Shown: positions 1-64,000 of the stretch, piece by piece | Position numbering within the stretch: position 1 is the first letter of the stretch | Layout: the number at the start of each line of letters is the position of its first letter | NCBI RefSeq assembly: GCF_014203045.1 | Contig: NZ_JACHIF010000001.1 | Location: 806,001-870,000 of the forward strand | Direction: 5' to 3' | DNA from: Prosthecobacter dejongeii | GTDB lineage: Bacteria; Verrucomicrobiota; Verrucomicrobiia; Verrucomicrobiales; Verrucomicrobiaceae | DNA length: 64,000 nt | The notes under the pieces: model-generated | Database searches by the model: none | Seen by the model: only the letters and a program-made list of their open reading frames with translations | What the model was told of the DNA's origin: nothing | Program-made: the position numbers and the translations under genes

Positions 1-123
1 TACCGGATTGTGTTTTCGCTCGGGTGGGTCTTGCTCTGGCTAACGCTGAGAAGCTGTTTTATGTCCCGCAGTCAAAAGACTGATGGGGGGAACGCCCCAC
101 TTGATGAATCGGCGTCAGCGTAA
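1..123 (+). CDS. C-terminal end of an unidentified protein (partial)
   Basis: An open frame runs from the first base to TAA at 121-123 and gives about 40 residues. The first part is hydrophobic (VFSLGWVLLWLTL), like the last membrane helix of a protein, and is followed by a short polar tail. The 5' part lies outside the window, so the family cannot be named. It converges on the next gene with two bases between stop codons. The frame is short enough to be chance; the hydrophobic-then-polar pattern is the only support. Confidence 0.35.
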   Translation, partial: YRIVFSLGWVLLWLTLRSCFMSRSQKTDGGNAPLDESASA

Positions 124-125
124 AC

Positions 126-428
126 TCACTCACGCTCCACGCGCACTGCTTCCACCTCGATCACCTTCACGTCGTGAGGGGGATTTTCACGATGTGCTTG
201 ATCATTCAGCGGAGATGAGCGATAACTGGTGCTAGTGAGTTTGCGGCGAACGGCATAATAAAGTGCTGCGCAGGCAGACACACCCAGGCCTACCGCCGCA
301 ATGGCAAGGCCTACAAAGACAAATAATGCAATGAGCCCAATGGCGACAATCGCCATGAAGATCAGCGGCAAAACGGCCGGAAGACCGCGTTTGCCCTGAA
401 ACTGAAAGTGAATGCCTTTTGGGTTCAT
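126..428 (-). CDS. small membrane protein of unknown function
   Basis: The 100-residue product starts at ATG 428 (MNPKG...). An in-frame TTG 12 bases upstream would add only four residues. Residues about 20-60 are a long hydrophobic stretch rich in Val, Ile, Leu, Ala and Gly, enough for two closely spaced transmembrane helices. A basic cytoplasmic segment (RRKL) and an acidic/basic tail ending VEAVRVERE follow. I do not recognise a family. It is transcribed away from rnr. Confidence 0.6.
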   Translation of the reverse strand: MNPKGIHFQFQGKRGLPAVLPLIFMAIVAIGLIALFVFVGLAIAAVGLGVSACAALYYAVRRKLTSTSYRSSPLNDQAHRENPPHDVKVIEVEAVRVERE

Positions 429-542
429 GCAGTGATACAAACGTAAGATACCTCAATTAACAAACGCAGAGTTTTCCAGCCTGGACGCTTGTCACCTACA
501 AACAAAGGTGACGCCCGGCGGAGTTTCTGTGTAACCTCCTTT

Positions 543-3182
543 ATGGAATCGAAAATTCTGAAACTGCTCGGGCAGGCCGATTACGCGCCTTCGAACGTCC
601 CTGAGCTGATTGACCTCCTGCGCCTGAACCCAGGTCAGCAACAAGAGCTGCAAGCTGTGCTGGTGGACCTCGTCAAACAAGGCCTCATCATCCGCACCAA
701 AGGCAATCGCTACATCGAATCGCGCAATGCCGACCTCGTGCCGGGCATCATCCAGATCACCCGTGGCGGGCGTGGGTTTGTCCAGCCGGATGAATCCGGC
801 ATCGGCGAAATCAGCATTGCTGAAAGCGCCACCTCCACCGCCCTGCATGGGGACCGCGTGCTGGTGCGGCGCGACGTCAAGCCTACCGGCCTGCGCAAAG
901 GCGTAACGGATAATAATTCCGGGACGGTGGTTCGTATCCTGGAGCGCAAGCGCACCCAGTTTGTGGGCACCCTGCAGCGCAGCAAACAGTTCCTCTACGT
1001 CATCCCAGACGATCCCCGCATCCCACACAACATCTACGTGCCCGAGCCGCGCGATGTGGGCCGCCAAGCGAACATGGGTGATAAGGTGGTGGTGGAAATC
1101 ACCGCCTGGGAAAACCGCCAGACACCACCCGAAGGCGAAGTGATCGAAGTCCTGGGCGCGCCCGATGCCGAAGGCGTGGACATGCTGTCCGTGCTCCGCC
1201 ACTACGCCCTGCCGCTGCACTTCCCCAAAGAGGTGCTGGCCGAGGCCAACAGCATCGCCAAATCCCGCCCGGATAACCAACCGAGTGTGGAGGAAAGTGC
1301 TCAGCGCGTGGATTGCCGGGGCCATAATGTCATCACCATTGACCCGGACGATGCGCGTGACTTTGACGATGCCATCTGCATCCAGTCTGCCGCCGGCGGC
1401 AAGTGGAAGGTGTGGGTGCACATTGCCGATGTGTCACACTACGTCCGCCCCGGCAGCCCGCTGGATGTGGAGGCGAAAAAGCGCGGCAACTCGACCTACC
1501 TCGTGGACCGCGTGATTCCCATGCTGCCTGAGGCGCTGAGCAACGAGCTGTGCTCGCTGAAACCAGACGTGGATCGGCTAACCAAATGCGTGGAATTTCT
1601 CTTGTCCAAAACCGGCGAGGTCATCTCCACGAAGTTCTACGCTGCCGTCATCCGGTCCAAGCGTCGCTTCACCTACAAGGAAGCCTTCGCTGTCATCCAG
1701 CGCCAACCTGTGGGCGAGATCGAATCCATGCTGCATGATGCGCATGACATGGCGCAGCTCATCCGCAAGGCTCGCTTTGACAATGGTTCCCTGGATCTGG
1801 ACTTCCCAGAGAACAAGATCCGCCTGGATGGACAAGGCCGCGTCTTGCGCATCGAACGCATCGAAAACGATGTCTCTCACCAACTCATCGAGGAATACAT
1901 GCTGCTGGCGAATGAAGCCGTGGCCGCCGACCTCATGAAGCGGAATCGCCCCGCTGTTTACCGCATCCATGAAGCGCCGAAGGACAAGAAACTGCAAGAC
2001 TACCGTGAGGATGTGCTGAGCCACCGCATCCCCTGCGGTGATCTTTCCCACCGCCCAGAAGTACAAAAGCTGCTGGCCAAGCTGGGCACCCTGCCCATCG
2101 GCCAGGCCCTGAAGATCGGCTTCCTGCGCTCCCTCATGCGTGCCCGTTACGCCGTGGAGCCTCTGGGCCACTACGGCCTCGCCAAGACGAAGTACACGCA
2201 CTTCACCTCGCCCATCCGCCGTTACGCGGATCTAGTCGTCCACCGTGTGTTGTTTGACAAAGTCGAGGCACCCATCCCGGCGCTAAAACAGATCGCCGAA
2301 CACATCACCGAGACGGAGAAAAACTCGGCCGATGCCGAACGCGACAGCAAAGAGGTGAAGCTTTACGCTTACCTCGAGTCGCAGCTCGCCTCAGGCAATC
2401 CCACAGCCTACTCGGCCCTGGTCACAGACACTCGAAACTTTGGTTTCTTTGTGGATGTGCCAGACCTGGGCCTCAGCGGCGTGGTGCCGCTATCCTCCAT
2501 CCAGGATGATTTCTACATGCTGGAACCCACGCGCAATCACCTCATCGGCCGCCACACCCATCGGGTGATCAAGCTTGGCGACCGCGTGACGGTGCAGATT
2601 TACAAGTTGGATCGTTTTAAAAAGCAGGTGGACTTTGAACTCACCCGCGAGAGACCCCAAGCACAGGAATCTCGTTTTGAACCTCTTCGTGGCAAACCAC
2701 CAGTTAGGCCTTCGGGCAAGTCGCGTGGTGAATTTCAGAAGCCTAATCGGCGCAGGGAGGAGGCCCCCCCAAATCGCACTCAAGAGTCCCGGCCACAGGA
2801 GTTTCAGCGTCAGGATCCAGCCCCTCAAAGAGGGGGGAAATTCCGCTCTGAAGGATCGAAGAAATCGAGCGCCCGAAGCCTAGGTGAGCGCACAGATCGT
2901 CCAGCAGGACCACGCCAGGAGGAAGTCACTGCAAACCAACCCATGTCCAAAAAGGGAGGTAAACGCAGCAGTGCATCTGCCGAAAAAGTCCAGCCGTGGA
3001 GCCCCCCATCACCCAAGTCACCCGAAACGGCAGCGGAATCTCGCCCACAACGTCATGGCAAATCTGCCAGTAAAAAAGCAGCACCTCCCGCCCCTGATAC
3101 TCCCGAATCGGAGAAAAAGTGGTACCAAAAATTTGGCTTTGGAAAAGGCAAGGCGAAGGCCCCCGCGAAAAAGAAAAAGTGA
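543..3182 (+). CDS. rnr: ribonuclease R (3'-5' exoribonuclease, RNB family)
   Basis: RNase R degrades structured RNA processively from the 3' end in the cytoplasm. The 879-residue protein has the family order: N-terminal winged-helix segment (1-75), cold-shock OB folds (about 80-230), the RNB catalytic domain with the acidic motif DPDDARDFDDAI at residues 267-278, and an S1 domain (about 630-710). ATG 543 is preferred over TTG 489, because the residues added by TTG look unlike a family N-terminus. After the S1 domain there is a basic, low-complexity tail of about 165 residues, rich in Arg, Lys, Pro, Ser and Gln and ending AKAPAKKKK. Lys-rich tails are known in RNase R, but this one is long and probably disordered; RNA or ribosome binding is an inference. 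Confidence 0.96.
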   Translation: MESKILKLLGQADYAPSNVPELIDLLRLNPGQQQELQAVLVDLVKQGLIIRTKGNRYIESRNADLVPGIIQITRGGRGFVQPDESGIGEISIAESATSTALHGDRVLVRRDVKPTGLRKGVTDNNSGTVVRILERKRTQFVGTLQRSKQFLYVIPDDPRIPHNIYVPEPRDVGRQANMGDKVVVEITAWENRQTPPEGEVIEVLGAPDAEGVDMLSVLRHYALPLHFPKEVLAEANSIAKSRPDNQPSVEESAQRVDCRGHNVITIDPDDARDFDDAICIQSAAGGKWKVWVHIADVSHYVRPGSPLDVEAKKRGNSTYLVDRVIPMLPEALSNELCSLKPDVDRLTKCVEFLLSKTGEVISTKFYAAVIRSKRRFTYKEAFAVIQRQPVGEIESMLHDAHDMAQLIRKARFDNGSLDLDFPENKIRLDGQGRVLRIERIENDVSHQLIEEYMLLANEAVAADLMKRNRPAVYRIHEAPKDKKLQDYREDVLSHRIPCGDLSHRPEVQKLLAKLGTLPIGQALKIGFLRSLMRARYAVEPLGHYGLAKTKYTHFTSPIRRYADLVVHRVLFDKVEAPIPALKQIAEHITETEKNSADAERDSKEVKLYAYLESQLASGNPTAYSALVTDTRNFGFFVDVPDLGLSGVVPLSSIQDDFYMLEPTRNHLIGRHTHRVIKLGDRVTVQIYKLDRFKKQVDFELTRERPQAQESRFEPLRGKPPVRPSGKSRGEFQKPNRRREEAPPNRTQESRPQEFQRQDPAPQRGGKFRSEGSKKSSARSLGERTDRPAGPRQEEVTANQPMSKKGGKRSSASAEKVQPWSPPSPKSPETAAESRPQRHGKSASKKAAPPAPDTPESEKKWYQKFGFGKGKAKAPAKKKK

Positions 3183-3224
3183 TCTAGCCCACCACCTGCT
3201 GGCAATGCTTCTGGTTTAAAGTTG

Positions 3225-3247
3225 CTGCAACGGGGTAGCCGTTGCAG
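3225..3247 (+). promoter_or_regulatory. perfect 9-bp hairpin just upstream of the NusG-like gene
   Basis: CTGCAACGG and CCGTTGCAG form a perfect stem around a 5-base loop (GGTAG). The hairpin lies between the rnr stop (3182) and the ATG at 3259, only 11 bases before that ATG. No run of T follows, so it is not a standard terminator for rnr. It would occupy the ribosome-binding region of the downstream gene, which makes translational control plausible but unproven. Confidence 0.5.
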
Positions 3248-3258
3248 TCTGAGACCTC

Positions 3259-3801
3259 ATGCCATCTGACCAGCCTGCGTGGTACGTCATTCACTCTAAA
3301 CCTAAATGCGAGCATCTGGCTGCCGCCATGATGCAGGGGCTGCCTGGGGTAGAGAGCTACTGCCCGCGCATCCGCTTTCAGCGGAGCACGCGGCGGGGAA
3401 AGGTGTGGTTTGTGGAGGCTTTGTTCCCCAGCTACTTCTTTGCGCGTTTTGTTCCTGCCGATTCGCTTCGAGCAGTGCGGCATTCGCAGAATGTCATCCG
3501 CATTGTGGATTTTGGAGATCAGATGGTTTCGGTCTCAGATCGCGTCATACAATTGATCCGTGAGGAGATGGATGGCCAGGACATCAAGGAGGTCCCCTCT
3601 GGCATGAAGGTGGGGGACACTGTGGAGCTCACCGAGGGCCCGATGCGGGGCTTGAAAGGCATCGTCAACAGCATCCACAATGGGCAGGATCGTGTCAAAA
3701 TCCTCCTCGAATTCCTCGGTCGCGAAAGCCTGGTGGAGGTGAATGCCTCTAAATTGCTGACGGAGCAGACCGCACGTCAGGCTCTGGCAGGGGGATCCTA
3801 G
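3259..3801 (+). CDS. NusG/RfaH-type transcription antitermination factor
   Basis: The 180-residue protein has a NusG N-terminal (NGN) domain at about 7-105, beginning WYVIHSKPKCE and containing FPSYFFARF. A KOW motif follows at about 116-150 (VGDTVELTEGPMRGLKGIV). Family members bind RNA polymerase and reduce pausing. The main NusG is normally encoded beside ribosomal protein genes, so this solitary copy is more likely a specialised paralogue of the RfaH/UpxY/LoaP kind, which often act on polysaccharide or secondary-metabolite operons. No such operon is adjacent, so its target cannot be named. There is no clear Shine-Dalgarno; a hairpin sits just before the start. Confidence 0.88.
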   Translation: MPSDQPAWYVIHSKPKCEHLAAAMMQGLPGVESYCPRIRFQRSTRRGKVWFVEALFPSYFFARFVPADSLRAVRHSQNVIRIVDFGDQMVSVSDRVIQLIREEMDGQDIKEVPSGMKVGDTVELTEGPMRGLKGIVNSIHNGQDRVKILLEFLGRESLVEVNASKLLTEQTARQALAGGS

Positions 3802-3885
3802 AGGTGACATTTGGCTCCCATTCGCGCCTTTGACAGGCCGAAAACCCGAGACATCCGCCGGAAAATGACATTTTTTCGCGGTGAA

Positions 3886-3913
3886 TTGCACTCGCGCGAA
3901 TTCGTGCTAGTCT
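3886..3913 (+). promoter_or_regulatory. possible sigma-70-like promoter of leuC
   Basis: TTGCAC (3886-3891) and TAGTCT (3908-3913) are 16 bases apart and lie 55 bases before the leuC ATG. The match to the consensus is modest. This is a by-eye prediction. Confidence 0.3.
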
Positions 3914-3967
3914 GGCCTCCCCCGGTTTGCCTCCACCCGGCAGACGGGAACGTATCCTTCACACACC

Positions 3968-5383
3968 ATGGGCAAAACACTCTTCGAAAAAGTCTGGGAA
4001 TCTCACGTCGTCGGAACTCTTGCGAACGGCCAGACGCAGCTTCTCATTGATACCCACCTGGTGCATGAAGTGACCAGCCCGCAGGCCTTCGGTATGCTGC
4101 GCGACCTCAACCTGAAGGTAGCCTACCCGCACCGCACCTTCGCGACGGTGGACCACATCGTCCCGACCGATAGCCAGGTCTCGCCTTTCTCCGATCCTCT
4201 CGCTGAGGCGATGATCCAGGAGCTGAACAAGAATGCGCAGGAATTTGGCATCACCTACTTCAGCCTAGCCAGCGGCAAGCAGGGCATCGTCCACGTCGTC
4301 GGGCCAGAGCAGGGCATCACCCAGCCAGGCACCACCATCGCCTGTGGCGACTCCCACACCGCCACTCACGGCGCCTTTGGCGCCATCGCCTTCGGCATCG
4401 GCACCACGCAGGTGCGTGACATCCTGGCCACTCAGACCATGGCCATGGGCAAGATGAAGGTCCGCCGCATCAATGTGGAGGGCAAACTTCGCCCCGGAGT
4501 TTACTCCAAGGACGTCGCCCTGCACATCATCCGCCTCCTGGGCGCGAATGGCGGCATCGGCTACGCCTACGAATACGGCGGCAATATCTTTGACGAGTTC
4601 ACGATGGAAGAGCGCATGACCGTCTGCAACATGGCCATCGAAGGCGGTGCCCGCTGTGGTTACGTGAATCCGGATGAAACCACCTTTGAATACCTCAAAG
4701 GCCGCCCTTACTCCCCGACAGGCGCTGAATGGGACAGCACTGTGGCCAAGTGGCGCGAAGTGGCTTCCGACAAGGACGCCAAGTATGACGACGTCGTCAA
4801 CATCCGTGCTGAAGACGTGCCGCCGACAGTCACCTGGGGTACCAGCCCGGATCAGGCCATCGCCGTTACTGAAAACGTGCCGACCCCTGAAAGCGCCACG
4901 ACTGAACCCGGCCGCATCTCCATCCAGGACGCCCTGGACTACATGAAACTGCCTGCGGGCGAGCCGATCAAAGGCACGAAGATTGACGTCGCCTTCATCG
5001 GTTCCTGCACCAACGGCCGTCTGAGCGACTTCCGCGAAGTGGCCAAGTTCATCAAGGGCAAAAAGGTCGCCGCAGGCGTCAAAGCCATCGCTGTTCCTGG
5101 CTCCCAGATCGTGGATGTCATGGCCCGTCAGGAAGGCCTCGACAAAGTCTTCTCCGACGCCGGTTTCGAATGGCGCAATGCAGGCTGCTCCATGTGCCTG
5201 GCCATGAACCCCGACAAGCTCGTGGGTGACCAGCTTTGCGCTTCCTCCAGCAACCGCAACTTCAAAGGCCGCCAGGGCAGCACCACGGGTCGCACCGTGC
5301 TCATGTCCCCCGTCATGGTCGCCGCCGCCGCCCTGACAGGCAGCATCGCCGACGCCCGTGAGGTGTTCTCCATCGCTGGTTGA
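3968..5383 (+). CDS. leuC: 3-isopropylmalate dehydratase, large subunit
   Basis: LeuC is the Fe-S aconitase-type subunit that, with LeuD, isomerises 2-isopropylmalate to 3-isopropylmalate in leucine biosynthesis. The 471 residues match the usual family length. The signature [13 protein letters not shown] is present, and the three cluster-binding cysteines are at 347 (in IGSCTNGR), 407 and 410 (in GCSMC). ATG 3968 has no obvious Shine-Dalgarno but gives the expected N-terminus ([15 protein letters not shown]). A strong terminator directly follows and no leuD is nearby, so the small subunit must lie elsewhere. Confidence 0.97.
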
Positions 5384-5412
5384 TCACCCCGCTTTAAAAA
5401 GCTCTTCACCAA

Positions 5413-5447
5413 ACGGGTCTTCGGTCACTCCGAAGACCCGTTTTTTT
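5413..5447 (+). terminator. rho-independent terminator of leuC
   Basis: A perfect 12-bp stem (ACGGGTCTTCGG at 5413-5424 with CCGAAGACCCGT at 5430-5441) has a TCACT loop and is followed by seven T. It lies 30 bases after the leuC stop, so leuC is the last gene of its transcript. Confidence 0.93.
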
Positions 5448-5539
5448 ATGAAGCGTGCCTCCAGGAATGAATCCATAACGGGCTTACAGTATTCTAGAGT
5501 ATTTTAAAAAATGATGTAGCTAGTCTGTGCTCATCCCGA

Positions 5540-5955
5540 GCTTCCAAAAGCGCATTCCCTCTACCACAAGAATTGGGGGTGAGAAGCCGCGAAGTGAAAG
5601 GCCAAGGTGAAGGCGCGCAGCACGTAGAAAGTTCGTTCGCAGAGGGGTGCTCTTTTCCCAAAAACGACACTTCTAAAATTCGATCCCCGAGAGCTCTCGA
5701 CTGCCCCTCACCCCTGGCCCTCTCCCCAGTTCCTGGGGCGAGGGAGGCGTCTTTTCGCGTTCTAAGGCTAAAGACCATTCGGCGCTCGTTTGCTCTATGA
5801 TTAGCACCCGTTAGGTCTTCAATTTTGAGCTGCCAAAAGCGCGTTCCCTCTCCCCCAAGAATTGGGGGAGAGGCCAAGGTGAGGGGGGAGGGCGCAGCAC
5901 GCAGAACCTCGTTCGCGAAAGGGGACCTTTTCCAAAAAAAATGACGCGACTCGTC
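5540..5955. repeat. composite intergenic repeat, copy 1
   Basis: This stretch has the structure unit A - linker - unit A. Unit A (about 5540-5690 and 5826-5955) contains AAGCGCGTTCCCTCT, a Cys-Lys-like palindrome of C and G runs, CGCAGCACGYAGAA and TTCGTTCGC. In the second unit, CCTCTCCCCCAA (5847-5858) pairs perfectly with TTGGGGGAGAGG (5862-5873). The linker contains CCCCTCACCCCTGGCCCTCTCCCC and a GGGGCGAGGG complement. A 64-base block, 5765-5828, is identical to 43493-43556 in the other copy. Open frames across it are low in plausibility as protein. It behaves like a dispersed non-coding element; whether it is mobile is not shown. Confidence 0.85.
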
Positions 5956-6079
5956 TTCGATCCTCAATCACACTCCCATTCGGGGATTCAATTTTAGGGT
6001 GGGTGACTCCTTTATCTAAAATGCTATAACTTTTAGAAGGTAGGCGATGGCGCGTTTCTACTTGCTCTCCCTTGATGAT

Positions 6080-6151
6080 TTAGCGTCGCCCCAAACCAAA
6101 CGCAGGGTGCCTCTTCTCATGCTTCACCGCGGTCACCCAGAGATTCAATCT
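6080..6151 (-). pseudogene. C-terminal remnant of a ParE/RelE-type toxin
   Basis: Directly after the antitoxin stop codon, in the same frame, 23 codons read RLNLWVTAVKHEKRHPAFGL then GRR and a TAA at 6080-6082. The AVKHEKRHPAFG block resembles the usual end of ParE-family toxins (AV.H..R.PGYW..R), and the intact toxin of this window ends with a comparable AVMHLHREPGYW. No other part of a toxin is present. An internal deletion seems to have removed the toxin body. The match is by eye over a short stretch. Confidence 0.55.
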
Positions 6152-6376
6152 TCATTTTCGAAGACGCCTCATCAAATCGCTGTGTGAGATTGGGGCGACT
6201 TTCCCGGATTCAATTTCTGCATCTCGCACGAGCGCTAACAAGATGGCCTCTTCGTCTTCCCGATCCGCTGCCAGCGCATACGGATCTTCAATGCTCTCCC
6301 ATAAAGAGGCCGCAAGCTGTATCCGCTCCTCCAGAGGAAGCTTTAAGGCTTCCGGTGCGATGCGGTCGATCATCAT
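6152..6376 (-). CDS. addiction-module antitoxin, TIGR02574-type (orphan)
   Basis: The 74-residue protein resembles the small antitoxins paired with ParE-like toxins: it contains LPLEERIQLAASLWESI and an acidic middle, and ends in a basic tail (MRRLRK). Either of two adjacent ATG codons (6376 or 6373) could start it. Its toxin is missing apart from a short in-frame C-terminal remnant immediately downstream, so it is an antitoxin without a partner. A second complete pair with a related antitoxin lies at 22093-22640. Confidence 0.75.
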   Translation of the reverse strand: MMIDRIAPEALKLPLEERIQLAASLWESIEDPYALAADREDEEAILLALVRDAEIESGKVAPISHSDLMRRLRK

Positions 6377-6591
6377 AGAATAAATCTAAACTAGATTTCC
6401 GATCAGGAAAAGTCGGTTTTTGGAGGCTGCCACCCGAACTCAACGCACTGAAATATTCCGCGTGCGAAATCATGCCTGAAGTCGTGTTCATCGCACAATG
6501 CGGGTGATGGCACACACGGGGCGTCGTTCCTCCACGGCTCCAAAGACTGCGGGAAAGAAACTGCCAGGGAGAAAGGTACACTCCTGCAAAC

Positions 6592-8727
6592 ATGTCTGCG
6601 CCATTTTCCGCTCCCTCCATCACTCCTCGCCGCCAGTTTCTTCAAAGTACCGGACTGACCCTGCTCAGCCTGCCGACGCTCGCCAAGGCCCAGCAAGGTG
6701 GCAGCAAACCCAAGTCACCTGCCTCGGCCAACGCAGTCACATCGGCCCCGGTTTCTTCCCCTGCCCTGGAGCCGCTGAACCGTTTCCCGCGCATGCAGCA
6801 GGACTGGTTGGTGGATGTGGTGCGTGGGATCGAAGCCCAAGGGAATGCCCAGCGTGCCGCCCTGAAAACTCAGGCCGATGCTGAGGCCTATGTGAAATCT
6901 GTGCAGAAGCGCATCCGTCAGAGTTTTGGCCCGCTGCCCGAGAAGACGCCGCTGAATGCGAAGGTCACAGGCGTGGTGGAGCGCGAGGCATATCGGATCG
7001 AAAACATCGTCTTTGAAAGCCGTCCGGGTTACTTCGTCACGGGCAATATGTATGTGCCGAAAGGTCGCACGGGCAAGATGCCTGCGACCGTGGGCCTGTG
7101 CGGGCATTCCCTGAATGGCAAGGCCGCCGAGGCTTACCAGAGCTTTGCCCAGGGCCTCGCGCGACTTGGGCACATCTGTTTCATCATTGACCCCGTAGGT
7201 CAGGGAGAACGCTTTCAATACCTGGACAATGCAGGCCTGAAGTCGCGTCTGGGTGGTGGTGTGTCAGAGCACATCCAGATGGGCAATTCCCAGACGCTTG
7301 TCGGCGAGTTCCTCGGCAGCTGGTTTGCCTGGGATGGCATCCGCGCACTGGACTACCTGCTCACGCGGGATGAGGTGGACCCGCAGCATCTCGGTGTCAC
7401 GGGCAACTCGGGCGGCGGCACACAGACCACTTGGCTCTGCGGGCTGGAGCCCCGGTTTACCATGGGTGCGCCCTCCTGCTTTGTGACAACCTTCCGTCGC
7501 AACGTGGAAAACGAACTGCCCGCCGATACGGAGCAGTGCCCGCCGCAGGTGCTGGCACTGGGGTTGGATCACCTGGATTTCATCGCTGCCATGGCTCCGA
7601 AGCCCGTCATCATCATGGCACAGGAAAAGGATTTCTTTGATGCTCGCGGTTCTGCCGAGGCCTATGAGCAGCTTAAAAAGTTATACACCTTGTTAGGTAG
7701 ACCGGAGAACATCCAGCTCCACACCGGGCCAGACCCGCATGGTTACTCGCAGTCCAATCGCGAGGCGATGTACCGTTTCTTCAACAAGGTCACGGGTCTG
7801 CCCGAAGTAGCCGCAGAGCCCACGCTGACCCTAGAGAAAGACGAAACGCTGCTGTGCGCGCCCAAAGGGCAGGTGGCGGAGCTGAAGTCCCGCACGCTCA
7901 TGTCCTTCACCCAGGAGAAGGTCGCAAACCTAGCCCAGCAGCGCAAGGCCCTGAAGGGGGAAGCTTTAAAAGCCGCCGTGCGTGAGGTGCTGCGGCTGCC
8001 CCCACTGCCCACCACGGCCCCGGATTACGGCATCCTTCGTGGAGCAGGTTCACGCAAATACCCGGCTAAAGCCTACTGCACCTACACGGTAGAAACGGAG
8101 CCTGGCATCCATGCCCTCCTCACTCGCCTCCAGGAAGAGGAGCTGACCTCCCGCATTCCCGGTGCGGCCAAGCGGGCCATCCTTTACCTCTCCCACCATT
8201 CCGCCGATGCTGAGATGCGCAGCGATGCCTGGGTGCAGGGACTCATCCAGGCCGAGCCCGAAGCGGCTTTCTACGGTTGCGATGTTCGTGGCATCGGGGA
8301 ATCCCAGCCGAATACCTGCGGAGTGAATCAATTTTTGAAACCTTACGGCAGCCACTATTTCTATGCCGCGCATGGATTGATGTTGAACCGTCCTTTGTTA
8401 GGCCAGCGAGTGTTTGACGTTCTGCGGGTCATCCAAGCCCTGCGTGCGGCGGGACATCAGGAGATCCACCTCGCTGGGCGCGGGTGGGGTGCTTTGGTCG
8501 CTGGCTTGACTGCGCTATTTGCAAACGAGGTCAAGCAGGTGACCCTCAAAAATGCGCTCGCCTCTTTCCAAGTGATCGCAGAGGATGCGGAATACCAGTG
8601 GCCCTATGCCGTGATGCTGCCAGGCGTACTGGCGCATTTTGATCTGCCAGACTGTTATGCAGAACTGGCTAACCAAAAGTTGCAAAACCTGGAACCCTGG
8701 GGTGCTGGCGATGGAATGAAGTTGTGA
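6592..8727 (+). CDS. Tat-exported alpha/beta hydrolase (acetyl xylan esterase-like)
   Basis: The 711-residue protein starts with a twin-arginine signal (TPRRQFLQSTGLTLL, cleavage near AKAQ). Residues about 130-400 form an alpha/beta-hydrolase domain with GNSGG (nucleophile Ser273), an Asp in the region of DFFDARGSAE, and His383 in DPHGYS. This resembles the AXE1/abhydrolase_7 esterases. Residues about 430-711 look like a second hydrolase fold (LYLSHHSAD...YGCDVRGIGES), but the elbow reads GRGWG, so the nucleophile is Gly. It is probably an extracytoplasmic carbohydrate esterase; the substrate is unknown. It appears monocistronic. Confidence 0.85.
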   Translation: MSAPFSAPSITPRRQFLQSTGLTLLSLPTLAKAQQGGSKPKSPASANAVTSAPVSSPALEPLNRFPRMQQDWLVDVVRGIEAQGNAQRAALKTQADAEAYVKSVQKRIRQSFGPLPEKTPLNAKVTGVVEREAYRIENIVFESRPGYFVTGNMYVPKGRTGKMPATVGLCGHSLNGKAAEAYQSFAQGLARLGHICFIIDPVGQGERFQYLDNAGLKSRLGGGVSEHIQMGNSQTLVGEFLGSWFAWDGIRALDYLLTRDEVDPQHLGVTGNSGGGTQTTWLCGLEPRFTMGAPSCFVTTFRRNVENELPADTEQCPPQVLALGLDHLDFIAAMAPKPVIIMAQEKDFFDARGSAEAYEQLKKLYTLLGRPENIQLHTGPDPHGYSQSNREAMYRFFNKVTGLPEVAAEPTLTLEKDETLLCAPKGQVAELKSRTLMSFTQEKVANLAQQRKALKGEALKAAVREVLRLPPLPTTAPDYGILRGAGSRKYPAKAYCTYTVETEPGIHALLTRLQEEELTSRIPGAAKRAILYLSHHSADAEMRSDAWVQGLIQAEPEAAFYGCDVRGIGESQPNTCGVNQFLKPYGSHYFYAAHGLMLNRPLLGQRVFDVLRVIQALRAAGHQEIHLAGRGWGALVAGLTALFANEVKQVTLKNALASFQVIAEDAEYQWPYAVMLPGVLAHFDLPDCYAELANQKLQNLEPWGAGDGMKL

Positions 8728-8739
8728 TGGCGCGTGAAT

Positions 8740-9948
8740 TTATTCTTCCGCAGGACCCCATTTCGGAAACGGATCGGGGAATCGGCTCCAGGCCGCAGGC
8801 CCTCCAGCGTATTCCTCATCCGTCAATAGACAGGCATCAAAATTTGCACGCAGGGAATCCTGATCCATGTGACGGCCGATGATGACGATCTCCTGTCGGC
8901 GATCGCCATACGGGTCACGGCTGTTTGCCTGGATCTCCTGGAGGCTCACCGCATCCTGCGGCCATTCAGCCTGATCCACGGCCGACCAGAAAAAGCCAAG
9001 GGCGCGGGTGTCACGCAAGACGCCCGCTTGAGAAACAAAACCCGCCAGTTCCATGCGAGTGGCTAACCAAAAGAGACCTTTCGCCCTCACCACGCCTTCC
9101 CAGGAGGCCTTGAGGTGGGCCTGAAAACGCTCGGGGTGAAAGGGGCGATGAGCCCGGTAAACGAAACTGCTGATGCCATACTCCTCAGTCTCAGGCGTGT
9201 GGCCTTGGAGGCTGTCCAGCCAGCCCTGGCTTTCTTCCGCCTCCTGCATGTCAAAGAGACCTGTGTGCATCACTGTTTCTAAGGGCACCTCAGAGTGCTG
9301 GGTGAGGTGGACTTTTGCCTTGGGATTGAGGGCGTGGATGATGCCCTGGATCTCCTTCACTTCTTCAGGTGCCACGCAGTCGGTCTTGTTGATGAGGATG
9401 ACGTTGGCGAATTCGATCTGGTCCGTCAGCAGGTGGGCTAGGGTGCGCCCGTCTTCCTCACTCATGCCTTGGCCTCGGTCTTGGAGGTCTTCGGTGCTGT
9501 GGTAGTCTTCCAAAAAATTCCGGGCATCCACCACGGTAACCATCGTGTCCAGTTGCGCTAAATCGGAAAGGGAGTGCCCCGCCTCATCTTCAAAGGTGAA
9601 GGTCTCCGCCACAGGCATGGGCTCTGAGACGCCCGTGGACTCGATCACCAGCGCATCGAAGCGACCTTCGCGGGCCAATTTACCCACCTCCAGCATCAGG
9701 TCTTCACGCAGGGTGCAGCAAATGCAGCCGTTGCTCATTTCCACCATCTTTTCTTCGGTGCGGCTGAGCTTTGCATCACCGGATTTCACCAACTGGGCAT
9801 CCACATTCACCTCGCTCATGTCATTCACAATCACCGCCACTTTGCGGCCTTCACGATTCCGCAAGATGTGGTTCAGAAGCGTGGTCTTTCCGGCACCGAG
9901 AAAGCCGGAAAGAACGGTGACAGGAAGACGTGAAGGAGGAGCGATCAT
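8740..9948 (-). CDS. COG0523 (CobW/ZigA/YciC-type) metallochaperone GTPase
   Basis: COG0523 G3E GTPases deliver zinc or other metals to target proteins, often under zinc shortage. The 402-residue product has Walker [13 protein letters not shown], the metal-binding CICC motif ([11 protein letters not shown]), a switch ESTGVSEP, the guanine motif NKTD, and a CobW C-terminal domain (about 290-390) containing [12 protein letters not shown] 9948 is preferred: longer frames read through a palindrome at 9958-9986 that looks like an operator. The Ser/Glu pattern and the palindrome fit a Zur-regulated zinc protein, but the metal is an inference. Confidence 0.92.
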
Positions 9949-9957
9949 TAAAGCAAG

Positions 9958-9986
9958 TAAGTTGCATTTATTTAAAGCGCAACTTA
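9958..9986 (-). promoter_or_regulatory. palindromic operator candidate upstream of the COG0523 gene
   Basis: TAAGTTGC (9958-9965) and GCAACTTA (9979-9986) are perfect 8-base inverted arms with a 13-base AT-rich spacer, 9 bases before the start codon. A second partial half-site (GCAA-CTTAT-TTGC) overlaps the right arm. COG0523 genes are commonly zinc-repressed, so a Zur-like site is plausible. The sequence does not match a Zur consensus I know. Confidence 0.5.
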
Positions 9987-10177
9987 TTTGCATATAGAAC
10001 CCACAAAATGTAAGGTGCGTCTCGGGTAGTGAGCGCGACATGTTGTTCGATCCCTAAAGGAGCAGATGGCCCAGAACGGAAGTTTCCTTCACAGCGGTCT
10101 AAAATCTTCTAAGCGGTTTATTTTGTGCAGTAACCGTCGTGTCTCAAAGAGGCTATAACTCGTTAAGTATCCATCGT

Positions 10178-12154
10178 ATGCGCCTTCCCGTTTTCCTCAC
10201 TTGTCTGGGTCTGTTGTCATCCACCGCGCTCGCCGAGCCGACCTCCGTGGAGCTCATCCTGGACTGCTCCGGCTCCATGTGGAACAAGCTCAGCGACGGG
10301 CGTTACCGCATTGATGCGGCGAAGCAGGTGCTCAGTGAATTTATCGCCACGGCGCCTGAAAAGGAAGATCTGCACATCGGTCTGCGACTCTATGGTTCCA
10401 AAGTGTCTCACCGTGAACCCGGGGCCTGTGAGGACACCGCCCTAGTCGTCCCCATCGAAGGTTTTCAGCGAGGTGAAATGCTGAAGCTGGTCAAAGAAGC
10501 CCGCGCCATCGGGGCCACACCGCTGGCCATCTCGCTGAATGCGGCGGCTGAGGATTTCACAAAACCGGGTAAGAAACAGGTCATCGTTTTTACCGATGGC
10601 GAAGAATCCTGCGGAGGCGATGTGACCGCAGCCTTGGCCAAACTGAAGTCCGAGGGCATTGATGCCGATGTGCGCATCATTGGCATCGGCCTGCCGAAAG
10701 GGGTGGCGGCGCGGTTTGCCGTCCTGGCCCCGATTGAAAACGCGGACAGCGTGCTGAAGCTGGCCGAGGCGCTCAAAAACGCTACCGCCACCACTGTCGC
10801 CATCCCTGCCGCTCCGCCAAAGGTGGAAAAGCTGAAGGTCACCGTGCGGGTCATGAAGAACGGGGAGCCGCTGGCGGAGGGTGACATCAGCCTCACCGGG
10901 GGAGACAAAACGCCCAATAAATTGACGAAGGGCGAGGAGCCCGGCACCTGGACAGGCGAGCTGCCGCCCGGGATCTACACAGCGAAGGTCGCCCCAGCCG
11001 GGCGCACATTCACGGACCTGGGCGTGGCGCGCTCAGCGGACAATACCTTCGTGCTGGATGTGACAGAACTGCCCAAGGTCACGATCGAAATTCCCAATGA
11101 AGAGATCACCGTGTTGCAGGAGTTTGCCCTGATGTTCTCGGGGGCCAATGGCATCGGTGACCAACACATCGTCATCGCTCCAGCAGACGCACCCGATTCC
11201 GCCGTGCCCAATCTGCGAGATGCGATTGGAAAAGAGGCCACGATGGCCATCATCGCCCCGGACCTGCCGGGCATGTATGAGGCGCGTTTCACCCAACGCG
11301 GGGCGAATGGGTCCAACGTGATTTGTGGCCGATCTAAACCCTTCGAGGTCAAAGTGCCGCAGGTCACGCTGGAAGTACCCGCCACCGTGACCTCCAGCAC
11401 CCCGATGACGGTCAAATTCAAAGCCCCCGTTCAGAACAACGACTGGATCGGCTGGGTGAAAGCAGGCGCTGAAGATGGCGAATACCAAATTTACACACGC
11501 CCCACGGCCAACAGTGACAGCGTGCAGATGAATGCCCCGGCGGAACCTGGTGACTATGAAATGCGCTATGCCAACGAGGGCAGCATCAAGCCCTTCGCTC
11601 GCAAAGCCTTCAAGGTGGAGGCAGCCACACTGGGCCTGGAAGCTCCTGAAACCGTCATGGCCGGGTCCATGGTAGCCATCGGCTGGAAAGCCCCGGCTGT
11701 TGGGAATCTCTACATTTCCATCGTCGAAAAAACAGCACAGCCCGGTGCCTACAATGACTACCGCCGACTGGATGGCGGGGAGAATCCGCTGAAAATTCTG
11801 GCCCCGCGCAAGACTGGCGAAATGGAGATCCGGATCACTGAGGAGCAGCAAAACAAAGTGATATTTAGCCGGCCCATCAAACTCACGGCTATGCAGGCCA
11901 CGCTCAAAGGCCCGACCGAAGTGGCCAAGGATTCACCCATTAACATCGCCTGGACAGGTCCTGCTGGCGCAGGAGACTTTGTCACCATCACCAAGGTCGG
12001 CGCGCCAGAGTCCGAATACCTCGACTATGCCTACGTCGTGGATGCTCCTGCCATGGTCGAGATCAAGGCCCCTGAAGAAGCCGGAGATTACGAGCTGCGC
12101 TACACCACCCAGGAAAACGAGGTGATCGCCCGACAGCCGATCAAGGTGAAGTGA
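10178..12154 (+). CDS. secreted von Willebrand factor A-domain protein
   Basis: A signal peptide (MRLPVFLTCLGLLSSTALA, cleaved near residue 19) precedes a VWA domain at about 22-200. The metal-ion-dependent adhesion site is complete: DCSGS, a Thr in ATPLAIS, and an Asp in FTDGEE. The rest, to residue 658, is a chain of beta-sandwich-like repeats of about 90 residues. Three of these near the end share the pattern of a GS/SP, then I.W..P, then Y..., then GDYE.RY. Such proteins bind ligands or assemble envelope complexes outside the cytoplasm. ATG 10178 is chosen because it opens the signal peptide. The vapBC operon follows on the same strand but has its own promoter. Confidence 0.85.
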   Translation: MRLPVFLTCLGLLSSTALAEPTSVELILDCSGSMWNKLSDGRYRIDAAKQVLSEFIATAPEKEDLHIGLRLYGSKVSHREPGACEDTALVVPIEGFQRGEMLKLVKEARAIGATPLAISLNAAAEDFTKPGKKQVIVFTDGEESCGGDVTAALAKLKSEGIDADVRIIGIGLPKGVAARFAVLAPIENADSVLKLAEALKNATATTVAIPAAPPKVEKLKVTVRVMKNGEPLAEGDISLTGGDKTPNKLTKGEEPGTWTGELPPGIYTAKVAPAGRTFTDLGVARSADNTFVLDVTELPKVTIEIPNEEITVLQEFALMFSGANGIGDQHIVIAPADAPDSAVPNLRDAIGKEATMAIIAPDLPGMYEARFTQRGANGSNVICGRSKPFEVKVPQVTLEVPATVTSSTPMTVKFKAPVQNNDWIGWVKAGAEDGEYQIYTRPTANSDSVQMNAPAEPGDYEMRYANEGSIKPFARKAFKVEAATLGLEAPETVMAGSMVAIGWKAPAVGNLYISIVEKTAQPGAYNDYRRLDGGENPLKILAPRKTGEMEIRITEEQQNKVIFSRPIKLTAMQATLKGPTEVAKDSPINIAWTGPAGAGDFVTITKVGAPESEYLDYAYVVDAPAMVEIKAPEEAGDYELRYTTQENEVIARQPIKVK

Positions 12155-12170
12155 TGGCGCATAACGGGAG

Positions 12171-12206
12171 GCTTGATCTGATGCTACCAGATGGTATAGA
12201 TCAAGC
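12171..12206 (+). promoter_or_regulatory. vapBC promoter/operator with nested inverted repeats, probably leaderless
   Basis: GCTTGATCT (12171-12179) and AGATCAAGC (12198-12206) form a perfect 9-base inverted repeat that ends at the base before the vapB ATG. Inside it, TACCA-GA-TGGTA forms a second one. A -35-like TTGATC (12173-12178) and a -10-like TATAGA (12195-12200), 16 bases apart, both lie within the repeat. Transcription would then start at or beside the A of the ATG. This fits the known autoregulation of VapBC operons by promoter binding. Confidence 0.65.
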
Positions 12207-12446
12207 ATGACCGCCATCGCCAAAGTTTTTCAAAACGGGCGCAGCCAGGCCGTGCGACTGCCCAAGGAGTTTCGTGTCAAAGGCCCTGAGGTTTATATCC
12301 GCCACACTCCCGAAGGCATTTTGATCAGTGAACGCGATCCTTGGGATCGTATGGAAGAAGGCTGCCAGCAGCTTTCGGATGAGTTTCTGAAAGCCGTCGA
12401 AAAGCGTGAGAAAAAGCCGCCTCAGAAACGCAAAGGGTCTGACTGA
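12207..12446 (+). CDS. vapB: VapB-type antitoxin (AbrB/MazE fold)
   Basis: The 79-residue protein has the AbrB-like DNA-binding core [19 protein letters not shown] at its N-terminus, the hallmark of VapB antitoxins. A charged C-terminal tail ([15 protein letters not shown]) would wrap the toxin. It binds its own promoter in known systems, and a nested palindrome abuts the start codon here. Its stop is 2 bases before vapC. Confidence 0.9.
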
Positions 12447-12448
12447 AG

Positions 12449-12913
12449 ATGATCTACTTGCTTGATACAGACATCCTCATTCACATGATGCGAGGACTGA
12501 AGATCAGGGTCGCCAGGACGGAGGCTCAGAAGCTGCGTGTGCAGCAGGCGCGAAACATTCTTTCAGCTTGCCGGGCACAGTCCAAGGCCGGGCATACGGT
12601 AGCTTGTTCAGCCATCACTCTGGCAGAGCTGGAGTTTGGCGCTCGCAATAGCCTGGACTATGAGCAGGAGGCCGCCGCCACCCGGCTGGCGATGTCTGCC
12701 TTTCATGCGTTTGACTGGACAGTGGAGGGCTGTGTGGAGGCTTATGGCTTCATCCGCCATCACTTGGAATCCAAAGGAAAAAACATTGGTGAAAATGACC
12801 AGCTCATTGCCGCCCATGCCATGGCATTAAAAGCTGTGCTGGTGACGAACAACACCCGTGAATTCACTCGCATTCCTGGACTGAAGGTGGAGAACTGGAC
12901 GGCCTCCTCCTAA
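12449..12913 (+). CDS. vapC: VapC-type PIN-domain ribonuclease toxin
   Basis: VapC toxins cleave RNA (commonly initiator tRNA or rRNA) when not held by VapB. The 154 residues show the PIN acidic residues: LDTDIL at the N-terminus, AELEFG near 55-60, ENDQLIAAHA near 125, and the terminal NNTREFTRIPGLKVENW block. It is translationally linked to vapB (2-base gap), and its stop is 8 bases before the first nucleotidyltransferase gene. Confidence 0.92.
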   Translation: MIYLLDTDILIHMMRGLKIRVARTEAQKLRVQQARNILSACRAQSKAGHTVACSAITLAELEFGARNSLDYEQEAAATRLAMSAFHAFDWTVEGCVEAYGFIRHHLESKGKNIGENDQLIAAHAMALKAVLVTNNTREFTRIPGLKVENWTASS

Positions 12914-12921
12914 GTTTATTC

Positions 12922-13842
12922 ATGTCTCATCAACCCCAAAACATCCACGCTGGCACGCAGGTGGTCACGCTCATCAGCGTGCATGGCAGCAATCATGCCC
13001 TGGTACATCCGCGTGGGGCCGTGGGCATTGTAACAAGGACTCCCTGTGGTGAGGAGCAGCGTTACCTCGTGCGTTTTCCTGATGGCTTTGAAGCCGCTTT
13101 GCTGCCTAACGAGATGGAGGTGCTGAAGCTTTTCAAAGATCGCCTCGAGGGTGCCTCCAATAGCCTGCAAAACTTTGCGCTAGAGGATCATGTCATCTAC
13201 CGCTGCATCGTCGGTTCTCGGGCTTATGGCCTGGAGACGGAGACTTCGGACACAGATTTGCGCGGCATCTACCTCGCCCCGGCAGATCTGCACTGGTCGC
13301 TTTATGGTGCACCCGAGCAGTTTGAGGACAACGAACAGCAGGCCTGCTACTGGGAGCTGCAGAAGTTTCTCACCATGGCCCTGAAAGCCAACCCCAACAT
13401 CCTTGAGTGCCTGTATTCGCCGCTGGTGGAAAAGGCCACGCCCATTGCTCAGGAGCTGCTGGCGATTCGGGACAAGTTCCTCTCCCAGATGATCTTCCAG
13501 ACCTTCAACGGTTATGCCCTCAGTCAGTTCAAAAAGATTGAGCAGGACCTGCGCAATCAGGGGCAGGTGCGCTGGAAGCACGCCATGCACCTCCTCCGCC
13601 TCCTCATGAGCGGAGCGGGGGCGGTACGCGAAGGCCGCGTGCCCGTGCATGTGGGCGAGCGCCGCGAGGAACTGCTGGCCGTGAAGCGCGGTGAACTCAC
13701 CTGGGAGCAGGTGGATGCCTGGCGGCAGCGCCTGCACCGCGAATTCGAACAAGCCCTGGCCGAAACCAAGCTGCCCGAAAGACCGGACTATGAAGCGGCT
13801 AACCAAATATTAATTTTGGCGCGGCGCTCCAAAGCGGCCTAA
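12922..13842 (+). CDS. COG3541-type nucleotidyltransferase (first of two)
   Basis: The 306-residue protein has a small beta-rich N-terminal segment (about 1-75) followed by a polymerase-beta-type nucleotidyltransferase core. The signature VGSRAYGLETETSDTDLRG at about 95-113 has the Gly-Ser and two Asp residues needed for metal binding. LKANPNILECLYSP and a helical C-terminal half are typical of COG3541. The substrate is unknown in this family. It lies 8 bases after vapC and 13 bases before a second, divergent member, so the four genes may be co-transcribed. Confidence 0.8.
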   Translation: MSHQPQNIHAGTQVVTLISVHGSNHALVHPRGAVGIVTRTPCGEEQRYLVRFPDGFEAALLPNEMEVLKLFKDRLEGASNSLQNFALEDHVIYRCIVGSRAYGLETETSDTDLRGIYLAPADLHWSLYGAPEQFEDNEQQACYWELQKFLTMALKANPNILECLYSPLVEKATPIAQELLAIRDKFLSQMIFQTFNGYALSQFKKIEQDLRNQGQVRWKHAMHLLRLLMSGAGAVREGRVPVHVGERREELLAVKRGELTWEQVDAWRQRLHREFEQALAETKLPERPDYEAANQILILARRSKAA

Positions 13843-13855
13843 CCATCCATTCTTT

Positions 13856-14641
13856 ATGACACCTTCCATCGCAGCCACGGTCCAAGACCCTCGCCTTCAG
13901 CGCATCACCACGGCGCAGCCTTATCCCTTGCTGTTTGCGACCATTAGCGGAGCGCACTTGTATGGCTTTCCGTCTCCGGATTCAGATGTGGATCTGCGAG
14001 GCGCGCATGTGCTGCCGCTCAGGCAGGTACTGGGACTGGATGCCCGGCATGAGACGGTGGAGGATTCCCGCATCATTGAGGGGCTGGAGATGGACATCGT
14101 CAGCCATGATGTGAAGAAGTTCTTCAACCTACTGCTGAAGAAAAACGGCTATGTGCTGGAGCAGCTTTATTCGCCGCTGATCGTGCAGACGACTCCGGAA
14201 CATGCGGAGCTAAAGGAGATCGCCAAGGGCTGCATCACCCGTCATCATTCGCATCACTACCTGGGTTTTGTACACACGCAGTGGGAGCTGTTTTTGAAAG
14301 AATCGCCGCATCGGGTGAAGCCGCTGCTATATGTCTATCGTGTGCTGCTGACGGGCATCTGGATGATGCGCACGGGCGAGGTGGAGGCGAATCTGGTGAC
14401 GCTGAATGAGACCTTTCGCCTGCCGTATGTGGATGACCTCATCGCCCGCAAGCTGGCCGGGCCTGAACAGGGCACGCTGGACGATGCAGACCTGGCTTTT
14501 CACCAGAGCGAGTTTGAGCGCCTGAGGGCCATGCTACAGGCCGCGCATGAGGCGAGCACGCTGCGGGAGCTACCCGAGGATGCAGCTCGTTCTGGCATCA
14601 ATGACCTGCTCATCCGCGTGCGGCTGGCTCAGGGAATCTGA
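13856..14641 (+). CDS. COG3541-type nucleotidyltransferase (second of two)
   Basis: The 261-residue protein shares the layout of its upstream neighbour without that gene's N-terminal extension. It has SGAHLYGFPSPDSDVDLRG at about 31-49 as the catalytic core, a third acidic residue in EMDIVSHDVKKF, and NGYVLEQLYSPL. The neighbour has GSRAYG where this one has SGAHLYG, so the pair is diverged rather than freshly duplicated. A DNA or RNA end-processing role has been suggested for relatives; nothing here shows the substrate. Its 3' end overlaps the convergent TIGR03790 gene by 13 bases. Confidence 0.78.
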   Translation: MTPSIAATVQDPRLQRITTAQPYPLLFATISGAHLYGFPSPDSDVDLRGAHVLPLRQVLGLDARHETVEDSRIIEGLEMDIVSHDVKKFFNLLLKKNGYVLEQLYSPLIVQTTPEHAELKEIAKGCITRHHSHHYLGFVHTQWELFLKESPHRVKPLLYVYRVLLTGIWMMRTGEVEANLVTLNETFRLPYVDDLIARKLAGPEQGTLDDADLAFHQSEFERLRAMLQAAHEASTLRELPEDAARSGINDLLIRVRLAQGI

Positions 14642-16230
14642 CTGTGAATGAGCCGGGCGGCTTGGCTGGCCGGCACATCCTTTTGGTTAGGATCATCCAG
14701 CATCTTTTGCAGGGTGGCCTTGGCCTCAGCCGGACGGTTTTCATCCAGATACAGACGGGCCTGATATAGATGCGCGCGGGCTTTGTCAGAGGCGATGACG
14801 TAGAGGCTGAGGGCGTGCTCCAGCAGGTCAATGGCTTCGTTGTTCTTGCCTTCGCTGGCGGAGAGCAGGGAGGTGAGTTCCAGCAGGTGCGGTTTGCTGC
14901 GTGTTTCGGCGAGGGTGGTCAGGGCCTGCTTCAGTTCCCGGCTATCCTCACCCGGATGTCGGGTGGAGGTGCCCTGATACAAAGCGTAGTCGCGGTCGCG
15001 TCCATCGCCCATGCTGGAGCCAGCGCCGCGTGCATAGGGACGGTAGAGAGGATCGCCACAGACGACGTTCATCCAGGAGAGCACGGGGGTGGCATTCCAG
15101 GCCGCCTCCGCCAGTGTGTAGCCTTCCAGCAGGCGCTGGTTGAGCACATCAAAGTGGACCGTGAGGCTGAGGTAGGGCTCAAACACATTTCCCAGGGCAG
15201 CGGCGGCCCCCTGGCGCAGCAGCGGACCTACCCAGTGCCGATCTGGCGCACGCAGGGCAGCCCCACTGAAGGAGTGCAAATGACAGGCGATGGCCCCGGT
15301 CTGAAATTTGAATGAGGGACTGGCGATAGCCCCGCTGGCGTGGGTGGTATACCAGCCAAAATAAAAGGCGGTATCCGGCAGGGGCCAGTGGTCTGGCAGC
15401 ACGGCCTCCGCCTTGTCCACATAAACGGGGATGCCCTTTTGGCGAAAGAGGATGGCGCTGCGGTTTAGCCAGTCTTCACCTTCCTGATAGGCTCCAGTTT
15501 TCTGAGCCAGGTCAATCACGGCGCGCCCACGAAGCCCGTGTTCTTCAGCGCTAAGGGCGTCATCAATCATGCGTTTCACAGTGTCTGCATCCGGCCCATC
15601 TAGCCGCCCCACCAGCAGCAGCCCCGGTGTGCCCTGGAACATTTGGAAGCGCATGTCCTGCTTGAAGTAAGGATTACGCAAAGCACCCGCGATGGGCTGG
15701 CGCGGCAGGCCTAGCAGGGCCAGTTCGCTATCCACGCTGGCTTCATCTTCCTGCGTGTTCTTGGGGTTTTGCGCATCGCGCTGAATTTGAAACGGGATGC
15801 CGCGCATCAGCACCACCACGCGCACGGCAGACTCGGCCACCGTCATGGCAGGCATGGACTTGCCCGTGACCGGATCTTTTAACTCTTGCTGGCCCAGCCG
15901 CCACCAGCCCCGACGCACGAAGGCCTCGAACAAAGGTTTGCGCAAAAGTTCGTTATACTCCTGGCGGGTCATGGAGTCCGTCATGGGGCAATCGAGACCG
16001 ATGACACGGTCCGCAGGGATGCCACGCTTTTGGGCGTAGTATTCAGCCAGTTCCTGAGACTGGGCGAAGTCGGGATTGTAAATGACCACGGTTTCACCGC
16101 TGAGATCCAAAGCTGGCGGGGGCTCCTGAGCCCGCAGAGGACTGGCGAAGAGAGTAAGTAGGGCTAGGCCGTGCACGATCGTCTGTCTAAAGCAGCCTAA
16201 CCCAAGGGATGATGGTCTGGAGGTGGCCAT
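14629..16230 (-). CDS. TIGR03790 family secreted protein with C-terminal TPR-like repeats
   Basis: A signal peptide (about 1-35) is followed by a TIGR03790 domain, recognised from VVIYNPDFAQSQELAEYYAQ, IPADRVIGLDCP and RGIPFQIQ. This family is found mostly in Planctomycetes and Verrucomicrobia and has no known function. The last 100 residues are helical and resemble TPR units (NNEAIDLLEHALSLY, ENRPAEAKATLQKML). ATG 16230 is preferred; a GTG two codons earlier overlaps the upstream stop. It follows the MBL hydrolase gene directly, which suggests co-transcription. Confidence 0.82.
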   Translation of the reverse strand: MATSRPSSLGLGCFRQTIVHGLALLTLFASPLRAQEPPPALDLSGETVVIYNPDFAQSQELAEYYAQKRGIPADRVIGLDCPMTDSMTRQEYNELLRKPLFEAFVRRGWWRLGQQELKDPVTGKSMPAMTVAESAVRVVVLMRGIPFQIQRDAQNPKNTQEDEASVDSELALLGLPRQPIAGALRNPYFKQDMRFQMFQGTPGLLLVGRLDGPDADTVKRMIDDALSAEEHGLRGRAVIDLAQKTGAYQEGEDWLNRSAILFRQKGIPVYVDKAEAVLPDHWPLPDTAFYFGWYTTHASGAIASPSFKFQTGAIACHLHSFSGAALRAPDRHWVGPLLRQGAAAALGNVFEPYLSLTVHFDVLNQRLLEGYTLAEAAWNATPVLSWMNVVCGDPLYRPYARGAGSSMGDGRDRDYALYQGTSTRHPGEDSRELKQALTTLAETRSKPHLLELTSLLSASEGKNNEAIDLLEHALSLYVIASDKARAHLYQARLYLDENRPAEAKATLQKMLDDPNQKDVPASQAARLIHSQIP

Positions 16231-16232
16231 GA

Positions 16233-17021
16233 TCACAGATCCCAGTGCAGTTCCAGCCCATCATAGGCGATTTTGACTCCCTCGGGCAGGAGGGGTTCAG
16301 CCCGCGAGTGCATGACCTCGCATTGCAAGTGGGTGAGAAAGGTGCGCCGAGGGCGGATCTGCGCCTGCACGGCCAGGGCCTCGGCCACGCTCATGTGCGT
16401 GGGGTGCTCCGTGTAACGCAGGGCATCCACAATGAGAGTATCCACGCCTCCCATGGCGGCAAGGGCCTCGGGCTGGATGATCTTGGCATCAGGGATATAG
16501 GCACAGAGTTTGCGCTCTTGCCGGGTAAAAAGGTAGCCCACGGTCTCTACTTTGCCATGCAGCACAGGCAGGGGTGTCACCAGCGTTTCACCCAAGTGAA
16601 AGGGGCCATGAATGGGTTTCGGGAAAGGTTTGAGATAACCACGATAGCGGTTCTCCCCATTGAAGGCGTACTCAAACATGCGCTCCAGCACGGCGAGGCA
16701 GGAGGGCATGGCATAGATGGGCATGAATTGATCTGCCGGGATGGTGAAGCGGCGCAACTCGTCAAAGCCCGTGAGGTGATCCATGTGCGGGTGCGTGAAG
16801 AGGGCCGCATCCAGGTGGCGGATGCCTGCGCGCAGGCACTGGGTGCGGAGGTCTGGCGGCGTGTCCACGATCGAGCTCATCTCCGGCGTGCGCAGCCAGA
16901 TGCTGGAGCGTAGGCGGTTATCCCGGGGATCCGTGCTGTGGCAGGTCTCACAGTCACAGCCGATCATCGGGATGCCGACGGAGGTGCCGGTGCCGAGGAA
17001 GGTGAGCGAGAATTCAGACAT
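16233..17021 (-). CDS. MBL-fold metallohydrolase (PhnP-like)
   Basis: The 262-residue protein has the metallo-beta-lactamase signature THPHMDHLTGFDELR (HxHxDH), an N-terminal TFLGTGTSVGIPMIGCDCETC and late His residues in PVLHGK and THLQCE. The CxC...C cluster near residues 19-24 matches the structural zinc site of PhnP-type phosphodiesterases. It probably hydrolyses a cyclic or linear phosphodiester in the cytoplasm. ATG 17021 starts the conserved MSEFSLTFLG; no signal peptide. Confidence 0.85.
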   Translation of the reverse strand: MSEFSLTFLGTGTSVGIPMIGCDCETCHSTDPRDNRLRSSIWLRTPEMSSIVDTPPDLRTQCLRAGIRHLDAALFTHPHMDHLTGFDELRRFTIPADQFMPIYAMPSCLAVLERMFEYAFNGENRYRGYLKPFPKPIHGPFHLGETLVTPLPVLHGKVETVGYLFTRQERKLCAYIPDAKIIQPEALAAMGGVDTLIVDALRYTEHPTHMSVAEALAVQAQIRPRRTFLTHLQCEVMHSRAEPLLPEGVKIAYDGLELHWDL

Positions 17022-17120
17022 GTGAGAGAGGTATAGCTGCAAAGAGGCCCATGGAACGCAAAGAATTCAGGCAGGTGTTTTTTGCCTTGCCTGTGTTCTT
17101 TTACGGCTATGGAAGGAAGC

Positions 17121-17924
17121 ATGACAGAAAGTTATCTCCAGCGTTTCGGCGGTATTGGCCGTCTCTACGGCGTGCAGGCCCTGCCACGGCTGCATGGCGC
17201 ACGTGTGGCGGTGATCGGTGTGGGCGGGGTCGGCTCATGGGTGGTGGAGGCGCTGGCCCGTAGCGGTGTGGGCTCCCTGACGCTGATGGACATGGATGAT
17301 GTCTGCATCACCAATACCAATCGCCAACTGCCCGCGCTGGCGCACACTGTGGGGCACCCGAAAGTGGCGGTGCTGGCCCGGCGTGTGGCGGAAATCACGC
17401 CCGAATGCCAAGTGCTCGCCCAGCCGGAATTTTTCCTGGAAAGCAATGCAGATCGTCTGCTGGCACCGGGTTTCGATGTCCTTGTGGATGCAGTAGATAG
17501 CACTCAGATCAAAGCTCTCATCATCGCCAAAGCGCGGGCGTTGGGCATTCCCGTGGTCGTTTCTGGCAGTGCGGGGGGCCGACGAGATCCCACCCAGGTC
17601 AAGGTGGCTGATCTAGGTCACGCTGGCGGGGACCCGCTGCTGCTGCAACTGCGCCGCTGCCTGCGGGATGTCCATGGTTTTGCCAAAAGCCTTGGCGGAA
17701 AGCCGATGCACTGGGATGTGCCCTGCGTGTATTCCACGGAAAAAGCGGTGTATCCGCAAGCAGATGGCTCCTGCTCCACCGAGCGGGAACAGGGCACAGA
17801 GGGGGGGCTGCGGCTGGACTGCGCAGCGGGTTTCGGCGCGGCCACCTTTGTCACGGGCACCTTTGGTTTTGCGATTGCAGCGGAGGTGCTGCGGATCCTG
17901 CTGGCTGAAAAAGCGGAGGCTTAA
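17121..17924 (+). CDS. tcdA: tRNA threonylcarbamoyladenosine dehydratase TcdA
   Basis: TcdA uses ATP to convert t6A at position 37 of ANN-decoding tRNAs to its cyclic form ct6A. The 267 residues match the family length. The E1-like nucleotide-binding motif GVGGVGSWVVEALARSG lies at about 35-51, followed by MDMDDV, NTNRQ and the VDAVDS segment, then CVYSTEKAVYP. ATG 17121 is chosen because GGAAGG lies 4 bases upstream, one of the few clear ribosome-binding sites in the window, and because it gives the family N-terminus. Its end overlaps the convergent lipoprotein gene by 4 bases. Confidence 0.93.
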   Translation: MTESYLQRFGGIGRLYGVQALPRLHGARVAVIGVGGVGSWVVEALARSGVGSLTLMDMDDVCITNTNRQLPALAHTVGHPKVAVLARRVAEITPECQVLAQPEFFLESNADRLLAPGFDVLVDAVDSTQIKALIIAKARALGIPVVVSGSAGGRRDPTQVKVADLGHAGGDPLLLQLRRCLRDVHGFAKSLGGKPMHWDVPCVYSTEKAVYPQADGSCSTEREQGTEGGLRLDCAAGFGAATFVTGTFGFAIAAEVLRILLAEKAEA

Positions 17925-18952
17925 CCCACCGGTGTCAGCACCACTTTCTGCACGTCCAGCACGGCCGATTTCACCTTGTTCACCGGGTCAATGCGCAGGC
18001 GCTGTTTGCCCGTGGCCTTGATTTCGATTTCGCCCAGCGACACCTCTTTCCAATTCTGGAATCCGCCGGTGTCCTGCGTGGTGAATTTCAGGGTCTGGTC
18101 CGCGTGTTTGAGTTCCACCTCGCTGCCGTGATTGCCCCCACCGCAGCCATGACTCACCGTGACTTTATAGCGCCCAGGTTTGGTGACTTGGAATTCCCAC
18201 TCGGCCAGGTCTTCCTCAGAGGTCCAGTAGCCCAGGCAGTTCTTCTCGGGCTTCGGTTCATAGCGCATGTTTTCAGACCACGTGATGGCATCCTTAGCAC
18301 TCAGCGTGATGCTGCCGTCTTCCGCCTGTTTGGGCGTTTCACCCTCACAAGTGGGGATGAGGGCCACCTCATGCAGGACAAAGCCGCCGTTATCCGTTGG
18401 CGGGGTCAGCAGGGCAAAAGGAAGGTCCCCTGGCTGAGCGACATAAATTTCACCCAGGTAGGTTTTGCGTGGGGTGCTGGCATTTGAGAGGGACTTTTTG
18501 ACCACCAAATCCCCCATGCGGAACTGCATGCCTAAAGCTGCGCGATTCAGCGAGTAAGTCAGGCGCACCTTGTAACGGCCCCAGCGCTTCGCCTTAAACT
18601 TCGTGCCCGTGTAGGTTTCCCAGTGAGCGCCATTGCTATGCTCCCACGATTCCGGCCCCATGGTAATGATGCCGCGGGAGGGCATGTCTTTGGGCTCCAG
18701 GGGCTCGTCACTGCCAAACCCACCAATGTCCACCGCCTGAGGAAACTGGGGATTGGCCATCGCTGGAGCTTCAGGAATTGCCGGGGCGGAAGGGGCCACA
18801 GCAGCCACAGGTGCAGGTTTTTCCTCGGTCTTTTTGGCCTCAGGCTTGGCGGCAGGCGCTTCTTGAGTCGCCTGGACTTCAGGCTTGGGGCCGCAGGAGC
18901 TGAGGCTCAGAGCCAAGGGCAAAAGGAGGACAGAAAGAGGCTTGCGAATCAT
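17921..18952 (-). CDS. lipoprotein with two carbohydrate-binding-like domains
   Basis: Starting at ATG 18952, the 343-residue product has a lipoprotein signal (MIRKPLSVLLLPLALSLSSC, lipid-modified Cys20) and a Pro/Ala/Lys/Glu-rich linker to about residue 90. Two similar beta-sandwich units follow. Each contains a W.Y/F......GRYKV stretch (KAKRWGRYKVRLTYSL and FQVTKPGRYKVTVSHGCG) and an ending like TGKQRLRIDPV. They resemble CBM6/35- or DUF5077-like modules of Planctomycetes/Verrucomicrobia secreted enzymes. No catalytic domain is seen. It could bind polysaccharide at the cell surface. Confidence 0.65.
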   Translation of the reverse strand: MIRKPLSVLLLPLALSLSSCGPKPEVQATQEAPAAKPEAKKTEEKPAPVAAVAPSAPAIPEAPAMANPQFPQAVDIGGFGSDEPLEPKDMPSRGIITMGPESWEHSNGAHWETYTGTKFKAKRWGRYKVRLTYSLNRAALGMQFRMGDLVVKKSLSNASTPRKTYLGEIYVAQPGDLPFALLTPPTDNGGFVLHEVALIPTCEGETPKQAEDGSITLSAKDAITWSENMRYEPKPEKNCLGYWTSEEDLAEWEFQVTKPGRYKVTVSHGCGGGNHGSEVELKHADQTLKFTTQDTGGFQNWKEVSLGEIEIKATGKQRLRIDPVNKVKSAVLDVQKVVLTPVG

Positions 18953-19201
18953 GGTGAAGGAAATTGGGCCCGAGGCGCAGGTCTGGAAAGACGGCACCCG
19001 GCATCTGTGCAACGAACGAGCGGGCGGTTCTTTAGCGCGAATAGCGTATTTCCGCGCAGAGATTTACGCCCGCTCTTTGCCCACGCGTTCCCATCCTAAC
19101 ATAAGACGCCCTAAAAACGGAACGAGGGGGTCACAAAAACATCTTTTTCTGGCGCTGATGGGTGCTGAAAGGTCTTTTTTAGATGCGTTTTTTCAGGCGC
19201 A

Positions 19202-20710
19202 ATGCCTGCCGCCCGTCTCTCCACGTTTTTGCTTTTCCTGGCACTGTTCACGTCCCCCCTAGAAGCGGCAGGGCTGCGTGCTGGGGTATCTAAAGTGGAC
19301 ATCACCGATTACAAAGCCGGACCTGTTCATGACCCTAGCTTTGCCAAGGCCTTGGTCATTCAGAGTGATGCAGAAACTTTGGTGCTGGTCACTTTAGATG
19401 CGGTGGCAGTGGGGGAAATTGGTCGCATTGGCAATGGCTTCATGGCCAATTTACGCGGCCAATTGCAAAAGGAGTTAGGCGTAAAACCGGAAAGCATCGT
19501 GGTGAATGCCAGCCACTGCCATGGCATCGTACGTGCAGATGCGGAGACGTTAGTTGCCCAAGCCATCAAGGAAGCCTGGGCTCATTTAGTCCCGGTCAAA
19601 GCAGGTGCAGGGGTGGGGCATGAAGACCGCATCAGTGAAAACCGCCGCTTAAAAATGAAGGATGGGAGCGAGGTGGACATGCGCCGCGCCTACTCCATGC
19701 CCCGGGATGAAGACGTGGCCAGTGTGGGGCCCATTGACCCCCAGATCGGTCTTCTGCGGCTGGACCGTGAAGATGGGCAGACCCTAGCTCTGCTGTATTC
19801 CTTTGCCTGTCACCCCATCATGAATCCGCCGCACAAAGGCAGCTCGGCGGACTATCCAGCCTATGCTTCGCAGTTGATCGAAGAAAGCCTTGGCGGCGGA
19901 GCGATGGCCTTCTTTATCCAAGGCTGCGGCGGCGACATCAATCCACTGCGCTACAAGGAAGTCAGCCGCCCGGCGGATGCGGAGCCTCTCGGACACAAGC
20001 TGGGACTTAGCGTCATTCAAGCGGCCAAAAAGATCCAAACCACCAGCACGACCACGCTCAAAGTCAGCCAGGAAATCCTCGCATTGCCTCGGGGGCAGGA
20101 CTTGGAGAAACGCATGGCCGCCATCGAGGCAGAGCAGATCAAACTCCTGGCAGCGCTGAAGCCGACGAACATCAATTTTAAAACCTTCCTGCCTCTGCTC
20201 ATCCAGCAAAAGCTGACACCCGATTTCCCCTCCCACTACGCCCAAAGTTATTTGCATGATCAATCGTTAGGCCAAGATGCCCTGACCAAGCTGGATGCCG
20301 ACAATCGTGCAGCCGTGGAGACCTACCTGCAAAACATCCAGATCATGGAAAAGCTCACCCGGCTGAATGCCAATCATGCCCTGCTCAAAAAACATCTGGC
20401 GCAAAACCGTGCAGCAGGATCTCCCACCCTCGATGTAGAGATCGCTGGGCTGCGCGTGGGAGATTTTAAGATGGTCACTTTTCCGGGTGAACTGACAGTC
20501 GAAGTCGGCTTGAATATCAAGAGAGCGTTCGCCGATCCTCATGCGTTTGTCGCAGGCTACACCAATGGCTATATCTACTACGCCGCCACCGTCGCGCAGC
20601 GGAACAACACGGGATATGCCCAGGAGGATTGTGACGCCCTCGTGGCCCCAGAGTGGCAAAAGATTTTTGAGGACAAAGCCCTGTCTGTTTTGAAGGCTTT
20701 GGCTCCCTGA
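19202..20710 (+). CDS. secreted neutral ceramidase-like hydrolase
   Basis: A signal peptide (MPAARLSTFLLFLALFTSPLEAAG) is followed by the start typical of the neutral/alkaline non-lysosomal ceramidase family (LRAGVSKVDITDY) and its metal motif NASHCHG at about 100-106. CHPIMN near 205 and a glycine-rich GCGGDINP near 240 are further family marks. At 502 residues it lacks the length of full ceramidases. In this phylum such proteins rarely have a proven lipid substrate. It is 29 bases upstream of the M19-like gene on the same strand. Confidence 0.82.
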   Translation: MPAARLSTFLLFLALFTSPLEAAGLRAGVSKVDITDYKAGPVHDPSFAKALVIQSDAETLVLVTLDAVAVGEIGRIGNGFMANLRGQLQKELGVKPESIVVNASHCHGIVRADAETLVAQAIKEAWAHLVPVKAGAGVGHEDRISENRRLKMKDGSEVDMRRAYSMPRDEDVASVGPIDPQIGLLRLDREDGQTLALLYSFACHPIMNPPHKGSSADYPAYASQLIEESLGGGAMAFFIQGCGGDINPLRYKEVSRPADAEPLGHKLGLSVIQAAKKIQTTSTTTLKVSQEILALPRGQDLEKRMAAIEAEQIKLLAALKPTNINFKTFLPLLIQQKLTPDFPSHYAQSYLHDQSLGQDALTKLDADNRAAVETYLQNIQIMEKLTRLNANHALLKKHLAQNRAAGSPTLDVEIAGLRVGDFKMVTFPGELTVEVGLNIKRAFADPHAFVAGYTNGYIYYAATVAQRNNTGYAQEDCDALVAPEWQKIFEDKALSVLKALAP

Positions 20711-20739
20711 TCACTACCCCGCCTAACCAAAAGAGATTT

Positions 20740-22071
20740 ATGAGTCTTTCCCGTCGTTCCCTGCTGTCTCAGTTACCCCTGGCTGCCCTGGCCAGCAGTT
20801 TCCACATCTCCACTCAGGCTCAAGCAAGCCGCGAGATCTGGAGAACAGGTAACCCAACGATCGACAAGCCCCGCGAGATTGCTCTGGGCCTATTGAAACC
20901 CACCCAGGCACAAGTCGAACGGGCCTGGGAACTGCACTTCAACTCGGTCGTCTTCGAATCGTATGGCTTTGCGCCCCGCTTCGCCGTGGATGGTGAGGCC
21001 ATCAATGCGGCCATTCGGGAAGGCGCTTCTTCAGATGAATTGAGTGATCTGCGCGAGTCCATGTCAATGAGCCGAGGGGTGGCCAATGAACGGGAGCGAG
21101 AGGAGTTTTTCCAGGCCTTCAATGCGGCAGGCGTGACCTGCATTTTCCAAAACGCAGGCGAGGAGGGTAATGATCCGCTGCGACTCATCAAGCGTCTCGC
21201 GCATTTCACCAAAGCTACCGATGGCCTGAAGCCTGCGCTATCGAAGGTCACCACAGCGGAGGAAATCGTCGCCCTCAAAAAAGAGGGGCATGTCGGCCTC
21301 TGTTTTACGGGCAATGGCGTGCCGCTACGAATGGAGTGGGACAGCGTGAAGGATGAGCTGCGTTTCGTCCGCATCTTCCATGAGCTGGGCATCCGCATGA
21401 TGCACCTCACGTATAACCGCCGAAACCCCATCGGCGATGGCGCGGGAGAGCCGCATGACGGCGGCTTGAGCGATTTCGGCAAAGCCACTGTGGCCGAAAT
21501 GAACAAGGTCGGAGTCATCGTGGATGTGGCCCACAGCGGCTGGAAAACGGCAGAAGATGCCGCCAAAGCTTCGAGCAAACCCATGGTGGCCAGCCACACT
21601 ACCTGCGCCGGGGTTTACACTCACTTCCGTGGCAAACCCGACAGTGCCATCCGCGCCATTTGTGAAACGGACGGCCTCGTGGGTATGTGCTGCATCTCGC
21701 GTTTCCTCGGCGGCAAAGGGGACATCACCTCGCTCATGGATCACCTGGATCACGTCATCAAAACCTTCGGTGCTCAGCATGCCGCCATCGGCTGCGACAT
21801 CTCCTACACCTCGCGATTTGAGAAAGAGGAGCGTGCCAAAATTCTGCGCCGCCCGGATGGTTCATCACCTCTCGGGGGAGTCGGTGACCGCTGGGAGCAC
21901 CTGTGGCCCAAGGATGACTACGTCACCACACCTCAGGCTGAACAAAGCATCGCCTGGACCAACTGGCCCCTATTCACCCTAGGCATGGTCATGCGTGGCC
22001 ACAGCGACGAAGCCATCCGCCTGGTGCTGGGAGAAAACATGCTGCGTGTACTCAAGGCGAATGCGGTGTGA
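20740..22071 (+). CDS. Tat-exported membrane-dipeptidase-like protein (peptidase M19 fold)
   Basis: The 443-residue protein begins with a twin-arginine-like signal (SLSRRSLLSQLPLAALASS). The remainder follows the renal dipeptidase fold, with the His ligands kept at 265 (VDVAHSG) and 286 (VASHTTCAG), then GCDISYTSRF. The N-terminal HxD ligand pair of M19 is not seen at the expected place (FESYGFAPR instead), and the bridging Glu, usually in an EGG-like turn, is replaced in LCFTGNGVPL. It may therefore use a different metal site or substrate. It follows the ceramidase-like gene closely. Confidence 0.8.
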   Translation: MSLSRRSLLSQLPLAALASSFHISTQAQASREIWRTGNPTIDKPREIALGLLKPTQAQVERAWELHFNSVVFESYGFAPRFAVDGEAINAAIREGASSDELSDLRESMSMSRGVANEREREEFFQAFNAAGVTCIFQNAGEEGNDPLRLIKRLAHFTKATDGLKPALSKVTTAEEIVALKKEGHVGLCFTGNGVPLRMEWDSVKDELRFVRIFHELGIRMMHLTYNRRNPIGDGAGEPHDGGLSDFGKATVAEMNKVGVIVDVAHSGWKTAEDAAKASSKPMVASHTTCAGVYTHFRGKPDSAIRAICETDGLVGMCCISRFLGGKGDITSLMDHLDHVIKTFGAQHAAIGCDISYTSRFEKEERAKILRRPDGSSPLGGVGDRWEHLWPKDDYVTTPQAEQSIAWTNWPLFTLGMVMRGHSDEAIRLVLGENMLRVLKANAV

Positions 22072-22092
22072 ATCTTGTGGAAATAAAGTCAT

Positions 22093-22389
22093 CTATTCAT
22101 CCAATCGCCCGTGCCAATATCCTGGCTCTCGATGCAAATGCATGACGGCGATGATATGAAGCTCAGCCTGATCCACCCAGTAAACCACGGCATACGGGAA
22201 CCTCTTTAATCGAGCTTTTTGTGCTTCCCCATCGAATTTTCTGCGCATGACCGGTCTCGCTTGGATCTCGGCAAGGACCACCTCGGTTGTAGAAACGAAC
22301 TTCTGACCAAGTTCCTCATGAATACCTCTATAATAAAGCGCAGCCTCTTCAAGTTCGCGAACGGCATCGCCGTGCCATAAGATGGTCAT
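22093..22389 (-). CDS. ParE/RelE-type toxin
   Basis: The 98-residue protein matches the ParE toxin fold: WHGDAVRELEEAALYY at the N-terminus, RRFPYA-like core (LKRFPYAVVYW), and the terminal IAVMHLHREPGYWHGR. ParE toxins poison gyrase; close relatives cut mRNA, and sequence alone does not separate the two. It overlaps the antitoxin stop by 4 bases, the normal arrangement with antitoxin first. Confidence 0.88.
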   Translation of the reverse strand: MTILWHGDAVRELEEAALYYRGIHEELGQKFVSTTEVVLAEIQARPVMRRKFDGEAQKARLKRFPYAVVYWVDQAELHIIAVMHLHREPGYWHGRLDE

Positions 22390-22640
22390 GCGGACTTGGA
22401 GGCTCGCTGTTCAGCCAGTTTACGCCGAAGCCCGGTGATCACATCGTCGTGGGGGATGAGTTTGGCGCTGCCCTGGCGAATGGACTCCATTCGGCTTTCG
22501 ATCTCAGCCTGCCAAGCAGGGCTTATCTCCATATCTTCGGCTTCATCCACGCTTTCAATCAAACGGGAGGCGATGCGTGAACGTTCATCAACAGGCAACT
22601 GAAGAGCCTGTTCAAGCACGGAGTTGAAAGTCGCAGACAT
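22386..22640 (-). CDS. addiction-module antitoxin (TIGR02574-type)
   Basis: From ATG 22640 the product is 84 residues, with LEQALQLPVDERSRIASRLIESV at the N-terminus and a basic tail (RRKLAEQRASKSA). It is related to the orphan antitoxin at 6152-6376. A 4-base overlap with the toxin gene couples their translation. AT-rich sequence directly upstream (AATACGTTAATATGG) probably carries the promoter. Confidence 0.85.
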   Translation of the reverse strand: MSATFNSVLEQALQLPVDERSRIASRLIESVDEAEDMEISPAWQAEIESRMESIRQGSAKLIPHDDVITGLRRKLAEQRASKSA

Positions 22641-22779
22641 GTTCCATATTAACGTATTAAAGTGGTTTCGTCCAGTCTGGGCCAATGGCTAGCTTTTGAG
22701 TTTTACTAAACCCTTCAGTTCACCATCTGCTCTCACGTTCTTCCTTGCATCCCCTGCCGGAGTCGGTTTTGACTGAGGC

Positions 22780-23886
22780 ATGGACGATGCCGCTGATCTT
22801 GACCTTTTGACCCTCACGCAACTGAAGCAGATCGCGGGTCCTTCAGCGCAGCCTTACCGGGTCCATGCTCAGGTGGATAACCGCATCGAAAAGCAAACCT
22901 CAGGTGGAGCGCCGTTCCTGGAGGTGAAACTGGCCGATGCCGGAGACTCCATGGTCTGGCGCGTGTTTGATAATAACCCATTGTTTCAAGACGCACGGCA
23001 GCTCCAACGCGGCACGTTCATCGAACTGGCGGCGCAGTGGGTGGACACGGGGAAATATGGCATCGAGCCACGGCAGCCACAAATGCGCCTGCTCAGCGAC
23101 GAGGAAAAGCAAATCATCCTCAGTGGCGATGCCGATCTGGCCGAGCGGCAGCGGGCGGACTATGCGGACATTGTAGCCTTGGTGGAGGCGATGCGTGATC
23201 CTCGGCTGAAGACACTTTGCAGTCTGTTTTTGGAGAAGCATGGAGAGCGTTTCCGCCGTACCGCTGCGGCGCGGGAAAATCATCATGCCCGCCGGGGTGG
23301 CCTAGTGGAACACGTCGCGCAAATGATGCGCACGGCCGTGGCGATTGCCGGAGTGTATCCCACCCTCAATCACGATCTTCTGGTGGCTGGGGTGTTGTTT
23401 CATGATTGCGGCAAGCTGTGGGAAAACACCTACCCCGAGACAGGCTTCAGCCAACCCTATCAACTGCATGGGGAAATGTTGGGACACATTTCGTTAGGCC
23501 TGGAATTGGTGAACAAACTCTGGCGTGACATGATGGATCGGCCCGAGGCTCCTGCCTGGACGATGCTGGAGCCTGCGGGAGATCTGGTGCGCATGCACCT
23601 GCTGCATCTCATCGCCTCTCACCACGGCCAGTATGAATTTGGTTCGCCCGTGCTACCCAAGACACCTGAGGCGGTCATCCTACATCATGTGGATAACATT
23701 GATGCGAAGATGGAGATGCTGCGTCGAGGATACCAAAACGGCAAGGAATTGGCCCCCGGCATCATCGAACGCTTCCGCCCTTGGCCCGTGAATGTGCTGT
23801 CACCCTTGGCCCGAGTGAGTGGACTGCCCGAACCTTTAACAGACGAAACGGAACCACGTAAGCAACCGATCACGAACCCCGTTTGA
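22780..23886 (+). CDS. YhaM-like 3'-5' exonuclease with OB fold and HD domain
   Basis: The 368-residue protein has an OB-fold-like N-terminus (about 10-110, with PYRVHAQVDNRIEKQTSGG and FLEVKLAD). An HD domain runs at about 165-310 with HHARRGGLVEH, LFHDCGKLWE (the HD pair), and HLIASHHGQYEFGSP. This is the domain order of Bacillus YhaM, which trims single-stranded nucleic acid in the cytoplasm. The last 40 residues are Pro/Glu-rich. The next gene starts 7 bases after the stop, so they are probably co-transcribed. Confidence 0.85.
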   Translation: MDDAADLDLLTLTQLKQIAGPSAQPYRVHAQVDNRIEKQTSGGAPFLEVKLADAGDSMVWRVFDNNPLFQDARQLQRGTFIELAAQWVDTGKYGIEPRQPQMRLLSDEEKQIILSGDADLAERQRADYADIVALVEAMRDPRLKTLCSLFLEKHGERFRRTAAARENHHARRGGLVEHVAQMMRTAVAIAGVYPTLNHDLLVAGVLFHDCGKLWENTYPETGFSQPYQLHGEMLGHISLGLELVNKLWRDMMDRPEAPAWTMLEPAGDLVRMHLLHLIASHHGQYEFGSPVLPKTPEAVILHHVDNIDAKMEMLRRGYQNGKELAPGIIERFRPWPVNVLSPLARVSGLPEPLTDETEPRKQPITNPV

Positions 23887-23893
23887 TACCCCC

Positions 23894-24484
23894 ATGATCG
23901 GCATCTACGACTTCTGCGGCCACTATGAGTGGACCTTTGACTGGCTGCAGAAGCAAGGCGGGCATGGGCTAGTTCGTAGCTACTGGCATGAAGCCATTTA
24001 TGAAGACTCGCAGCGCCATGCCACGGCCCTGATTGTGGGCAAGGGCTTCGAAGGCATGAAGGAATATTGGGGCCACACCCTGGCGGAGGAAGGCGGTGAC
24101 TGGACCACGACGGCAAAGGAAGATGTCTTTCGCATTGATATGCACGCCTGCCCTTCCAAGGGTTTCTTGATCCGCAATGACCTGCAACAATACCCGGACT
24201 ACTGCGACCACTGCATGGGCTGGATCGGCCCGCTGATGAAGGAGGCCGGATTTGTCATCAACCACGCCCACAATCACTGCGGTCAGTGCTGGTGGGAAAT
24301 GCGCCGCACGGAGGACAAGCAGCCCGCCAGCGCGGTGGGCGAACTCTCTGGAAAAGCCGATGTTCGCCTGCGGCCTGATTGGAAAACTCCTGAAACCCGT
24401 ATGGATGCCTATGACCGCGCGACCGATCCTGACCATAAGCTGCCTGCTGACAGTGCTGTGCCTGCTGAAAGCGAAAGCCGCTGA
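23894..24484 (+). CDS. Cys/His-rich protein, possibly ATC-hydrolase-like
   Basis: The 196-residue protein has a cluster of conserved-looking residues: ACPSKGFL (about 88), YCDHCMGWIGPLMKEAGF (about 101-118) and HNHCGQCWWEMR (about 124-135). The CxxC/His-rich arrangement could hold a metal. It reminds me of the L-2-amino-thiazoline-4-carboxylic acid hydrolase family, but this is a tentative resemblance. No signal peptide. Its end overlaps the start of the kelch-type gene by about 74 bases, in another frame. Confidence 0.6.
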   Translation: MIGIYDFCGHYEWTFDWLQKQGGHGLVRSYWHEAIYEDSQRHATALIVGKGFEGMKEYWGHTLAEEGGDWTTTAKEDVFRIDMHACPSKGFLIRNDLQQYPDYCDHCMGWIGPLMKEAGFVINHAHNHCGQCWWEMRRTEDKQPASAVGELSGKADVRLRPDWKTPETRMDAYDRATDPDHKLPADSAVPAESESR

Positions 24485-25391
24485 GTGGGAAAAACTGCCC
24501 CGATTGCCGGAGGCGAACGGCGGATTTGCCTGTGGGGTAGATCATGGACACGTGGTGGTGGCAGGTGGTACCCGCTGGCTCAATGGCGAGAAAAAGTGGC
24601 TCTCCTCGGTGCATCTTTTTGATCCCGTCAAGAAGCAGTGGAAGACCTCCGCCTTGGAACTGCCATCACCTATGGCTTATGGGGTGGCAGGGCAGTCTAA
24701 AATGGGCTTCGTTTTTGCCGGAGGCTCTACCGGGACAAAGGGCTTTGATTCTCAAGGCTCATTCGCGGCTGGCCATCTGGTCCTGCGTCAGGGGCTACCC
24801 AAAACACAGCCCGTCGTGCTGGCTGCGGGCGGGATGATGGGAGAAAAGCTCCTCTTCGTGGGAGGCACTCCCGATGCCGCTGACCTCGCAAGCCTAACCA
24901 AATCTGTTTTCACATTAAATCCCGACGGCCAAATAGAGCCTCTGCCTGATTACCCCGGTCTGCCGATTGGCATCGCAGCTTCAGCCACGGTGGGAGAGCA
25001 GCTTTTTATCTTTGGCGGCGCTCATTGGGACGTGGCAAAACAAGTCGTGGTGAATACCTACGATGCCTACGCCTTTGCCATGGAAACCCAGACCTGGAGA
25101 AAGCTGCCTTCGTTTCCCTATGCGGTGCGGGGTCTCACGGCGGTGGCTCTCCATGACGATTTGATCTACCTCGCCGGCGGTTTCAAAAACGATGCCGAAG
25201 GCTTCACGGATGAGGCCTTTCTCTACGATCTCCAGAAGAACGAATATCGCCCCGCCAAACCGCTGCCATACAAGGCGATGGTGGGTCTGGTGGTGTGTGA
25301 GGGGCAGGTCTATTGCCTGGGCGGGGAGGACAAACAAAAGTCCCGCACGGATGCCTGTTTACGCATTGCTGTGGCAGACTTGATCAAATAA
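24411..25391 (+). CDS. secreted kelch-type beta-propeller protein (NanM-like)
   Basis: From ATG 24411 the 326-residue product has a signal peptide (MTARPILTISCLLTVLCLLKAKA) and about six kelch blades, with motifs such as VVAGGTRW, GFVFAGGS, LFVGGTPD, FIFGGAHWD, IYLAGGF and VYCLGGED. Kelch-type propellers of this size and order resemble cyclically permuted sugar mutarotases such as NanM. No sialic acid genes are nearby, so the ligand is open. The upstream gene overlaps it by 74 bases; the later ATG is chosen because it opens the signal peptide. Confidence 0.75.
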   Translation: MTARPILTISCLLTVLCLLKAKAAEWEKLPRLPEANGGFACGVDHGHVVVAGGTRWLNGEKKWLSSVHLFDPVKKQWKTSALELPSPMAYGVAGQSKMGFVFAGGSTGTKGFDSQGSFAAGHLVLRQGLPKTQPVVLAAGGMMGEKLLFVGGTPDAADLASLTKSVFTLNPDGQIEPLPDYPGLPIGIAASATVGEQLFIFGGAHWDVAKQVVVNTYDAYAFAMETQTWRKLPSFPYAVRGLTAVALHDDLIYLAGGFKNDAEGFTDEAFLYDLQKNEYRPAKPLPYKAMVGLVVCEGQVYCLGGEDKQKSRTDACLRIAVADLIK

Positions 25392-25463
25392 GCCGTTACC
25401 GGGCGACATGCCGCCACGTTGTTCTCGCAGTGTGCCCCGTTTCTTCCATAAACTCCCGCCATC

Positions 25464-26063
25464 GTGATGCCAGATGCTTTCGAGGTGCAGGACTGTCTTC
25501 AGCGCGTGCGCAGTGGCGATGCCGCTGCCGCCGAGGCGTTGATCGTCCACTTGCATCCGCTGGTGCGGCGACTGGTGCGCAATCACCTGCCCCGGCGCGA
25601 GAGCGAGGAAGATCTGATGCAGGAGGTCTATGGGAAGCTGTTTCAAAAACTGGACTCGTATCGCGAGCGGGACGGCATCCCCTTCGAGCACTGGGTGAGC
25701 CGCCTCACCGTACGCACCTGCCTGGATGCATTACGGGCCGAGAAGGCGCGGCCCGAGTGGCGCTTTACCGACCTCAACGAGGGCGAGGCCGACTGGATGG
25801 ACTACCTGCTGAATCGCCAGGCGGAGCAACCCACCACGCCCAGCACCGATGCCAAAGCGGTGGTCACTCGACTGCTCTCCCTGCTGTCTCCGTCAGACCG
25901 CCTGGTGCTCACGCTGCTGGATCTGGAGGAACGCTCCACCCAGGAGATATCCCAGATCACGGGCTGGACTCGCCCCATGGTGAAAATGCGCGCCATGCGG
26001 GCCCGGCACAAACTTCGTGCCCTGGCACGCCAAACGATGAAAAGTGAATTTCACAAGCCATGA
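25464..26063 (+). CDS. RNA polymerase ECF-type sigma factor
   Basis: The 199-residue protein has region 2 (LVRRLVRNHLPRRESEEDLMQEVYGKLFQKLDSY) and region 4 (LLSLLSPSDRLVLTLLDLEERSTQEIS, GWTRPMVKMRAMRARHKLR), without region 3: the ECF layout. It overlaps the next gene by 4 bases (ATGA). The products downstream are two small single-pass membrane proteins, the usual place for an anti-sigma factor. The inducing signal is unknown. Confidence 0.9.
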   Translation: MMPDAFEVQDCLQRVRSGDAAAAEALIVHLHPLVRRLVRNHLPRRESEEDLMQEVYGKLFQKLDSYRERDGIPFEHWVSRLTVRTCLDALRAEKARPEWRFTDLNEGEADWMDYLLNRQAEQPTTPSTDAKAVVTRLLSLLSPSDRLVLTLLDLEERSTQEISQITGWTRPMVKMRAMRARHKLRALARQTMKSEFHKP

Positions 26064-26353
26064 ACAACTTCGACCAACGCTGGCAGCTTCTCGCCCAGCA
26101 GGCCCGCCAGGCCACTGAGGCCGATCTTCCGGCCCTACCTTTCGGTTTCACCACGCGTGTGCTGGCGCAGGCACGGCAGACGACAGGGGAGGTGTGGGAG
26201 GAGGTCTTGAATGGCCTGGGTCTGCGGGCTGTGCTGGCCACTGCGGTCGTGTTTAGCCTGAGTGCGGGCTATGCGTTTTCGGGTTGGTTTGAATCCCGCA
26301 TCGAAGCCCCGGCGCTGGACCGCGCCGTCACCATGGAGCTTTCCTGGCCATGA
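26060..26353 (+). CDS. small single-pass membrane protein, probable anti-sigma factor
   Basis: The 97-residue protein has a soluble N-terminal part (1-50; FDQRWQLLAQQAR, FTTRVLAQAR), one hydrophobic helix at about 56-76 (AVLATAVVFSLSAGYAF), and a short outer tail. It overlaps the sigma gene by 4 bases and the next gene by 4 bases (ATGA at 26350). It lacks a visible zinc-binding HxxxCxxC motif. The role is inferred from position and topology only. Confidence 0.6.
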   Translation: MNNFDQRWQLLAQQARQATEADLPALPFGFTTRVLAQARQTTGEVWEEVLNGLGLRAVLATAVVFSLSAGYAFSGWFESRIEAPALDRAVTMELSWP

Positions 26354-26724
26354 GTTACTCTCCCCGCACTAAGGCAGGCTGCCTCATCACCTTGCTCATC
26401 GTGTTCAGCCTCGGCGTGGGCTTCACCCTGGGGATCATCGTCAGCAAAGGCATCCAGAAAAAGAAAGAGGACCCTGCATTTTGGAAACAGCAGGCGATGA
26501 AACACTTGGAAAAACTGCACCCAGCAGAGGCCCAGCGTCCGAGGCTAGAAGCGCACACGGACAAGGCCGTGGCGGAGCTGACAGAACTGAGGGAAGAGGG
26601 TATCCGCCAGGTTTGGGAGATCGTCACGCGCGCTGCGCAGGACATCGAAAAGGAACTCACCCCAGAGCAAAAAGAAGTGTTTGAAAAAATCCGCCCCAAG
26701 CCCCCTGCGGGGAAGGCCCCGTAA
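26350..26724 (+). CDS. membrane-anchored Spy/CpxP-like periplasmic protein of the ECF operon
   Basis: The 124-residue protein has one N-terminal membrane helix (about 11-32; CLITLLIVFSLGVGFTLGIIV) and then a long, charged helical region (about 35-115) ending ELTPEQKEVFEKIRPK. A short helix with a TPEQ...F-type ending resembles Spy/CpxP or heavy-metal-sensor proteins that modulate envelope stress responses. It overlaps the gene before it by 4 bases, so the three genes form one unit. Confidence 0.55.
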   Translation: MSYSPRTKAGCLITLLIVFSLGVGFTLGIIVSKGIQKKKEDPAFWKQQAMKHLEKLHPAEAQRPRLEAHTDKAVAELTELREEGIRQVWEIVTRAAQDIEKELTPEQKEVFEKIRPKPPAGKAP

Positions 26725-26794
26725 TGGCAAAGGGATGTGGGATAATCTGTCTCCTGGGTTGCAAAGCCGGAGGCAATCTGGTTTCCTTACACTT

Positions 26795-27439
26795 ATGCAC
26801 CGTCTGTTTCTTGCTCTCTTGGTGGCCGTTTGGTTTCCTGCCTGTCAATCCATGGAAAAGGAGAAGGTGGTCATCACCGTCCACTCCCAGGGAAATGACA
26901 TGGATTCCCCCAAGACGATCTTCCGCCGCAACGTCAATGGGCGGAACATGATCTTCAAGATCATTCCGGAATTCAGCACCCAGGGCGTCTCCGCCATCCA
27001 TCCCTTCCCCGCAGATGATGGCACCTATGGTGTGACCCTGAAGCTGGATTTCAAAGGCACCCAGGCCTTGGACATCGTCACCCGCATGCGTCAGGGAGAG
27101 ATGCTGATGACCATGGTCAATGGCACGGTGGTGGACCACGTCATCATTGATCGCCCGGTCTCCAATGGCATGTTCACGGTGTGGCGTGGCCTACCGGAAG
27201 AACTGGTGACTCTGCTGGAAGAAAAACACCCCAGCATCAACGAACTGAAGTCCTCCTCCACCTTCCTGGAAATGACGCCTTCCACCCGCAAGGAAAAGAA
27301 GGAGTCCAAGCGCAATGCGCTGCGTGACTCCAAAGAAAAAGCCTCCGAAGAAAAGCGCCGTGCACGTGGTGACTTCGATCCCGAAGTCCCCGAAGGTGAC
27401 ATCGTGCCGCTGTCCGAGTTGCTCAAGAGCACTCGTTAG
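26795..27439 (+). CDS. putative lipoprotein of unknown function
   Basis: From ATG 26795 the 214-residue product has a lipoprotein signal (MHRLFLALLVAVWFPACQS, lipid Cys17). A beta-rich domain follows (about 25-145; GMFTVWRGLPEELVTLL near its end), then a strongly charged Lys/Glu/Arg tail (about 155-200) and an acidic end. An upstream in-frame ATG at 26681 would overlap the previous gene and hide the signal, so it is rejected. I do not recognise a family. Confidence 0.65.
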   Translation: MHRLFLALLVAVWFPACQSMEKEKVVITVHSQGNDMDSPKTIFRRNVNGRNMIFKIIPEFSTQGVSAIHPFPADDGTYGVTLKLDFKGTQALDIVTRMRQGEMLMTMVNGTVVDHVIIDRPVSNGMFTVWRGLPEELVTLLEEKHPSINELKSSSTFLEMTPSTRKEKKESKRNALRDSKEKASEEKRRARGDFDPEVPEGDIVPLSELLKSTR

Positions 27440-27511
27440 GTCTCATCGGGCGCTGGGGAAGATCGAGCGACTTTCCCCCGCCGCACTAAATCGCAGCTTT
27501 GAAAACGCCCA

Positions 27512-29110
27512 TCACGCCACCGACGGCATGGGGGCCTTTTCCATCGGCATCTCTGCCATCGCCGGCATGGTTTTAGGGGCCTTGCCAAAGATCGTGCGTA
27601 GCTCAGCCATCAGCCACAGACGGATGCCCCAGCGTAGGAAACGCAGCGCAGAAAAATCCGGCGTGTAGCTCTGCCCCAGCGTGAGATCCATGCCGGTATT
27701 CCAGAGCCCATAAGTGCCCTTGGCCAGACGTTTTTTGGCCATGGCATTCAGGCGGCGATTGTACAACGCCATGAATTTGGCAAAAAAGGTCCCGGCAGGC
27801 CCATCGTATGGCAGGCGGCCAAACTCGTAGTCTGGGTTGTCATAAACCAGGCGCACGGGCCCCACAAAGTAGGTGCCCAGGTCCATGATGAAGGAGATGC
27901 GCACCAGTTCGGCATCGCCCATGTATTCGTACTTACCCATGTAGAGGGATTCAAACCACAGGCGGTAACTGCGTTTGTAGGCCCCTTTGAGGTAGTTCAG
28001 CGTCTCGGTGATGTCCTGCCCCATGGCCTCTTTACCGATCATCTGGGTGACGGCGTAAACGGTGTGGCCGCAGTAGTCCAGACCCTGGCTATAGAGGGGA
28101 TCAATGAAACCGGCGGCATCTCCCACCATGGCCCAGCGATTGCCCGCCATCTGCTCCGTGTGATAGGGCAGGCCCTTGTAGTAAAAAGTGTCTCCCTCAA
28201 TCGGCTCGGCATTTTTAAACATGAGCCGACCAATCGGGTGCTGCAAGATATGGGCGTGCAACCTCGCTTGGAGGGAGGGCCCTTCTGGCAGGGTGAAGAC
28301 ACTGCGGTCCCACACGATGCCCACGCTGTAGTCGCCGTTGGAGAGGGGGATGAGCCACACCCACCAGCCGCGGCCCATGAGGTGATTTGTCGCGCTGGCG
28401 CGGGAGGCCTTCGCCCTCATCATGAGCTGTGGGTGCATGCTGCGGCTCTTGTGACTGTCCAGCGTATTGACATTGCGGTAGCGGCACCAGAGGGAGGAAG
28501 TAGCATGCTCATCACCTAGTGGGCGGTGCAGGCCTAGCTTTTTTGAAAGCACGGCCGCTTTGCCAGAGGCATCAATGACCCAGCGAGTCGAGTAAGTGCG
28601 GGTCTCTTTATTGCCTTCAGGAGACATGCTGGCCACCGTGACGGTGTGGGGGCTCTCATCTTCAGCCAGATTCACTTCACGCAGGGTAGCAGGGCGTAGC
28701 AGATCCGCTCCAGCTTCCTGGGCCAGTTGCAGCACGTGCTCATCCAGCAGAGAGCGATCCAGTTGGAAGGTGGGGAGACGGCTTTGAAATTTGGGCCCTA
28801 GCTCCGTGCAGTCTTCCACACTGTCCTGTGGGCTTTTGCAGAACCACATGCGCAGGCCATGTTTTTGATAATGATGAGCGCTGAGGTAGCTGCCTAGGTG
28901 TAGGACACGGGTGAGGAAGCAGCCCCCCACCTCAGAGGTGCTCTCACCCACTTTGCGATCAAATTCCACCCTCCGCTCCACCACCAGCACTCGCAGCTCG
29001 GGGTGGTCACGCTTCAATAATAGGGCGGCGGAGGCACCGCTAAAGGCACCGCCCATGATGATCACATCGTAATCAGTCTTTGGCATGGCAGACAGTTGGG
29101 GATCGTTCAT
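27512..29110 (-). CDS. flavin-dependent halogenase-like FAD oxidoreductase
   Basis: The 532-residue protein has an FAD Rossmann motif (IIMGGAFSGASAALLLKR), VGEST near residue 58, the halogenase signature W-V-W-L-I-P inside GRGWWVWLIPLSNGDYSVG, and the second FAD motif GDAAGFIDPLYSQG. Tryptophan-halogenase and geranylgeranyl-reductase relatives share these marks; the WxWxIP block favours a halogenase. The substrate is unknown. It is divergent from an LpxL-like acyltransferase gene 47 bases away, which would suit a lipid or polyketide product. Confidence 0.8.
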   Translation of the reverse strand: MNDPQLSAMPKTDYDVIIMGGAFSGASAALLLKRDHPELRVLVVERRVEFDRKVGESTSEVGGCFLTRVLHLGSYLSAHHYQKHGLRMWFCKSPQDSVEDCTELGPKFQSRLPTFQLDRSLLDEHVLQLAQEAGADLLRPATLREVNLAEDESPHTVTVASMSPEGNKETRTYSTRWVIDASGKAAVLSKKLGLHRPLGDEHATSSLWCRYRNVNTLDSHKSRSMHPQLMMRAKASRASATNHLMGRGWWVWLIPLSNGDYSVGIVWDRSVFTLPEGPSLQARLHAHILQHPIGRLMFKNAEPIEGDTFYYKGLPYHTEQMAGNRWAMVGDAAGFIDPLYSQGLDYCGHTVYAVTQMIGKEAMGQDITETLNYLKGAYKRSYRLWFESLYMGKYEYMGDAELVRISFIMDLGTYFVGPVRLVYDNPDYEFGRLPYDGPAGTFFAKFMALYNRRLNAMAKKRLAKGTYGLWNTGMDLTLGQSYTPDFSALRFLRWGIRLWLMAELRTIFGKAPKTMPAMAEMPMEKAPMPSVA

Positions 29111-29157
29111 GTTGTTTTGACGGAGTTACTGGTCTAGGCAAAGGTAGAGCTGAAGAG

Positions 29158-30180
29158 ATGTCTCAGGCTGTGGCCCATGGAGTCACGGATAGACATCGAA
29201 GCTGCCCCCTCATGCCTCCAGAAGAAACCGCCAAAGCTCCTACTCCGCAAGCGCCGCGTCTGCGGAATACTGGACTGCATGGTGCTTTCTGGACTCAGAT
29301 TTTGCTCAAAATTCTGCGCATTTTGCCCGTTTGGCTGTGCCTCGCACTGAATTCCACCGTGGTCTTGGCCATCTACTGCCTGGCGGGCCCGCAGCGCCGG
29401 GCGGTACTGGATAATTTGCGTGGGCTGCGCCCGGACTTCGGCCTCCTGCGCCGCTGGTGGGCCGGGTACCAGGTATTCCACCAGTTCGCCCTGACCTACC
29501 TTGACCGCCTCTGGCACATGCATTTTAAGCGCGAGGTCACCTGGGACATACCCAACCTCGAGCACTTCGAAGAAATGCGCGCGCAGCCCGGCGGGGTCCT
29601 GGTTTTTACGATTCACAGTGGCAATTACGACATTGGAGCCACTCTGTTCGCCCAAAAATTTGGCCGCACCCTGCACATGGTCCGCGTACCGGAGCAAACC
29701 GAGGAGCTGCAGGAACTGCGAGCGGCCGAATTGAGAAAAGTGGAAGCCGAAAATCCGCACCTACGTGTCCACTACAATGAGGTGGACAGCCACCTAGGGC
29801 TGGAGCTTTGCCGCATCCTCATGGCAGGCGAAGCCGTAGCCGTTCAGGGGGATCGAGTCGTCACAGGCGTCTCCCCCATCGAGATGGATGATGAGGGTGT
29901 GACCTTCAAAATCCCGCGCGGGCCCCTGGTGCTGGCAGAGATCGCCCGAGTGCCCTGTTACCCCATTTTCCTGCAACTCATGGGCACCCTGAAATACCGC
30001 ATCGTCTGCGGCCCCTGCTTTTACGATGGCAAGACCAAGCAACGTGCCGATGACCTGGGCAAAGTCTGGCTGCCCATCATGCATCGTTTTGTCCATGAGC
30101 ACTGGGACCAGTGGTTCGTCTTTGAATCTCTGGTGAAAAAGGCTGAGGAGAAGGAAGAGACAAAGCCGGAGTCCAGATAG
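29158..30180 (+). CDS. LpxL/HtrB-like lysophospholipid acyltransferase
   Basis: The protein of about 340 residues has an N-terminal membrane helix (about 45-75; ILPVWLCLALNSTVVLAIYCL) followed by the acyltransferase motif FTIHSGNYD (HxxxxD-like), a long amphipathic region, and SGNYDIGATLFAQ. Relatives add a secondary acyl chain to lipid A or to other lipids at the inner membrane. The start is uncertain: 29158 or 29212 (MPPEET) are both possible. The divergent halogenase-like gene suggests a shared promoter region. Confidence 0.8.
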   Translation: MSQAVAHGVTDRHRSCPLMPPEETAKAPTPQAPRLRNTGLHGAFWTQILLKILRILPVWLCLALNSTVVLAIYCLAGPQRRAVLDNLRGLRPDFGLLRRWWAGYQVFHQFALTYLDRLWHMHFKREVTWDIPNLEHFEEMRAQPGGVLVFTIHSGNYDIGATLFAQKFGRTLHMVRVPEQTEELQELRAAELRKVEAENPHLRVHYNEVDSHLGLELCRILMAGEAVAVQGDRVVTGVSPIEMDDEGVTFKIPRGPLVLAEIARVPCYPIFLQLMGTLKYRIVCGPCFYDGKTKQRADDLGKVWLPIMHRFVHEHWDQWFVFESLVKKAEEKEETKPESR

Positions 30181-30185
30181 CCCAT

Positions 30186-30221
30186 AAAAAAGCCCCCTCC
30201 ACCAAGCTGGCAGAGAGGGCT
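30186..30221 (-). terminator. terminator between lysA and the acyltransferase gene
   Basis: AGCCCCCTC (30191-30199) pairs with GAGAGGGCT (30213-30221) with one mismatch. On the minus strand the hairpin is followed by a run of six T, so it ends lysA. The opposite strand has only a short A/T tract. Confidence 0.75.
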
Positions 30222-30247
30222 GAATTTGTCAGAAGATCGGGATCGAA

Positions 30248-31540
30248 TTAGGCGATGTGCTCGCCCTTCAGCACGTCTTCCAGCGTCTGGCGCTCGCGCA
30301 CCACGGTAGCCTTGTCACCATCCACCAGGATCTCGGCCGGCATCGGGCGGGTATTGTAGTTGGAGGCCATGGTAAAACCATACGCGCCGGCGCTGAGCAC
30401 CGCCAAGTAGTCGCCTTCATTCACCAGGGGAATCTCGCGGTTCTGCGCCAGGAAATCTCCCGTTTCGCAGATGGGGCCCACCACGTCCACCTTCTCCACC
30501 GCATCCGTCGCCGGCTGCTTCAGCGGGGTGATCATGTGCCAGCCTTCATACAGCGTCGGGCGGATGAGGTCATTCATCCCCGCATCCACGATCTTGAAGG
30601 TCTTGGCCGCACCGCGCTTTTCATAGAGCACCTTGGTCAAAAGCACGCCTGCATTGCCCACCATGAAACGGCCCGGCTCGCACAGGATACGCAGGCCCAG
30701 GGGAGCCAAGTGAGGCACCACCGCTTCAGCATAGGCCTGGACGGTGAGGGGGTGCACTTCGCTGTTTTCCTGCCACCAGCCTTCATCGCCGGAGTCCAGG
30801 CTCTGCTTATAATTGATGCCGATACCACCGCCGATGCTGAAAAACTGGATACCGTACTTGTCCTTCACTTCCTGGACCAAAGGCACCACTTTTTTCACCG
30901 CTTCAACGAACGGATCCACGCTAGTGAGCTGGGAGCCGATGTGCATCTGCAGGCCCTTGATCTGGAGATTCGGCATCTCAGCCGCCACACGGCCATAAAC
31001 TTCGAGGATGTTTTCAAACTCGATGCCGAATTTGTTCTCGCTCTTGCCCGTGGTGATCTTCGCGTGCGTCTTCGCATCCACGTTCGGGTTCACGCGCACA
31101 GCCACCGGGGCTTTTTTGCCGATCTCGCCCGCCACTTGGTTGATGTAGCGCAGCTCAGCTTCGGACTCCGCATTGATGCAGTACACACCCTGCTCCAGCG
31201 CATAGACGATCTCGTCGCGGGTCTTGCCCACTCCGGCAAAGGTACACTTGGAGGCATCGCCCCCGGCTTTGATCACGCGATAAAGTTCGCCGGCGGAAAC
31301 GATGTCAAACCCACCGCCCAGCTTGGCGATGGTGCTCAGCACGGCGAGGTTGGAGTTCGCCTTCACCGCGTAGCAGATGAGGTGGTCCAACTGGCCCAGC
31401 GCCGCATCCAGGCGGGTGAAGTGGCCCGTGATCGTGGCTTTGGAATACACGTACAGGGGCGTGCCGTGTTGCTCGGCCAGGGATTGGAGAGAGACGTTTT
31501 CGGCGAACAATTCGCCCTGGGTATAACGGAAACTGTGCAT
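30248..31540 (-). CDS. lysA: diaminopimelate decarboxylase
   Basis: LysA converts meso-diaminopimelate to lysine using PLP. The 430-residue protein has the PLP lysine in CYAVKANSN (about 56-64), the glycine-rich phosphate site SIGGGIGINY, CEPGRFMVGNAG and the C-terminal CETGDFLAQNR/AGAYGFTMASNYN pair that form the active site across the dimer. ATG 31540 gives the usual N-terminus. Upstream of it lies a divergent secreted esterase gene. Confidence 0.97.
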   Translation of the reverse strand: MHSFRYTQGELFAENVSLQSLAEQHGTPLYVYSKATITGHFTRLDAALGQLDHLICYAVKANSNLAVLSTIAKLGGGFDIVSAGELYRVIKAGGDASKCTFAGVGKTRDEIVYALEQGVYCINAESEAELRYINQVAGEIGKKAPVAVRVNPNVDAKTHAKITTGKSENKFGIEFENILEVYGRVAAEMPNLQIKGLQMHIGSQLTSVDPFVEAVKKVVPLVQEVKDKYGIQFFSIGGGIGINYKQSLDSGDEGWWQENSEVHPLTVQAYAEAVVPHLAPLGLRILCEPGRFMVGNAGVLLTKVLYEKRGAAKTFKIVDAGMNDLIRPTLYEGWHMITPLKQPATDAVEKVDVVGPICETGDFLAQNREIPLVNEGDYLAVLSAGAYGFTMASNYNTRPMPAEILVDGDKATVVRERQTLEDVLKGEHIA

Positions 31541-31657
31541 ATGCGGGCCGGGTAGATAGGCGGGAATGGCGCGGGCGCAACCGCTGCCGTGCGTCCCTGG
31601 GCCTCCAGGCGAAACTTCTCTCTTGGATTATGCCACTTCATCCGTTGTGATGACTGC

Positions 31658-32479
31658 ATGCTTCGTTTTTCTCTCTTCGCCCTCTTCACGGCCGTCCTAC
31701 CCCTGGCCGCTGCCACACCCGCAGCCCCAGAAATCAAGCTAGGCGTCCGCAGCACCATCACTTTCCAGGGCTCCATCCCGCAAAACAGCGACGAACAGTA
31801 CCAAATGCGGCTGTCGGATTCCGATGCCCCTCGGCCCTACGATCTCAGCCGTGAAACCTTCGAAATCATCGTCCCCAAAAGCTACAAGGACAGCGATCCC
31901 CACGGCCTTTTCATCTGGATCAGCCCCGGGGAAAAACCGAACCTCAATCCCGAATGGGAAAAGGTGCTGGCCGATGAAAAGCTGATCTTCATCGGTGCCG
32001 TCAATTCCGGCAACAATCGCGAAGTGCCCGACCGCATCCGCCTCGCCGTGGATGCCAACCACCACCTGCGCCAGCTCTACAAAGTGAATCCCGACCGCGT
32101 TTACGTCAGCGGCCACTCCGGTGGGGCGCGGGTCGCCTCCATGATCGGCGTCGCGTATTCCGACATGTTCACCGGCACCGCCTGTTTCATGGGCGTGAAC
32201 TACTTTCGCCCCACCCAGGGCAAGGAAGGCATGGCCTATGACCGCCGCTACTTCCCCCATCCGCAGATGGCCCAGATCGCCCAGCAGCAAAACCGCTTCG
32301 CCCTCATCACCGGCGACAAAGATTCCAACCTCGACAACACCCTGGCCATCTATGAGCAAGGCTTCCAGGCCGACGACTTCAAAGGCGTAAAACTCTTCCA
32401 GATCCCCGGCCAAGGCCACGGTGCTCCCGAAGCCAAATGGCTGGAAAAAGTGATCAAGTTCCTGGATACGGGGAAGTGA
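31658..32479 (+). CDS. secreted alpha/beta hydrolase (PHB-depolymerase/esterase-like)
   Basis: From ATG 31658 the 273-residue product has a signal peptide (MLRFSLFALFTAVLPLAAA). An alpha/beta-hydrolase domain follows with SGHSGGAR (nucleophile Ser), an Asp in GDKDSN, and His in QGHGAPE. FIWISPGEKPNLN resembles the oxyanion region of PHB-depolymerase and feruloyl-esterase relatives. An earlier in-frame ATG (31589) adds residues without signal character and is rejected. The natural substrate is unknown. Confidence 0.75.
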   Translation: MLRFSLFALFTAVLPLAAATPAAPEIKLGVRSTITFQGSIPQNSDEQYQMRLSDSDAPRPYDLSRETFEIIVPKSYKDSDPHGLFIWISPGEKPNLNPEWEKVLADEKLIFIGAVNSGNNREVPDRIRLAVDANHHLRQLYKVNPDRVYVSGHSGGARVASMIGVAYSDMFTGTACFMGVNYFRPTQGKEGMAYDRRYFPHPQMAQIAQQQNRFALITGDKDSNLDNTLAIYEQGFQADDFKGVKLFQIPGQGHGAPEAKWLEKVIKFLDTGK

Positions 32480-32595
32480 GACCAGAAATCGTTGCACATC
32501 GTCGAGCTTTGGTAATCAATCTTTTAACAATTAGGAGATTTGCTCATCAAATTTGGAATATGTTGTGTCGCAACTACGGCCCTGTATGATCCACA

Positions 32596-34710
32596 ATGCA
32601 ACCATCTCGGCGGAAAATAGCCTCGAAGCGCTCCAAGGATGATCAGGAGTCCGAGTTCAGCCGGCTGTTCTGGGCTGTCTGGGAGCAGCAACCACTTCTC
32701 GGAGATAAGGCGTCAACGTCGGATTCTTCATCAGAGACCGCGATGGCCTTTGCAGATGCTCAAAGTTGGGAGTGGGCAAAGGCGTTGATCAAAGCAAGTA
32801 AACTAAGTCGAACGAGCGAGTTCGACAAGGCTCTCAAACTTATCGCCGAGACGGAACACTCGGTACCCGAACGTTGGCAAGGATTACTTCATTTTGTTCG
32901 AGGCGCTGCTTTTGAAGAAGAAGGCCATCACGAAGAAGCGATCAAGGCTTACCGCAAAGCCCTCGACGATCCTAAACTCAGTCAACCTGGAAACGTTTGG
33001 AACAGTTTCGGCAATAAACTAGCAGACAAAGGTGCGCTCGACGAGGCGATTAAGGCCTACCGCAGAGCTCTTGACGATCCGAGCTTCGATACCCCTGGAT
33101 ACGCTTGGAACAACCTCGGCATAGTACTAGGAGACAAAGGCGAGCAGGATGAGGCGATTAAGGCCTACCGCACAGCTCTTGACTATCCGAACTATGATAC
33201 CCCTGGATACGCTTGGAACAACATCGGCAACGCACTATGGGCCAAAGGCGAGCACGATGAGGCGATTAAGGCTTACCGCAGGGCTCTTGACTATCCGAAC
33301 TACGATACCCCTGGATACACTTGGAACAACATCGGCAACGCACTAGGAGACAAAGGCGAGCACGATGAGGCGATTAAGGCCTACCGCAAAGCTCTTGAAG
33401 ATCCTAACCTCCAAACGCGTGCAAAAGCGTGGACCAATCTTGCCCAGACGTATGTCGACTTAGGAAAATTGGAGGAAGCAGAGGGTGCCTACCAGAAGGC
33501 ACTTGCGAGCAAAGACACCCAAGGAGGTGATCATGCTCGTGCTCGCCGCGGCTTGCAGATTTTGAGATCGAAGATTGTTCCTACTGCCCTTTCTCCAGAT
33601 GACCGGGCCATGATGGCAAGACCTGCGAAGGGTGGTGATACTGCTGAAATAGAAGAAGGGATCATCGCGGCGATCGACGAAGCCGGAGATACCCAATATG
33701 AAAGATACCTCAAGAAGGGTGATTCCGAGCGGGACAACACGCTGAGTATTCTGCGTGGCTGGAGCAGTGCCGTCACCCTTCTAGAAGGCTCGGAGCGGCG
33801 CTGGCGCGGTGGTGGCTATTTCCTGAAGTGGAGAGGTTATGGGATTGTGATTGATCCTGGATTCGACTTTCTGAGAAACTTTCACGATGCTGGGTATCAC
33901 GGGAGGGAAATCGCTGCCGTGGTGGTGAGCCATAATCATCCCGACCATAACAGCGACCTCAAGCACATCGACGACCTCCGGTATGAACTCTACAAACGCT
34001 TGGCTTCCACGAAGGGACCTGGCAGCAAGCCTTATGTGTTGCTATGGGATGAAGATACGAGCACTGCGACAAAATTCGGGTTTGATAAGCCCCAGCATCA
34101 GCATCCGCCAATAGTCATGGGAAGCGGGTTTCCGCAACCTTTCCATTTAGGCAAGCACCCCGCAAAGATTCCCGTGCGCATCACTCCATTCAAGGTAAAC
34201 CACGGGACTGATGTACAGCACGCACTGGGAATGATGGTAGAACTTCTCGACAATAAAGGGAAAACGGTTCTACGGATCGGCTATACAGCGGATACAGCAT
34301 ATTTTGCAGATCTTCAGCAACATCTCTCCAAGTGTGATGTTTTGATCGCACACATTAGCCAACCAACCATCGAAGAGCTTAGAGACCCCTCGAAGCTCAA
34401 AGACGTCCATTTGGGCTATCGTGGCACGGCGCGTTTACTTAAGGAGTGTCAGCCGAACCTGGCACTCATCGGTGAATTCTGGGCAGGTTTTACGGACCTG
34501 CGCATTCCATTGGTCAAAGGTTTGCGCCAACTGTCTGGAGTCAAGGACGTACTACCTGCAGGCCTCGCGATGCATCTCCGGTTACCGTCCTTGGACATCG
34601 AATGCACAGAGTGTAGAAAGCTGACACCGTATTCGGAGATAAAGGTTGCTCCTCCAACAGATAAGTTCGGAAGTCTGGCTTATCTTTGTCAGAGCTGCAC
34701 GCTCGGTTAG
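32596..34710 (+). CDS. TPR + metallo-beta-lactamase + zinc-ribbon protein, unknown role
   Basis: The 704-residue soluble protein has three parts. Residues about 55-300 hold TPR-like units with a regular 36-residue (108-base) period; units near 33148, 33256 and 33364 are nearly identical in DNA. Residues about 405-640 are a metallo-beta-lactamase domain with HNHPDH at 446-451 and a later Asp in GYTADTAYF. The C-terminus has C670xxC673 and C698xxC701, likely a zinc ribbon. No signal peptide or membrane helix. It stands alone between unrelated genes and has lower GC than its neighbours. I do not know a described family with this order; a role in signalling, RNA processing or phage defence is guesswork. 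Confidence 0.85.
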   Translation: MQPSRRKIASKRSKDDQESEFSRLFWAVWEQQPLLGDKASTSDSSSETAMAFADAQSWEWAKALIKASKLSRTSEFDKALKLIAETEHSVPERWQGLLHFVRGAAFEEEGHHEEAIKAYRKALDDPKLSQPGNVWNSFGNKLADKGALDEAIKAYRRALDDPSFDTPGYAWNNLGIVLGDKGEQDEAIKAYRTALDYPNYDTPGYAWNNIGNALWAKGEHDEAIKAYRRALDYPNYDTPGYTWNNIGNALGDKGEHDEAIKAYRKALEDPNLQTRAKAWTNLAQTYVDLGKLEEAEGAYQKALASKDTQGGDHARARRGLQILRSKIVPTALSPDDRAMMARPAKGGDTAEIEEGIIAAIDEAGDTQYERYLKKGDSERDNTLSILRGWSSAVTLLEGSERRWRGGGYFLKWRGYGIVIDPGFDFLRNFHDAGYHGREIAAVVVSHNHPDHNSDLKHIDDLRYELYKRLASTKGPGSKPYVLLWDEDTSTATKFGFDKPQHQHPPIVMGSGFPQPFHLGKHPAKIPVRITPFKVNHGTDVQHALGMMVELLDNKGKTVLRIGYTADTAYFADLQQHLSKCDVLIAHISQPTIEELRDPSKLKDVHLGYRGTARLLKECQPNLALIGEFWAGFTDLRIPLVKGLRQLSGVKDVLPAGLAMHLRLPSLDIECTECRKLTPYSEIKVAPPTDKFGSLAYLCQSCTLG

Positions 34711-35043
34711 CTGGCCATATCTCGGCGATGGAGGTCAGCGGGAGGAAGCTATCCATGGCCAAAGTCAGATATTAAGGTCGCCACACCCGCGCTGCACCAA
34801 AAACTCGTATTCTTCTCTGGAGGGCAACGGGGAGCCATAGGATTGCCTCACGACGAGGCTGGCCTAAAGAATGATGCGGCGAGGGGGGATATATCGAGTT
34901 GTTGGAGGCGTTCGAGCAGGGTCTGCAAGGCCGAATTCTCCACAGGGTAAAGGATCTGTGGCCCCTCCAGCACCCAGGAAGCTGCCACCAACAAAAACGG
35001 GTGAGGTCTTGCGACCTCACCCGTGGGAAGATTCTCAGCCAGA
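34711..35043. other. intergenic stretch with a possible gene fragment and the secDF terminator
   Basis: About 330 bases lie between the TPR/MBL gene and secDF. On the minus strand, 34848 to about 34992 is an open frame of about 48 codons with protein-like composition (LVAASWVLEGPQILYP, LLERLQQLDISPLAASF), ending at a TGA. It has no convincing start and runs in from the secDF terminator, so it may be a fragment of a lost gene. Nothing else is seen before the terminator at 34992-35024. Confidence 0.35.
34992..35024 (-). terminator. rho-independent terminator of secDF
   Basis: A perfect 12-bp stem (ACGGGTGAGGTC with GACCTCACCCGT) and a 4-base loop lie 20 bases past the secDF stop. On the minus strand a run of five T follows. 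Confidence 0.9.
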
Positions 35044-37419
35044 TTAGGCCTGAGCCTTGGCAGCAGCGATGGCAGCCTGGGCTTTTTCGGCTTCGATCTG
35101 GGCATCCAAAACCTGACGCTTGAGGCTGGTGCCGGTCTTCTTCGCATACCACAGCACCAGCGGGCTGGCGATGAAGATGGAGGAGTAGGTGCCCAGAAGC
35201 ACACCGATGGTGATCGGCACGGCGAATTCAAGCATGGCCGGATTGCCCAAGAACAGAAGCACGATCATCGGGGCCAGAGCCGTCGGACCGGTGAGGAGGG
35301 TACGGCTGAGGGTCTTGCAAATGGCGTCATTCATCAACTCACGCGTGCTGCCGCCGACACCCTTCTGGATGTTTTCACGGATACGGTCAAACACCACGAT
35401 GGTGTCGTTGATGGAGTAACCAGCGATGGTCAGCATGGCACCCACGTGGATGAGGCTGAGTTCCTGGCCGAAAAGAACGCACAGACCCGGCACCATGAGA
35501 ACGTCATGCGCCAGAGCCACGATGGCTCCGAGGGCAAAGGCGAACTCAAAACGGAACATCAAGTAAACGAAGATGGCGATCAGCGCGACGACGAGGGCGA
35601 TGATGGAGGTCTTAGCCGCTTCATCCCCGATGACAGCACCAACGCGGCTGCCCTGAGTCCCTTCGACTTGATCGGCAAACTTGGCCTTCACCGCCTGCTC
35701 GATGACGGGACCCGCCTCGAATTCACTGCGGATGGCGATGACGTCACCGCCAGTGGCATTGCCTTTGCGCTGGAGGTAGTAGCTGCCGATATCCTTACCA
35801 TCGGGCAGTTTCAGGCCTTTGAGAACGGCATCCAGTTCACTGTCGCTGATGGCTTTGCCCGTCTTCAGTTCCACGTGGGTGAGACCACCACCACGGAAGT
35901 CAATGCCGAGGCTGCCTTTGCCCTTCACAGCCAGGGTCGCAAAGGAAATCGCGGTGACCACCAGGGAGGCGATGATGAAGCCCTTGGCCTTGGCCAGGAT
36001 GTCAAACACGCCATCCGGGAAGAGCTTCACGGTGGAAATGCTCTTGAGCAGGCCTTTATCAATCACCCACATGAAGATCACGCGAGTCACGATGAGAGCA
36101 CCGACCATGGAGGAAAGCAGACCAATCATCAGCGTAACGGCGAAGCCTTTCACCAGACCGCCAGCGATGGCGAACAGGATGATGGCAGAGATGAGAGTGG
36201 TGATGTTCGAGTCCGCAATGGCGGAGAAAGCTTTTTCGTAGGCTGCTTCCAGCGCACCGGCGATGGTCTTGCCCGCCTCACGTTCCTCACGCAGACGTTC
36301 GTAGATCAGCACGTTAGCATCCACAGCCATGCCGATGGTCAGCACGATACCAGCGATACCTGGCATCGTGAGGGTGAAGCCGAAGAGGGACATGCCGCCG
36401 AAGAGGACGGCCAAGTTGATGACCAGACCGACAATCGCGATGAGGCCCGCCATGCGATACACAAAGAGCATGAACAGGGTGGTGATGCCCAGACCAGCGA
36501 TGCCGACCCACTTGCCCTGATTGATGGAGGACTGACCGTAAGCAGCGGAAACGGCGCTTTCAGACAGGATCGTCATCGGGTTTTCCAGGGGGTTTTCCAG
36601 CAGGCTAGCCAGCGTGCGGGCTTCCTGCTCCTTGAAACGGCCACTGATGACGGCGGTGCCACCGAAACGATCCGTCTGGAGGGTCGGGGCAGAGATGATT
36701 TCTTTGTCCACGATGATGGCGAGCTGGCGGCCACGGTTCACAGCGGCGACTTCGTCGAAGAGCTTGGCTCCAGTGCTGTCGAAGTTCAGAATGACCTTCC
36801 AGCCTTCTGCATCATACGTCGCGAAAGCTTCCTTCACATACTTGCCTTCCATGTCGGCGCGGTTACCCACCGTCTCGCCGCCACGGCTAGGTAGTTCTTT
36901 GCCCTGGTCGTCCTTCTGAATTTTATACTTCAGCTCTTCGGTACCTGGGGCGCGCAGCTCACCAGGAGCGGCCTGGGGTTTGACGATGCGGAACTCCAGG
37001 AAGGCCACCTGTTGGATCTTCTGGCGCACATCGGCAAATTCCTCGGCTTTCACACCAGGCATCTGGATAAGGATGCGGTCATCCCCCTGCGGCTGCATGG
37101 TGAGGTCTTTATTGCCTTCAGGATTGAGGCGTTTTTCCAGAATGGCGATGGCCTGCTGGACCGAGCTCGGGGTCACCGGTTTGGCGGTGCCGTCATCGGA
37201 CTTGCCCGGCTCCAGACGCACGACGAACTCGCTGCCGCCCTGAAGGTCAATGCCCAGTTTGATGCCCATGCTATTGATCGTCCACAAAGCAAAGGCCGTG
37301 GCGATGAGTATCAGCAGGGAACCGTACTTGCGTTTACGGTCATGCATCGTGGTGCCGACGTAAAAGAGGAGCAGCAGGAGGATGGATGCTCCGACGAGGA
37401 AGGTTGAGAAGGCGGCCAT
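35044..37419 (-). CDS. secDF: SecDF protein-export membrane protein (fused SecD and SecF)
   Basis: SecDF uses the proton gradient to pull secretory proteins through SecYEG. The 791-residue protein joins SecD (about 1-480) and SecF (about 480-791) in one chain, with about twelve membrane helices and the GIDLQGG and GIDFRGGG motifs that open each half. MAAFSTFLVGASILLLLL is the first helix. A Lys/Ala-rich C-terminus ends AAAKAQA. It is the last gene of tgt-yajC-secDF, with a terminator 20 bases after its stop. Confidence 0.96.
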   Translation of the reverse strand: MAAFSTFLVGASILLLLLFYVGTTMHDRKRKYGSLLILIATAFALWTINSMGIKLGIDLQGGSEFVVRLEPGKSDDGTAKPVTPSSVQQAIAILEKRLNPEGNKDLTMQPQGDDRILIQMPGVKAEEFADVRQKIQQVAFLEFRIVKPQAAPGELRAPGTEELKYKIQKDDQGKELPSRGGETVGNRADMEGKYVKEAFATYDAEGWKVILNFDSTGAKLFDEVAAVNRGRQLAIIVDKEIISAPTLQTDRFGGTAVISGRFKEQEARTLASLLENPLENPMTILSESAVSAAYGQSSINQGKWVGIAGLGITTLFMLFVYRMAGLIAIVGLVINLAVLFGGMSLFGFTLTMPGIAGIVLTIGMAVDANVLIYERLREEREAGKTIAGALEAAYEKAFSAIADSNITTLISAIILFAIAGGLVKGFAVTLMIGLLSSMVGALIVTRVIFMWVIDKGLLKSISTVKLFPDGVFDILAKAKGFIIASLVVTAISFATLAVKGKGSLGIDFRGGGLTHVELKTGKAISDSELDAVLKGLKLPDGKDIGSYYLQRKGNATGGDVIAIRSEFEAGPVIEQAVKAKFADQVEGTQGSRVGAVIGDEAAKTSIIALVVALIAIFVYLMFRFEFAFALGAIVALAHDVLMVPGLCVLFGQELSLIHVGAMLTIAGYSINDTIVVFDRIRENIQKGVGGSTRELMNDAICKTLSRTLLTGPTALAPMIVLLFLGNPAMLEFAVPITIGVLLGTYSSIFIASPLVLWYAKKTGTSLKRQVLDAQIEAEKAQAAIAAAKAQA

Positions 37420-37491
37420 GGTGGATTGAGTGAAAGGAGAGAAGAGCGGGGCTCAGTGCTCAGGGGAGCACAAGGGGGAAGGCGGGGCAGA

Positions 37492-37830
37492 TCAGGCAGT
37501 GGTGGTAGCTTCGACCACGTCGGATTTTTTGCTGATGGAGGCGATGGCTGCGCGGTCGTATTCGATCTTCACATTGTCGGCCACTTTCACCATGACGGTG
37601 CGCTCTTTCACGCTGGTGATGATGCCGTGCTCACCGCCATTGAGGATGACATGGTCCCCCACCTTGACGTTGTTGATGAGCTTCTCGTGCTCTTTTTGCT
37701 TCATGCGCTGTGGGCGGATGAGGACAAAGTACATCATCACGAACATCAACGCCATCATGATGAAGGTCGTGGAACTGCTCTGGCCTGGAGGTGCTGCCTG
37801 AGCGAGGAAGGGTAGGAAAATCTGGGTCAT
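37492..37830 (-). CDS. yajC: preprotein translocase subunit YajC
   Basis: YajC is a small single-pass membrane partner of SecDF. The 112-residue protein has one membrane helix (about 20-40; STTFIMMALMFVMMYFVLI) and the conserved RPQRMKQKEHEKLINNVKVGDHVILNGGEHGIITSV. Its start overlaps the tgt stop by 4 bases (ATGA), and secDF follows after 72 bases. Confidence 0.95.
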   Translation of the reverse strand: MTQIFLPFLAQAAPPGQSSSTTFIMMALMFVMMYFVLIRPQRMKQKEHEKLINNVKVGDHVILNGGEHGIITSVKERTVMVKVADNVKIEYDRAAIASISKKSDVVEATTTA

Positions 37831-38966
37831 GGGTCGGTGGTTTCGGGACGGGTTTGGTAACGGGCGATGACCTCCTCACGGAAGTCAGCAAAGCAACCTT
37901 GTTCGATGGCAGAGCGGGCCCTGGCGGCAAGGGACAGGTAGAAATGCAGATTGTGCAGGGAAATCAACCGCAAACCCAGGACCTCCTGGGTATTGATGAG
38001 ATGGCGGATGTAGGCCCTGGAAAAGCCCTGGCAGAGCGGGTGAGTGTCCTCAGCGAGGGGGCGGAAATCCTTGGCGAATTTGTTGTTTCGCAGGTTCAGC
38101 GTGCCTTCATGGGTGAAGGCGGTGCCATTGCGCGCCAGCCGGGTCGGCAGCACACAGTCAAACATGTCAATGCCACGAGCGATCAATTCCACCATCTGCG
38201 GTGGCGTGCCCAGCCCCATGGCGTAGCGGGCCTGGTTTTGCGGCAGCAGCGGGCAAGTCCACTCGGCAATGCGCATCATGTCCTCTTCTGGCTCGCCCAC
38301 ACTGAGGCCGCCGATGGCGTAACCGCTGAAACCCATGGCCACCATTTCCCGGGCACAGCGTTCGCGCAGATCCTGGAAAGTGCTGCCCTGGACAATCCCA
38401 AAGTGCAACTGCGCCCCGCCGCCGGTCTGCGGCTGGTGCTGGTCAATCCAGTCGCGGCAACGGCGCGCCCAGCGTAGGGTCAGCTCCATGCTGCTGCGGG
38501 CATCCTCGGGCTTGCAGGGCCAGGGCGTGCATTCGTCGAAGAGCATGGCGATGTCGCTGCCCAAGGTGGCCTGGATTTCCATCGCCACTTCCGGCCCCAG
38601 GAACATGGGGCTGCCATCCACATGATTGTTAAAGTAGCAGCCTTCTTCCTTGAGCTTGCGCAGCTTGGCGAGGGAGAAGACCTGGAAACCGCCGCTGTCC
38701 GTGAGGATGGGCCGGTCCCAGTTCATGAACTTATGCAGACCACCAGCCGCGCCGATGATTTCCGTCCCTGGCCGCACCCACAGGTGGTAGGTATTGCCGA
38801 GAATGATTTGCGCGTTCAGCGAGCGCAGCTCTTCCGGGTGCACGGCCTTCACCGTGGCCTGGGTACCCACGGGCATGAAAATGGGCGTCTCGATCACGCC
38901 ATGAGGCGTCGTCAACCGTCCCCGCCGGGCGGAGGAGTTGGGATCGGTGGCCAGAAGTTCAAACAT
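37827..38966 (-). CDS. tgt: queuine/preQ1 tRNA-ribosyltransferase with altered zinc site
   Basis: Tgt exchanges guanine 34 for preQ1 in tRNAs with GUN anticodons. The 379-residue protein has the active-site Asp region ILTDSGGFQVFSL, GGLSVGE, and FDCVLPTRLARNG. ATG 38966 gives the family N-terminus; an earlier start adds an unlike stretch. The zinc-binding CxCxxC of the usual enzyme reads DTHPLC: residues 307, 309 and 312 are Asp, His and Cys. The last ligand, His338, sits 26 residues after Cys312, exactly as in E. coli. So the site is probably kept with different ligands. Confidence 0.94.
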   Translation of the reverse strand: MFELLATDPNSSARRGRLTTPHGVIETPIFMPVGTQATVKAVHPEELRSLNAQIILGNTYHLWVRPGTEIIGAAGGLHKFMNWDRPILTDSGGFQVFSLAKLRKLKEEGCYFNNHVDGSPMFLGPEVAMEIQATLGSDIAMLFDECTPWPCKPEDARSSMELTLRWARRCRDWIDQHQPQTGGGAQLHFGIVQGSTFQDLRERCAREMVAMGFSGYAIGGLSVGEPEEDMMRIAEWTCPLLPQNQARYAMGLGTPPQMVELIARGIDMFDCVLPTRLARNGTAFTHEGTLNLRNNKFAKDFRPLAEDTHPLCQGFSRAYIRHLINTQEVLGLRLISLHNLHFYLSLAARARSAIEQGCFADFREEVIARYQTRPETTDP

Positions 38967-39084
38967 GCGAGTAGGTAAAAGGGCGCGGAGTGTGGCGGAC
39001 AAAGCGCCGGGTGTCAAAGGGGGAGCGTGGGGGATTCTTGCAGAAAGCTCCCATCCAGCCCCTTTCCTTGCCGCTCAAAACGCC

Positions 39085-40689
39085 TCAAACCCCCAGCCGA
39101 CGCCAATAAATGAAGGCGATGGGGAACATAGAGACGCAGCTCATGGCTGCGGCGGAAAGCAGTTGGCGATCGGGTGTGCGTAGGGCGATGGAGATGAAGA
39201 TAGCCGCCATCAGCACGGCTGTTCCCACGATGAAGACTGCGGCAGGGGAGATCCACTGGCGGCCCCTTGGGCACTCCTGCTCCACTAGGTCCAGGAAATG
39301 CCAAGCCACCAGCGCCAGGATGATGGTGGAGAGCATGGCAAAACCTTCGGGCAGGGACTCGGACGAAGCATAGTTGTAGCAGCCATGCGCCAGCACCAGT
39401 CCAGCGAAGGTGACCAGAAAACGATCTGCCGTGCCGAACCGCGACCGCAGCAACTGGTAGAGAGCGTGGGTAGTGGTACCGGTGAGGGCGGCATGAAAAA
39501 AATTGGCCGTGAAAAAGCGAGCCAACGCCACCCCGCCTTCATACCGGAGGTAGTAATTGATATTTTCCTCCAAAGCGAAACCCAGCCCCACAAAGGCTCC
39601 CACCATCACCGCGCCACCCGCCGGGCGTTTCAGCAGCAGCAATGGCATAAAGAGGCTGGCGAGCAGGAGTTTGCTCAATTCTTCCCGCATGCCCACACCA
39701 CCGATCTGGTACCAAAGATCCCGTGGGAAGGTGGCATCCTTCTGGATGCCTAGCGCCACCTCTTGCCATGCGCCGACGATGATCACCGGGGCCACACTGA
39801 TGATGCCAGCCGCTAACGGCAGCAACGGCACTACCCAGCGCCACCGACCCCGCACGCCATGCAGCACCAGGATGATGTACCAAATGGCAGCCGCTAAAAG
39901 AGCGATGGCAAGCGTGCCCAATGGCGCCGCCAGGAGAAACCGATATTCCAGTAGCGCCTTCCACTGCAGGCCAAATTCCCCGATCAGCGCGGCGGCGTAT
40001 TGACGCCTCACCGGGTCAATGGAAGACCACCAGTCAGGCTGGGCGGCGATCTGCCTCAGCACCGGCAGGTCTTTGAGATCGAGCGCGAGATGCAGGGCAG
40101 CTTCGCGCACCAGTTGGGTCTCGGAAAAAAGTTGGATCTCGCGCATCATCGCTGCCAGGGCAGCAGGTGGGTTCCGCTCCTTCATTTGGAGAGCCTGGAT
40201 GAAGTTGGCCGTGATGAGGGGAGATTCCTGGGCGGCTTTTTCGCCCAGGCTTTGCATGAGGTCGGCATCGCGACTCAGCCCGGTCTGGATGAAATCTCGC
40301 CACAGTTGCTGCACCGCAGGGTCGGCGGAGTGCTTGGCCAGCAGCGGCTGCACATCATACCCAGCCAGTTGACCGTCCCGCCAGTAGTCCTCCCAGGTGG
40401 TGGTTTTGATCCCTAGCACTTCACTGAGGCTATGGATCTGGTCCGTGACCAGATGCAGCCAGCGCACCAGCTCATACGGGGTGGGTTTCTCGGCGCGTTG
40501 CAGTTGCTGCCACTGCTCACGCAGCCTCTGCTCTGTGGGGTCCACCGTGATGTAGCGCCCCGTATCGGGTGAAAGGGCGATGATGACCAAGGCCAGGATG
40601 AAACCTCCGCCGGCGATGCTCAGGGCCAGCCGTTTGAGAAAGCCACTGTGGCGGCTCCAGTAGTGTGTGCGTGCGCGCCAGCCAGTCAT
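39085..40689 (-). CDS. prsW: PrsW family intramembrane metalloprotease
   Basis: PrsW-type proteases cut anti-sigma factors or other targets within the membrane. The 534-residue protein has a soluble N-terminal helical region (about 40-200) and about eight membrane helices after it. The family motifs are present: EELSK (GMREELSKLL), EENINY, and His in FFTANFFHAAL and LVLAHGCYNYAS. Its start overlaps the mtnA stop by 4 bases (ATGA), so the two genes are coupled although their functions are unrelated. Confidence 0.85.
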   Translation of the reverse strand: MTGWRARTHYWSRHSGFLKRLALSIAGGGFILALVIIALSPDTGRYITVDPTEQRLREQWQQLQRAEKPTPYELVRWLHLVTDQIHSLSEVLGIKTTTWEDYWRDGQLAGYDVQPLLAKHSADPAVQQLWRDFIQTGLSRDADLMQSLGEKAAQESPLITANFIQALQMKERNPPAALAAMMREIQLFSETQLVREAALHLALDLKDLPVLRQIAAQPDWWSSIDPVRRQYAAALIGEFGLQWKALLEYRFLLAAPLGTLAIALLAAAIWYIILVLHGVRGRWRWVVPLLPLAAGIISVAPVIIVGAWQEVALGIQKDATFPRDLWYQIGGVGMREELSKLLLASLFMPLLLLKRPAGGAVMVGAFVGLGFALEENINYYLRYEGGVALARFFTANFFHAALTGTTTHALYQLLRSRFGTADRFLVTFAGLVLAHGCYNYASSESLPEGFAMLSTIILALVAWHFLDLVEQECPRGRQWISPAAVFIVGTAVLMAAIFISIALRTPDRQLLSAAAMSCVSMFPIAFIYWRRLGV

Positions 40690-41798
40690 GAGAGGTGGGC
40701 AGATGGAATGGCGCTGGACGCCTGCGGGTGCAAGGAGCAGATGGCCTCTTCAGTCGCAGGACAAACGCCACGTTCGGTAATCAAACCAGTCACCAGACGA
40801 GCAGGCGTAACATCAAAGGCGTAATTCGCCGCTGGCGATCCTGGGGAGAGGATGCGCACGGTCTCCACGCTGCCACTGGCAGTCACGCCTTCCATTTGCG
40901 CCACCTCCTCAGCCCCGCGTTGTTCGATGGGGATGCCTTTCACGCCATTGCGGAGGGTCCAGTCGAAGGTGGAGCTGGGCAGGGCCACGTAAAACGGCAC
41001 GCCATTATCGGTAGCGGCCAGCGCTTTTAAATACGTGCCGATCTTGTTTGCCACATCCCCACTGCGCGTCACGCGGTCTGCCCCAGTGATAACCAGGTCC
41101 ACCTGACCGTGCTGCATGAGGTGGCCCCCTGTATTGTCGGCAATGACGGTGTGCGGCACGCCCTGCTGCGCTAGCTCCCAGGCGGTGAGGCGGGCCCCTT
41201 GATTGCGCGGGCGTGTTTCATCCACCCACACATGGATGGGGATACCTGCCGCATGGGCGGCATAGATGGGCGCGGTGGCGGAACCGTGATCCACAAAGGC
41301 CAGCCAGCCTGCATTGCAATGAGTGAGGATATTCACCACCTGGCCAGGTTTGCGTGAAGCGATGTCGCGAATGATTTCCAGTCCGTGGCGACCAATGGCG
41401 GCACAGGCTGCGGCATCTTCATCGGCAATGGCTTCAGCGGTGAGGCGAGCGTTGGCGACTCGGTCCCCGAACCCGGTTTCCTGGATGGCCTCGAGCTGAC
41501 GATGCACCGCCCAACTCAGATTCACCGCCGTGGGACGGGTGCAGATGAGGCTCTCTGCCAGCGTGCGCAGTTCCTCCGGCGTGGAGGCCTCGCGGGCAGC
41601 CAACCACATGCCGTAACCGGCGGTAGCGCCAATGAGCCCCGCCCCACGCACAGCCATGTCCCGAATGGCCTCCGCCACCTCCGCCACGGTGTGCAGATCC
41701 ACCACCTCAAAGGACCAGGGGAGCCGCCGCTGGTCAATGATGCGGACGCTTTCCTCATGAAGCCAGATGGTGCGATACGGAGTGCCAGAAACGAGCAT
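40686..41798 (-). CDS. mtnA: S-methyl-5-thioribose-1-phosphate isomerase
   Basis: MtnA turns methylthioribose-1-phosphate into methylthioribulose-1-phosphate in methionine salvage. The 370-residue product matches the family length, with RDMAVRGAGLIGATAGYG, the catalytic Cys in ILTHCNAGWLAF, and the Asp in ITGADRVTRSGDVANKIGTY. ATG 41798 is chosen because it starts the conserved MLVSGTPYRTIWL. No other salvage gene is adjacent. Confidence 0.95.
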   Translation of the reverse strand: MLVSGTPYRTIWLHEESVRIIDQRRLPWSFEVVDLHTVAEVAEAIRDMAVRGAGLIGATAGYGMWLAAREASTPEELRTLAESLICTRPTAVNLSWAVHRQLEAIQETGFGDRVANARLTAEAIADEDAAACAAIGRHGLEIIRDIASRKPGQVVNILTHCNAGWLAFVDHGSATAPIYAAHAAGIPIHVWVDETRPRNQGARLTAWELAQQGVPHTVIADNTGGHLMQHGQVDLVITGADRVTRSGDVANKIGTYLKALAATDNGVPFYVALPSSTFDWTLRNGVKGIPIEQRGAEEVAQMEGVTASGSVETVRILSPGSPAANYAFDVTPARLVTGLITERGVCPATEEAICSLHPQASSAIPSAHLS

Positions 41799-41891
41799 GC
41801 GCTGACTGAGGGGAGGGGCGCGCGCGGCGCAAGGGCGATGTGGGCGGTGTAGAAATCTTGCACCCGCCGCAGACCCCATGCACCGTGAGGC

Positions 41892-43265
41892 ATGGCCTCC
41901 CTGGCAGACGATCTCATTTCCCTCATCGGCGCAGCTCGCGTGTCCTCCACGGTGGAGGATCTCGCCGCCCACAGCACAGACAAATGGTTTGCCTCAAACC
42001 CACCGGAGGTGGTCGTCCATGCCGAGTCCACGGAGGAGGTGTCCAAGGTGATGAAGTATGCCAACGAGCATCGCATCCCGGTCACGCCGCAGGGCTCGCG
42101 CGTCGGTTACGTTGGGGGCGCTGTCCCGCTGCGGGGTGGCATCGCCCTGTCACTGGCGCGGATGAATAAGATCGTGGAAATCAACATTGCCGATGGCGTG
42201 GCCGTGGTGGAGCCCGGCGTCATCACCGGCGAGTTGCAGGCCGCTGTGCGGGAGCTGGGCTGGTTTTACCCCCCTGACCCTGCCAGCCTGAAGGAGTGCA
42301 GCCTGGGCGGCAATGTGGCCACCAATGCTGGCGGGCCGCGCTGCCTGAAATACGGCGTGACGCGACACTATGTGTTAGGCCTGGAGGCCGTGCTGGCGGA
42401 TGGGTCTGTGGTGAAGGCCGGGGGCCGCTGTCACAAAAACAAAACGGGTTTTGACCTGGTGGGCCTCATGGTCGGCAGCGAGGGACTGCTAGGTGTGGTC
42501 ACCCAGGCCACCCTGCGCCTCATCCCCCACCCGCCCATGCGCGCCATGCTTTCAGCCGGTTTTGAAACCTTTGCCGAGGCTGCAAATGCCGTGCAGCGCA
42601 TCCTAAATGCAGGCTTCCTACCGAGTGCTCTGGAGATCGCAGATAAGTTCACCCTCCGCGCAGCGCGCGAGTATCTGGGCGAGTCGGTAACGCCCCAGGG
42701 CGATGCCCATTTACTGGTGGAAATTGACGGTCAAGAAGAGTCCGTCAAAGGCGAGCTGGTACAACTGGCGAAACTCGTGCGTGAGCTGGGCTGCATCTCC
42801 CTGGAAGAAGCTCTGGGCGATGAGGCCTGCGAACGATTCTGGAAACTCCGCCGCGAGTTCAGCTACAGCCTGCGCAACACCGGGCTGATCAAGCTGAATG
42901 AGGACATCGTGGTGCCGCGCAGTCGCCTGGTGGATTTGGTGGAATTTGCCGAAGCCCTGCAATCCGAATGCGGCTTTCCCATTGCCAGCTTTGGCCATGC
43001 GGGAGATGGCAACATCCACGTCAACATCATGGTGCAGAGCATGGACGATCCCGCCCAGCGGGAGCGCGCCGAAGCGGCCTTGGACCAGCTTTTCCGCAAG
43101 GTCATCGCCTGGAACGGTGCCATCACCGGCGAGCACGGCGTGGGCATCGCCAAAGGACGCTGGTTCCCCGAGGCCCTTTCGGCGGAAGCACGGGATGTCC
43201 ACTCCCGGCTGAAGAAGGCCCTGGACCCAAATGGGATTCTGAATCCTGGCAAGTTTGTGGCGTGA
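41892..43265 (+). CDS. FAD-linked oxidase, GlcD/LldD-type (glycolate or D-lactate dehydrogenase)
   Basis: The 457-residue protein has a PCMH-type FAD domain (about 40-220; VTPQGSRVGYVGGAVPLRGGIALSL, PPDPASLKECSLGGNVATNAGGPRCLKYG) and a C-terminal FAD-oxidase_C domain ending with FGHAGDGNIHVNI and GEHGVGIAK...LDPNGILNPGK. These features match GlcD and related D-2-hydroxyacid dehydrogenases; which acid is used is not clear. A GTGAGG site precedes the ATG. No glcE or glcF is adjacent. Confidence 0.85.
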   Translation: MASLADDLISLIGAARVSSTVEDLAAHSTDKWFASNPPEVVVHAESTEEVSKVMKYANEHRIPVTPQGSRVGYVGGAVPLRGGIALSLARMNKIVEINIADGVAVVEPGVITGELQAAVRELGWFYPPDPASLKECSLGGNVATNAGGPRCLKYGVTRHYVLGLEAVLADGSVVKAGGRCHKNKTGFDLVGLMVGSEGLLGVVTQATLRLIPHPPMRAMLSAGFETFAEAANAVQRILNAGFLPSALEIADKFTLRAAREYLGESVTPQGDAHLLVEIDGQEESVKGELVQLAKLVRELGCISLEEALGDEACERFWKLRREFSYSLRNTGLIKLNEDIVVPRSRLVDLVEFAEALQSECGFPIASFGHAGDGNIHVNIMVQSMDDPAQRERAEAALDQLFRKVIAWNGAITGEHGVGIAKGRWFPEALSAEARDVHSRLKKALDPNGILNPGKFVA

Positions 43266-43356
43266 GGCCCCGTGAGGCGGGCACTCCTGCCTGAGTGAGC
43301 TTGGAGCGAGTATAAAATGCGTTGGCCTGTTTGTGCGGTGTGAATTTCGGGGTTGT

Positions 43357-43683
43357 TCATACCTCGTCCGCAAAGGGTGCCTTTTCTCCAAAACGACACT
43401 TCTGCACTCCACCCCCGAGATCATTCCACCGCCCCTCACCCCTGGCCCTCTCCCCGCAAGCGGGGCGAGGGAGGATGTCTTTTCGCCTTCTGAGGCTAAA
43501 GACCATTCGGCGCTCGTTTGCTCTATGATTAGCACCCGTTAGGTCTTCAATTTTGAACTCCCAAAGCGCGTTCCCTCTCCCCCAAGAATTGGGGGGAGAG
43601 GCCCAGGTGAGGGGGTGGTCGCAACACGCAGAACCTCGTCCGCGAAAGGCACCCTTTACCCAAAAACGACGCCACCCATACCT
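43357..43683. repeat. composite intergenic repeat, copy 2
   Basis: This lies between the GlcD-like and DUF1552 genes and contains the tail of one unit A (from about 43357), the linker and one full unit A (about 43553-43683). The block 43493-43556 is identical over 64 bases to 5765-5828. The C/G-run hairpin is present with one extra G (TTGGGGGGAGAGG). Both copies lie beside gene ends rather than inside genes. Confidence 0.85.
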
Positions 43684-43693
43684 TCAAAGAAGA

Positions 43694-45067
43694 TCACACC
43701 TCCAGGATGCCGGAGCTGTCGCCGAAGGAGGGTGTTTCCACGCCGGCGCGGTTCAGCATGCCGGTGTAGAGATTGCACAGGGGAGTGTCCTTGGCCGCCA
43801 CCACATGCTGGCCGCCTTTCACGCCTCCACCATGACCGGCGAGGACGAGCGGGAGGTTGCGAGGGTCGTGCTTGTTGCCATCGCGGATGCTGGAGCCAAA
43901 GAGGATGAGGCTGTTATCCAACAGGTTGCCCTCACCTTCTTTGATGCTCTTCAGCTTGTCGATGAGGTAACTATACTGCTCGATGTGCCAGCGGTTGATC
44001 TTCTCGTAAGCGTCCAGTTTGTCCGCCTTGCCCTCGTGATGGGAGAGCTGGTGGTGGCCGCCCTCCACGCCCGGAAGGAAGGAGAAATTCTTGCCACTCA
44101 CCGCCCAGCCAAACATGAAGGTGCTGGTGCGGGTGCTGTCTGTCTGGAAGGACAGCGCCATGAGGTCCAGCATCAGGCGGCAGTGCTCCGTGTGGTCCAG
44201 CCGCAGGCGGGAGCCCGCGTCCTTGGGGTTGGCGGTCATGGCCTCAGCGATGCGTTTGTCCAAGCGTGCCGTGGCCTCCTTGGCCGCTGGGTCCAGGTTT
44301 TCCCCACTGGCCACGCGGGCGATGTCGGCATCAATCCGGCGCTCGATGTGGCGCAGGCTTTCCAGGTATTCGTCCAGGCGCTGCTGGTCCTCCTTGCCCA
44401 CCTTCGCGCGCAGGGATTTGGCATCGGCCAGCACCAGGTCCAGCACGCTTTTGTTTTCCTCGGCACTCGCTTGGCGCTGCGCGGCATCCTCGCGGAACAG
44501 GCGGTCAAAGACGAAGCGCGGATTGATCTCCGCCGGGATGGGGCTGGTGGGCGTGCGCCAGGCGATGTGGCTGCCGTAGAGCATGGTGTAGTTTACATTG
44601 CGATCCACCCCGCTCATGATCGGCTCCGTGCCTAGTTCCAGGGAGGGGAAGCGCGTGAGGTAACCTTTTTCCTTGGCCAGCACCTGATCCACGGAGATGC
44701 CGCAGTGCAGGTCCTTGCCCGTCGTCTTGGCGATAGGCGTGCCCGTGAGCCAGTTCGCCGTCTTCGCATAGTGTCCGTCCCCGGCCAACGAGGCGCGGTT
44801 GCCCAGGCCCGTCAGCACGGTGATGTCCTTCCGGTGCGCCTCCAGCGGGCTCAAAATGGGCGATAATTTAAAGTCCGTCCCCAGCCCCTCCGGCGTCCAG
44901 CGATCCTCCCGCACCCCATTCGGCATGAACAGGAAGCCCATGCGCGTAGGCGCCTTCACCGCCGCTGCTGCCCGCGCCGCACGTGGCTGCATCGCCTCCA
45001 GAAAAGGCAGCGCCACCGTGGCCCCCAGGCCACGCAAGACAGTTCGACGGGAAAGGATTTTGGACAT
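43694..45067 (-). CDS. DUF1552 family Tat-exported protein
   Basis: The 457-residue protein has a twin-arginine signal (LSRRTVLRGLGATVALPFLEAM) and the DUF1552 features GFLFMPNGVREDRW, LTGLGN, the GISVDQVLA motif, and a C-terminal ILFGSSIRDGNKHD. DUF1552 proteins are abundant in Planctomycetes/Verrucomicrobia and are normally encoded beside large cytochrome-like DUF1592/DUF1587 proteins. None is adjacent here. Their function is unknown; they resemble DUF1501/alkaline-phosphatase-like folds. Confidence 0.85.
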   Translation of the reverse strand: MSKILSRRTVLRGLGATVALPFLEAMQPRAARAAAAVKAPTRMGFLFMPNGVREDRWTPEGLGTDFKLSPILSPLEAHRKDITVLTGLGNRASLAGDGHYAKTANWLTGTPIAKTTGKDLHCGISVDQVLAKEKGYLTRFPSLELGTEPIMSGVDRNVNYTMLYGSHIAWRTPTSPIPAEINPRFVFDRLFREDAAQRQASAEENKSVLDLVLADAKSLRAKVGKEDQQRLDEYLESLRHIERRIDADIARVASGENLDPAAKEATARLDKRIAEAMTANPKDAGSRLRLDHTEHCRLMLDLMALSFQTDSTRTSTFMFGWAVSGKNFSFLPGVEGGHHQLSHHEGKADKLDAYEKINRWHIEQYSYLIDKLKSIKEGEGNLLDNSLILFGSSIRDGNKHDPRNLPLVLAGHGGGVKGGQHVVAAKDTPLCNLYTGMLNRAGVETPSFGDSSGILEV

Positions 45068-45185
45068 CGTGATGGGAAAGATACGTCGCGGGAGAAGCCT
45101 TTATTATCAGTCAAAAGCAGGCTTTGCGCCAGGGGACTCTCCTGACAGTAGAAATGCAGGCTTCATCACCCCCGTACCTCTCCTC

Positions 45186-46028
45186 ATGTCCACCCCTGCC
45201 CTGCGGAACTGCGCCTTCTGCCTCCTCGCGCCGATTTTATTCTTCGCGCTGCTACCCACGGGGTCCGTTTGCGGGGCTGGGGAGAAAACCGCCCCCGCCA
45301 ACCCCAATCCACCCCCTCTGGAAAAAGCTGGCCTCGTCCTCACCTTTGATGACCGCAACTTTGACGATTGGCTGGCCGCCCTCCCCTTGTTCGATCAATA
45401 CGGCGTCAAGGCCACCTTCTTCATCAGCGGCCCCATCGATGAAAAGGCCCTGGCCGCCTGCCGCCAACTCATCGCCCACGGCCACGCCATCGGCTCCCAC
45501 AGCGTGCATCATCTCAAAGCCGTGGATTATGTGCGGGAGCATTCCATCGAAGACTACCTTCGCCACGAAGTTCAACCGCAGCTCGATGCCTGGCAGGCTG
45601 CGGGCATCTCCGTGACCTCGTTTGCCTTTCCCAGCAGCAGTAGCGATGCCGCCACCGAAACCGCCTTGCTCAAAATCTTCCGTCACCTGCGCATCGGCGG
45701 CCCCATGGCCCCGGGAGACCGCCTCAGCGACCGCGATCCCTTCTTCACCCCCATCGCCCAAGTTCCCACCCGTGGGGCTCTGCCCTCCAAAGGCATTGAC
45801 TACGCCCCCACCCGCGAAGACCGCACCTACGACCAGCTCGACGCCGCCCTCACCCGCACCGCCACTCGGGGCGAGATCCTCACCCTCTACGCCCACGGCA
45901 TCCGTAACATCGGCGGCAAAGGCCACTTCATCACCCCCCAGGCCCTCGAACACCTCTTCCTCAAAGCCCGCGAGCTGAAGCTAGCGTTTTACACCTTTGA
46001 TCAATTGCCGGAGGTCTTGGAGCCATAA
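45186..46028 (+). CDS. secreted polysaccharide deacetylase (NodB domain)
   Basis: From ATG 45186 the 280-residue product has a signal peptide (MSTPALRNCAFCLLAPILFFALLP). A NodB deacetylase domain follows with the metal-binding TFDD (VLTFDDRNFDDW) and HSVHH in AIGSHSVHHL. The divergent DUF1552 gene is 118 bases away. A longer in-frame start would run into that gene and is rejected. Its substrate, such as chitin, xylan or peptidoglycan, is not shown. A TTCCACA/TGTGGAA hairpin lies just after the stop. Confidence 0.85.
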   Translation: MSTPALRNCAFCLLAPILFFALLPTGSVCGAGEKTAPANPNPPPLEKAGLVLTFDDRNFDDWLAALPLFDQYGVKATFFISGPIDEKALAACRQLIAHGHAIGSHSVHHLKAVDYVREHSIEDYLRHEVQPQLDAWQAAGISVTSFAFPSSSSDAATETALLKIFRHLRIGGPMAPGDRLSDRDPFFTPIAQVPTRGALPSKGIDYAPTREDRTYDQLDAALTRTATRGEILTLYAHGIRNIGGKGHFITPQALEHLFLKARELKLAFYTFDQLPEVLEP

Positions 46029-46398
46029 AAATCCATCTTCCACAAATGTGGAATCTCCATTTTATTAAGGGGGATCTCCACGCGTCATCATCAACCTTCA
46101 ATGGCCCTAAGAGTAATCTCACATGAGGGGGTATCCGTACTGAATTCAGGTGCTTATTGTTTTGGGTGAGAATGTCTCTTATCAAACCAGCCAACCTCTC
46201 GTCATTTTCAGAGAAATCCGACTACCGCCAATGACTTTACAAAATATTCAGACACCTGTATCATTTTCTCAATTCCAAATGCACGCGGTTGATATAACCC
46301 ATTAGCCTAAGCCCCTTTAAAGAGAGGTTCATTAGGACTTAAAAGCATTTGTTGTAATTCCATTCAAAAACTCTCAATTATTACACCTTTAAGCATCA
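46029..46398. other. AT-rich left flank of the methylase/DUF262/HEPN island
   Basis: About 370 bases without a clear gene. On the minus strand a frame from about 46210 to 46020 reads SDFSENDERLAGLIRDILTQ with no convincing start. It could be a fragment of a lost gene or chance. The first part probably contains the promoter of the operon. No tRNA, integrase or direct repeat was seen. Confidence 0.4.
46038..46065 (+). terminator. possible terminator after the deacetylase gene
   Basis: TTCCACA and TGTGGAA make a perfect 7-bp stem with a 2-base loop. The sequence after it is TCTCCATTTTA, only weakly T-rich. It also marks the left edge of the AT-rich island. Confidence 0.4.
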
Positions 46399-47703
46399 AT
46401 GGAAAAATACACTGCCTATATCAATACTCTTGATGCAATTTTAGAAAGCATTGAGTGGGGCAGATGTGTCTTCGACAACGAACTTGTACACTTTCATCTC
46501 AATGGTGGAGCTGCATCAGAACTTAGAACTTTGGTAAACAGGCATCAACTGCGCAACTCCGGAGCATTTTTCACTGGTGAGAAATTAGCTCGTCAAATGG
46601 TGCAATTGATTGCACCAAAAAATTACGGAGACACTTCCGCATGGGACCCAAATTGTGGTGCCGGAGACCTTCTTTTGCGATGGTCAGAACGGTTGCGCCT
46701 AATTAATGGCGATTTGGAAGCCACTCTGTTACATTGGGAAAAGCGACTGTATGGCGTCGAGATTCATCCAGAATTCCTTCAAGTAGCAAAACGTAGACTA
46801 ATTTTGGCAGCCGTGAGTCGAGGTGCAAAGCTTAAACACGGACAGCTAGTGCCGGACAACTTTTTTAAGGGTCTTATATGCCATGATTTACTTCACGGTG
46901 ATATGTGCATTCCTGACAAAGCTGTCATTTTGATGAATCCACCATTTACTATGATAGAAACTCCAGAAGACTGTTATAATTGGTCTTCGGGTAAAGTTGC
47001 CTTTGCTGCCGTCGCTTTTCTCAATTGTTTAAAGTTAGCTAGATCAGGTCAACAAATTATCGCTATCCTTCCCGATGTACTTCGTAGCGGTTCCCGTTAT
47101 GAACGCTGGCGTAAATTGGTCAGCCAATATGCTTCATCAGCAAAGGTAAAAGTCGTTGGAAGATTCAGCAATGAAGCGGACGTAGACGTTTTCATTTTAC
47201 ATGCAATTTCTGGTAAAGCAGGGCATACGAATATTGTATGGTTTCAGCAAAGTTCGAGGCAAGACACTCATGCTCTCGGCGACATTTGTGAAGTTCGAGT
47301 AGGCACAGTAGTTCCACATCGCCACACACAAGAAGGGCCGAAGGTTGCTTATTTAACCACAGCCGATTCCCCGCCATGGCGTGAATTAAAAAATCTGGCT
47401 TCTACCATTAGATATTCGGGGACTTGTGTTAATGGTCCATTTCTAGCTGTACGACGAACTTCAAGTCCATCAGATATTAATCGCGCAATTACCACAATTA
47501 TTAATTACTCAGGCTCTGTCGCCGTCGAAAATCACCTTATTACGTTACGTCCATTAGACGGAAAAATACAAACTTGCCGTCGTATTCAAAAACACCTCCG
47601 TTCCGAAAAGGTTCGAGAATGGTTAGATGGACGGATTCGATGTAGACATTTAACCGTTTCTTCGTTACGCGAAATACCAATATCACCAAACGATTGCCCT
47701 TAA
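46399..47703 (+). CDS. N-6 adenine-type DNA methyltransferase
   Basis: The 434-residue protein has the SAM-binding motif DPNCGAGDLLL at 83-93 and the catalytic motif N180PPF183 in ILMNPPFT, in the N12/gamma-like order of type I HsdM and related enzymes. LRNSGAFFTGEKLARQMVQLI precedes motif I, as in HsdM-like and BREX-like enzymes. There is no target-recognition domain of clear HsdS type, though the C-terminal 150 residues could read DNA. Low GC. It is the first gene of a three-gene operon, followed after 18 bases by a DUF262 gene. Confidence 0.85.
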   Translation: MEKYTAYINTLDAILESIEWGRCVFDNELVHFHLNGGAASELRTLVNRHQLRNSGAFFTGEKLARQMVQLIAPKNYGDTSAWDPNCGAGDLLLRWSERLRLINGDLEATLLHWEKRLYGVEIHPEFLQVAKRRLILAAVSRGAKLKHGQLVPDNFFKGLICHDLLHGDMCIPDKAVILMNPPFTMIETPEDCYNWSSGKVAFAAVAFLNCLKLARSGQQIIAILPDVLRSGSRYERWRKLVSQYASSAKVKVVGRFSNEADVDVFILHAISGKAGHTNIVWFQQSSRQDTHALGDICEVRVGTVVPHRHTQEGPKVAYLTTADSPPWRELKNLASTIRYSGTCVNGPFLAVRRTSSPSDINRAITTIINYSGSVAVENHLITLRPLDGKIQTCRRIQKHLRSEKVREWLDGRIRCRHLTVSSLREIPISPNDCP

Positions 47704-47721
47704 TAATAAACCCCGAATACA

Positions 47722-48813
47722 ATGCCACTTGAACAAGAAGTTTTAGAAGGACGCCAGGAAATACATACGGATGCCTATTCAATGTCGATTGGGGAGATCG
47801 TTAATCTCTACAGGGATGGTGAGCTCGAAATCCACCCTGAATTTCAAAGGGAGTTCAGATGGAAGCTTTCCCAAAAAAGTAGACTCATAGAATCCATATT
47901 ACTCGGAATTCCACTTCCATCTATTTTTGTAGCGCAGCGAAACGATGGTGTTTGGGACGTCGTAGATGGACTGCAGCGAATTTCTACTATTCTTTCATTT
48001 ATGGGAGAACTCCTGGATGAGAGCGGATGTAAGGTTGAACAGCTTGTTCTTGAGAAGACCCCCTACCTTCCCTCACTTGAAGGGGTTTCATGGGATAATG
48101 GAATGCCAGACGATCTTAAAAGAGCCTTCAAACGAGAAAAGTTTGATGTAAAAATCATTAAAAAAGAAAGCGACGAAAACGCTAAGTTTGAACTCTTCCA
48201 ACGACTTAACACTGGTGGAGCCGGTCTTTCAGAACAGGAAGTGCGTAACTGCCTTCTCCTTATGGTAAATCGAAAATCTTACGAATGGCTTAAGGAGAGG
48301 AGTAAAAATGAAAACTTCATAAACTGCTTAAATTTAACTGATAGACTAATTGATGAAAAATATGAGATGGAGCTCGTTTTGCGCTTCATCTGTATTGTGA
48401 AGTATGATAAGAGTGCACCTATTGATGACGAGGATATGGGACCATTCCTAACTACTCAAATGAAAAGGTTAATGGTAGACAATGATTTTGCTTTCGAAAA
48501 TGAAACCAAATTATTTGATACAACTTTCAATATTTTAGCTCGGCTCAAAGGAGAGGACGCCTTCAGACGTTATTCACAGCCCAAACAAAAACATGAAGGA
48601 CAGTTTTCTGTTTCTTTATTTGAATGCATTTCGGCGGGCGTTGCTTTTGCGATACAACAAGGGCAGACCGAAGTGGAAATTTCATCTAAGCTTAGCACGC
48701 TAGTAGTTACGTTAGCGGATAATCCAAATTTTAACGAAGCAACCAAGCACGGAATGAGAGGAATCAACCGTTTGCCCAAACTTGTTGATCTGGCGCGTGA
48801 GTTGTTCAGATAG
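47722..48813 (+). CDS. DUF262 domain protein (GmrSD N-domain/ParB-like)
   Basis: The 363-residue protein has the DUF262 core: LYRDGELEIHPEFQREFRW (about 32-50), SRLIESILLGIPLPSIFVAQ, and the signature D82GLQR86 in VVDGLQRIST. In GmrS-like proteins this domain binds or hydrolyses NTP. The DUF1524 HNH nuclease half of GmrSD is absent, so this is a DUF262-only protein. It sits between the methylase and a HEPN protein with 18-base gaps on both sides, which suggests that the HEPN protein is the effector and this one the NTP-using sensor or regulator. Confidence 0.85.
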   Translation: MPLEQEVLEGRQEIHTDAYSMSIGEIVNLYRDGELEIHPEFQREFRWKLSQKSRLIESILLGIPLPSIFVAQRNDGVWDVVDGLQRISTILSFMGELLDESGCKVEQLVLEKTPYLPSLEGVSWDNGMPDDLKRAFKREKFDVKIIKKESDENAKFELFQRLNTGGAGLSEQEVRNCLLLMVNRKSYEWLKERSKNENFINCLNLTDRLIDEKYEMELVLRFICIVKYDKSAPIDDEDMGPFLTTQMKRLMVDNDFAFENETKLFDTTFNILARLKGEDAFRRYSQPKQKHEGQFSVSLFECISAGVAFAIQQGQTEVEISSKLSTLVVTLADNPNFNEATKHGMRGINRLPKLVDLARELFR

Positions 48814-48831
48814 GTAACCCATGGAGCTAAA

Positions 48832-49506
48832 ATGAAGATAAAATCGATCGGCGACTTTGAAGCTGCAATAGATAAAGATTTTCAATGGCGCAAACACGAA
48901 ATCACCACAATAAAACTTGCTCTAAAATCCGCCCGAGCTCATCAAGTGGACGTGTATTTTAGATCAGGAGTTGTATTATTATATGCTCACTGGGAAGGCC
49001 TTGTTAAGTTTTCCGCAAAAGCCTATTTATCCTATGTAAATAACCAAGGATGTTGCTACCACTTGATGCAGCCAAATTTTTTGTTTTTTGCAGTAAAAGA
49101 GTCCCTAGAAAACTCAGGTAAAGTTAATCTAAGTAACTATTCACTTTTTGAAAAAACACAGGATTTTTTCACAACCTCTAACACACAGAAATTTTGTGTT
49201 AATGCTGATCTTCACATCTCCACCAAAGAAAATCAGAACCTCACCTCTGCTGAATTTAAAGCAATAGTGTGTAAATTAGGCCTGCGGTATCTAACGTTGT
49301 ATGAGTTAAAAGAGAAGCTGATTGATAACCAATTATTGAAATATCGGAATAAAGTAGCTCATGGCGAGTCTTTAAGAGATGAAATATCTGATCCACTGGA
49401 CACATTCACTACTCTGACAGATAAGGTTCTTGAAAATTTGGAGAGTTTGTGCTCTCAACTTAGGCAGGCTGCTCAGGGCAAAAACTTTCTAAAACCTGCG
49501 GCTTAA
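48832..49506 (+). CDS. HEPN-like protein (MAE_28990/MAE_18760-type), probable RNase
   Basis: The 224-residue helical protein contains SGVVLLYAHWEGLVKFSAKAY and the RxxxxH motif of HEPN ribonucleases: R172NKVAH177 in KYRNKVAHGES. This resembles the MAE_28990/MAE_18760 HEPN families, which were predicted to act in conflict systems. The catalytic motif is intact, so metal-independent RNA cleavage is plausible. It follows the DUF262 gene by 18 bases and is the last gene of the island operon. Confidence 0.8.
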   Translation: MKIKSIGDFEAAIDKDFQWRKHEITTIKLALKSARAHQVDVYFRSGVVLLYAHWEGLVKFSAKAYLSYVNNQGCCYHLMQPNFLFFAVKESLENSGKVNLSNYSLFEKTQDFFTTSNTQKFCVNADLHISTKENQNLTSAEFKAIVCKLGLRYLTLYELKEKLIDNQLLKYRNKVAHGESLRDEISDPLDTFTTLTDKVLENLESLCSQLRQAAQGKNFLKPAA

Positions 49507-49905
49507 AAGCTATCTCACAAGATCACCCTCTCCTTTCAATTTAATATAAGATATTTATGATTGATAATTCCATTAATGGATTAAGTATTTGCGAATAGTG
49601 CGCAAAACAGAGAACTCTAGCTGAATATCAAAATATCTCTTTGCCGACCCAGACTCAGTTAGCCCCACTCTAAGCATTAGCGTAATATATTCTTCGTTTC
49701 GCGAGTCCCGCCTTATCATCGGCGTCAAAGTTTCACCAGTGCTGGTTTGCTGGTCTCTCAGAAATTAACCTTACGCTCCAATATAATTGGTGGAGGAAAA
49801 GCCTCGAATGCATGGAAAAGAATTCCCATACGATTCACTGCTTTACAGCCCCCTCAGAAAACAAGCTGCAAAGTGGTCCTAACAGTGCTAAAGGCTCTGC
49901 CCCAC
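49507..49905. other. AT-rich right flank of the island
   Basis: About 400 bases with no convincing gene. A near-palindrome (CCATTAATGG, 49572-49581) could be an operator or weak terminator. The stretch also holds the presumed promoter of the ABC-F gene. An in-frame upstream start for that gene (49747) would add residues with no family likeness. No attachment-site repeat matching the left flank was found by eye. Confidence 0.4.
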
Positions 49906-51516
49906 ATGCTCACCCTCCGCGACGTCACCAAGACTTTCAATGCCCGAACGCTGTTTACCGGGGCCAACATGACTGTGAACTACGCAGAACGCGTGGCTCT
50001 CGTCGGCCCGAACGGTGCGGGCAAGTCCACGCTGTTTTCTCTGATCCTGAAGGAGGATGAGCCGGACGCGGGCGAGGTGATCCGCGATGAGTGGACGACC
50101 CTGGGCTACCTGCCGCAGGAGAGCGAGCCGGTGGGCGAGGAGACCATCCTGGATGTGGCCACGGGCAAGGCGGGGCTGATCGAGGAGCTGGAAAAGATCC
50201 TCCGCGAGTTCGAAGAACGCGGCGATGTGGCAGCCCCGGAATACAATGAGGCGCATGCCAAGCACGATGCGCTGAATGATCCGCAGGCCGAGGCGAAGGC
50301 GAAGAAGATCCTGAAGGGGTTCGGTTTCAAGGAAGAGGATTTTAGCAAACCTGCCCGTGAATACTCGGGCGGCTGGGTGATGCGTGCGCACTTGGCGCGG
50401 ATCCTGGTCATCGAGCCAGATCTGCTGCTGCTGGATGAGCCGACCAACCACCTGGACCTGCTGTCCCTGATGTGGTTCCGCAATTACCTGAAGAACTACC
50501 CGGGTGCGATCCTGCTGATTTCGCATGACCGTGACTTCATGGATGAGCTGATCGAGACGGTGTACGAGATCGAAGAGAGCAAGCTGGTGCAGTACCAGGG
50601 TAACTACACGCAGTACCTGACGCAGAAGGAAGCGAACTGGGAGCGCGCCTACCAAGCCTGGAAAAACCAGCAGAAGGAGATCGAAGCGATCCAGGAATTC
50701 ATCGATCGGTTCCGCTCCGTGACCTCGAAGGCGGCGCAGGCGCAGAGCCGCGAGCGCCAACTGGAGAAGATGGATAAGCTGGACCGGCCGCGCCCCTTGC
50801 GGAAGGCCTTCCGTTTCAATTTCCCGCAGCCTCCGCGCGGCGGCCAGCGTGTCATCGCGCTGACGGACATCCATCAGGCCTACGGCGAGAAGAAGATCTA
50901 CCAGGGCCTGGACCTGGAAGTGGAAAAGGGCGAGCGCACCGTGCTGGTGGGCCCCAACGGCGCAGGCAAGTCCACACTGATCAAGATCATGGCCGGCGAG
51001 GTGCCTTTCCAAAAGGGCGAGCGCCGCTTTGGCACGAACATCAAGATGGGCTACTTCTCCCAGCACCGCGCCGATACGCTGGACCCGGAATGCACCATCC
51101 TGGAAGAACTAAAACGCTGCGCCCCTGAGTTGCGTGAAGACGATGCCCGCAGCATCCTGGGTAGCTTCCTCTTCAAGCGTGAAGACGTTTACAAGAAGTG
51201 CAAAGTCCTCAGCGGGGGTGAAAAGAGCCGTCTGAATCTGGTGAAGTTCCTGGTGGATCCGCCTAACCTACTTTTGATGGATGAGCCGACGACGCACTTG
51301 GACATATGGGCCATTGAGGGCCTGATCCTGGCGCTGCAAAAGTTTGAAGGCACACTGGTCTTCATTTCACATGACGTGCACTTCATCCGCAGTCTCGCGA
51401 CGAAGGTGCTGCACATCAATGCCGGGGTGGTCACGCCTTACAGTGGCGGTTATGACTACTACCTGGAGAAGACAGGCGCGGAAGAGAATGCACGCGCGGC
51501 GGTGATCGCAGGCTAG
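49906..51516 (+). CDS. ABC-F family ribosome-associated ATPase
   Basis: The 536-residue protein has two ATP-binding cassettes and no membrane segment, the ABC-F layout. Each has a Walker A (GPNGAGKSTL), a signature (YSGGWVMRAHLARIL and LSGGEKSRLNLVKFL) and a Walker B (LLLLDEPTNHLDL and LLLMDEPTTHLDI). The linker between them (about 240-320) is a charged helical region. Members bind the ribosomal E site to aid translation. The subtype (Uup, EttA or YbiT-like) is not decided here. Start ATG 49906 begins MLTLRDVTKTFN. Confidence 0.94.
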   Translation: MLTLRDVTKTFNARTLFTGANMTVNYAERVALVGPNGAGKSTLFSLILKEDEPDAGEVIRDEWTTLGYLPQESEPVGEETILDVATGKAGLIEELEKILREFEERGDVAAPEYNEAHAKHDALNDPQAEAKAKKILKGFGFKEEDFSKPAREYSGGWVMRAHLARILVIEPDLLLLDEPTNHLDLLSLMWFRNYLKNYPGAILLISHDRDFMDELIETVYEIEESKLVQYQGNYTQYLTQKEANWERAYQAWKNQQKEIEAIQEFIDRFRSVTSKAAQAQSRERQLEKMDKLDRPRPLRKAFRFNFPQPPRGGQRVIALTDIHQAYGEKKIYQGLDLEVEKGERTVLVGPNGAGKSTLIKIMAGEVPFQKGERRFGTNIKMGYFSQHRADTLDPECTILEELKRCAPELREDDARSILGSFLFKREDVYKKCKVLSGGEKSRLNLVKFLVDPPNLLLMDEPTTHLDIWAIEGLILALQKFEGTLVFISHDVHFIRSLATKVLHINAGVVTPYSGGYDYYLEKTGAEENARAAVIAG

Positions 51517-54500
51517 TTAGAGTCCAGCCCCACCTGCACACGGACGAACTTGGCCCTCTGGTGGCCGAGTTCTGGCGTCACCCGGACCTGCACGGTCTCG
51601 GTGAGGCCGTCGTCATTGGGCGTCACAGATTCCTCCACCACATCCTGGCCGGAGGAGTCCCAGTGGGTGAGGTTTTCACTGGTCTCGATGATGTAGTGCA
51701 GGCCGCTGCGCTCAATGTGACGGCGATAGTTGAGGAGCAGGTAGGTTTCCCCGGTGGTGAGGCTCCTCCCCCGAGATGCGTGTGGCAGCATGGCGGGCCC
51801 CTGCGTGACCGCTGGCGGGATGCCCAGGGCGTGATCCAGCAGATCGGCGATGCCATTGCGATTGTTATCCCCAGCGGGATTGGCGATGCGGTAGATGCGG
51901 CTGATGACCGTGGTGGTATTCGGCGGACTGGCGCGGTCTGTCGCCGTGAGGGTAAAGACATTCGCCCCGTCCTGCAACCCTGTGAGGGACTGGTGCCAAC
52001 TCGCATACCCATTGGCACTCGCCACAGGCTGGCCATTGATGGAGACGGAAGCGAGACCGCTGCCTGCATCCGCAGCCGTGCCTGAGATATCTGCACTCGT
52101 CCTGGAAAGGCAGCGGATGACAGGCGTGAGCAGGGCCAGAGCTGGCGGGGTGGAGTCCTGCGTGGAAGCAACGCTGGCTGAGGGAGCGGAATAAACAAAG
52201 GTGGGCAGTGGTAGGTGACTGACCGACCAAGAAAGCGCACCTGCGGCCCCACCTGTCACAGTACTGGTTAGGCGAGCACGCAGTCTGATGGCAGGTATGT
52301 CTGCCCCGCCGGTCAATGCATGCAGATCCGTGCCAGATGGCACGGCCGTGGCGAGAACCTGCCCCGACGGCGCTAAAACATCCACCATGACGGTGGTCTG
52401 AGCAGGCTGGTCCGGACTGAAGAGGAGCGTGCCCCAGCGGTAAAGCGAGGTGGGCTGGATGATGAGCGATTCAAACGTGCCCGCGCTTGCGGAGCCGATC
52501 TCGCTCGAGCTCCAGGTCACCTCGCCCGCTGTCACGGTCTGCTGCCAAGTCTGCGGTGTCACCGTGCTGGTGGCCACACGGCTGCGGGCGCGGTAGTGGT
52601 AGGTCTGCCCGTCCACGAGACCGCTGAAAGTGTAGCCCACCCCAGGCACCCAGGTGCCGATTTGAGATTGGGTAAAGGCAGCGTCTAGGGCGGCCTCCAC
52701 TTGGATTTCCACTCCTGTAGGCACCGCAGGCCAGAGGATCTGATTCGCCAGGCCAGAGGTGAATAGCGGCTCAGGATTCAGCGCTGGAACAGGCACCACG
52801 AGGCCTTCGGGAATCGTGGTGGGGTTGACATCGAAAGGCGGTGAAATTGACACCAGTCCCCCAGGCGTAGTGATGACGAGCACCACGCTGCCACGGGCCT
52901 CGCCCAGGCTCACCGCACCCACCCAGGTGCCCTGCACAAAGGTGATGGGCGCGGCGGGTGTGACGGGCAGTGGGTAAGATCCAGAACGAGCGGTGAGGAG
53001 TGCGGTGCCGTGGTAGGGAATAAGCGCCCCGGTTTCATCCTTGGCCGTCAGGCTTAGCTGGATCGGCCTGCCCTGCACCTGGGGTGAGGCGATGGGACTA
53101 ACCGCGATGTGAGCAGGCTCATCATCCAAGACCTGTACCGCGACACTGCCCCCCAGCAGGCCCGCCGAGCTGACCCGAATGAGCGCGGTCTGCTCGCCAT
53201 CGCGTAGCGCATCATCCACCGGGGCCACCTCAAACGAGACACTCATCTCCCCCGCAGGCAGGATCACGATGGGCGGCACAGTCGCCGCAGAGGTGTCGCT
53301 GGAGGATAACTCCACCACGGTATCCTCACTGCGTGGCCCGGAGAGAGTGAGGGTGACCTCACTGGCCACACCCCCTTCACGCAGTGGGTCAGGTTCCGTC
53401 ATGACGATCTGAGCGCTTTCATTGTCGAGCACTGAAAGTGTAGCAGTGACGGCCTGCATCCCATTCGCACTTGCGGTTAGGCTGATTTCCTGCGCACCAT
53501 CGAGGAAGACATCATCCACGGCCGAGATGGGAAAAGAGGTGCTATTTTGTCCCGCAGGGATCGTCGCCACGCTGCTGTGCACCCTCACTTGGTCAGGGCT
53601 GGCTGAGCTGAGATAAACCGGGATTGGGTTTGCCAAAAAGGACGACATCTGGACCGTGGCTGTCGCGGTGGGGTTCCCCTCCATGACGGATACAGGAAGA
53701 GATAGGTTCAGCGAGGTCACTTCATCATCCAGCACGCGGATGTGGTTGTAGCTGGTGGGTTTAGCCGTGGCAGCAGCGGTGATGATGACGGCTTTGCCCA
53801 GATCGGCGATCTGATTTTGCGGTGCGCTGATGAGAATGGTGGCAGAGGTCTGCCCGGCAGGAATGGTGACGCTGCTCGGCAGGCTGAGGCGTGCCCTCGC
53901 ATTGCAGGTGAAGGTCACGGTCGTGTTGAACAGCACCGGAGAAGCTAGAGACACCTGCACAGGCACATTGAGGCTGCCTTCCATCATCGTGGCTGGCAGC
54001 GCGAAGCCTATCGCACTGGTGGGATTTGCCCGGATAGCAATGCTATCCAGAGCGATGCCGTCGCTGGTGGCCGACTGGTCATCATACTGAGAAAAACGAA
54101 TCTTAAAGGTGGCATTGTAGCTCCAGCCCAGGTGCTGAAGAATGGGGTCCAAATACACGCGAGTGGCCGTGCTAGCGTAGCTGGAAGATAGGCTGACGAA
54201 CGAGGATATTTCATGCCAGGTCACCCCATCTTGACTGATGGCCACGCCATCAAAGTTCGCGGTGGAGCCGAAGGTGCCCAGCGGCCCCATGGGCGAGGCC
54301 GGATGATTATCATCGGAATATTCCTTCGCATACCACTCCACGGAGACATGGCTGCGCCCGGCCAGATTCACCGTCAGCGTGGGGCTATTGCGGACAAAGG
54401 TGCCCGTGGAGGAAGTGGGTGCATCCAGCAGCAGGTGATAGCTGCCAGACTTGGGCGTGTAGCCGGAAACGACTTGAGCCCGTGCGGTAGGGCTGCTGTC

Positions 54501-57500
54501 TGCCGTGCTCCACTGCGGCCCTAAGAGCCCGCTTTCAAACCCCTCAAAGAGCACCAGGTCTGAACCGGTGACCAGAGAAGGAGAAGTGGTGAAAATGGGC
54601 GGGCTGAAACCCACAACACCCGATGGGGCCTGGGCCCGCAGCCAGAGGGTATTCGTGGGTGATACTGGCATGAAAGCCTGCACCCCCGCACTGCCGACGC
54701 TGAAGGATAAAGGAGAATTGACGATGGGCCCCACGTTCTTGAGTTCGTAGTGCAGCAGGGTCGGCAGCTCGTCGCTAATCACAGCCACCGGACCTGTTGT
54801 CTGCGTCCAGGCGAGGGGATCTCCGTGTTGCCCATCGCTGGTGCCGGAGAGCATCCTGGCCGGGGCGGTGGTGCTGCAGCGCACGGTGGGAGCAGCCGTG
54901 GGGACCGCATTCCGAAAGGAGATATCTACCATGAGGTTCTGAATGCCATTGTAGAAAAACGGGCGTTGAAAAGCAGGGTTGGTAGCGTTGACCGCGAAGG
55001 TCGCAGCACTGAACACCGTCGTCCAGCCCCCCTCCTCCCAGGTGGCTCCAGCCAAGGAATCGCGATGGGTATGCTTGAGCCGTAGGGTGAACTGCCCCAG
55101 GGTCTGGCCACTGTCCTGATAACGGCTGAAATCCAGTCGGCCTAACCAACGAGCAAAAGCGCCTAGCTCCTCCGCAGTGTAGAGGATCTGCACACGGGAA
55201 TCACGCGCTGTTGTGTTGTAAACCCGCGAAGTATTCGTGGCGGTGGTGGTGGAGCCCACGGTCTGGGTGAGCGTGGCCATCCAGGTATCCACCAGCGTCG
55301 GCTCCGCATAGCTGGAGACCGTCTGGCCTACATCGTCCACCGCTGTCACGGTGCCTGTGATGGGGGCATCTGTGGGAGTCTGAGTGGGCAGATCTGTCCA
55401 AACAAAACCATCATGCTGCACGGCGTCCACGGCAAACGGTAAACTGGTGCCCGTGCGCCCGTGCGCATCCGTGGCAGTGAAGGTCATGGAGGAAGTCGTA
55501 GCCGAGACCGCTATAGACGCAGTCGCGACGCCGTGAGAAAAATCAGTCCACGTGGCGACCGAAAAAGGCACCGCCCCTACTGCCGAATCAGTGCTGAAGG
55601 CGATGTCTCCCCGATGATTGCTGATGACTTCACCATTCATATCAAAAGCTGTTAGGCTGACCGTGAAGGGCTTATTGCGTTTTTGCGTGCTGCCGATGGG
55701 ACCGAAGGTGTAATGGTCCACCTCATTATCCGCCACCGTGACCGTGCGTGTGGCGGAGGCATAACCCACAGCACTGGCCGCGATCACGACCTGCTGCGTG
55801 CCATCCCGAAGTGCATCATCCACCCCCGTCATGGAGAACTGCACCTGAGACTGCCCTGCTGGAATCATAACAGAACTAGGCATGTCCAATTCCGATGCAT
55901 CACTGTTGGTTAGCAACAGGACTCGATCTGAAACCTGCACGGTGTTAACAGTGGCGGTCAGAACCACGGAGCTATCCCCTTCCCGAGTAAAACTAGGCCC
56001 CGTGAGCAGGATGGCGGGTGCGTCATCATCCACGAGCTGCGTGACTGCACTGGCGGAGACCCAACCGGGCACGGTAGCCGTGACTGTGACAGCCCGTGTC
56101 CCCTCAGCCACGGCATTGTCTGGCATCGCCATCGTCCAGCTCACAGGTGCTGTGCTGCCCGCTGGGAGTGTGACCACCGCAGGCACTGAAAGACTAGCAT
56201 GATCGCAGGCCAGCATCACCTGGACTTCACGCGCAGGCGGGCTGCTGACCTGGAGCTGCCCACTGAGGACGGCGTTGCCCTCAGTGATGAGGCTGGGCAG
56301 AGTGAGTGTCAGCGTAGCACTCTCGTTATCCGTCACTGCCACAGTGGCCACGCCGGGGGCAATGCCAGAGGCGGAAGCGGTAATGCGAACTGTTTGAGTT
56401 CCATCCAGCAAGGCATCATCCACAGGCTGCAGGCTGAAGGTCTGGCTGACTTGCCCAGCAGGCAAAAGTAGGGTCGTAGGAACCAACGCAGCCGTGGCAT
56501 CACTGGATGTAAGCGTCACGCTCATCGCGTGAGAACGAGGTGCATCCAGACGCACGGTGCCTGTGATGGGGGCTGCATTTTCAGCCACCGCCGCTGCCAG
56601 CTCCAGCGTGAACTCGGTCTGCGGCTCGGCCAGAAACTGAATGTCATCCACATTCCAGCCGGAGTAGTTGCCTGCATTCGTCAGAGGCTGGTAGCTCCAC
56701 CGCACCTGCACTCCGGGGTGACCATCCACCACAGTGGAAATGTCATAGTCCATCAACTGCCAGTGATCATCCAACGTTGGATTACTATCGTTGACAAATA
56801 CCTCCCGCCAAGGTCCATCCAGACGACGAACCTCCAGGGTGATTCGATTGTTCGTTAGGCCGGGAGTATTCAGCCATCGCTGAAACCGCAGGCGCGTGTT
56901 TTTATAAGCGGTAAAATCCAGTGCTGCAGAAGTCAGATAAAAAGGGCCTGAAGGAGTGCTGGTGGGATTGCCAGAGAGATTCACTCCATACACTTGACTG
57001 CCCGTTGCCCCTGCGGCGGGATCTGCATATCCACTCCCTCCCGTGGCCTGTCCCCCGTTGCCGCCAGGCACTCCATGCACCCATTCGCCCGTCGTCGTCC
57101 AGCCTGCGGGAGCCTCGTCCAAAGTGAATGAGTGAACCACTGGGGGAGCGATGTAGAGACGCACGCCGATGGGCTGCTTAAAACCCGTGGCCGAATTTTG
57201 AAACACCACTTGGCTGCTGTGAAAACCCGCCTTTTGTGCCCCTGCCTGAAATTGAACAGTGACGACTGTCTGAGCTCCTGGCTGCAAGCTACCACCTGAA
57301 GGCGAACAACTCATCCAAGCAGCGTCACTGCTAGCGGTCCAGGACAGAGGTTCTGCGCCATCGTTGCGAAGGGTCAAAGTCTGCGCGGTTGGGGTAAAAG
57401 AACCGCCTTTATTTCCCATCACATTCCAGCCACTGCGGTCACTGATTTCAAGCGCATCCGGAACGGTGTAGGATTCAGTGAGGCCAGTGGTGGTGGTGCT

Positions 57501-59675
57501 GGTCGGAGCCATGGCCCCATCTCCGAGACCGCGCTTCGCAAAGGCGGTCCAGACCTCTCCTAGATCTTCGGCATGATGCACCCAAACGGCCTGAAGGATG
57601 CCGTCCCGTGCCTGCACAAAGTTGGGATTGGAAGGGCATAATTTCATGCCTTCAGTCACCAAAAAAAGAGCCCGCTCATTGCCAATGGCAAAGCCGTGTT
57701 TCAGAATGAGATTCGCCCGCAGTTCCCATAAAAAAACGCACCACACCGTGCCCTGATAATGCACCTGAGTGGCATCCTGCGTGGCAGCGAAAGTGGGATT
57801 TCGCGGCACTTCGGGATGCCAGTTTACTTGAGTCGGATCAATGTCCCGAAAGGTGTGGGGGTTTTTCCCCATATCGGTGCTGTAGCTGTAACGCCTCGCT
57901 CCATAGTAGTAGTTTTCAGAAAACCAGTCACCGCCCAGGTAACGGGAGTAGCCTCCACGTGCCCAGTTACCATGGGGATTGTCCTGTGCCTCTGCGGTGA
58001 GCGCCATGCCGTAAAAGTCAGACCATCCTTCCCCCATCCCACGCGTGCTGAGGGCTGAAATGGTGACTGAGGGCCCTCCTACCAAACGATTGCTCAAACC
58101 ATGCGCGTATTCATGCAGCACCACCTCTGCCTCGAAAGAGCCATCACGATCAGGGCTGGGGCCCGTCCAGTTAAACATCTGCATGCGCCCGCGCCCACCA
58201 TCCACGGGGGTGGAAAAGTTCGCGTTGTTCGTGCCGGATCCATCTTGGGCCTCCGCATTGACCGGGTCATTTCCCTCTCCACCCCGGCCGAAGTTATCGA
58301 GCTGGAAATTGCCCGCAGCCTCAGTGAAGCCCAAGTCATAGAGGCGATCATGAGCAAAGTTGGTCCAGTAAAAAAGTTGCGTCACTGAAGCATCCTTATT
58401 CGCCCAAGGTTCTTGCGTCAGATCCAACGGAAAGTCGAAGACACGTTCTGGAGAGCCTGTGGTGAGGGGTAGATCGGCCAGGTTATCGGCATTCGCATCC
58501 ACGTAGGTGTCGGTATTGTTGCCACTTGTGGTTAGACTTCCCGCAGGAATCCATCCGCCGGGGGAAGCGAGAGGACTGAGCGCCGTGGTGGTCACATTGA
58601 CACGCTGCACGGGTGCAGGCTGAAGGCTGGATGGTGACTCATGCCCTGGAGAAAATGGTGTGGGGCTTTCCGCGGTAAAGACACGATACGTGGCCTCGGC
58701 ATTGTAGGCGGTGAGTGAGTGACGCACTAGTACTGAGGCCGTTTCAGCATCCACCAAGACCCGATACATCTCCCCACGACTGCGGCTGGTGAGGGTGACA
58801 TCCCAGGCAAGGCGTAGCGTGGTCGCATCCATGGGCACCCAAATCAAGCGCGCCTCGGCATCCGTCAGCACGGCCGCACGGAACCGCTGTTTCCGGTCTG
58901 GCTGGTCCTCGGGTGGCCCCATCGGGCGCACGGCTGTCTCGGCAATCTTTTCCCCCACGTTCTGTCCCGCCGCAGCCACAGCTTGCGCCACCGGCACTGG
59001 CGGGGCAGCCAAGAGCGCTGCGCGGTCCTTTTTGCCAGCCGCTTTTTCCGGCTGCGCTATGAACTGGCTACCGACATTGATGAGCGCGGAAGAGGCCGTG
59101 AGATTCGCCTGGAAAACCGCCTCGAAAATATCAATGCCTTCCAACTGCTGATGCCACACCACTTTGCGACTGTTGCCGCGAGGAATGCTGTAGTCTGTCA
59201 CGCGTCTTGCACGATCGAGCGCCTCAGGTCCATGACCGAACACGTCATGATGCTGCTCAATAAACTTACGAATCGGAGCATCCGCATCTTGAGCTGCTAG
59301 AGAGCTTTGCCCATCGGTCAAAAAGCCCGATGTCGAAGCCACCCATTTGGGAGCTTGCGAAATGGGATCAAAATCCACCGCTAGGTGAGGCACTGCCTTT
59401 TTTAACTGGGCGACGGCACGGGCTCTTTCGAGTGGTAAATGAAGCTCGATCCCTTTTACCAAAGGGCTTCGCAGATCAAACGTGGGAAGCATTTGAGATG
59501 CTGAATCTCCCTTAGATTCGTAGGACAGTGTCAGCGGAGAAGCTTTAGCACTCCTGATTTCCTGTACCTTTTTACCTTCAAGTTTCCGAGGTAGATCAAA
59601 GGTAAACCAAGTCACCACTAGTAAAATCAACACAGCCAGAAGCAAAGCAACGGAATGTGTTGGAACTCTTTTCAT
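51513..59675 (-). CDS. giant secreted M36 (fungalysin-type) metalloprotease with Calx-beta-like repeats
   Basis: The 2,720-residue protein has an N-terminal signal anchor (about 10-28) and a propeptide with an FTP-like region. An M36 catalytic domain (about 350-740) has HEYAH at 521-525 and the third ligand in GMGEGWSDF near 549. A long array of beta-sandwich repeats follows: several are Calx-beta-like (about 1040-1370 and 1830-2150), recognised by LPAGQ...V..VDD...DGTQ.V..TA......A...V.DNE. Others resemble Fn3 or laminin G folds. The end (DNNRNGIADLLDHALG, then a Y.IE.SENL..W segment) is common to large secreted Verrucomicrobial proteins. It overlaps the ABC-F gene by 4 bases at the 3' ends. 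Confidence 0.88.
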   Translation of the reverse strand: MKRVPTHSVALLLAVLILLVVTWFTFDLPRKLEGKKVQEIRSAKASPLTLSYESKGDSASQMLPTFDLRSPLVKGIELHLPLERARAVAQLKKAVPHLAVDFDPISQAPKWVASTSGFLTDGQSSLAAQDADAPIRKFIEQHHDVFGHGPEALDRARRVTDYSIPRGNSRKVVWHQQLEGIDIFEAVFQANLTASSALINVGSQFIAQPEKAAGKKDRAALLAAPPVPVAQAVAAAGQNVGEKIAETAVRPMGPPEDQPDRKQRFRAAVLTDAEARLIWVPMDATTLRLAWDVTLTSRSRGEMYRVLVDAETASVLVRHSLTAYNAEATYRVFTAESPTPFSPGHESPSSLQPAPVQRVNVTTTALSPLASPGGWIPAGSLTTSGNNTDTYVDANADNLADLPLTTGSPERVFDFPLDLTQEPWANKDASVTQLFYWTNFAHDRLYDLGFTEAAGNFQLDNFGRGGEGNDPVNAEAQDGSGTNNANFSTPVDGGRGRMQMFNWTGPSPDRDGSFEAEVVLHEYAHGLSNRLVGGPSVTISALSTRGMGEGWSDFYGMALTAEAQDNPHGNWARGGYSRYLGGDWFSENYYYGARRYSYSTDMGKNPHTFRDIDPTQVNWHPEVPRNPTFAATQDATQVHYQGTVWCVFLWELRANLILKHGFAIGNERALFLVTEGMKLCPSNPNFVQARDGILQAVWVHHAEDLGEVWTAFAKRGLGDGAMAPTSTTTTGLTESYTVPDALEISDRSGWNVMGNKGGSFTPTAQTLTLRNDGAEPLSWTASSDAAWMSCSPSGGSLQPGAQTVVTVQFQAGAQKAGFHSSQVVFQNSATGFKQPIGVRLYIAPPVVHSFTLDEAPAGWTTTGEWVHGVPGGNGGQATGGSGYADPAAGATGSQVYGVNLSGNPTSTPSGPFYLTSAALDFTAYKNTRLRFQRWLNTPGLTNNRITLEVRRLDGPWREVFVNDSNPTLDDHWQLMDYDISTVVDGHPGVQVRWSYQPLTNAGNYSGWNVDDIQFLAEPQTEFTLELAAAVAENAAPITGTVRLDAPRSHAMSVTLTSSDATAALVPTTLLLPAGQVSQTFSLQPVDDALLDGTQTVRITASASGIAPGVATVAVTDNESATLTLTLPSLITEGNAVLSGQLQVSSPPAREVQVMLACDHASLSVPAVVTLPAGSTAPVSWTMAMPDNAVAEGTRAVTVTATVPGWVSASAVTQLVDDDAPAILLTGPSFTREGDSSVVLTATVNTVQVSDRVLLLTNSDASELDMPSSVMIPAGQSQVQFSMTGVDDALRDGTQQVVIAASAVGYASATRTVTVADNEVDHYTFGPIGSTQKRNKPFTVSLTAFDMNGEVISNHRGDIAFSTDSAVGAVPFSVATWTDFSHGVATASIAVSATTSSMTFTATDAHGRTGTSLPFAVDAVQHDGFVWTDLPTQTPTDAPITGTVTAVDDVGQTVSSYAEPTLVDTWMATLTQTVGSTTTATNTSRVYNTTARDSRVQILYTAEELGAFARWLGRLDFSRYQDSGQTLGQFTLRLKHTHRDSLAGATWEEGGWTTVFSAATFAVNATNPAFQRPFFYNGIQNLMVDISFRNAVPTAAPTVRCSTTAPARMLSGTSDGQHGDPLAWTQTTGPVAVISDELPTLLHYELKNVGPIVNSPLSFSVGSAGVQAFMPVSPTNTLWLRAQAPSGVVGFSPPIFTTSPSLVTGSDLVLFEGFESGLLGPQWSTADSSPTARAQVVSGYTPKSGSYHLLLDAPTSSTGTFVRNSPTLTVNLAGRSHVSVEWYAKEYSDDNHPASPMGPLGTFGSTANFDGVAISQDGVTWHEISSFVSLSSSYASTATRVYLDPILQHLGWSYNATFKIRFSQYDDQSATSDGIALDSIAIRANPTSAIGFALPATMMEGSLNVPVQVSLASPVLFNTTVTFTCNARARLSLPSSVTIPAGQTSATILISAPQNQIADLGKAVIITAAATAKPTSYNHIRVLDDEVTSLNLSLPVSVMEGNPTATATVQMSSFLANPIPVYLSSASPDQVRVHSSVATIPAGQNSTSFPISAVDDVFLDGAQEISLTASANGMQAVTATLSVLDNESAQIVMTEPDPLREGGVASEVTLTLSGPRSEDTVVELSSSDTSAATVPPIVILPAGEMSVSFEVAPVDDALRDGEQTALIRVSSAGLLGGSVAVQVLDDEPAHIAVSPIASPQVQGRPIQLSLTAKDETGALIPYHGTALLTARSGSYPLPVTPAAPITFVQGTWVGAVSLGEARGSVVLVITTPGGLVSISPPFDVNPTTIPEGLVVPVPALNPEPLFTSGLANQILWPAVPTGVEIQVEAALDAAFTQSQIGTWVPGVGYTFSGLVDGQTYHYRARSRVATSTVTPQTWQQTVTAGEVTWSSSEIGSASAGTFESLIIQPTSLYRWGTLLFSPDQPAQTTVMVDVLAPSGQVLATAVPSGTDLHALTGGADIPAIRLRARLTSTVTGGAAGALSWSVSHLPLPTFVYSAPSASVASTQDSTPPALALLTPVIRCLSRTSADISGTAADAGSGLASVSINGQPVASANGYASWHQSLTGLQDGANVFTLTATDRASPPNTTTVISRIYRIANPAGDNNRNGIADLLDHALGIPPAVTQGPAMLPHASRGRSLTTGETYLLLNYRRHIERSGLHYIIETSENLTHWDSSGQDVVEESVTPNDDGLTETVQVRVTPELGHQRAKFVRVQVGLDSN

Positions 59676-59864
59676 CGGGGTGTTTTGTTAAACATCCCTG
59701 AAAATATCTGATTTATTATAATTACTACAAGTCATTTTTCATAACTGAAACAAGTACTTGTGCTTATATTCCAACTACGAATCTTATATATTTCCTTAGG
59801 TTCTTATGTTTGCATAATAAATTCTTATTGGTCTATAAATTTATTTACTCGAAATACGTCATTA

Positions 59865-60311
59865 TCAATCAATGAGGTCTAGATCATGCAAAACACGCGG
59901 TGAACGTGAACTTTCATGGCCTTGAGCGAGCCTCAATATCTCCGCATCGCTCTGGAATCCCATGAGGTAAGAGAGCCTGTAACGATGCTGCGAAATCGAG
60001 TGAACAATGCCCCTGGCCAATCGCTGCATGGCTGGGTTGGCTAAACGCGCTGACCAAGCGCGATACTCTTTGAGTGCCCAAAGGCAGGTTACCCACGCAC
60101 CGCCCCCCTGCCAGACCTCTCCGCTATCCGCCATGACGACGATTTCTTGGTCCGCCTGCAAATGCCGGATGCTAGGAAGCCGATGTGCAGCTTCAGGCGA
60201 ATCATAAGGGACAAATTCCAGCCTGACATACGCTGGCTGACGGCTGAGCCACCCCCTGACCTGCGAGCATAAGCCACAATGGGCATCATAGAAGACGGTG
60301 AGGGTTTTCAT
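59865..60311 (-). CDS. DCC family thiol-disulfide oxidoreductase (DUF393)
   Basis: The 148-residue protein has the family mark YDAHCGLCSQVRGWL with the Cys pair C12xxC15 in a DxxCxxC context. DCC proteins have a thioredoxin-like core and are predicted to be disulfide oxidoreductases; partners are unknown. It is the last of a run of small genes downstream of a GbsR-like regulator gene. Confidence 0.85.
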   Translation of the reverse strand: MKTLTVFYDAHCGLCSQVRGWLSRQPAYVRLEFVPYDSPEAAHRLPSIRHLQADQEIVVMADSGEVWQGGGAWVTCLWALKEYRAWSARLANPAMQRLARGIVHSISQHRYRLSYLMGFQSDAEILRLAQGHESSRSPRVLHDLDLID

Positions 60312-60332
60312 CAGGCATTGGGGTAGAAGTTT

Positions 60333-60755
60333 CTAGCGGCTCTTTACAGGGTAGCGCCGGGCGAGATAAAGGCTGGCCGTGAGGCCGCACACAGCGGCCA
60401 GCAAAGACATCGCAAGGAGGTCGGGCACGTCTGGTTCAGGACTGTTGAGTAAGGAGGGCACAAACAGGGTCAGAAATCCCGCGACACCTCCGGCGAGTGC
60501 AGCCGGTTTGGGGTGTCGCCACCTGGACGTCTCACTCACGCATAGATCCACTGGCAAAAAGACCAGCAACCAAGCTCCGAAAATGACAGCGGCCGTGGCA
60601 CCCACCCACAAAGGCATTTCTCCAGTTACCTTGGGGAGGTGGTCGAAACGAAACTGGTAATGCCCCCACGAAATGAGAAAGGTCACAATATTGCAGGCCA
60701 CCCATCCCCAAAACATGGCCACAAATGTGCGAGAGAACTTGTGCTTTAGTTTCAT
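60333..60755 (-). CDS. four-helix membrane protein of unknown function
   Basis: The 140-residue protein has about four hydrophobic helices (FVAMFWGWVACNIVTFLIS; LWVGATAAVIFGAWLLVFLPV; AALAGGVAGFLTLFVP; LLAMSLLAAVCGLTASLYLA). I do not recognise a family. It lies 21 bases before the DCC gene and after another membrane protein gene, so an operon is likely. Confidence 0.7.
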   Translation of the reverse strand: MKLKHKFSRTFVAMFWGWVACNIVTFLISWGHYQFRFDHLPKVTGEMPLWVGATAAVIFGAWLLVFLPVDLCVSETSRWRHPKPAALAGGVAGFLTLFVPSLLNSPEPDVPDLLAMSLLAAVCGLTASLYLARRYPVKSR

Positions 60756-60821
60756 GATGGTTTTTCTTGTTAGGCCTCGCCATGCTCGCGCCTACATGAG
60801 CGCAGGCAGGCGAGTTCTGGG

Positions 60822-61217
60822 TTATCCGACATCCACTCTCAGCATCGGGGGGACGGGAGGTGGCATGGTGGCGAGCTGGCCACGCCGACGCATCCTGGTG
60901 AAGACCACCAGATTGAAGAAGTGCATGCCCCCCAGCACCAGCAGCACGATGCCCATCTTGCCACTGAGGATTTCAAAGACGCCTTGCGCCCCAATCACAC
61001 TCTCCGAGGTCTTCAGATAAAGCGAAACGAAGCCGATATTGATGAGGTAAAAACCCACGACCAGGAGGTGATTGACACTGTCTGCCAATTCCATGTTTCC
61101 TTGGAAACATTCGACGAGGAAGATGCGCCCATTCTTGTGAAGCGTTCGCGCCACCCAGACGGTCAGGGTGATGGCAAGGACGAGGTAGAGGGCGTAAGTG
61201 AGGGTGGTAGCATTCAT
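60822..61217 (-). CDS. three-helix membrane protein of unknown function
   Basis: From ATG 61217 the 131-residue product has three hydrophobic helices (LTYALYLVLAITLTVWVA; LLVVGFYLINIGFVSLYL; MGIVLLVLGGMHFFNLVVF) and a charged ECFQGNMELADSVNH loop. The first helix begins at the chosen start; an upstream in-frame start lacks support. No family is recognised. It follows the small gene at 61252-61413 and precedes the next membrane gene. Confidence 0.7.
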   Translation of the reverse strand: MNATTLTYALYLVLAITLTVWVARTLHKNGRIFLVECFQGNMELADSVNHLLVVGFYLINIGFVSLYLKTSESVIGAQGVFEILSGKMGIVLLVLGGMHFFNLVVFTRMRRRGQLATMPPPVPPMLRVDVG

Positions 61218-61220
61218 CTT

Positions 61221-61229
61221 TTTGGTTAG
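61221..61229 (-). repeat. one of eight copies of the 9-mer CTAACCAAA
   Basis: TTTGGTTAG here is one of eight copies of this 9-mer, either strand: 1578-1586, 8669-8677, 9063-9071, 13799-13807, 14682-14690, 20723-20731, 24894-24902 and 61221-61229. Six are inside genes in different frames and two are between genes. Most are preceded by GG or GC. My rough expectation from base composition is under one in 64 kb. Confidence 0.6.
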
Positions 61230-61251
61230 GCTTGAATTTTTAAAAGGTGTT

Positions 61252-61413
61252 TCAAAGAGTGAAAAAGGCCGTGGCACGGTGTTTGGAATGCGCGTCTTCG
61301 GATGGATAAAAAATCGTCCTTAGCAGGCTGTAGAGTGTCTTGGCTAGCCCTTTGGTTGGAGCGAAATTGAGAGGTGCTAGTGGTGGCTTTGTGGGAGGAG
61401 GTGTTTGGTTCAT
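61252..61413 (-). CDS. small protein, 53 residues
   Basis: ATG 61413 to TGA 61252-61254 encodes 53 residues: a Pro-rich start (MNQTPPPTKPPLAPL), a helix (LAKTLYSLLRTIFYP), and a charged end. There is no clear Shine-Dalgarno. Its start lies 18 bases after a palindrome that matches the one at the GbsR-like promoter. It could be the first gene of the membrane/DCC run or only a leader. Support is moderate: the frame is short. Confidence 0.45.
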   Translation of the reverse strand: MNQTPPPTKPPLAPLNFAPTKGLAKTLYSLLRTIFYPSEDAHSKHRATAFFTL

Positions 61414-61431
61414 AATGCTTTTATATTTCGT

Positions 61432-61453
61432 ACTTTCGGTAACTTCTGAAAGT
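61432..61453 (-). promoter_or_regulatory. 22-bp inverted repeat, operator candidate for the membrane/DCC run
   Basis: ACTTTCGG-TAACTT-CTGAAAGT: 8-base arms with one mismatch and a 6-base centre. It lies between the regulator gene and the small gene at 61413. It shares arms and spacing with the site at 61999-62020. Confidence 0.7.
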
Positions 61454-61473
61454 TTATGGCAAAAAAAGAGACA

Positions 61474-61995
61474 TCAGCTTAACAGACGCATGGCCCACTG
61501 AAGGGCTGAGGAGTGTTTCATGCCTGAGACGGTGTCTGAAACCTTCATGCCGAATTCGACGAACTCCTGGAGCTCCTTCATCTGTCGGTGAAAGTCTTTC
61601 CCGGGGCCGCTAGGTTCTTCTTTGGTCTGCTCTGCACAGCTTTTGAGGACCGACAGCGCTGGGTCCAGTTCACGGCGTTTGCGCTCCCGCGCGATGGTGA
61701 TAAACATCTTCCAAACATCCTTCTCAGCCTCAAAGTATTCGCGGCGTTCGCCCTTTTTTAGAACACTGCGCACCAGCCCCCATCCGACCAACTCACGAAG
61801 ATTGGTATTGGCATTGCCACGACTGACCTGGAGGCGTTCCATGATCTCTTCCGTGTGCATGCACTCAGGGGCGGTCATCAGCAGCGCGTGGATTTGAGCC
61901 ATGGTGCGGTTGATGCCCCAGTTGCTGCCGAGGGCTCCCCACTGCGCAATGAACTCCTCTCGCGAGGTTTCCCAATTGGCAGCTTCATCCCTCAT
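61474..61995 (-). CDS. GbsR/MarR-type transcriptional regulator
   Basis: The 173-residue protein has a winged-helix domain (about 25-100) with NRTMAQIHALLMTAPECMHTEEIMERLQVSRGNANTNL, in which the recognition helix is LQVSRGNANTNLRELVGWG. A helical C-terminal dimerisation part follows. The SRGNANTNLREL pattern is typical of GbsR-like repressors. A palindrome overlaps its own promoter and a matching one precedes the next gene, so autoregulation and control of the downstream run are likely. The inducer is unknown. Confidence 0.85.
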   Translation of the reverse strand: MRDEAANWETSREEFIAQWGALGSNWGINRTMAQIHALLMTAPECMHTEEIMERLQVSRGNANTNLRELVGWGLVRSVLKKGERREYFEAEKDVWKMFITIARERKRRELDPALSVLKSCAEQTKEEPSGPGKDFHRQMKELQEFVEFGMKVSDTVSGMKHSSALQWAMRLLS

Positions 61996-61998
61996 CTT

Positions 61999-62020
61999 AT
62001 TTTCAGATTATACTGAAAGT
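61999..62020 (-). promoter_or_regulatory. 22-bp inverted repeat over the promoter of the GbsR-like gene
   Basis: ATTTTCAG-ATTATA-CTGAAAGT: 8-base arms with one mismatch. On the minus strand the centre reads TATAAT, a perfect -10 box, a few bases before the start codon at 61995. A bound repressor would cover the polymerase site directly. Confidence 0.75.
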
Positions 62021-62041
62021 ACAATCTCACAAGAGGAATTT

Positions 62042-62767
62042 TCAAAGTGCCTCAGCACCTGCCAAGAGTTCATCCACTAGGCGCGGCACTTCCACACTGG
62101 CCGAGCCAGCACGACGCTCGGTGAAATGGCTGCTAATCTCAGTTGATTCGAGGTTAATCTCGATCAGCCGCTTAGCGCCCTTCGACGCGGCCTGTCGGGC
62201 AAAGCCTGCGGCCGGGTAAACGACGCCCGAAGTACCGATGCAAATGAAGATATCCACCGTTTCGAGCGCCTGGGTGATTTCCTCGATGTAATAAGGTATC
62301 TCACCAAACCAGACAATGTCAGGCCGCATCTTCCCTGCCTTTTCACAGATGGGGCAAGCCGTAGAGCAATCCAAATCTGCCTCCCAAGGCATGACATTTC
62401 GGCACCAGAGGCAGCGCACCTTCCGCAACTCTCCATGCATGTGGCACAGCTTTTGGGCACCCGCCCGTTCATTCAGGTCATCCACATTTTGAGTCACATG
62501 GAGAAAAGAACCTGGCCAGCCTTGCTCCAGCCTAGCCAGAGCCTGATGCGCGGGATTGGGCTCCACGGTGTGGAGTGCGGCACGGCGTAGATTGTAGAAC
62601 CGATGCACCAATTCGGGCGTTCGGCGAAAGGCATCCGGTGAAGCAACTTCTTCGATTTGATAGCCTTCCCATAAGCCATCCACCCCACGAAAGGTGGGCA
62701 CACCGGATTCAGCCGAAAGACCAGCCCCGGTCAGGACCACTAGATTTGGATGTGTGAGGCCAGCCAT
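62042..62767 (-). CDS. cobB: SIR2-family NAD-dependent protein deacylase
   Basis: Sirtuins remove acyl groups from lysines using NAD. The 241-residue protein has the NAD motif GAGLSAESGVPTFRG, the catalytic His region TQNVDDLNERAG...HMHGEL, and a zinc site of four Cys (CLWC and CPIC). ATG 62767 is given; a GTG two codons earlier overlaps the upstream stop (GTGA) and could also be used. It is co-directional with the membrane-anchored gene upstream. Confidence 0.93.
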   Translation of the reverse strand: MAGLTHPNLVVLTGAGLSAESGVPTFRGVDGLWEGYQIEEVASPDAFRRTPELVHRFYNLRRAALHTVEPNPAHQALARLEQGWPGSFLHVTQNVDDLNERAGAQKLCHMHGELRKVRCLWCRNVMPWEADLDCSTACPICEKAGKMRPDIVWFGEIPYYIEEITQALETVDIFICIGTSGVVYPAAGFARQAASKGAKRLIEINLESTEISSHFTERRAGSASVEVPRLVDELLAGAEAL

Positions 62768-62769
62768 GG

Positions 62770-63516
62770 TCACTTTTTAGGAAGCTGATATTGCGTGGTG
62801 ATCAGCACCTTGCCCGGCGTTTCATTGTCACGGCTGATCATGAGAGTGATGGTGGATTTGCCGTCGCTCTTGGTCCCATTCATGGAGACGGATTCATGGT
62901 CGCCATTGACGATGCTCGTGACTTCATAACCCATGGTTTTGAGCACACCTTCATAGTGCTCTTTGACCTGAGGTACATCGCCATTCACACTCCCGATAGT
63001 CATGCCACCGACGGACTCCGGCTGGTCCACTCGGTAGCCGCCGCCCTCTTGCAAAATGAGGCCTGGATACTGAGGCACCTCGGCCGGAGGAGCCGAGGCT
63101 GCGACGGGACCTGCGGTGATGGTTTTACCATCTGGGCCCTTAATAATGACACCTTCAGTTTGAGCCTTGGAGGCGTCAAAACCATACTCTTCACCTTTGT
63201 CGTTCTTGATGGTGAGTTTCCCCTTTTCCAAATCTTCATAAGAGATGGTGGAAGTTTCACCCGTGGATTTGTTTTTGAAAGTGATCTCTCTTTTGGCATC
63301 GTCCTTTTTCAGGACCTGAATGTCAGGGTTCATTTCCAGAGCCCAGACCGCCGCCTTCGCCGGATCTTCGGCAAAGTTTTTGATCTTGGAAGAAATCTTA
63401 GCCACCAGGAAACCGCCTCCGAGGAACGCGGCGAGGAGCAAGACACCACAGCCCATGCCTGCGATGGCGAGACCGGAAAGACCTTTTTTCTTTTGGGGAT
63501 TTTGTGGATGGCTCAT
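62770..63516 (-). CDS. membrane-anchored protein of unknown function
   Basis: The 248-residue protein has a Lys-rich start, one membrane helix (about 15-42; AIAGMGCGVLLLAAFLGGGFLVA), and a long outer or soluble part with a beta-rich middle (about 65-135; KREITFKNKSTGETSTISYEDL) and a C-terminal domain (about 170-248). No family recognised. Its stop overlaps a possible GTG start of the sirtuin gene, which suggests coupling. Confidence 0.7.
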   Translation of the reverse strand: MSHPQNPQKKKGLSGLAIAGMGCGVLLLAAFLGGGFLVAKISSKIKNFAEDPAKAAVWALEMNPDIQVLKKDDAKREITFKNKSTGETSTISYEDLEKGKLTIKNDKGEEYGFDASKAQTEGVIIKGPDGKTITAGPVAASAPPAEVPQYPGLILQEGGGYRVDQPESVGGMTIGSVNGDVPQVKEHYEGVLKTMGYEVTSIVNGDHESVSMNGTKSDGKSTITLMISRDNETPGKVLITTQYQLPKK

Positions 63517-63597
63517 GGTTCAAAAAGAAGTGCAGTCGTTTAGACACTAACCTATGAAGGTTAATTCCATTTTCTGGTAAAGAACAACCTCTTTTGA

Positions 63598-64000
63598 TTA
63601 CGCGATCTGACCTGCTGATAGACATGCGATGGAGGCTGATAGATTGCGCCGTGCCTTCGCCTCGTATCGCTCGTGGAAATGAGGTGTGGCATAGAGCTGC
63701 GGACGCTGTAAAAAGTCCTGCAAGACACGACTGCGACCCACCAAATAATCCGCAAGGGGGACATGCACATACTCTTGCCGAATCGCCTTTTCATAGGCCC
63801 AAAACTGGGGCTCATCCTTGCCCAGGATGGCGAGGTCAATATCACACATCAGGGCCGCATCCTGCGTGGTATCTGGGACATGCTTTTTTGTCAGCAGAAT
63901 GAGGGACCGCACCTGCTGGATGAAGTCGCTGGCTACACCACCTGTACTCAAAGCATCCATGGCCAAGTCTGCACTGAGCGCTTCATTGTCTGAACTCGAT
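63598..64000 (-). CDS. COG4339-type HD phosphohydrolase (3' part only)
   Basis: The frame stays open to the window edge, so the 5' part, with the HD metal motif, is missing. The visible 133 codons match the C-terminal half of this family: DNEALSADLAMDAL, then LMCDIDLAILGKDEPQFWAY, AIRQEYVHVPLADYLVGR and RVLQDFLQRPQLYAT. Codons before the TTG at 63966 are also in frame and fit the family, so that TTG is not the start. The substrate is unknown. Confidence 0.8.
   Translation of the reverse strand, partial: SSSDNEALSADLAMDALSTGGVASDFIQQVRSLILLTKKHVPDTTQDAALMCDIDLAILGKDEPQFWAYEKAIRQEYVHVPLADYLVGRSRVLQDFLQRPQLYATPHFHERYEAKARRNLSASIACLSAGQIA

Follow-up and report, generated by a model that had tools for sequence, protein, structure and literature searches.

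Two closely similar 22-bp palindromes flank a regulator-like gene in the 64-kb stretch of DNA analyzed here (the window), and they raise the question of whether they are the operators of that regulator and, if so, which genes they control. The answer that we favor, with a probability of roughly 0.87, is that the 61474-61995 protein acts as a dimeric GbsR-type repressor through both palindromes, on its own gene and on an operon for membrane proteins and a DCC oxidoreductase. The gene layout is as the earlier note described it (a GbsR-like open reading frame [ORF], a small ORF, two membrane ORFs, and a DCC protein), and all genes of the locus, 63516 to 59865, lie on the minus strand.

62770-63516, minus strand: gene, function unassigned
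62042-62773, minus strand: SIR2 gene
61999-62020, no strand: putative operator 1, 22-bp palindrome at the regulator's own start codon, predicted from conservation to serve autoregulation
61474-61995, minus strand: GbsR-type regulator (MarR superfamily), 173 aa (MarR_2, CudC/GbsR profile, PDB 1ku9, relatives)
61432-61453, no strand: putative operator 2, 22-bp palindrome between the regulator stop codon and the membrane/DCC operon (conservation)
61252-61413, minus strand: short ORF, 53 aa, first of the operon, with a desaturase-like C terminus
60822-61217, minus strand: small membrane protein of the M151 family, 131 aa counted from a conserved ATG (genus and phylum loci)
60333-60755, minus strand: small membrane protein M140, 140 aa, fast-evolving (genus loci)
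59865-60311, minus strand: DCC1-like thiol-disulfide oxidoreductase, 148 aa, operon end (PF04134, E value = 2e-15)

A 2720-aa ORF with an HEYAHGLSNRL stretch, metalloprotease-like, occupies 51513-59675 on the same strand.

The palindromes in the window and its genome

Both 22-mers were confirmed at their places (ACTTTCGGTAACTTCTGAAAGT at 61432-61453 and ATTTTCAGATTATACTGAAAGT at 61999-62020), and in each of them 7 of the 8 arm positions pair around a 6-base center. When we searched the 64-kb window with ACTTTCRG-N6-CTGAAAGT, allowing up to 3 mismatches, only these two palindromes were returned, each on both strands (4 matches versus 0.72 expected, with 4 reached by 2/100 shuffles). A scan of the 6.0-Mb genome with the same pattern, which had been proposed as a check, gave the two palindromes as the only sites with 0 or 1 mismatch. 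With as many as 3 mismatches allowed, the genome showed no excess (58/54 matches versus 76/68 in the reversed-pattern control). Five other candidates in the genome were inspected; all five have G/C in the center, and three lie inside long ORFs. Because the looser matches showed no clear excess over the control, we rejected a wider regulon in this genome, and the regulon looks limited to the two local promoters.

The same genome has a perfect TTTCAG-N6-CTGAAA with a G/C-containing center elsewhere (L103 at 1501, contig C6:183025). It lies within an open frame of 118 codons, some 100 nt ahead of a longer ORF, and is possibly a third site and more likely a chance occurrence.

The earlier note had also pointed to a perfect TATAAT, and the minus strand of 61999-62020 does contain it. 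Among the 31 loci of the same genus it is unique to the window, the others having TTTTTA, AACTAT, TATTAT, and the like at this position, and it is therefore no general feature. A simple promoter scan found a consensus promoter at neither palindrome, and neither was scored as terminator-like.

Conservation of both sites

Matches to the regulator were present in 47/56 relatives. We compared two partly overlapping sets, one of 31 loci from the same genus (the window included) and one of 80 named loci, nearly all from Verrucomicrobiota. Both palindromes recur in 31/31 genus loci, always with one directly ahead of the regulator start codon and the other shortly past its stop codon, ahead of the next gene. 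TTTCA-N8-TGAAA is invariant across the 31 upstream sites, and the mean core scores were 11.3/12 upstream and 10.9/12 downstream (shuffles, 7.3 and 7.2). In the named set, the upstream site scored at least 10/12 in 75/80 loci (shuffles, about 0.4%), with a clear first operator missing in the other 5, and the downstream site scored at least 10/12 in 50/80 and at least 9 in 53/80 (shuffles reach 10 in about 0.3%). Moreover, a search of 53 whole genomes for the exact core TTTCAG-W6-CTGAAA gave 4 occurrences, each of them beside this regulator, compared to 0 for the reversed control.

Across the 71 distinct sites of the named loci, TTTC is invariant and TGAAA nearly so, giving the consensus A(T/C)TTTCAGTA(W)(W)TACTGAAA, in which TTTC-N10-GAAA is nearly invariant and the outer bases vary. 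The best consensus is TTTCAGTA(W)(W)TACTGAAA with variable outer bases, in place of the earlier ACTTTCRG-N6-CTGAAAGT.

Four loci (L093 to L096) encode more distant GbsR-like regulators (31 to 34% identity), and three of these have different palindromes near the start codon: GTTCAG-N6-CTGAAC in L095 and TTTAG...CTAAA in L094 and L096. The regulator gene is followed by a NusG-like gene in L091 and L098.

Family and fold of the regulator

The 61474-61995 protein is a GbsR-type regulator of the MarR superfamily that falls outside the choline equivalog. It matches MarR_2 over residues 34-85 below Pfam's own cutoff (E value = 3e-5) and the CudC/GbsR profile with an E value of 2.5e-12. The latter score, 46.9 bits, is far under the CudC equivalog cutoff of 218, and a choline/betaine regulator was rejected on this ground. 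PDB 1ku9 (Mj223) was the top match by sequence (E value = 6.6e-12) and also came first in a fold search with the AlphaFold2 model of the regulator. The model is a monomer built from 52 sequences (mean pLDDT, 83), a single-sequence prediction having been too poor (pLDDT, 47). It contains an N-terminal winged helix-turn-helix (helices 30-41, 48-55, and 59-72; strands 75-79 and 86-90) and C-terminal helices, the part through which GbsR-family proteins form homodimers. Mj223, which serves the family as its structural template, is thus the best match among solved structures by both sequence and fold; it is an archaeal protein with 24% identity in the fold match. The recognition helix starts S58-R-G-N-A, with the Ser58 codon at 61822-61824. 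Cys120 is kept in 49/52 aligned orthologs but seems to be missing from the cyd-linked Rhizobium protein.

Covariation of operator and recognition helix

Next, we looked into how the half-sites vary with the residue that precedes R-x-N in the recognition helix. Across all regulators compared, Ser at this position was paired with an A as the fifth base in 200/212 half-sites, and Ala with a T there in 71/80, Ala-type homologs carrying TTTCTG...CAGAAA in place of the TTTCAG type. On a quick tree with long branches, computed with the residue before R-x-N masked, the residue and the operator base each change twice and in step, and the covariation rests on these two changes; the cyd-linked Ser proteins are nested inside the Ala clade. 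The palindrome does follow the 61474-61995 protein, and the covariation ties the predicted operator to its regulator. A one-residue specificity rule, in which Ser would select TTTCA and Ala TTTCT, is put forward as a hypothesis, two evolutionary events being few.

Comparison with known GbsR-type systems

Xia et al. described CydE of Alishewanella sp. WH16-1, a GbsR-type protein that represses cytochrome bd, controlling cydAB with sulfate as the inducer, and obtained a DNase footprint on TATTTCAGAAATTTCTGAAAGTTCA (PMC6096048). This site shares the TTTCAG-N6-CTGAAA core, both half-sites and spacing, with the window palindromes; a second footprinted CydE site is unrelated in sequence (PMC6096048). 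CydE-type genes beside cydDCAB in Rhizobium and Chelatococcus have TTTCAGAAATTTCTGAAA in front. The cydDCAB-linked plasmid homologs share about 40 to 44% identity with the window protein across the matched part, and their recognition helix has Ser ahead of R-x-N. The window system differs in that no cyd genes adjoin its regulator, the neighbors being SIR2, membrane proteins, and DCC, and in that the cyd-linked plasmid proteins and the window clade stand on opposite sides of a starred branch of the tree.

The Firmicutes proteins GbsR, OpcR, OpuAR, and CudC are choline and glycine-betaine repressors (PMC6207618, PMC7396694). The osmostress subgroup of GbsR, OpuAR, and CudC is marked by an aromatic cage near the interdomain linker. 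All four share with the window protein a fold family and, as predicted for the window, repress via an A/T-rich inverted repeat near the promoter, but their targets are betaine synthesis or osmolyte transport, and the half-sites of Bacillus subtilis GbsR lie 4 bp apart rather than around a 6-base center. CioR of Chromobacterium violaceum is likewise a GbsR-type repressor, and it differs in controlling a cytochrome bd (PMC11837568).

Proposed mechanism and alternatives

That the palindromes are operators of the adjacent GbsR-type regulator, with one autoregulatory and the other acting on the membrane/DCC run, as the earlier note proposed, is supported by their recurrence (31/31; 75/80 and 53/80), the identity of the core with the CydE footprint, and the covariation. 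In the mechanism that these comparisons suggest, the 61474-61995 protein would be a winged-helix repressor that dimerizes and places one recognition helix on each TTTCAG half-site, so that the dimer would span TTTCAG-N6-CTGAAA. At 61999-62020, where the site abuts the start codon and spans the likely -10 region, it would repress its own gene; at 61432-61453, it would repress the operon 61413-59865, which consists of the short ORF and the genes for the two membrane proteins and the DCC oxidoreductase. A signal would free the repressor, and both units would then come on together. The promoter positions, including the cover of the -10 region by the first site, are presumptive. As to the signal, our guess that it is redox or lipid related comes from the conserved Cys120 and from the presence of DCC, desaturase, and acyltransferase genes among those of the operons.

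We infer repression rather than activation because the characterized GbsR-type regulators are repressors: all four counted as studied in PMC6207618 and also CioR (PMC11837568). The most durable alternative, which we nevertheless judge improbable, keeps the palindromes as the regulator's sites and makes the regulator an activator or dual regulator of the membrane/DCC operon. Activators do exist in the MarR superfamily (PMC6207618), and the second site overlaps no consensus promoter in the simple scan, but this reading has to contend with those repressing homologs and with the position of the first site, which adjoins the start codon and takes in the likely -10 region, a placement that fits repression.

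It is far less probable that another transcription factor owns the palindromes and happens to control both promoters. Binding of the regulator to them is a prediction, which leaves room for such a factor; the sites, however, track the regulator gene across the phylum, the exact core is absent elsewhere in the relatives' genomes, the half-site base tracks the recognition-helix residue, and the core is identical to the site footprinted for the homolog CydE (PMC6096048). Slighter still is the case for RNA hairpins, attenuator or terminator-like, in place of operators: RNA could fold into a 6- to 8-bp stem around a 6-base loop, and a T-rich stretch follows the regulator stop codon in many loci, but the first site stands directly before the start codon, where there would be little leader RNA, neither site was called terminator-like, and the CydE core is protein-bound DNA (PMC6096048). 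Chance resemblance of two short palindromes, for which one could cite the 2/100 window shuffles with an equal number of loose matches, is refuted by the conservation seen in all 31 genus loci and in the wider phylum and carries negligible weight.

For the repressor acting at both sites, a wider and more speculative reading, which we think rather less likely to hold than to fail, joins three elements: a phylum-wide Verrucomicrobiota repressor whose target, a membrane operon with desaturase, MBOAT acyltransferase, small membrane proteins, SDR, DUF2071, and DCC, is undescribed, the choice between Ser58/TTTCA and Ala/TTTCT, and a Cys120/DCC thiol-redox switch of membrane lipids. If it is true, a single residue of the recognition helix, Ser58 here, would for the most part decide which operator a GbsR-family protein selects, and Cys120 together with the DCC oxidoreductase would make the regulator a thiol-redox switch of membrane lipid composition.

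The predicted target operon

The system is ordinary in kind and well supported, and its target operon is undescribed in the literature that we searched. Those searches found no description of a GbsR-type regulator in Verrucomicrobiota and nothing relevant on GbsR with Verrucomicrobia or with the operon families; a search on a light/photolyase link, including a heliorhodopsin paper, gave nothing bearing on the regulator or operon. The locus would supply an operator, a regulator, and a target operon for Verrucomicrobiota, linked to a footprinted site in Proteobacteria, together with a specificity rule that can be tested and a handle on an uncharacterized membrane operon whose components (M151, small membrane proteins, DCC, and SDR) have no assigned pathway.

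In the genus, the operons after the second site contain a fatty-acid desaturase (PF00487), MBOAT_2, small membrane proteins, M151, M140, and DCC, the last being kept at the operon end; operons elsewhere contain DCC, M151, MBOAT, an SDR of TIGR01777/DUF1731, and DUF2071. The M151 protein (60822-61217), which has no Pfam match, is found in nearly all genus loci and many phylum loci, and the M140 protein (60333-60755), with no Pfam match above the cutoff, has a counterpart at the equivalent position in most genus loci (33 to 45% identity). The window operon is a reduced form of this larger membrane operon. The 53-aa ORF at 61252-61413 is probably the shrunken remnant of the desaturase gene that stands there in relatives, since its C terminus, RATAFFTL, resembles the desaturase tails RAATFFTL (L052) and RATTFFTL (L055) and the window's genome has no close desaturase elsewhere, only one at 25% identity. 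L050 and L051 have comparable short ORFs (53 and 69 aa) at the equivalent position.

SIR2 and the 62770-63516 gene were rejected as targets, as they stand upstream in few relatives only. Where an SDR gene comes directly after the regulator, the second operator was present in 8/8 loci with a gap of 68 to 106 nt and in 0/8 with a gap of 7 to 28 nt, as expected if the second site marks a separate promoter. Across all first genes, a simple near/far gap rule for the second operator was weak (P value = 0.018) because the estimates of the M151 start are rough.

Variants of the operon were also seen. In L084 and L087, whose operons follow Ala-type regulators, a single protein combines the DCC and MBOAT domains (for L087, Pfam shows this), and in L069, L075, and L076 the M140 membrane gene is duplicated within the operon.
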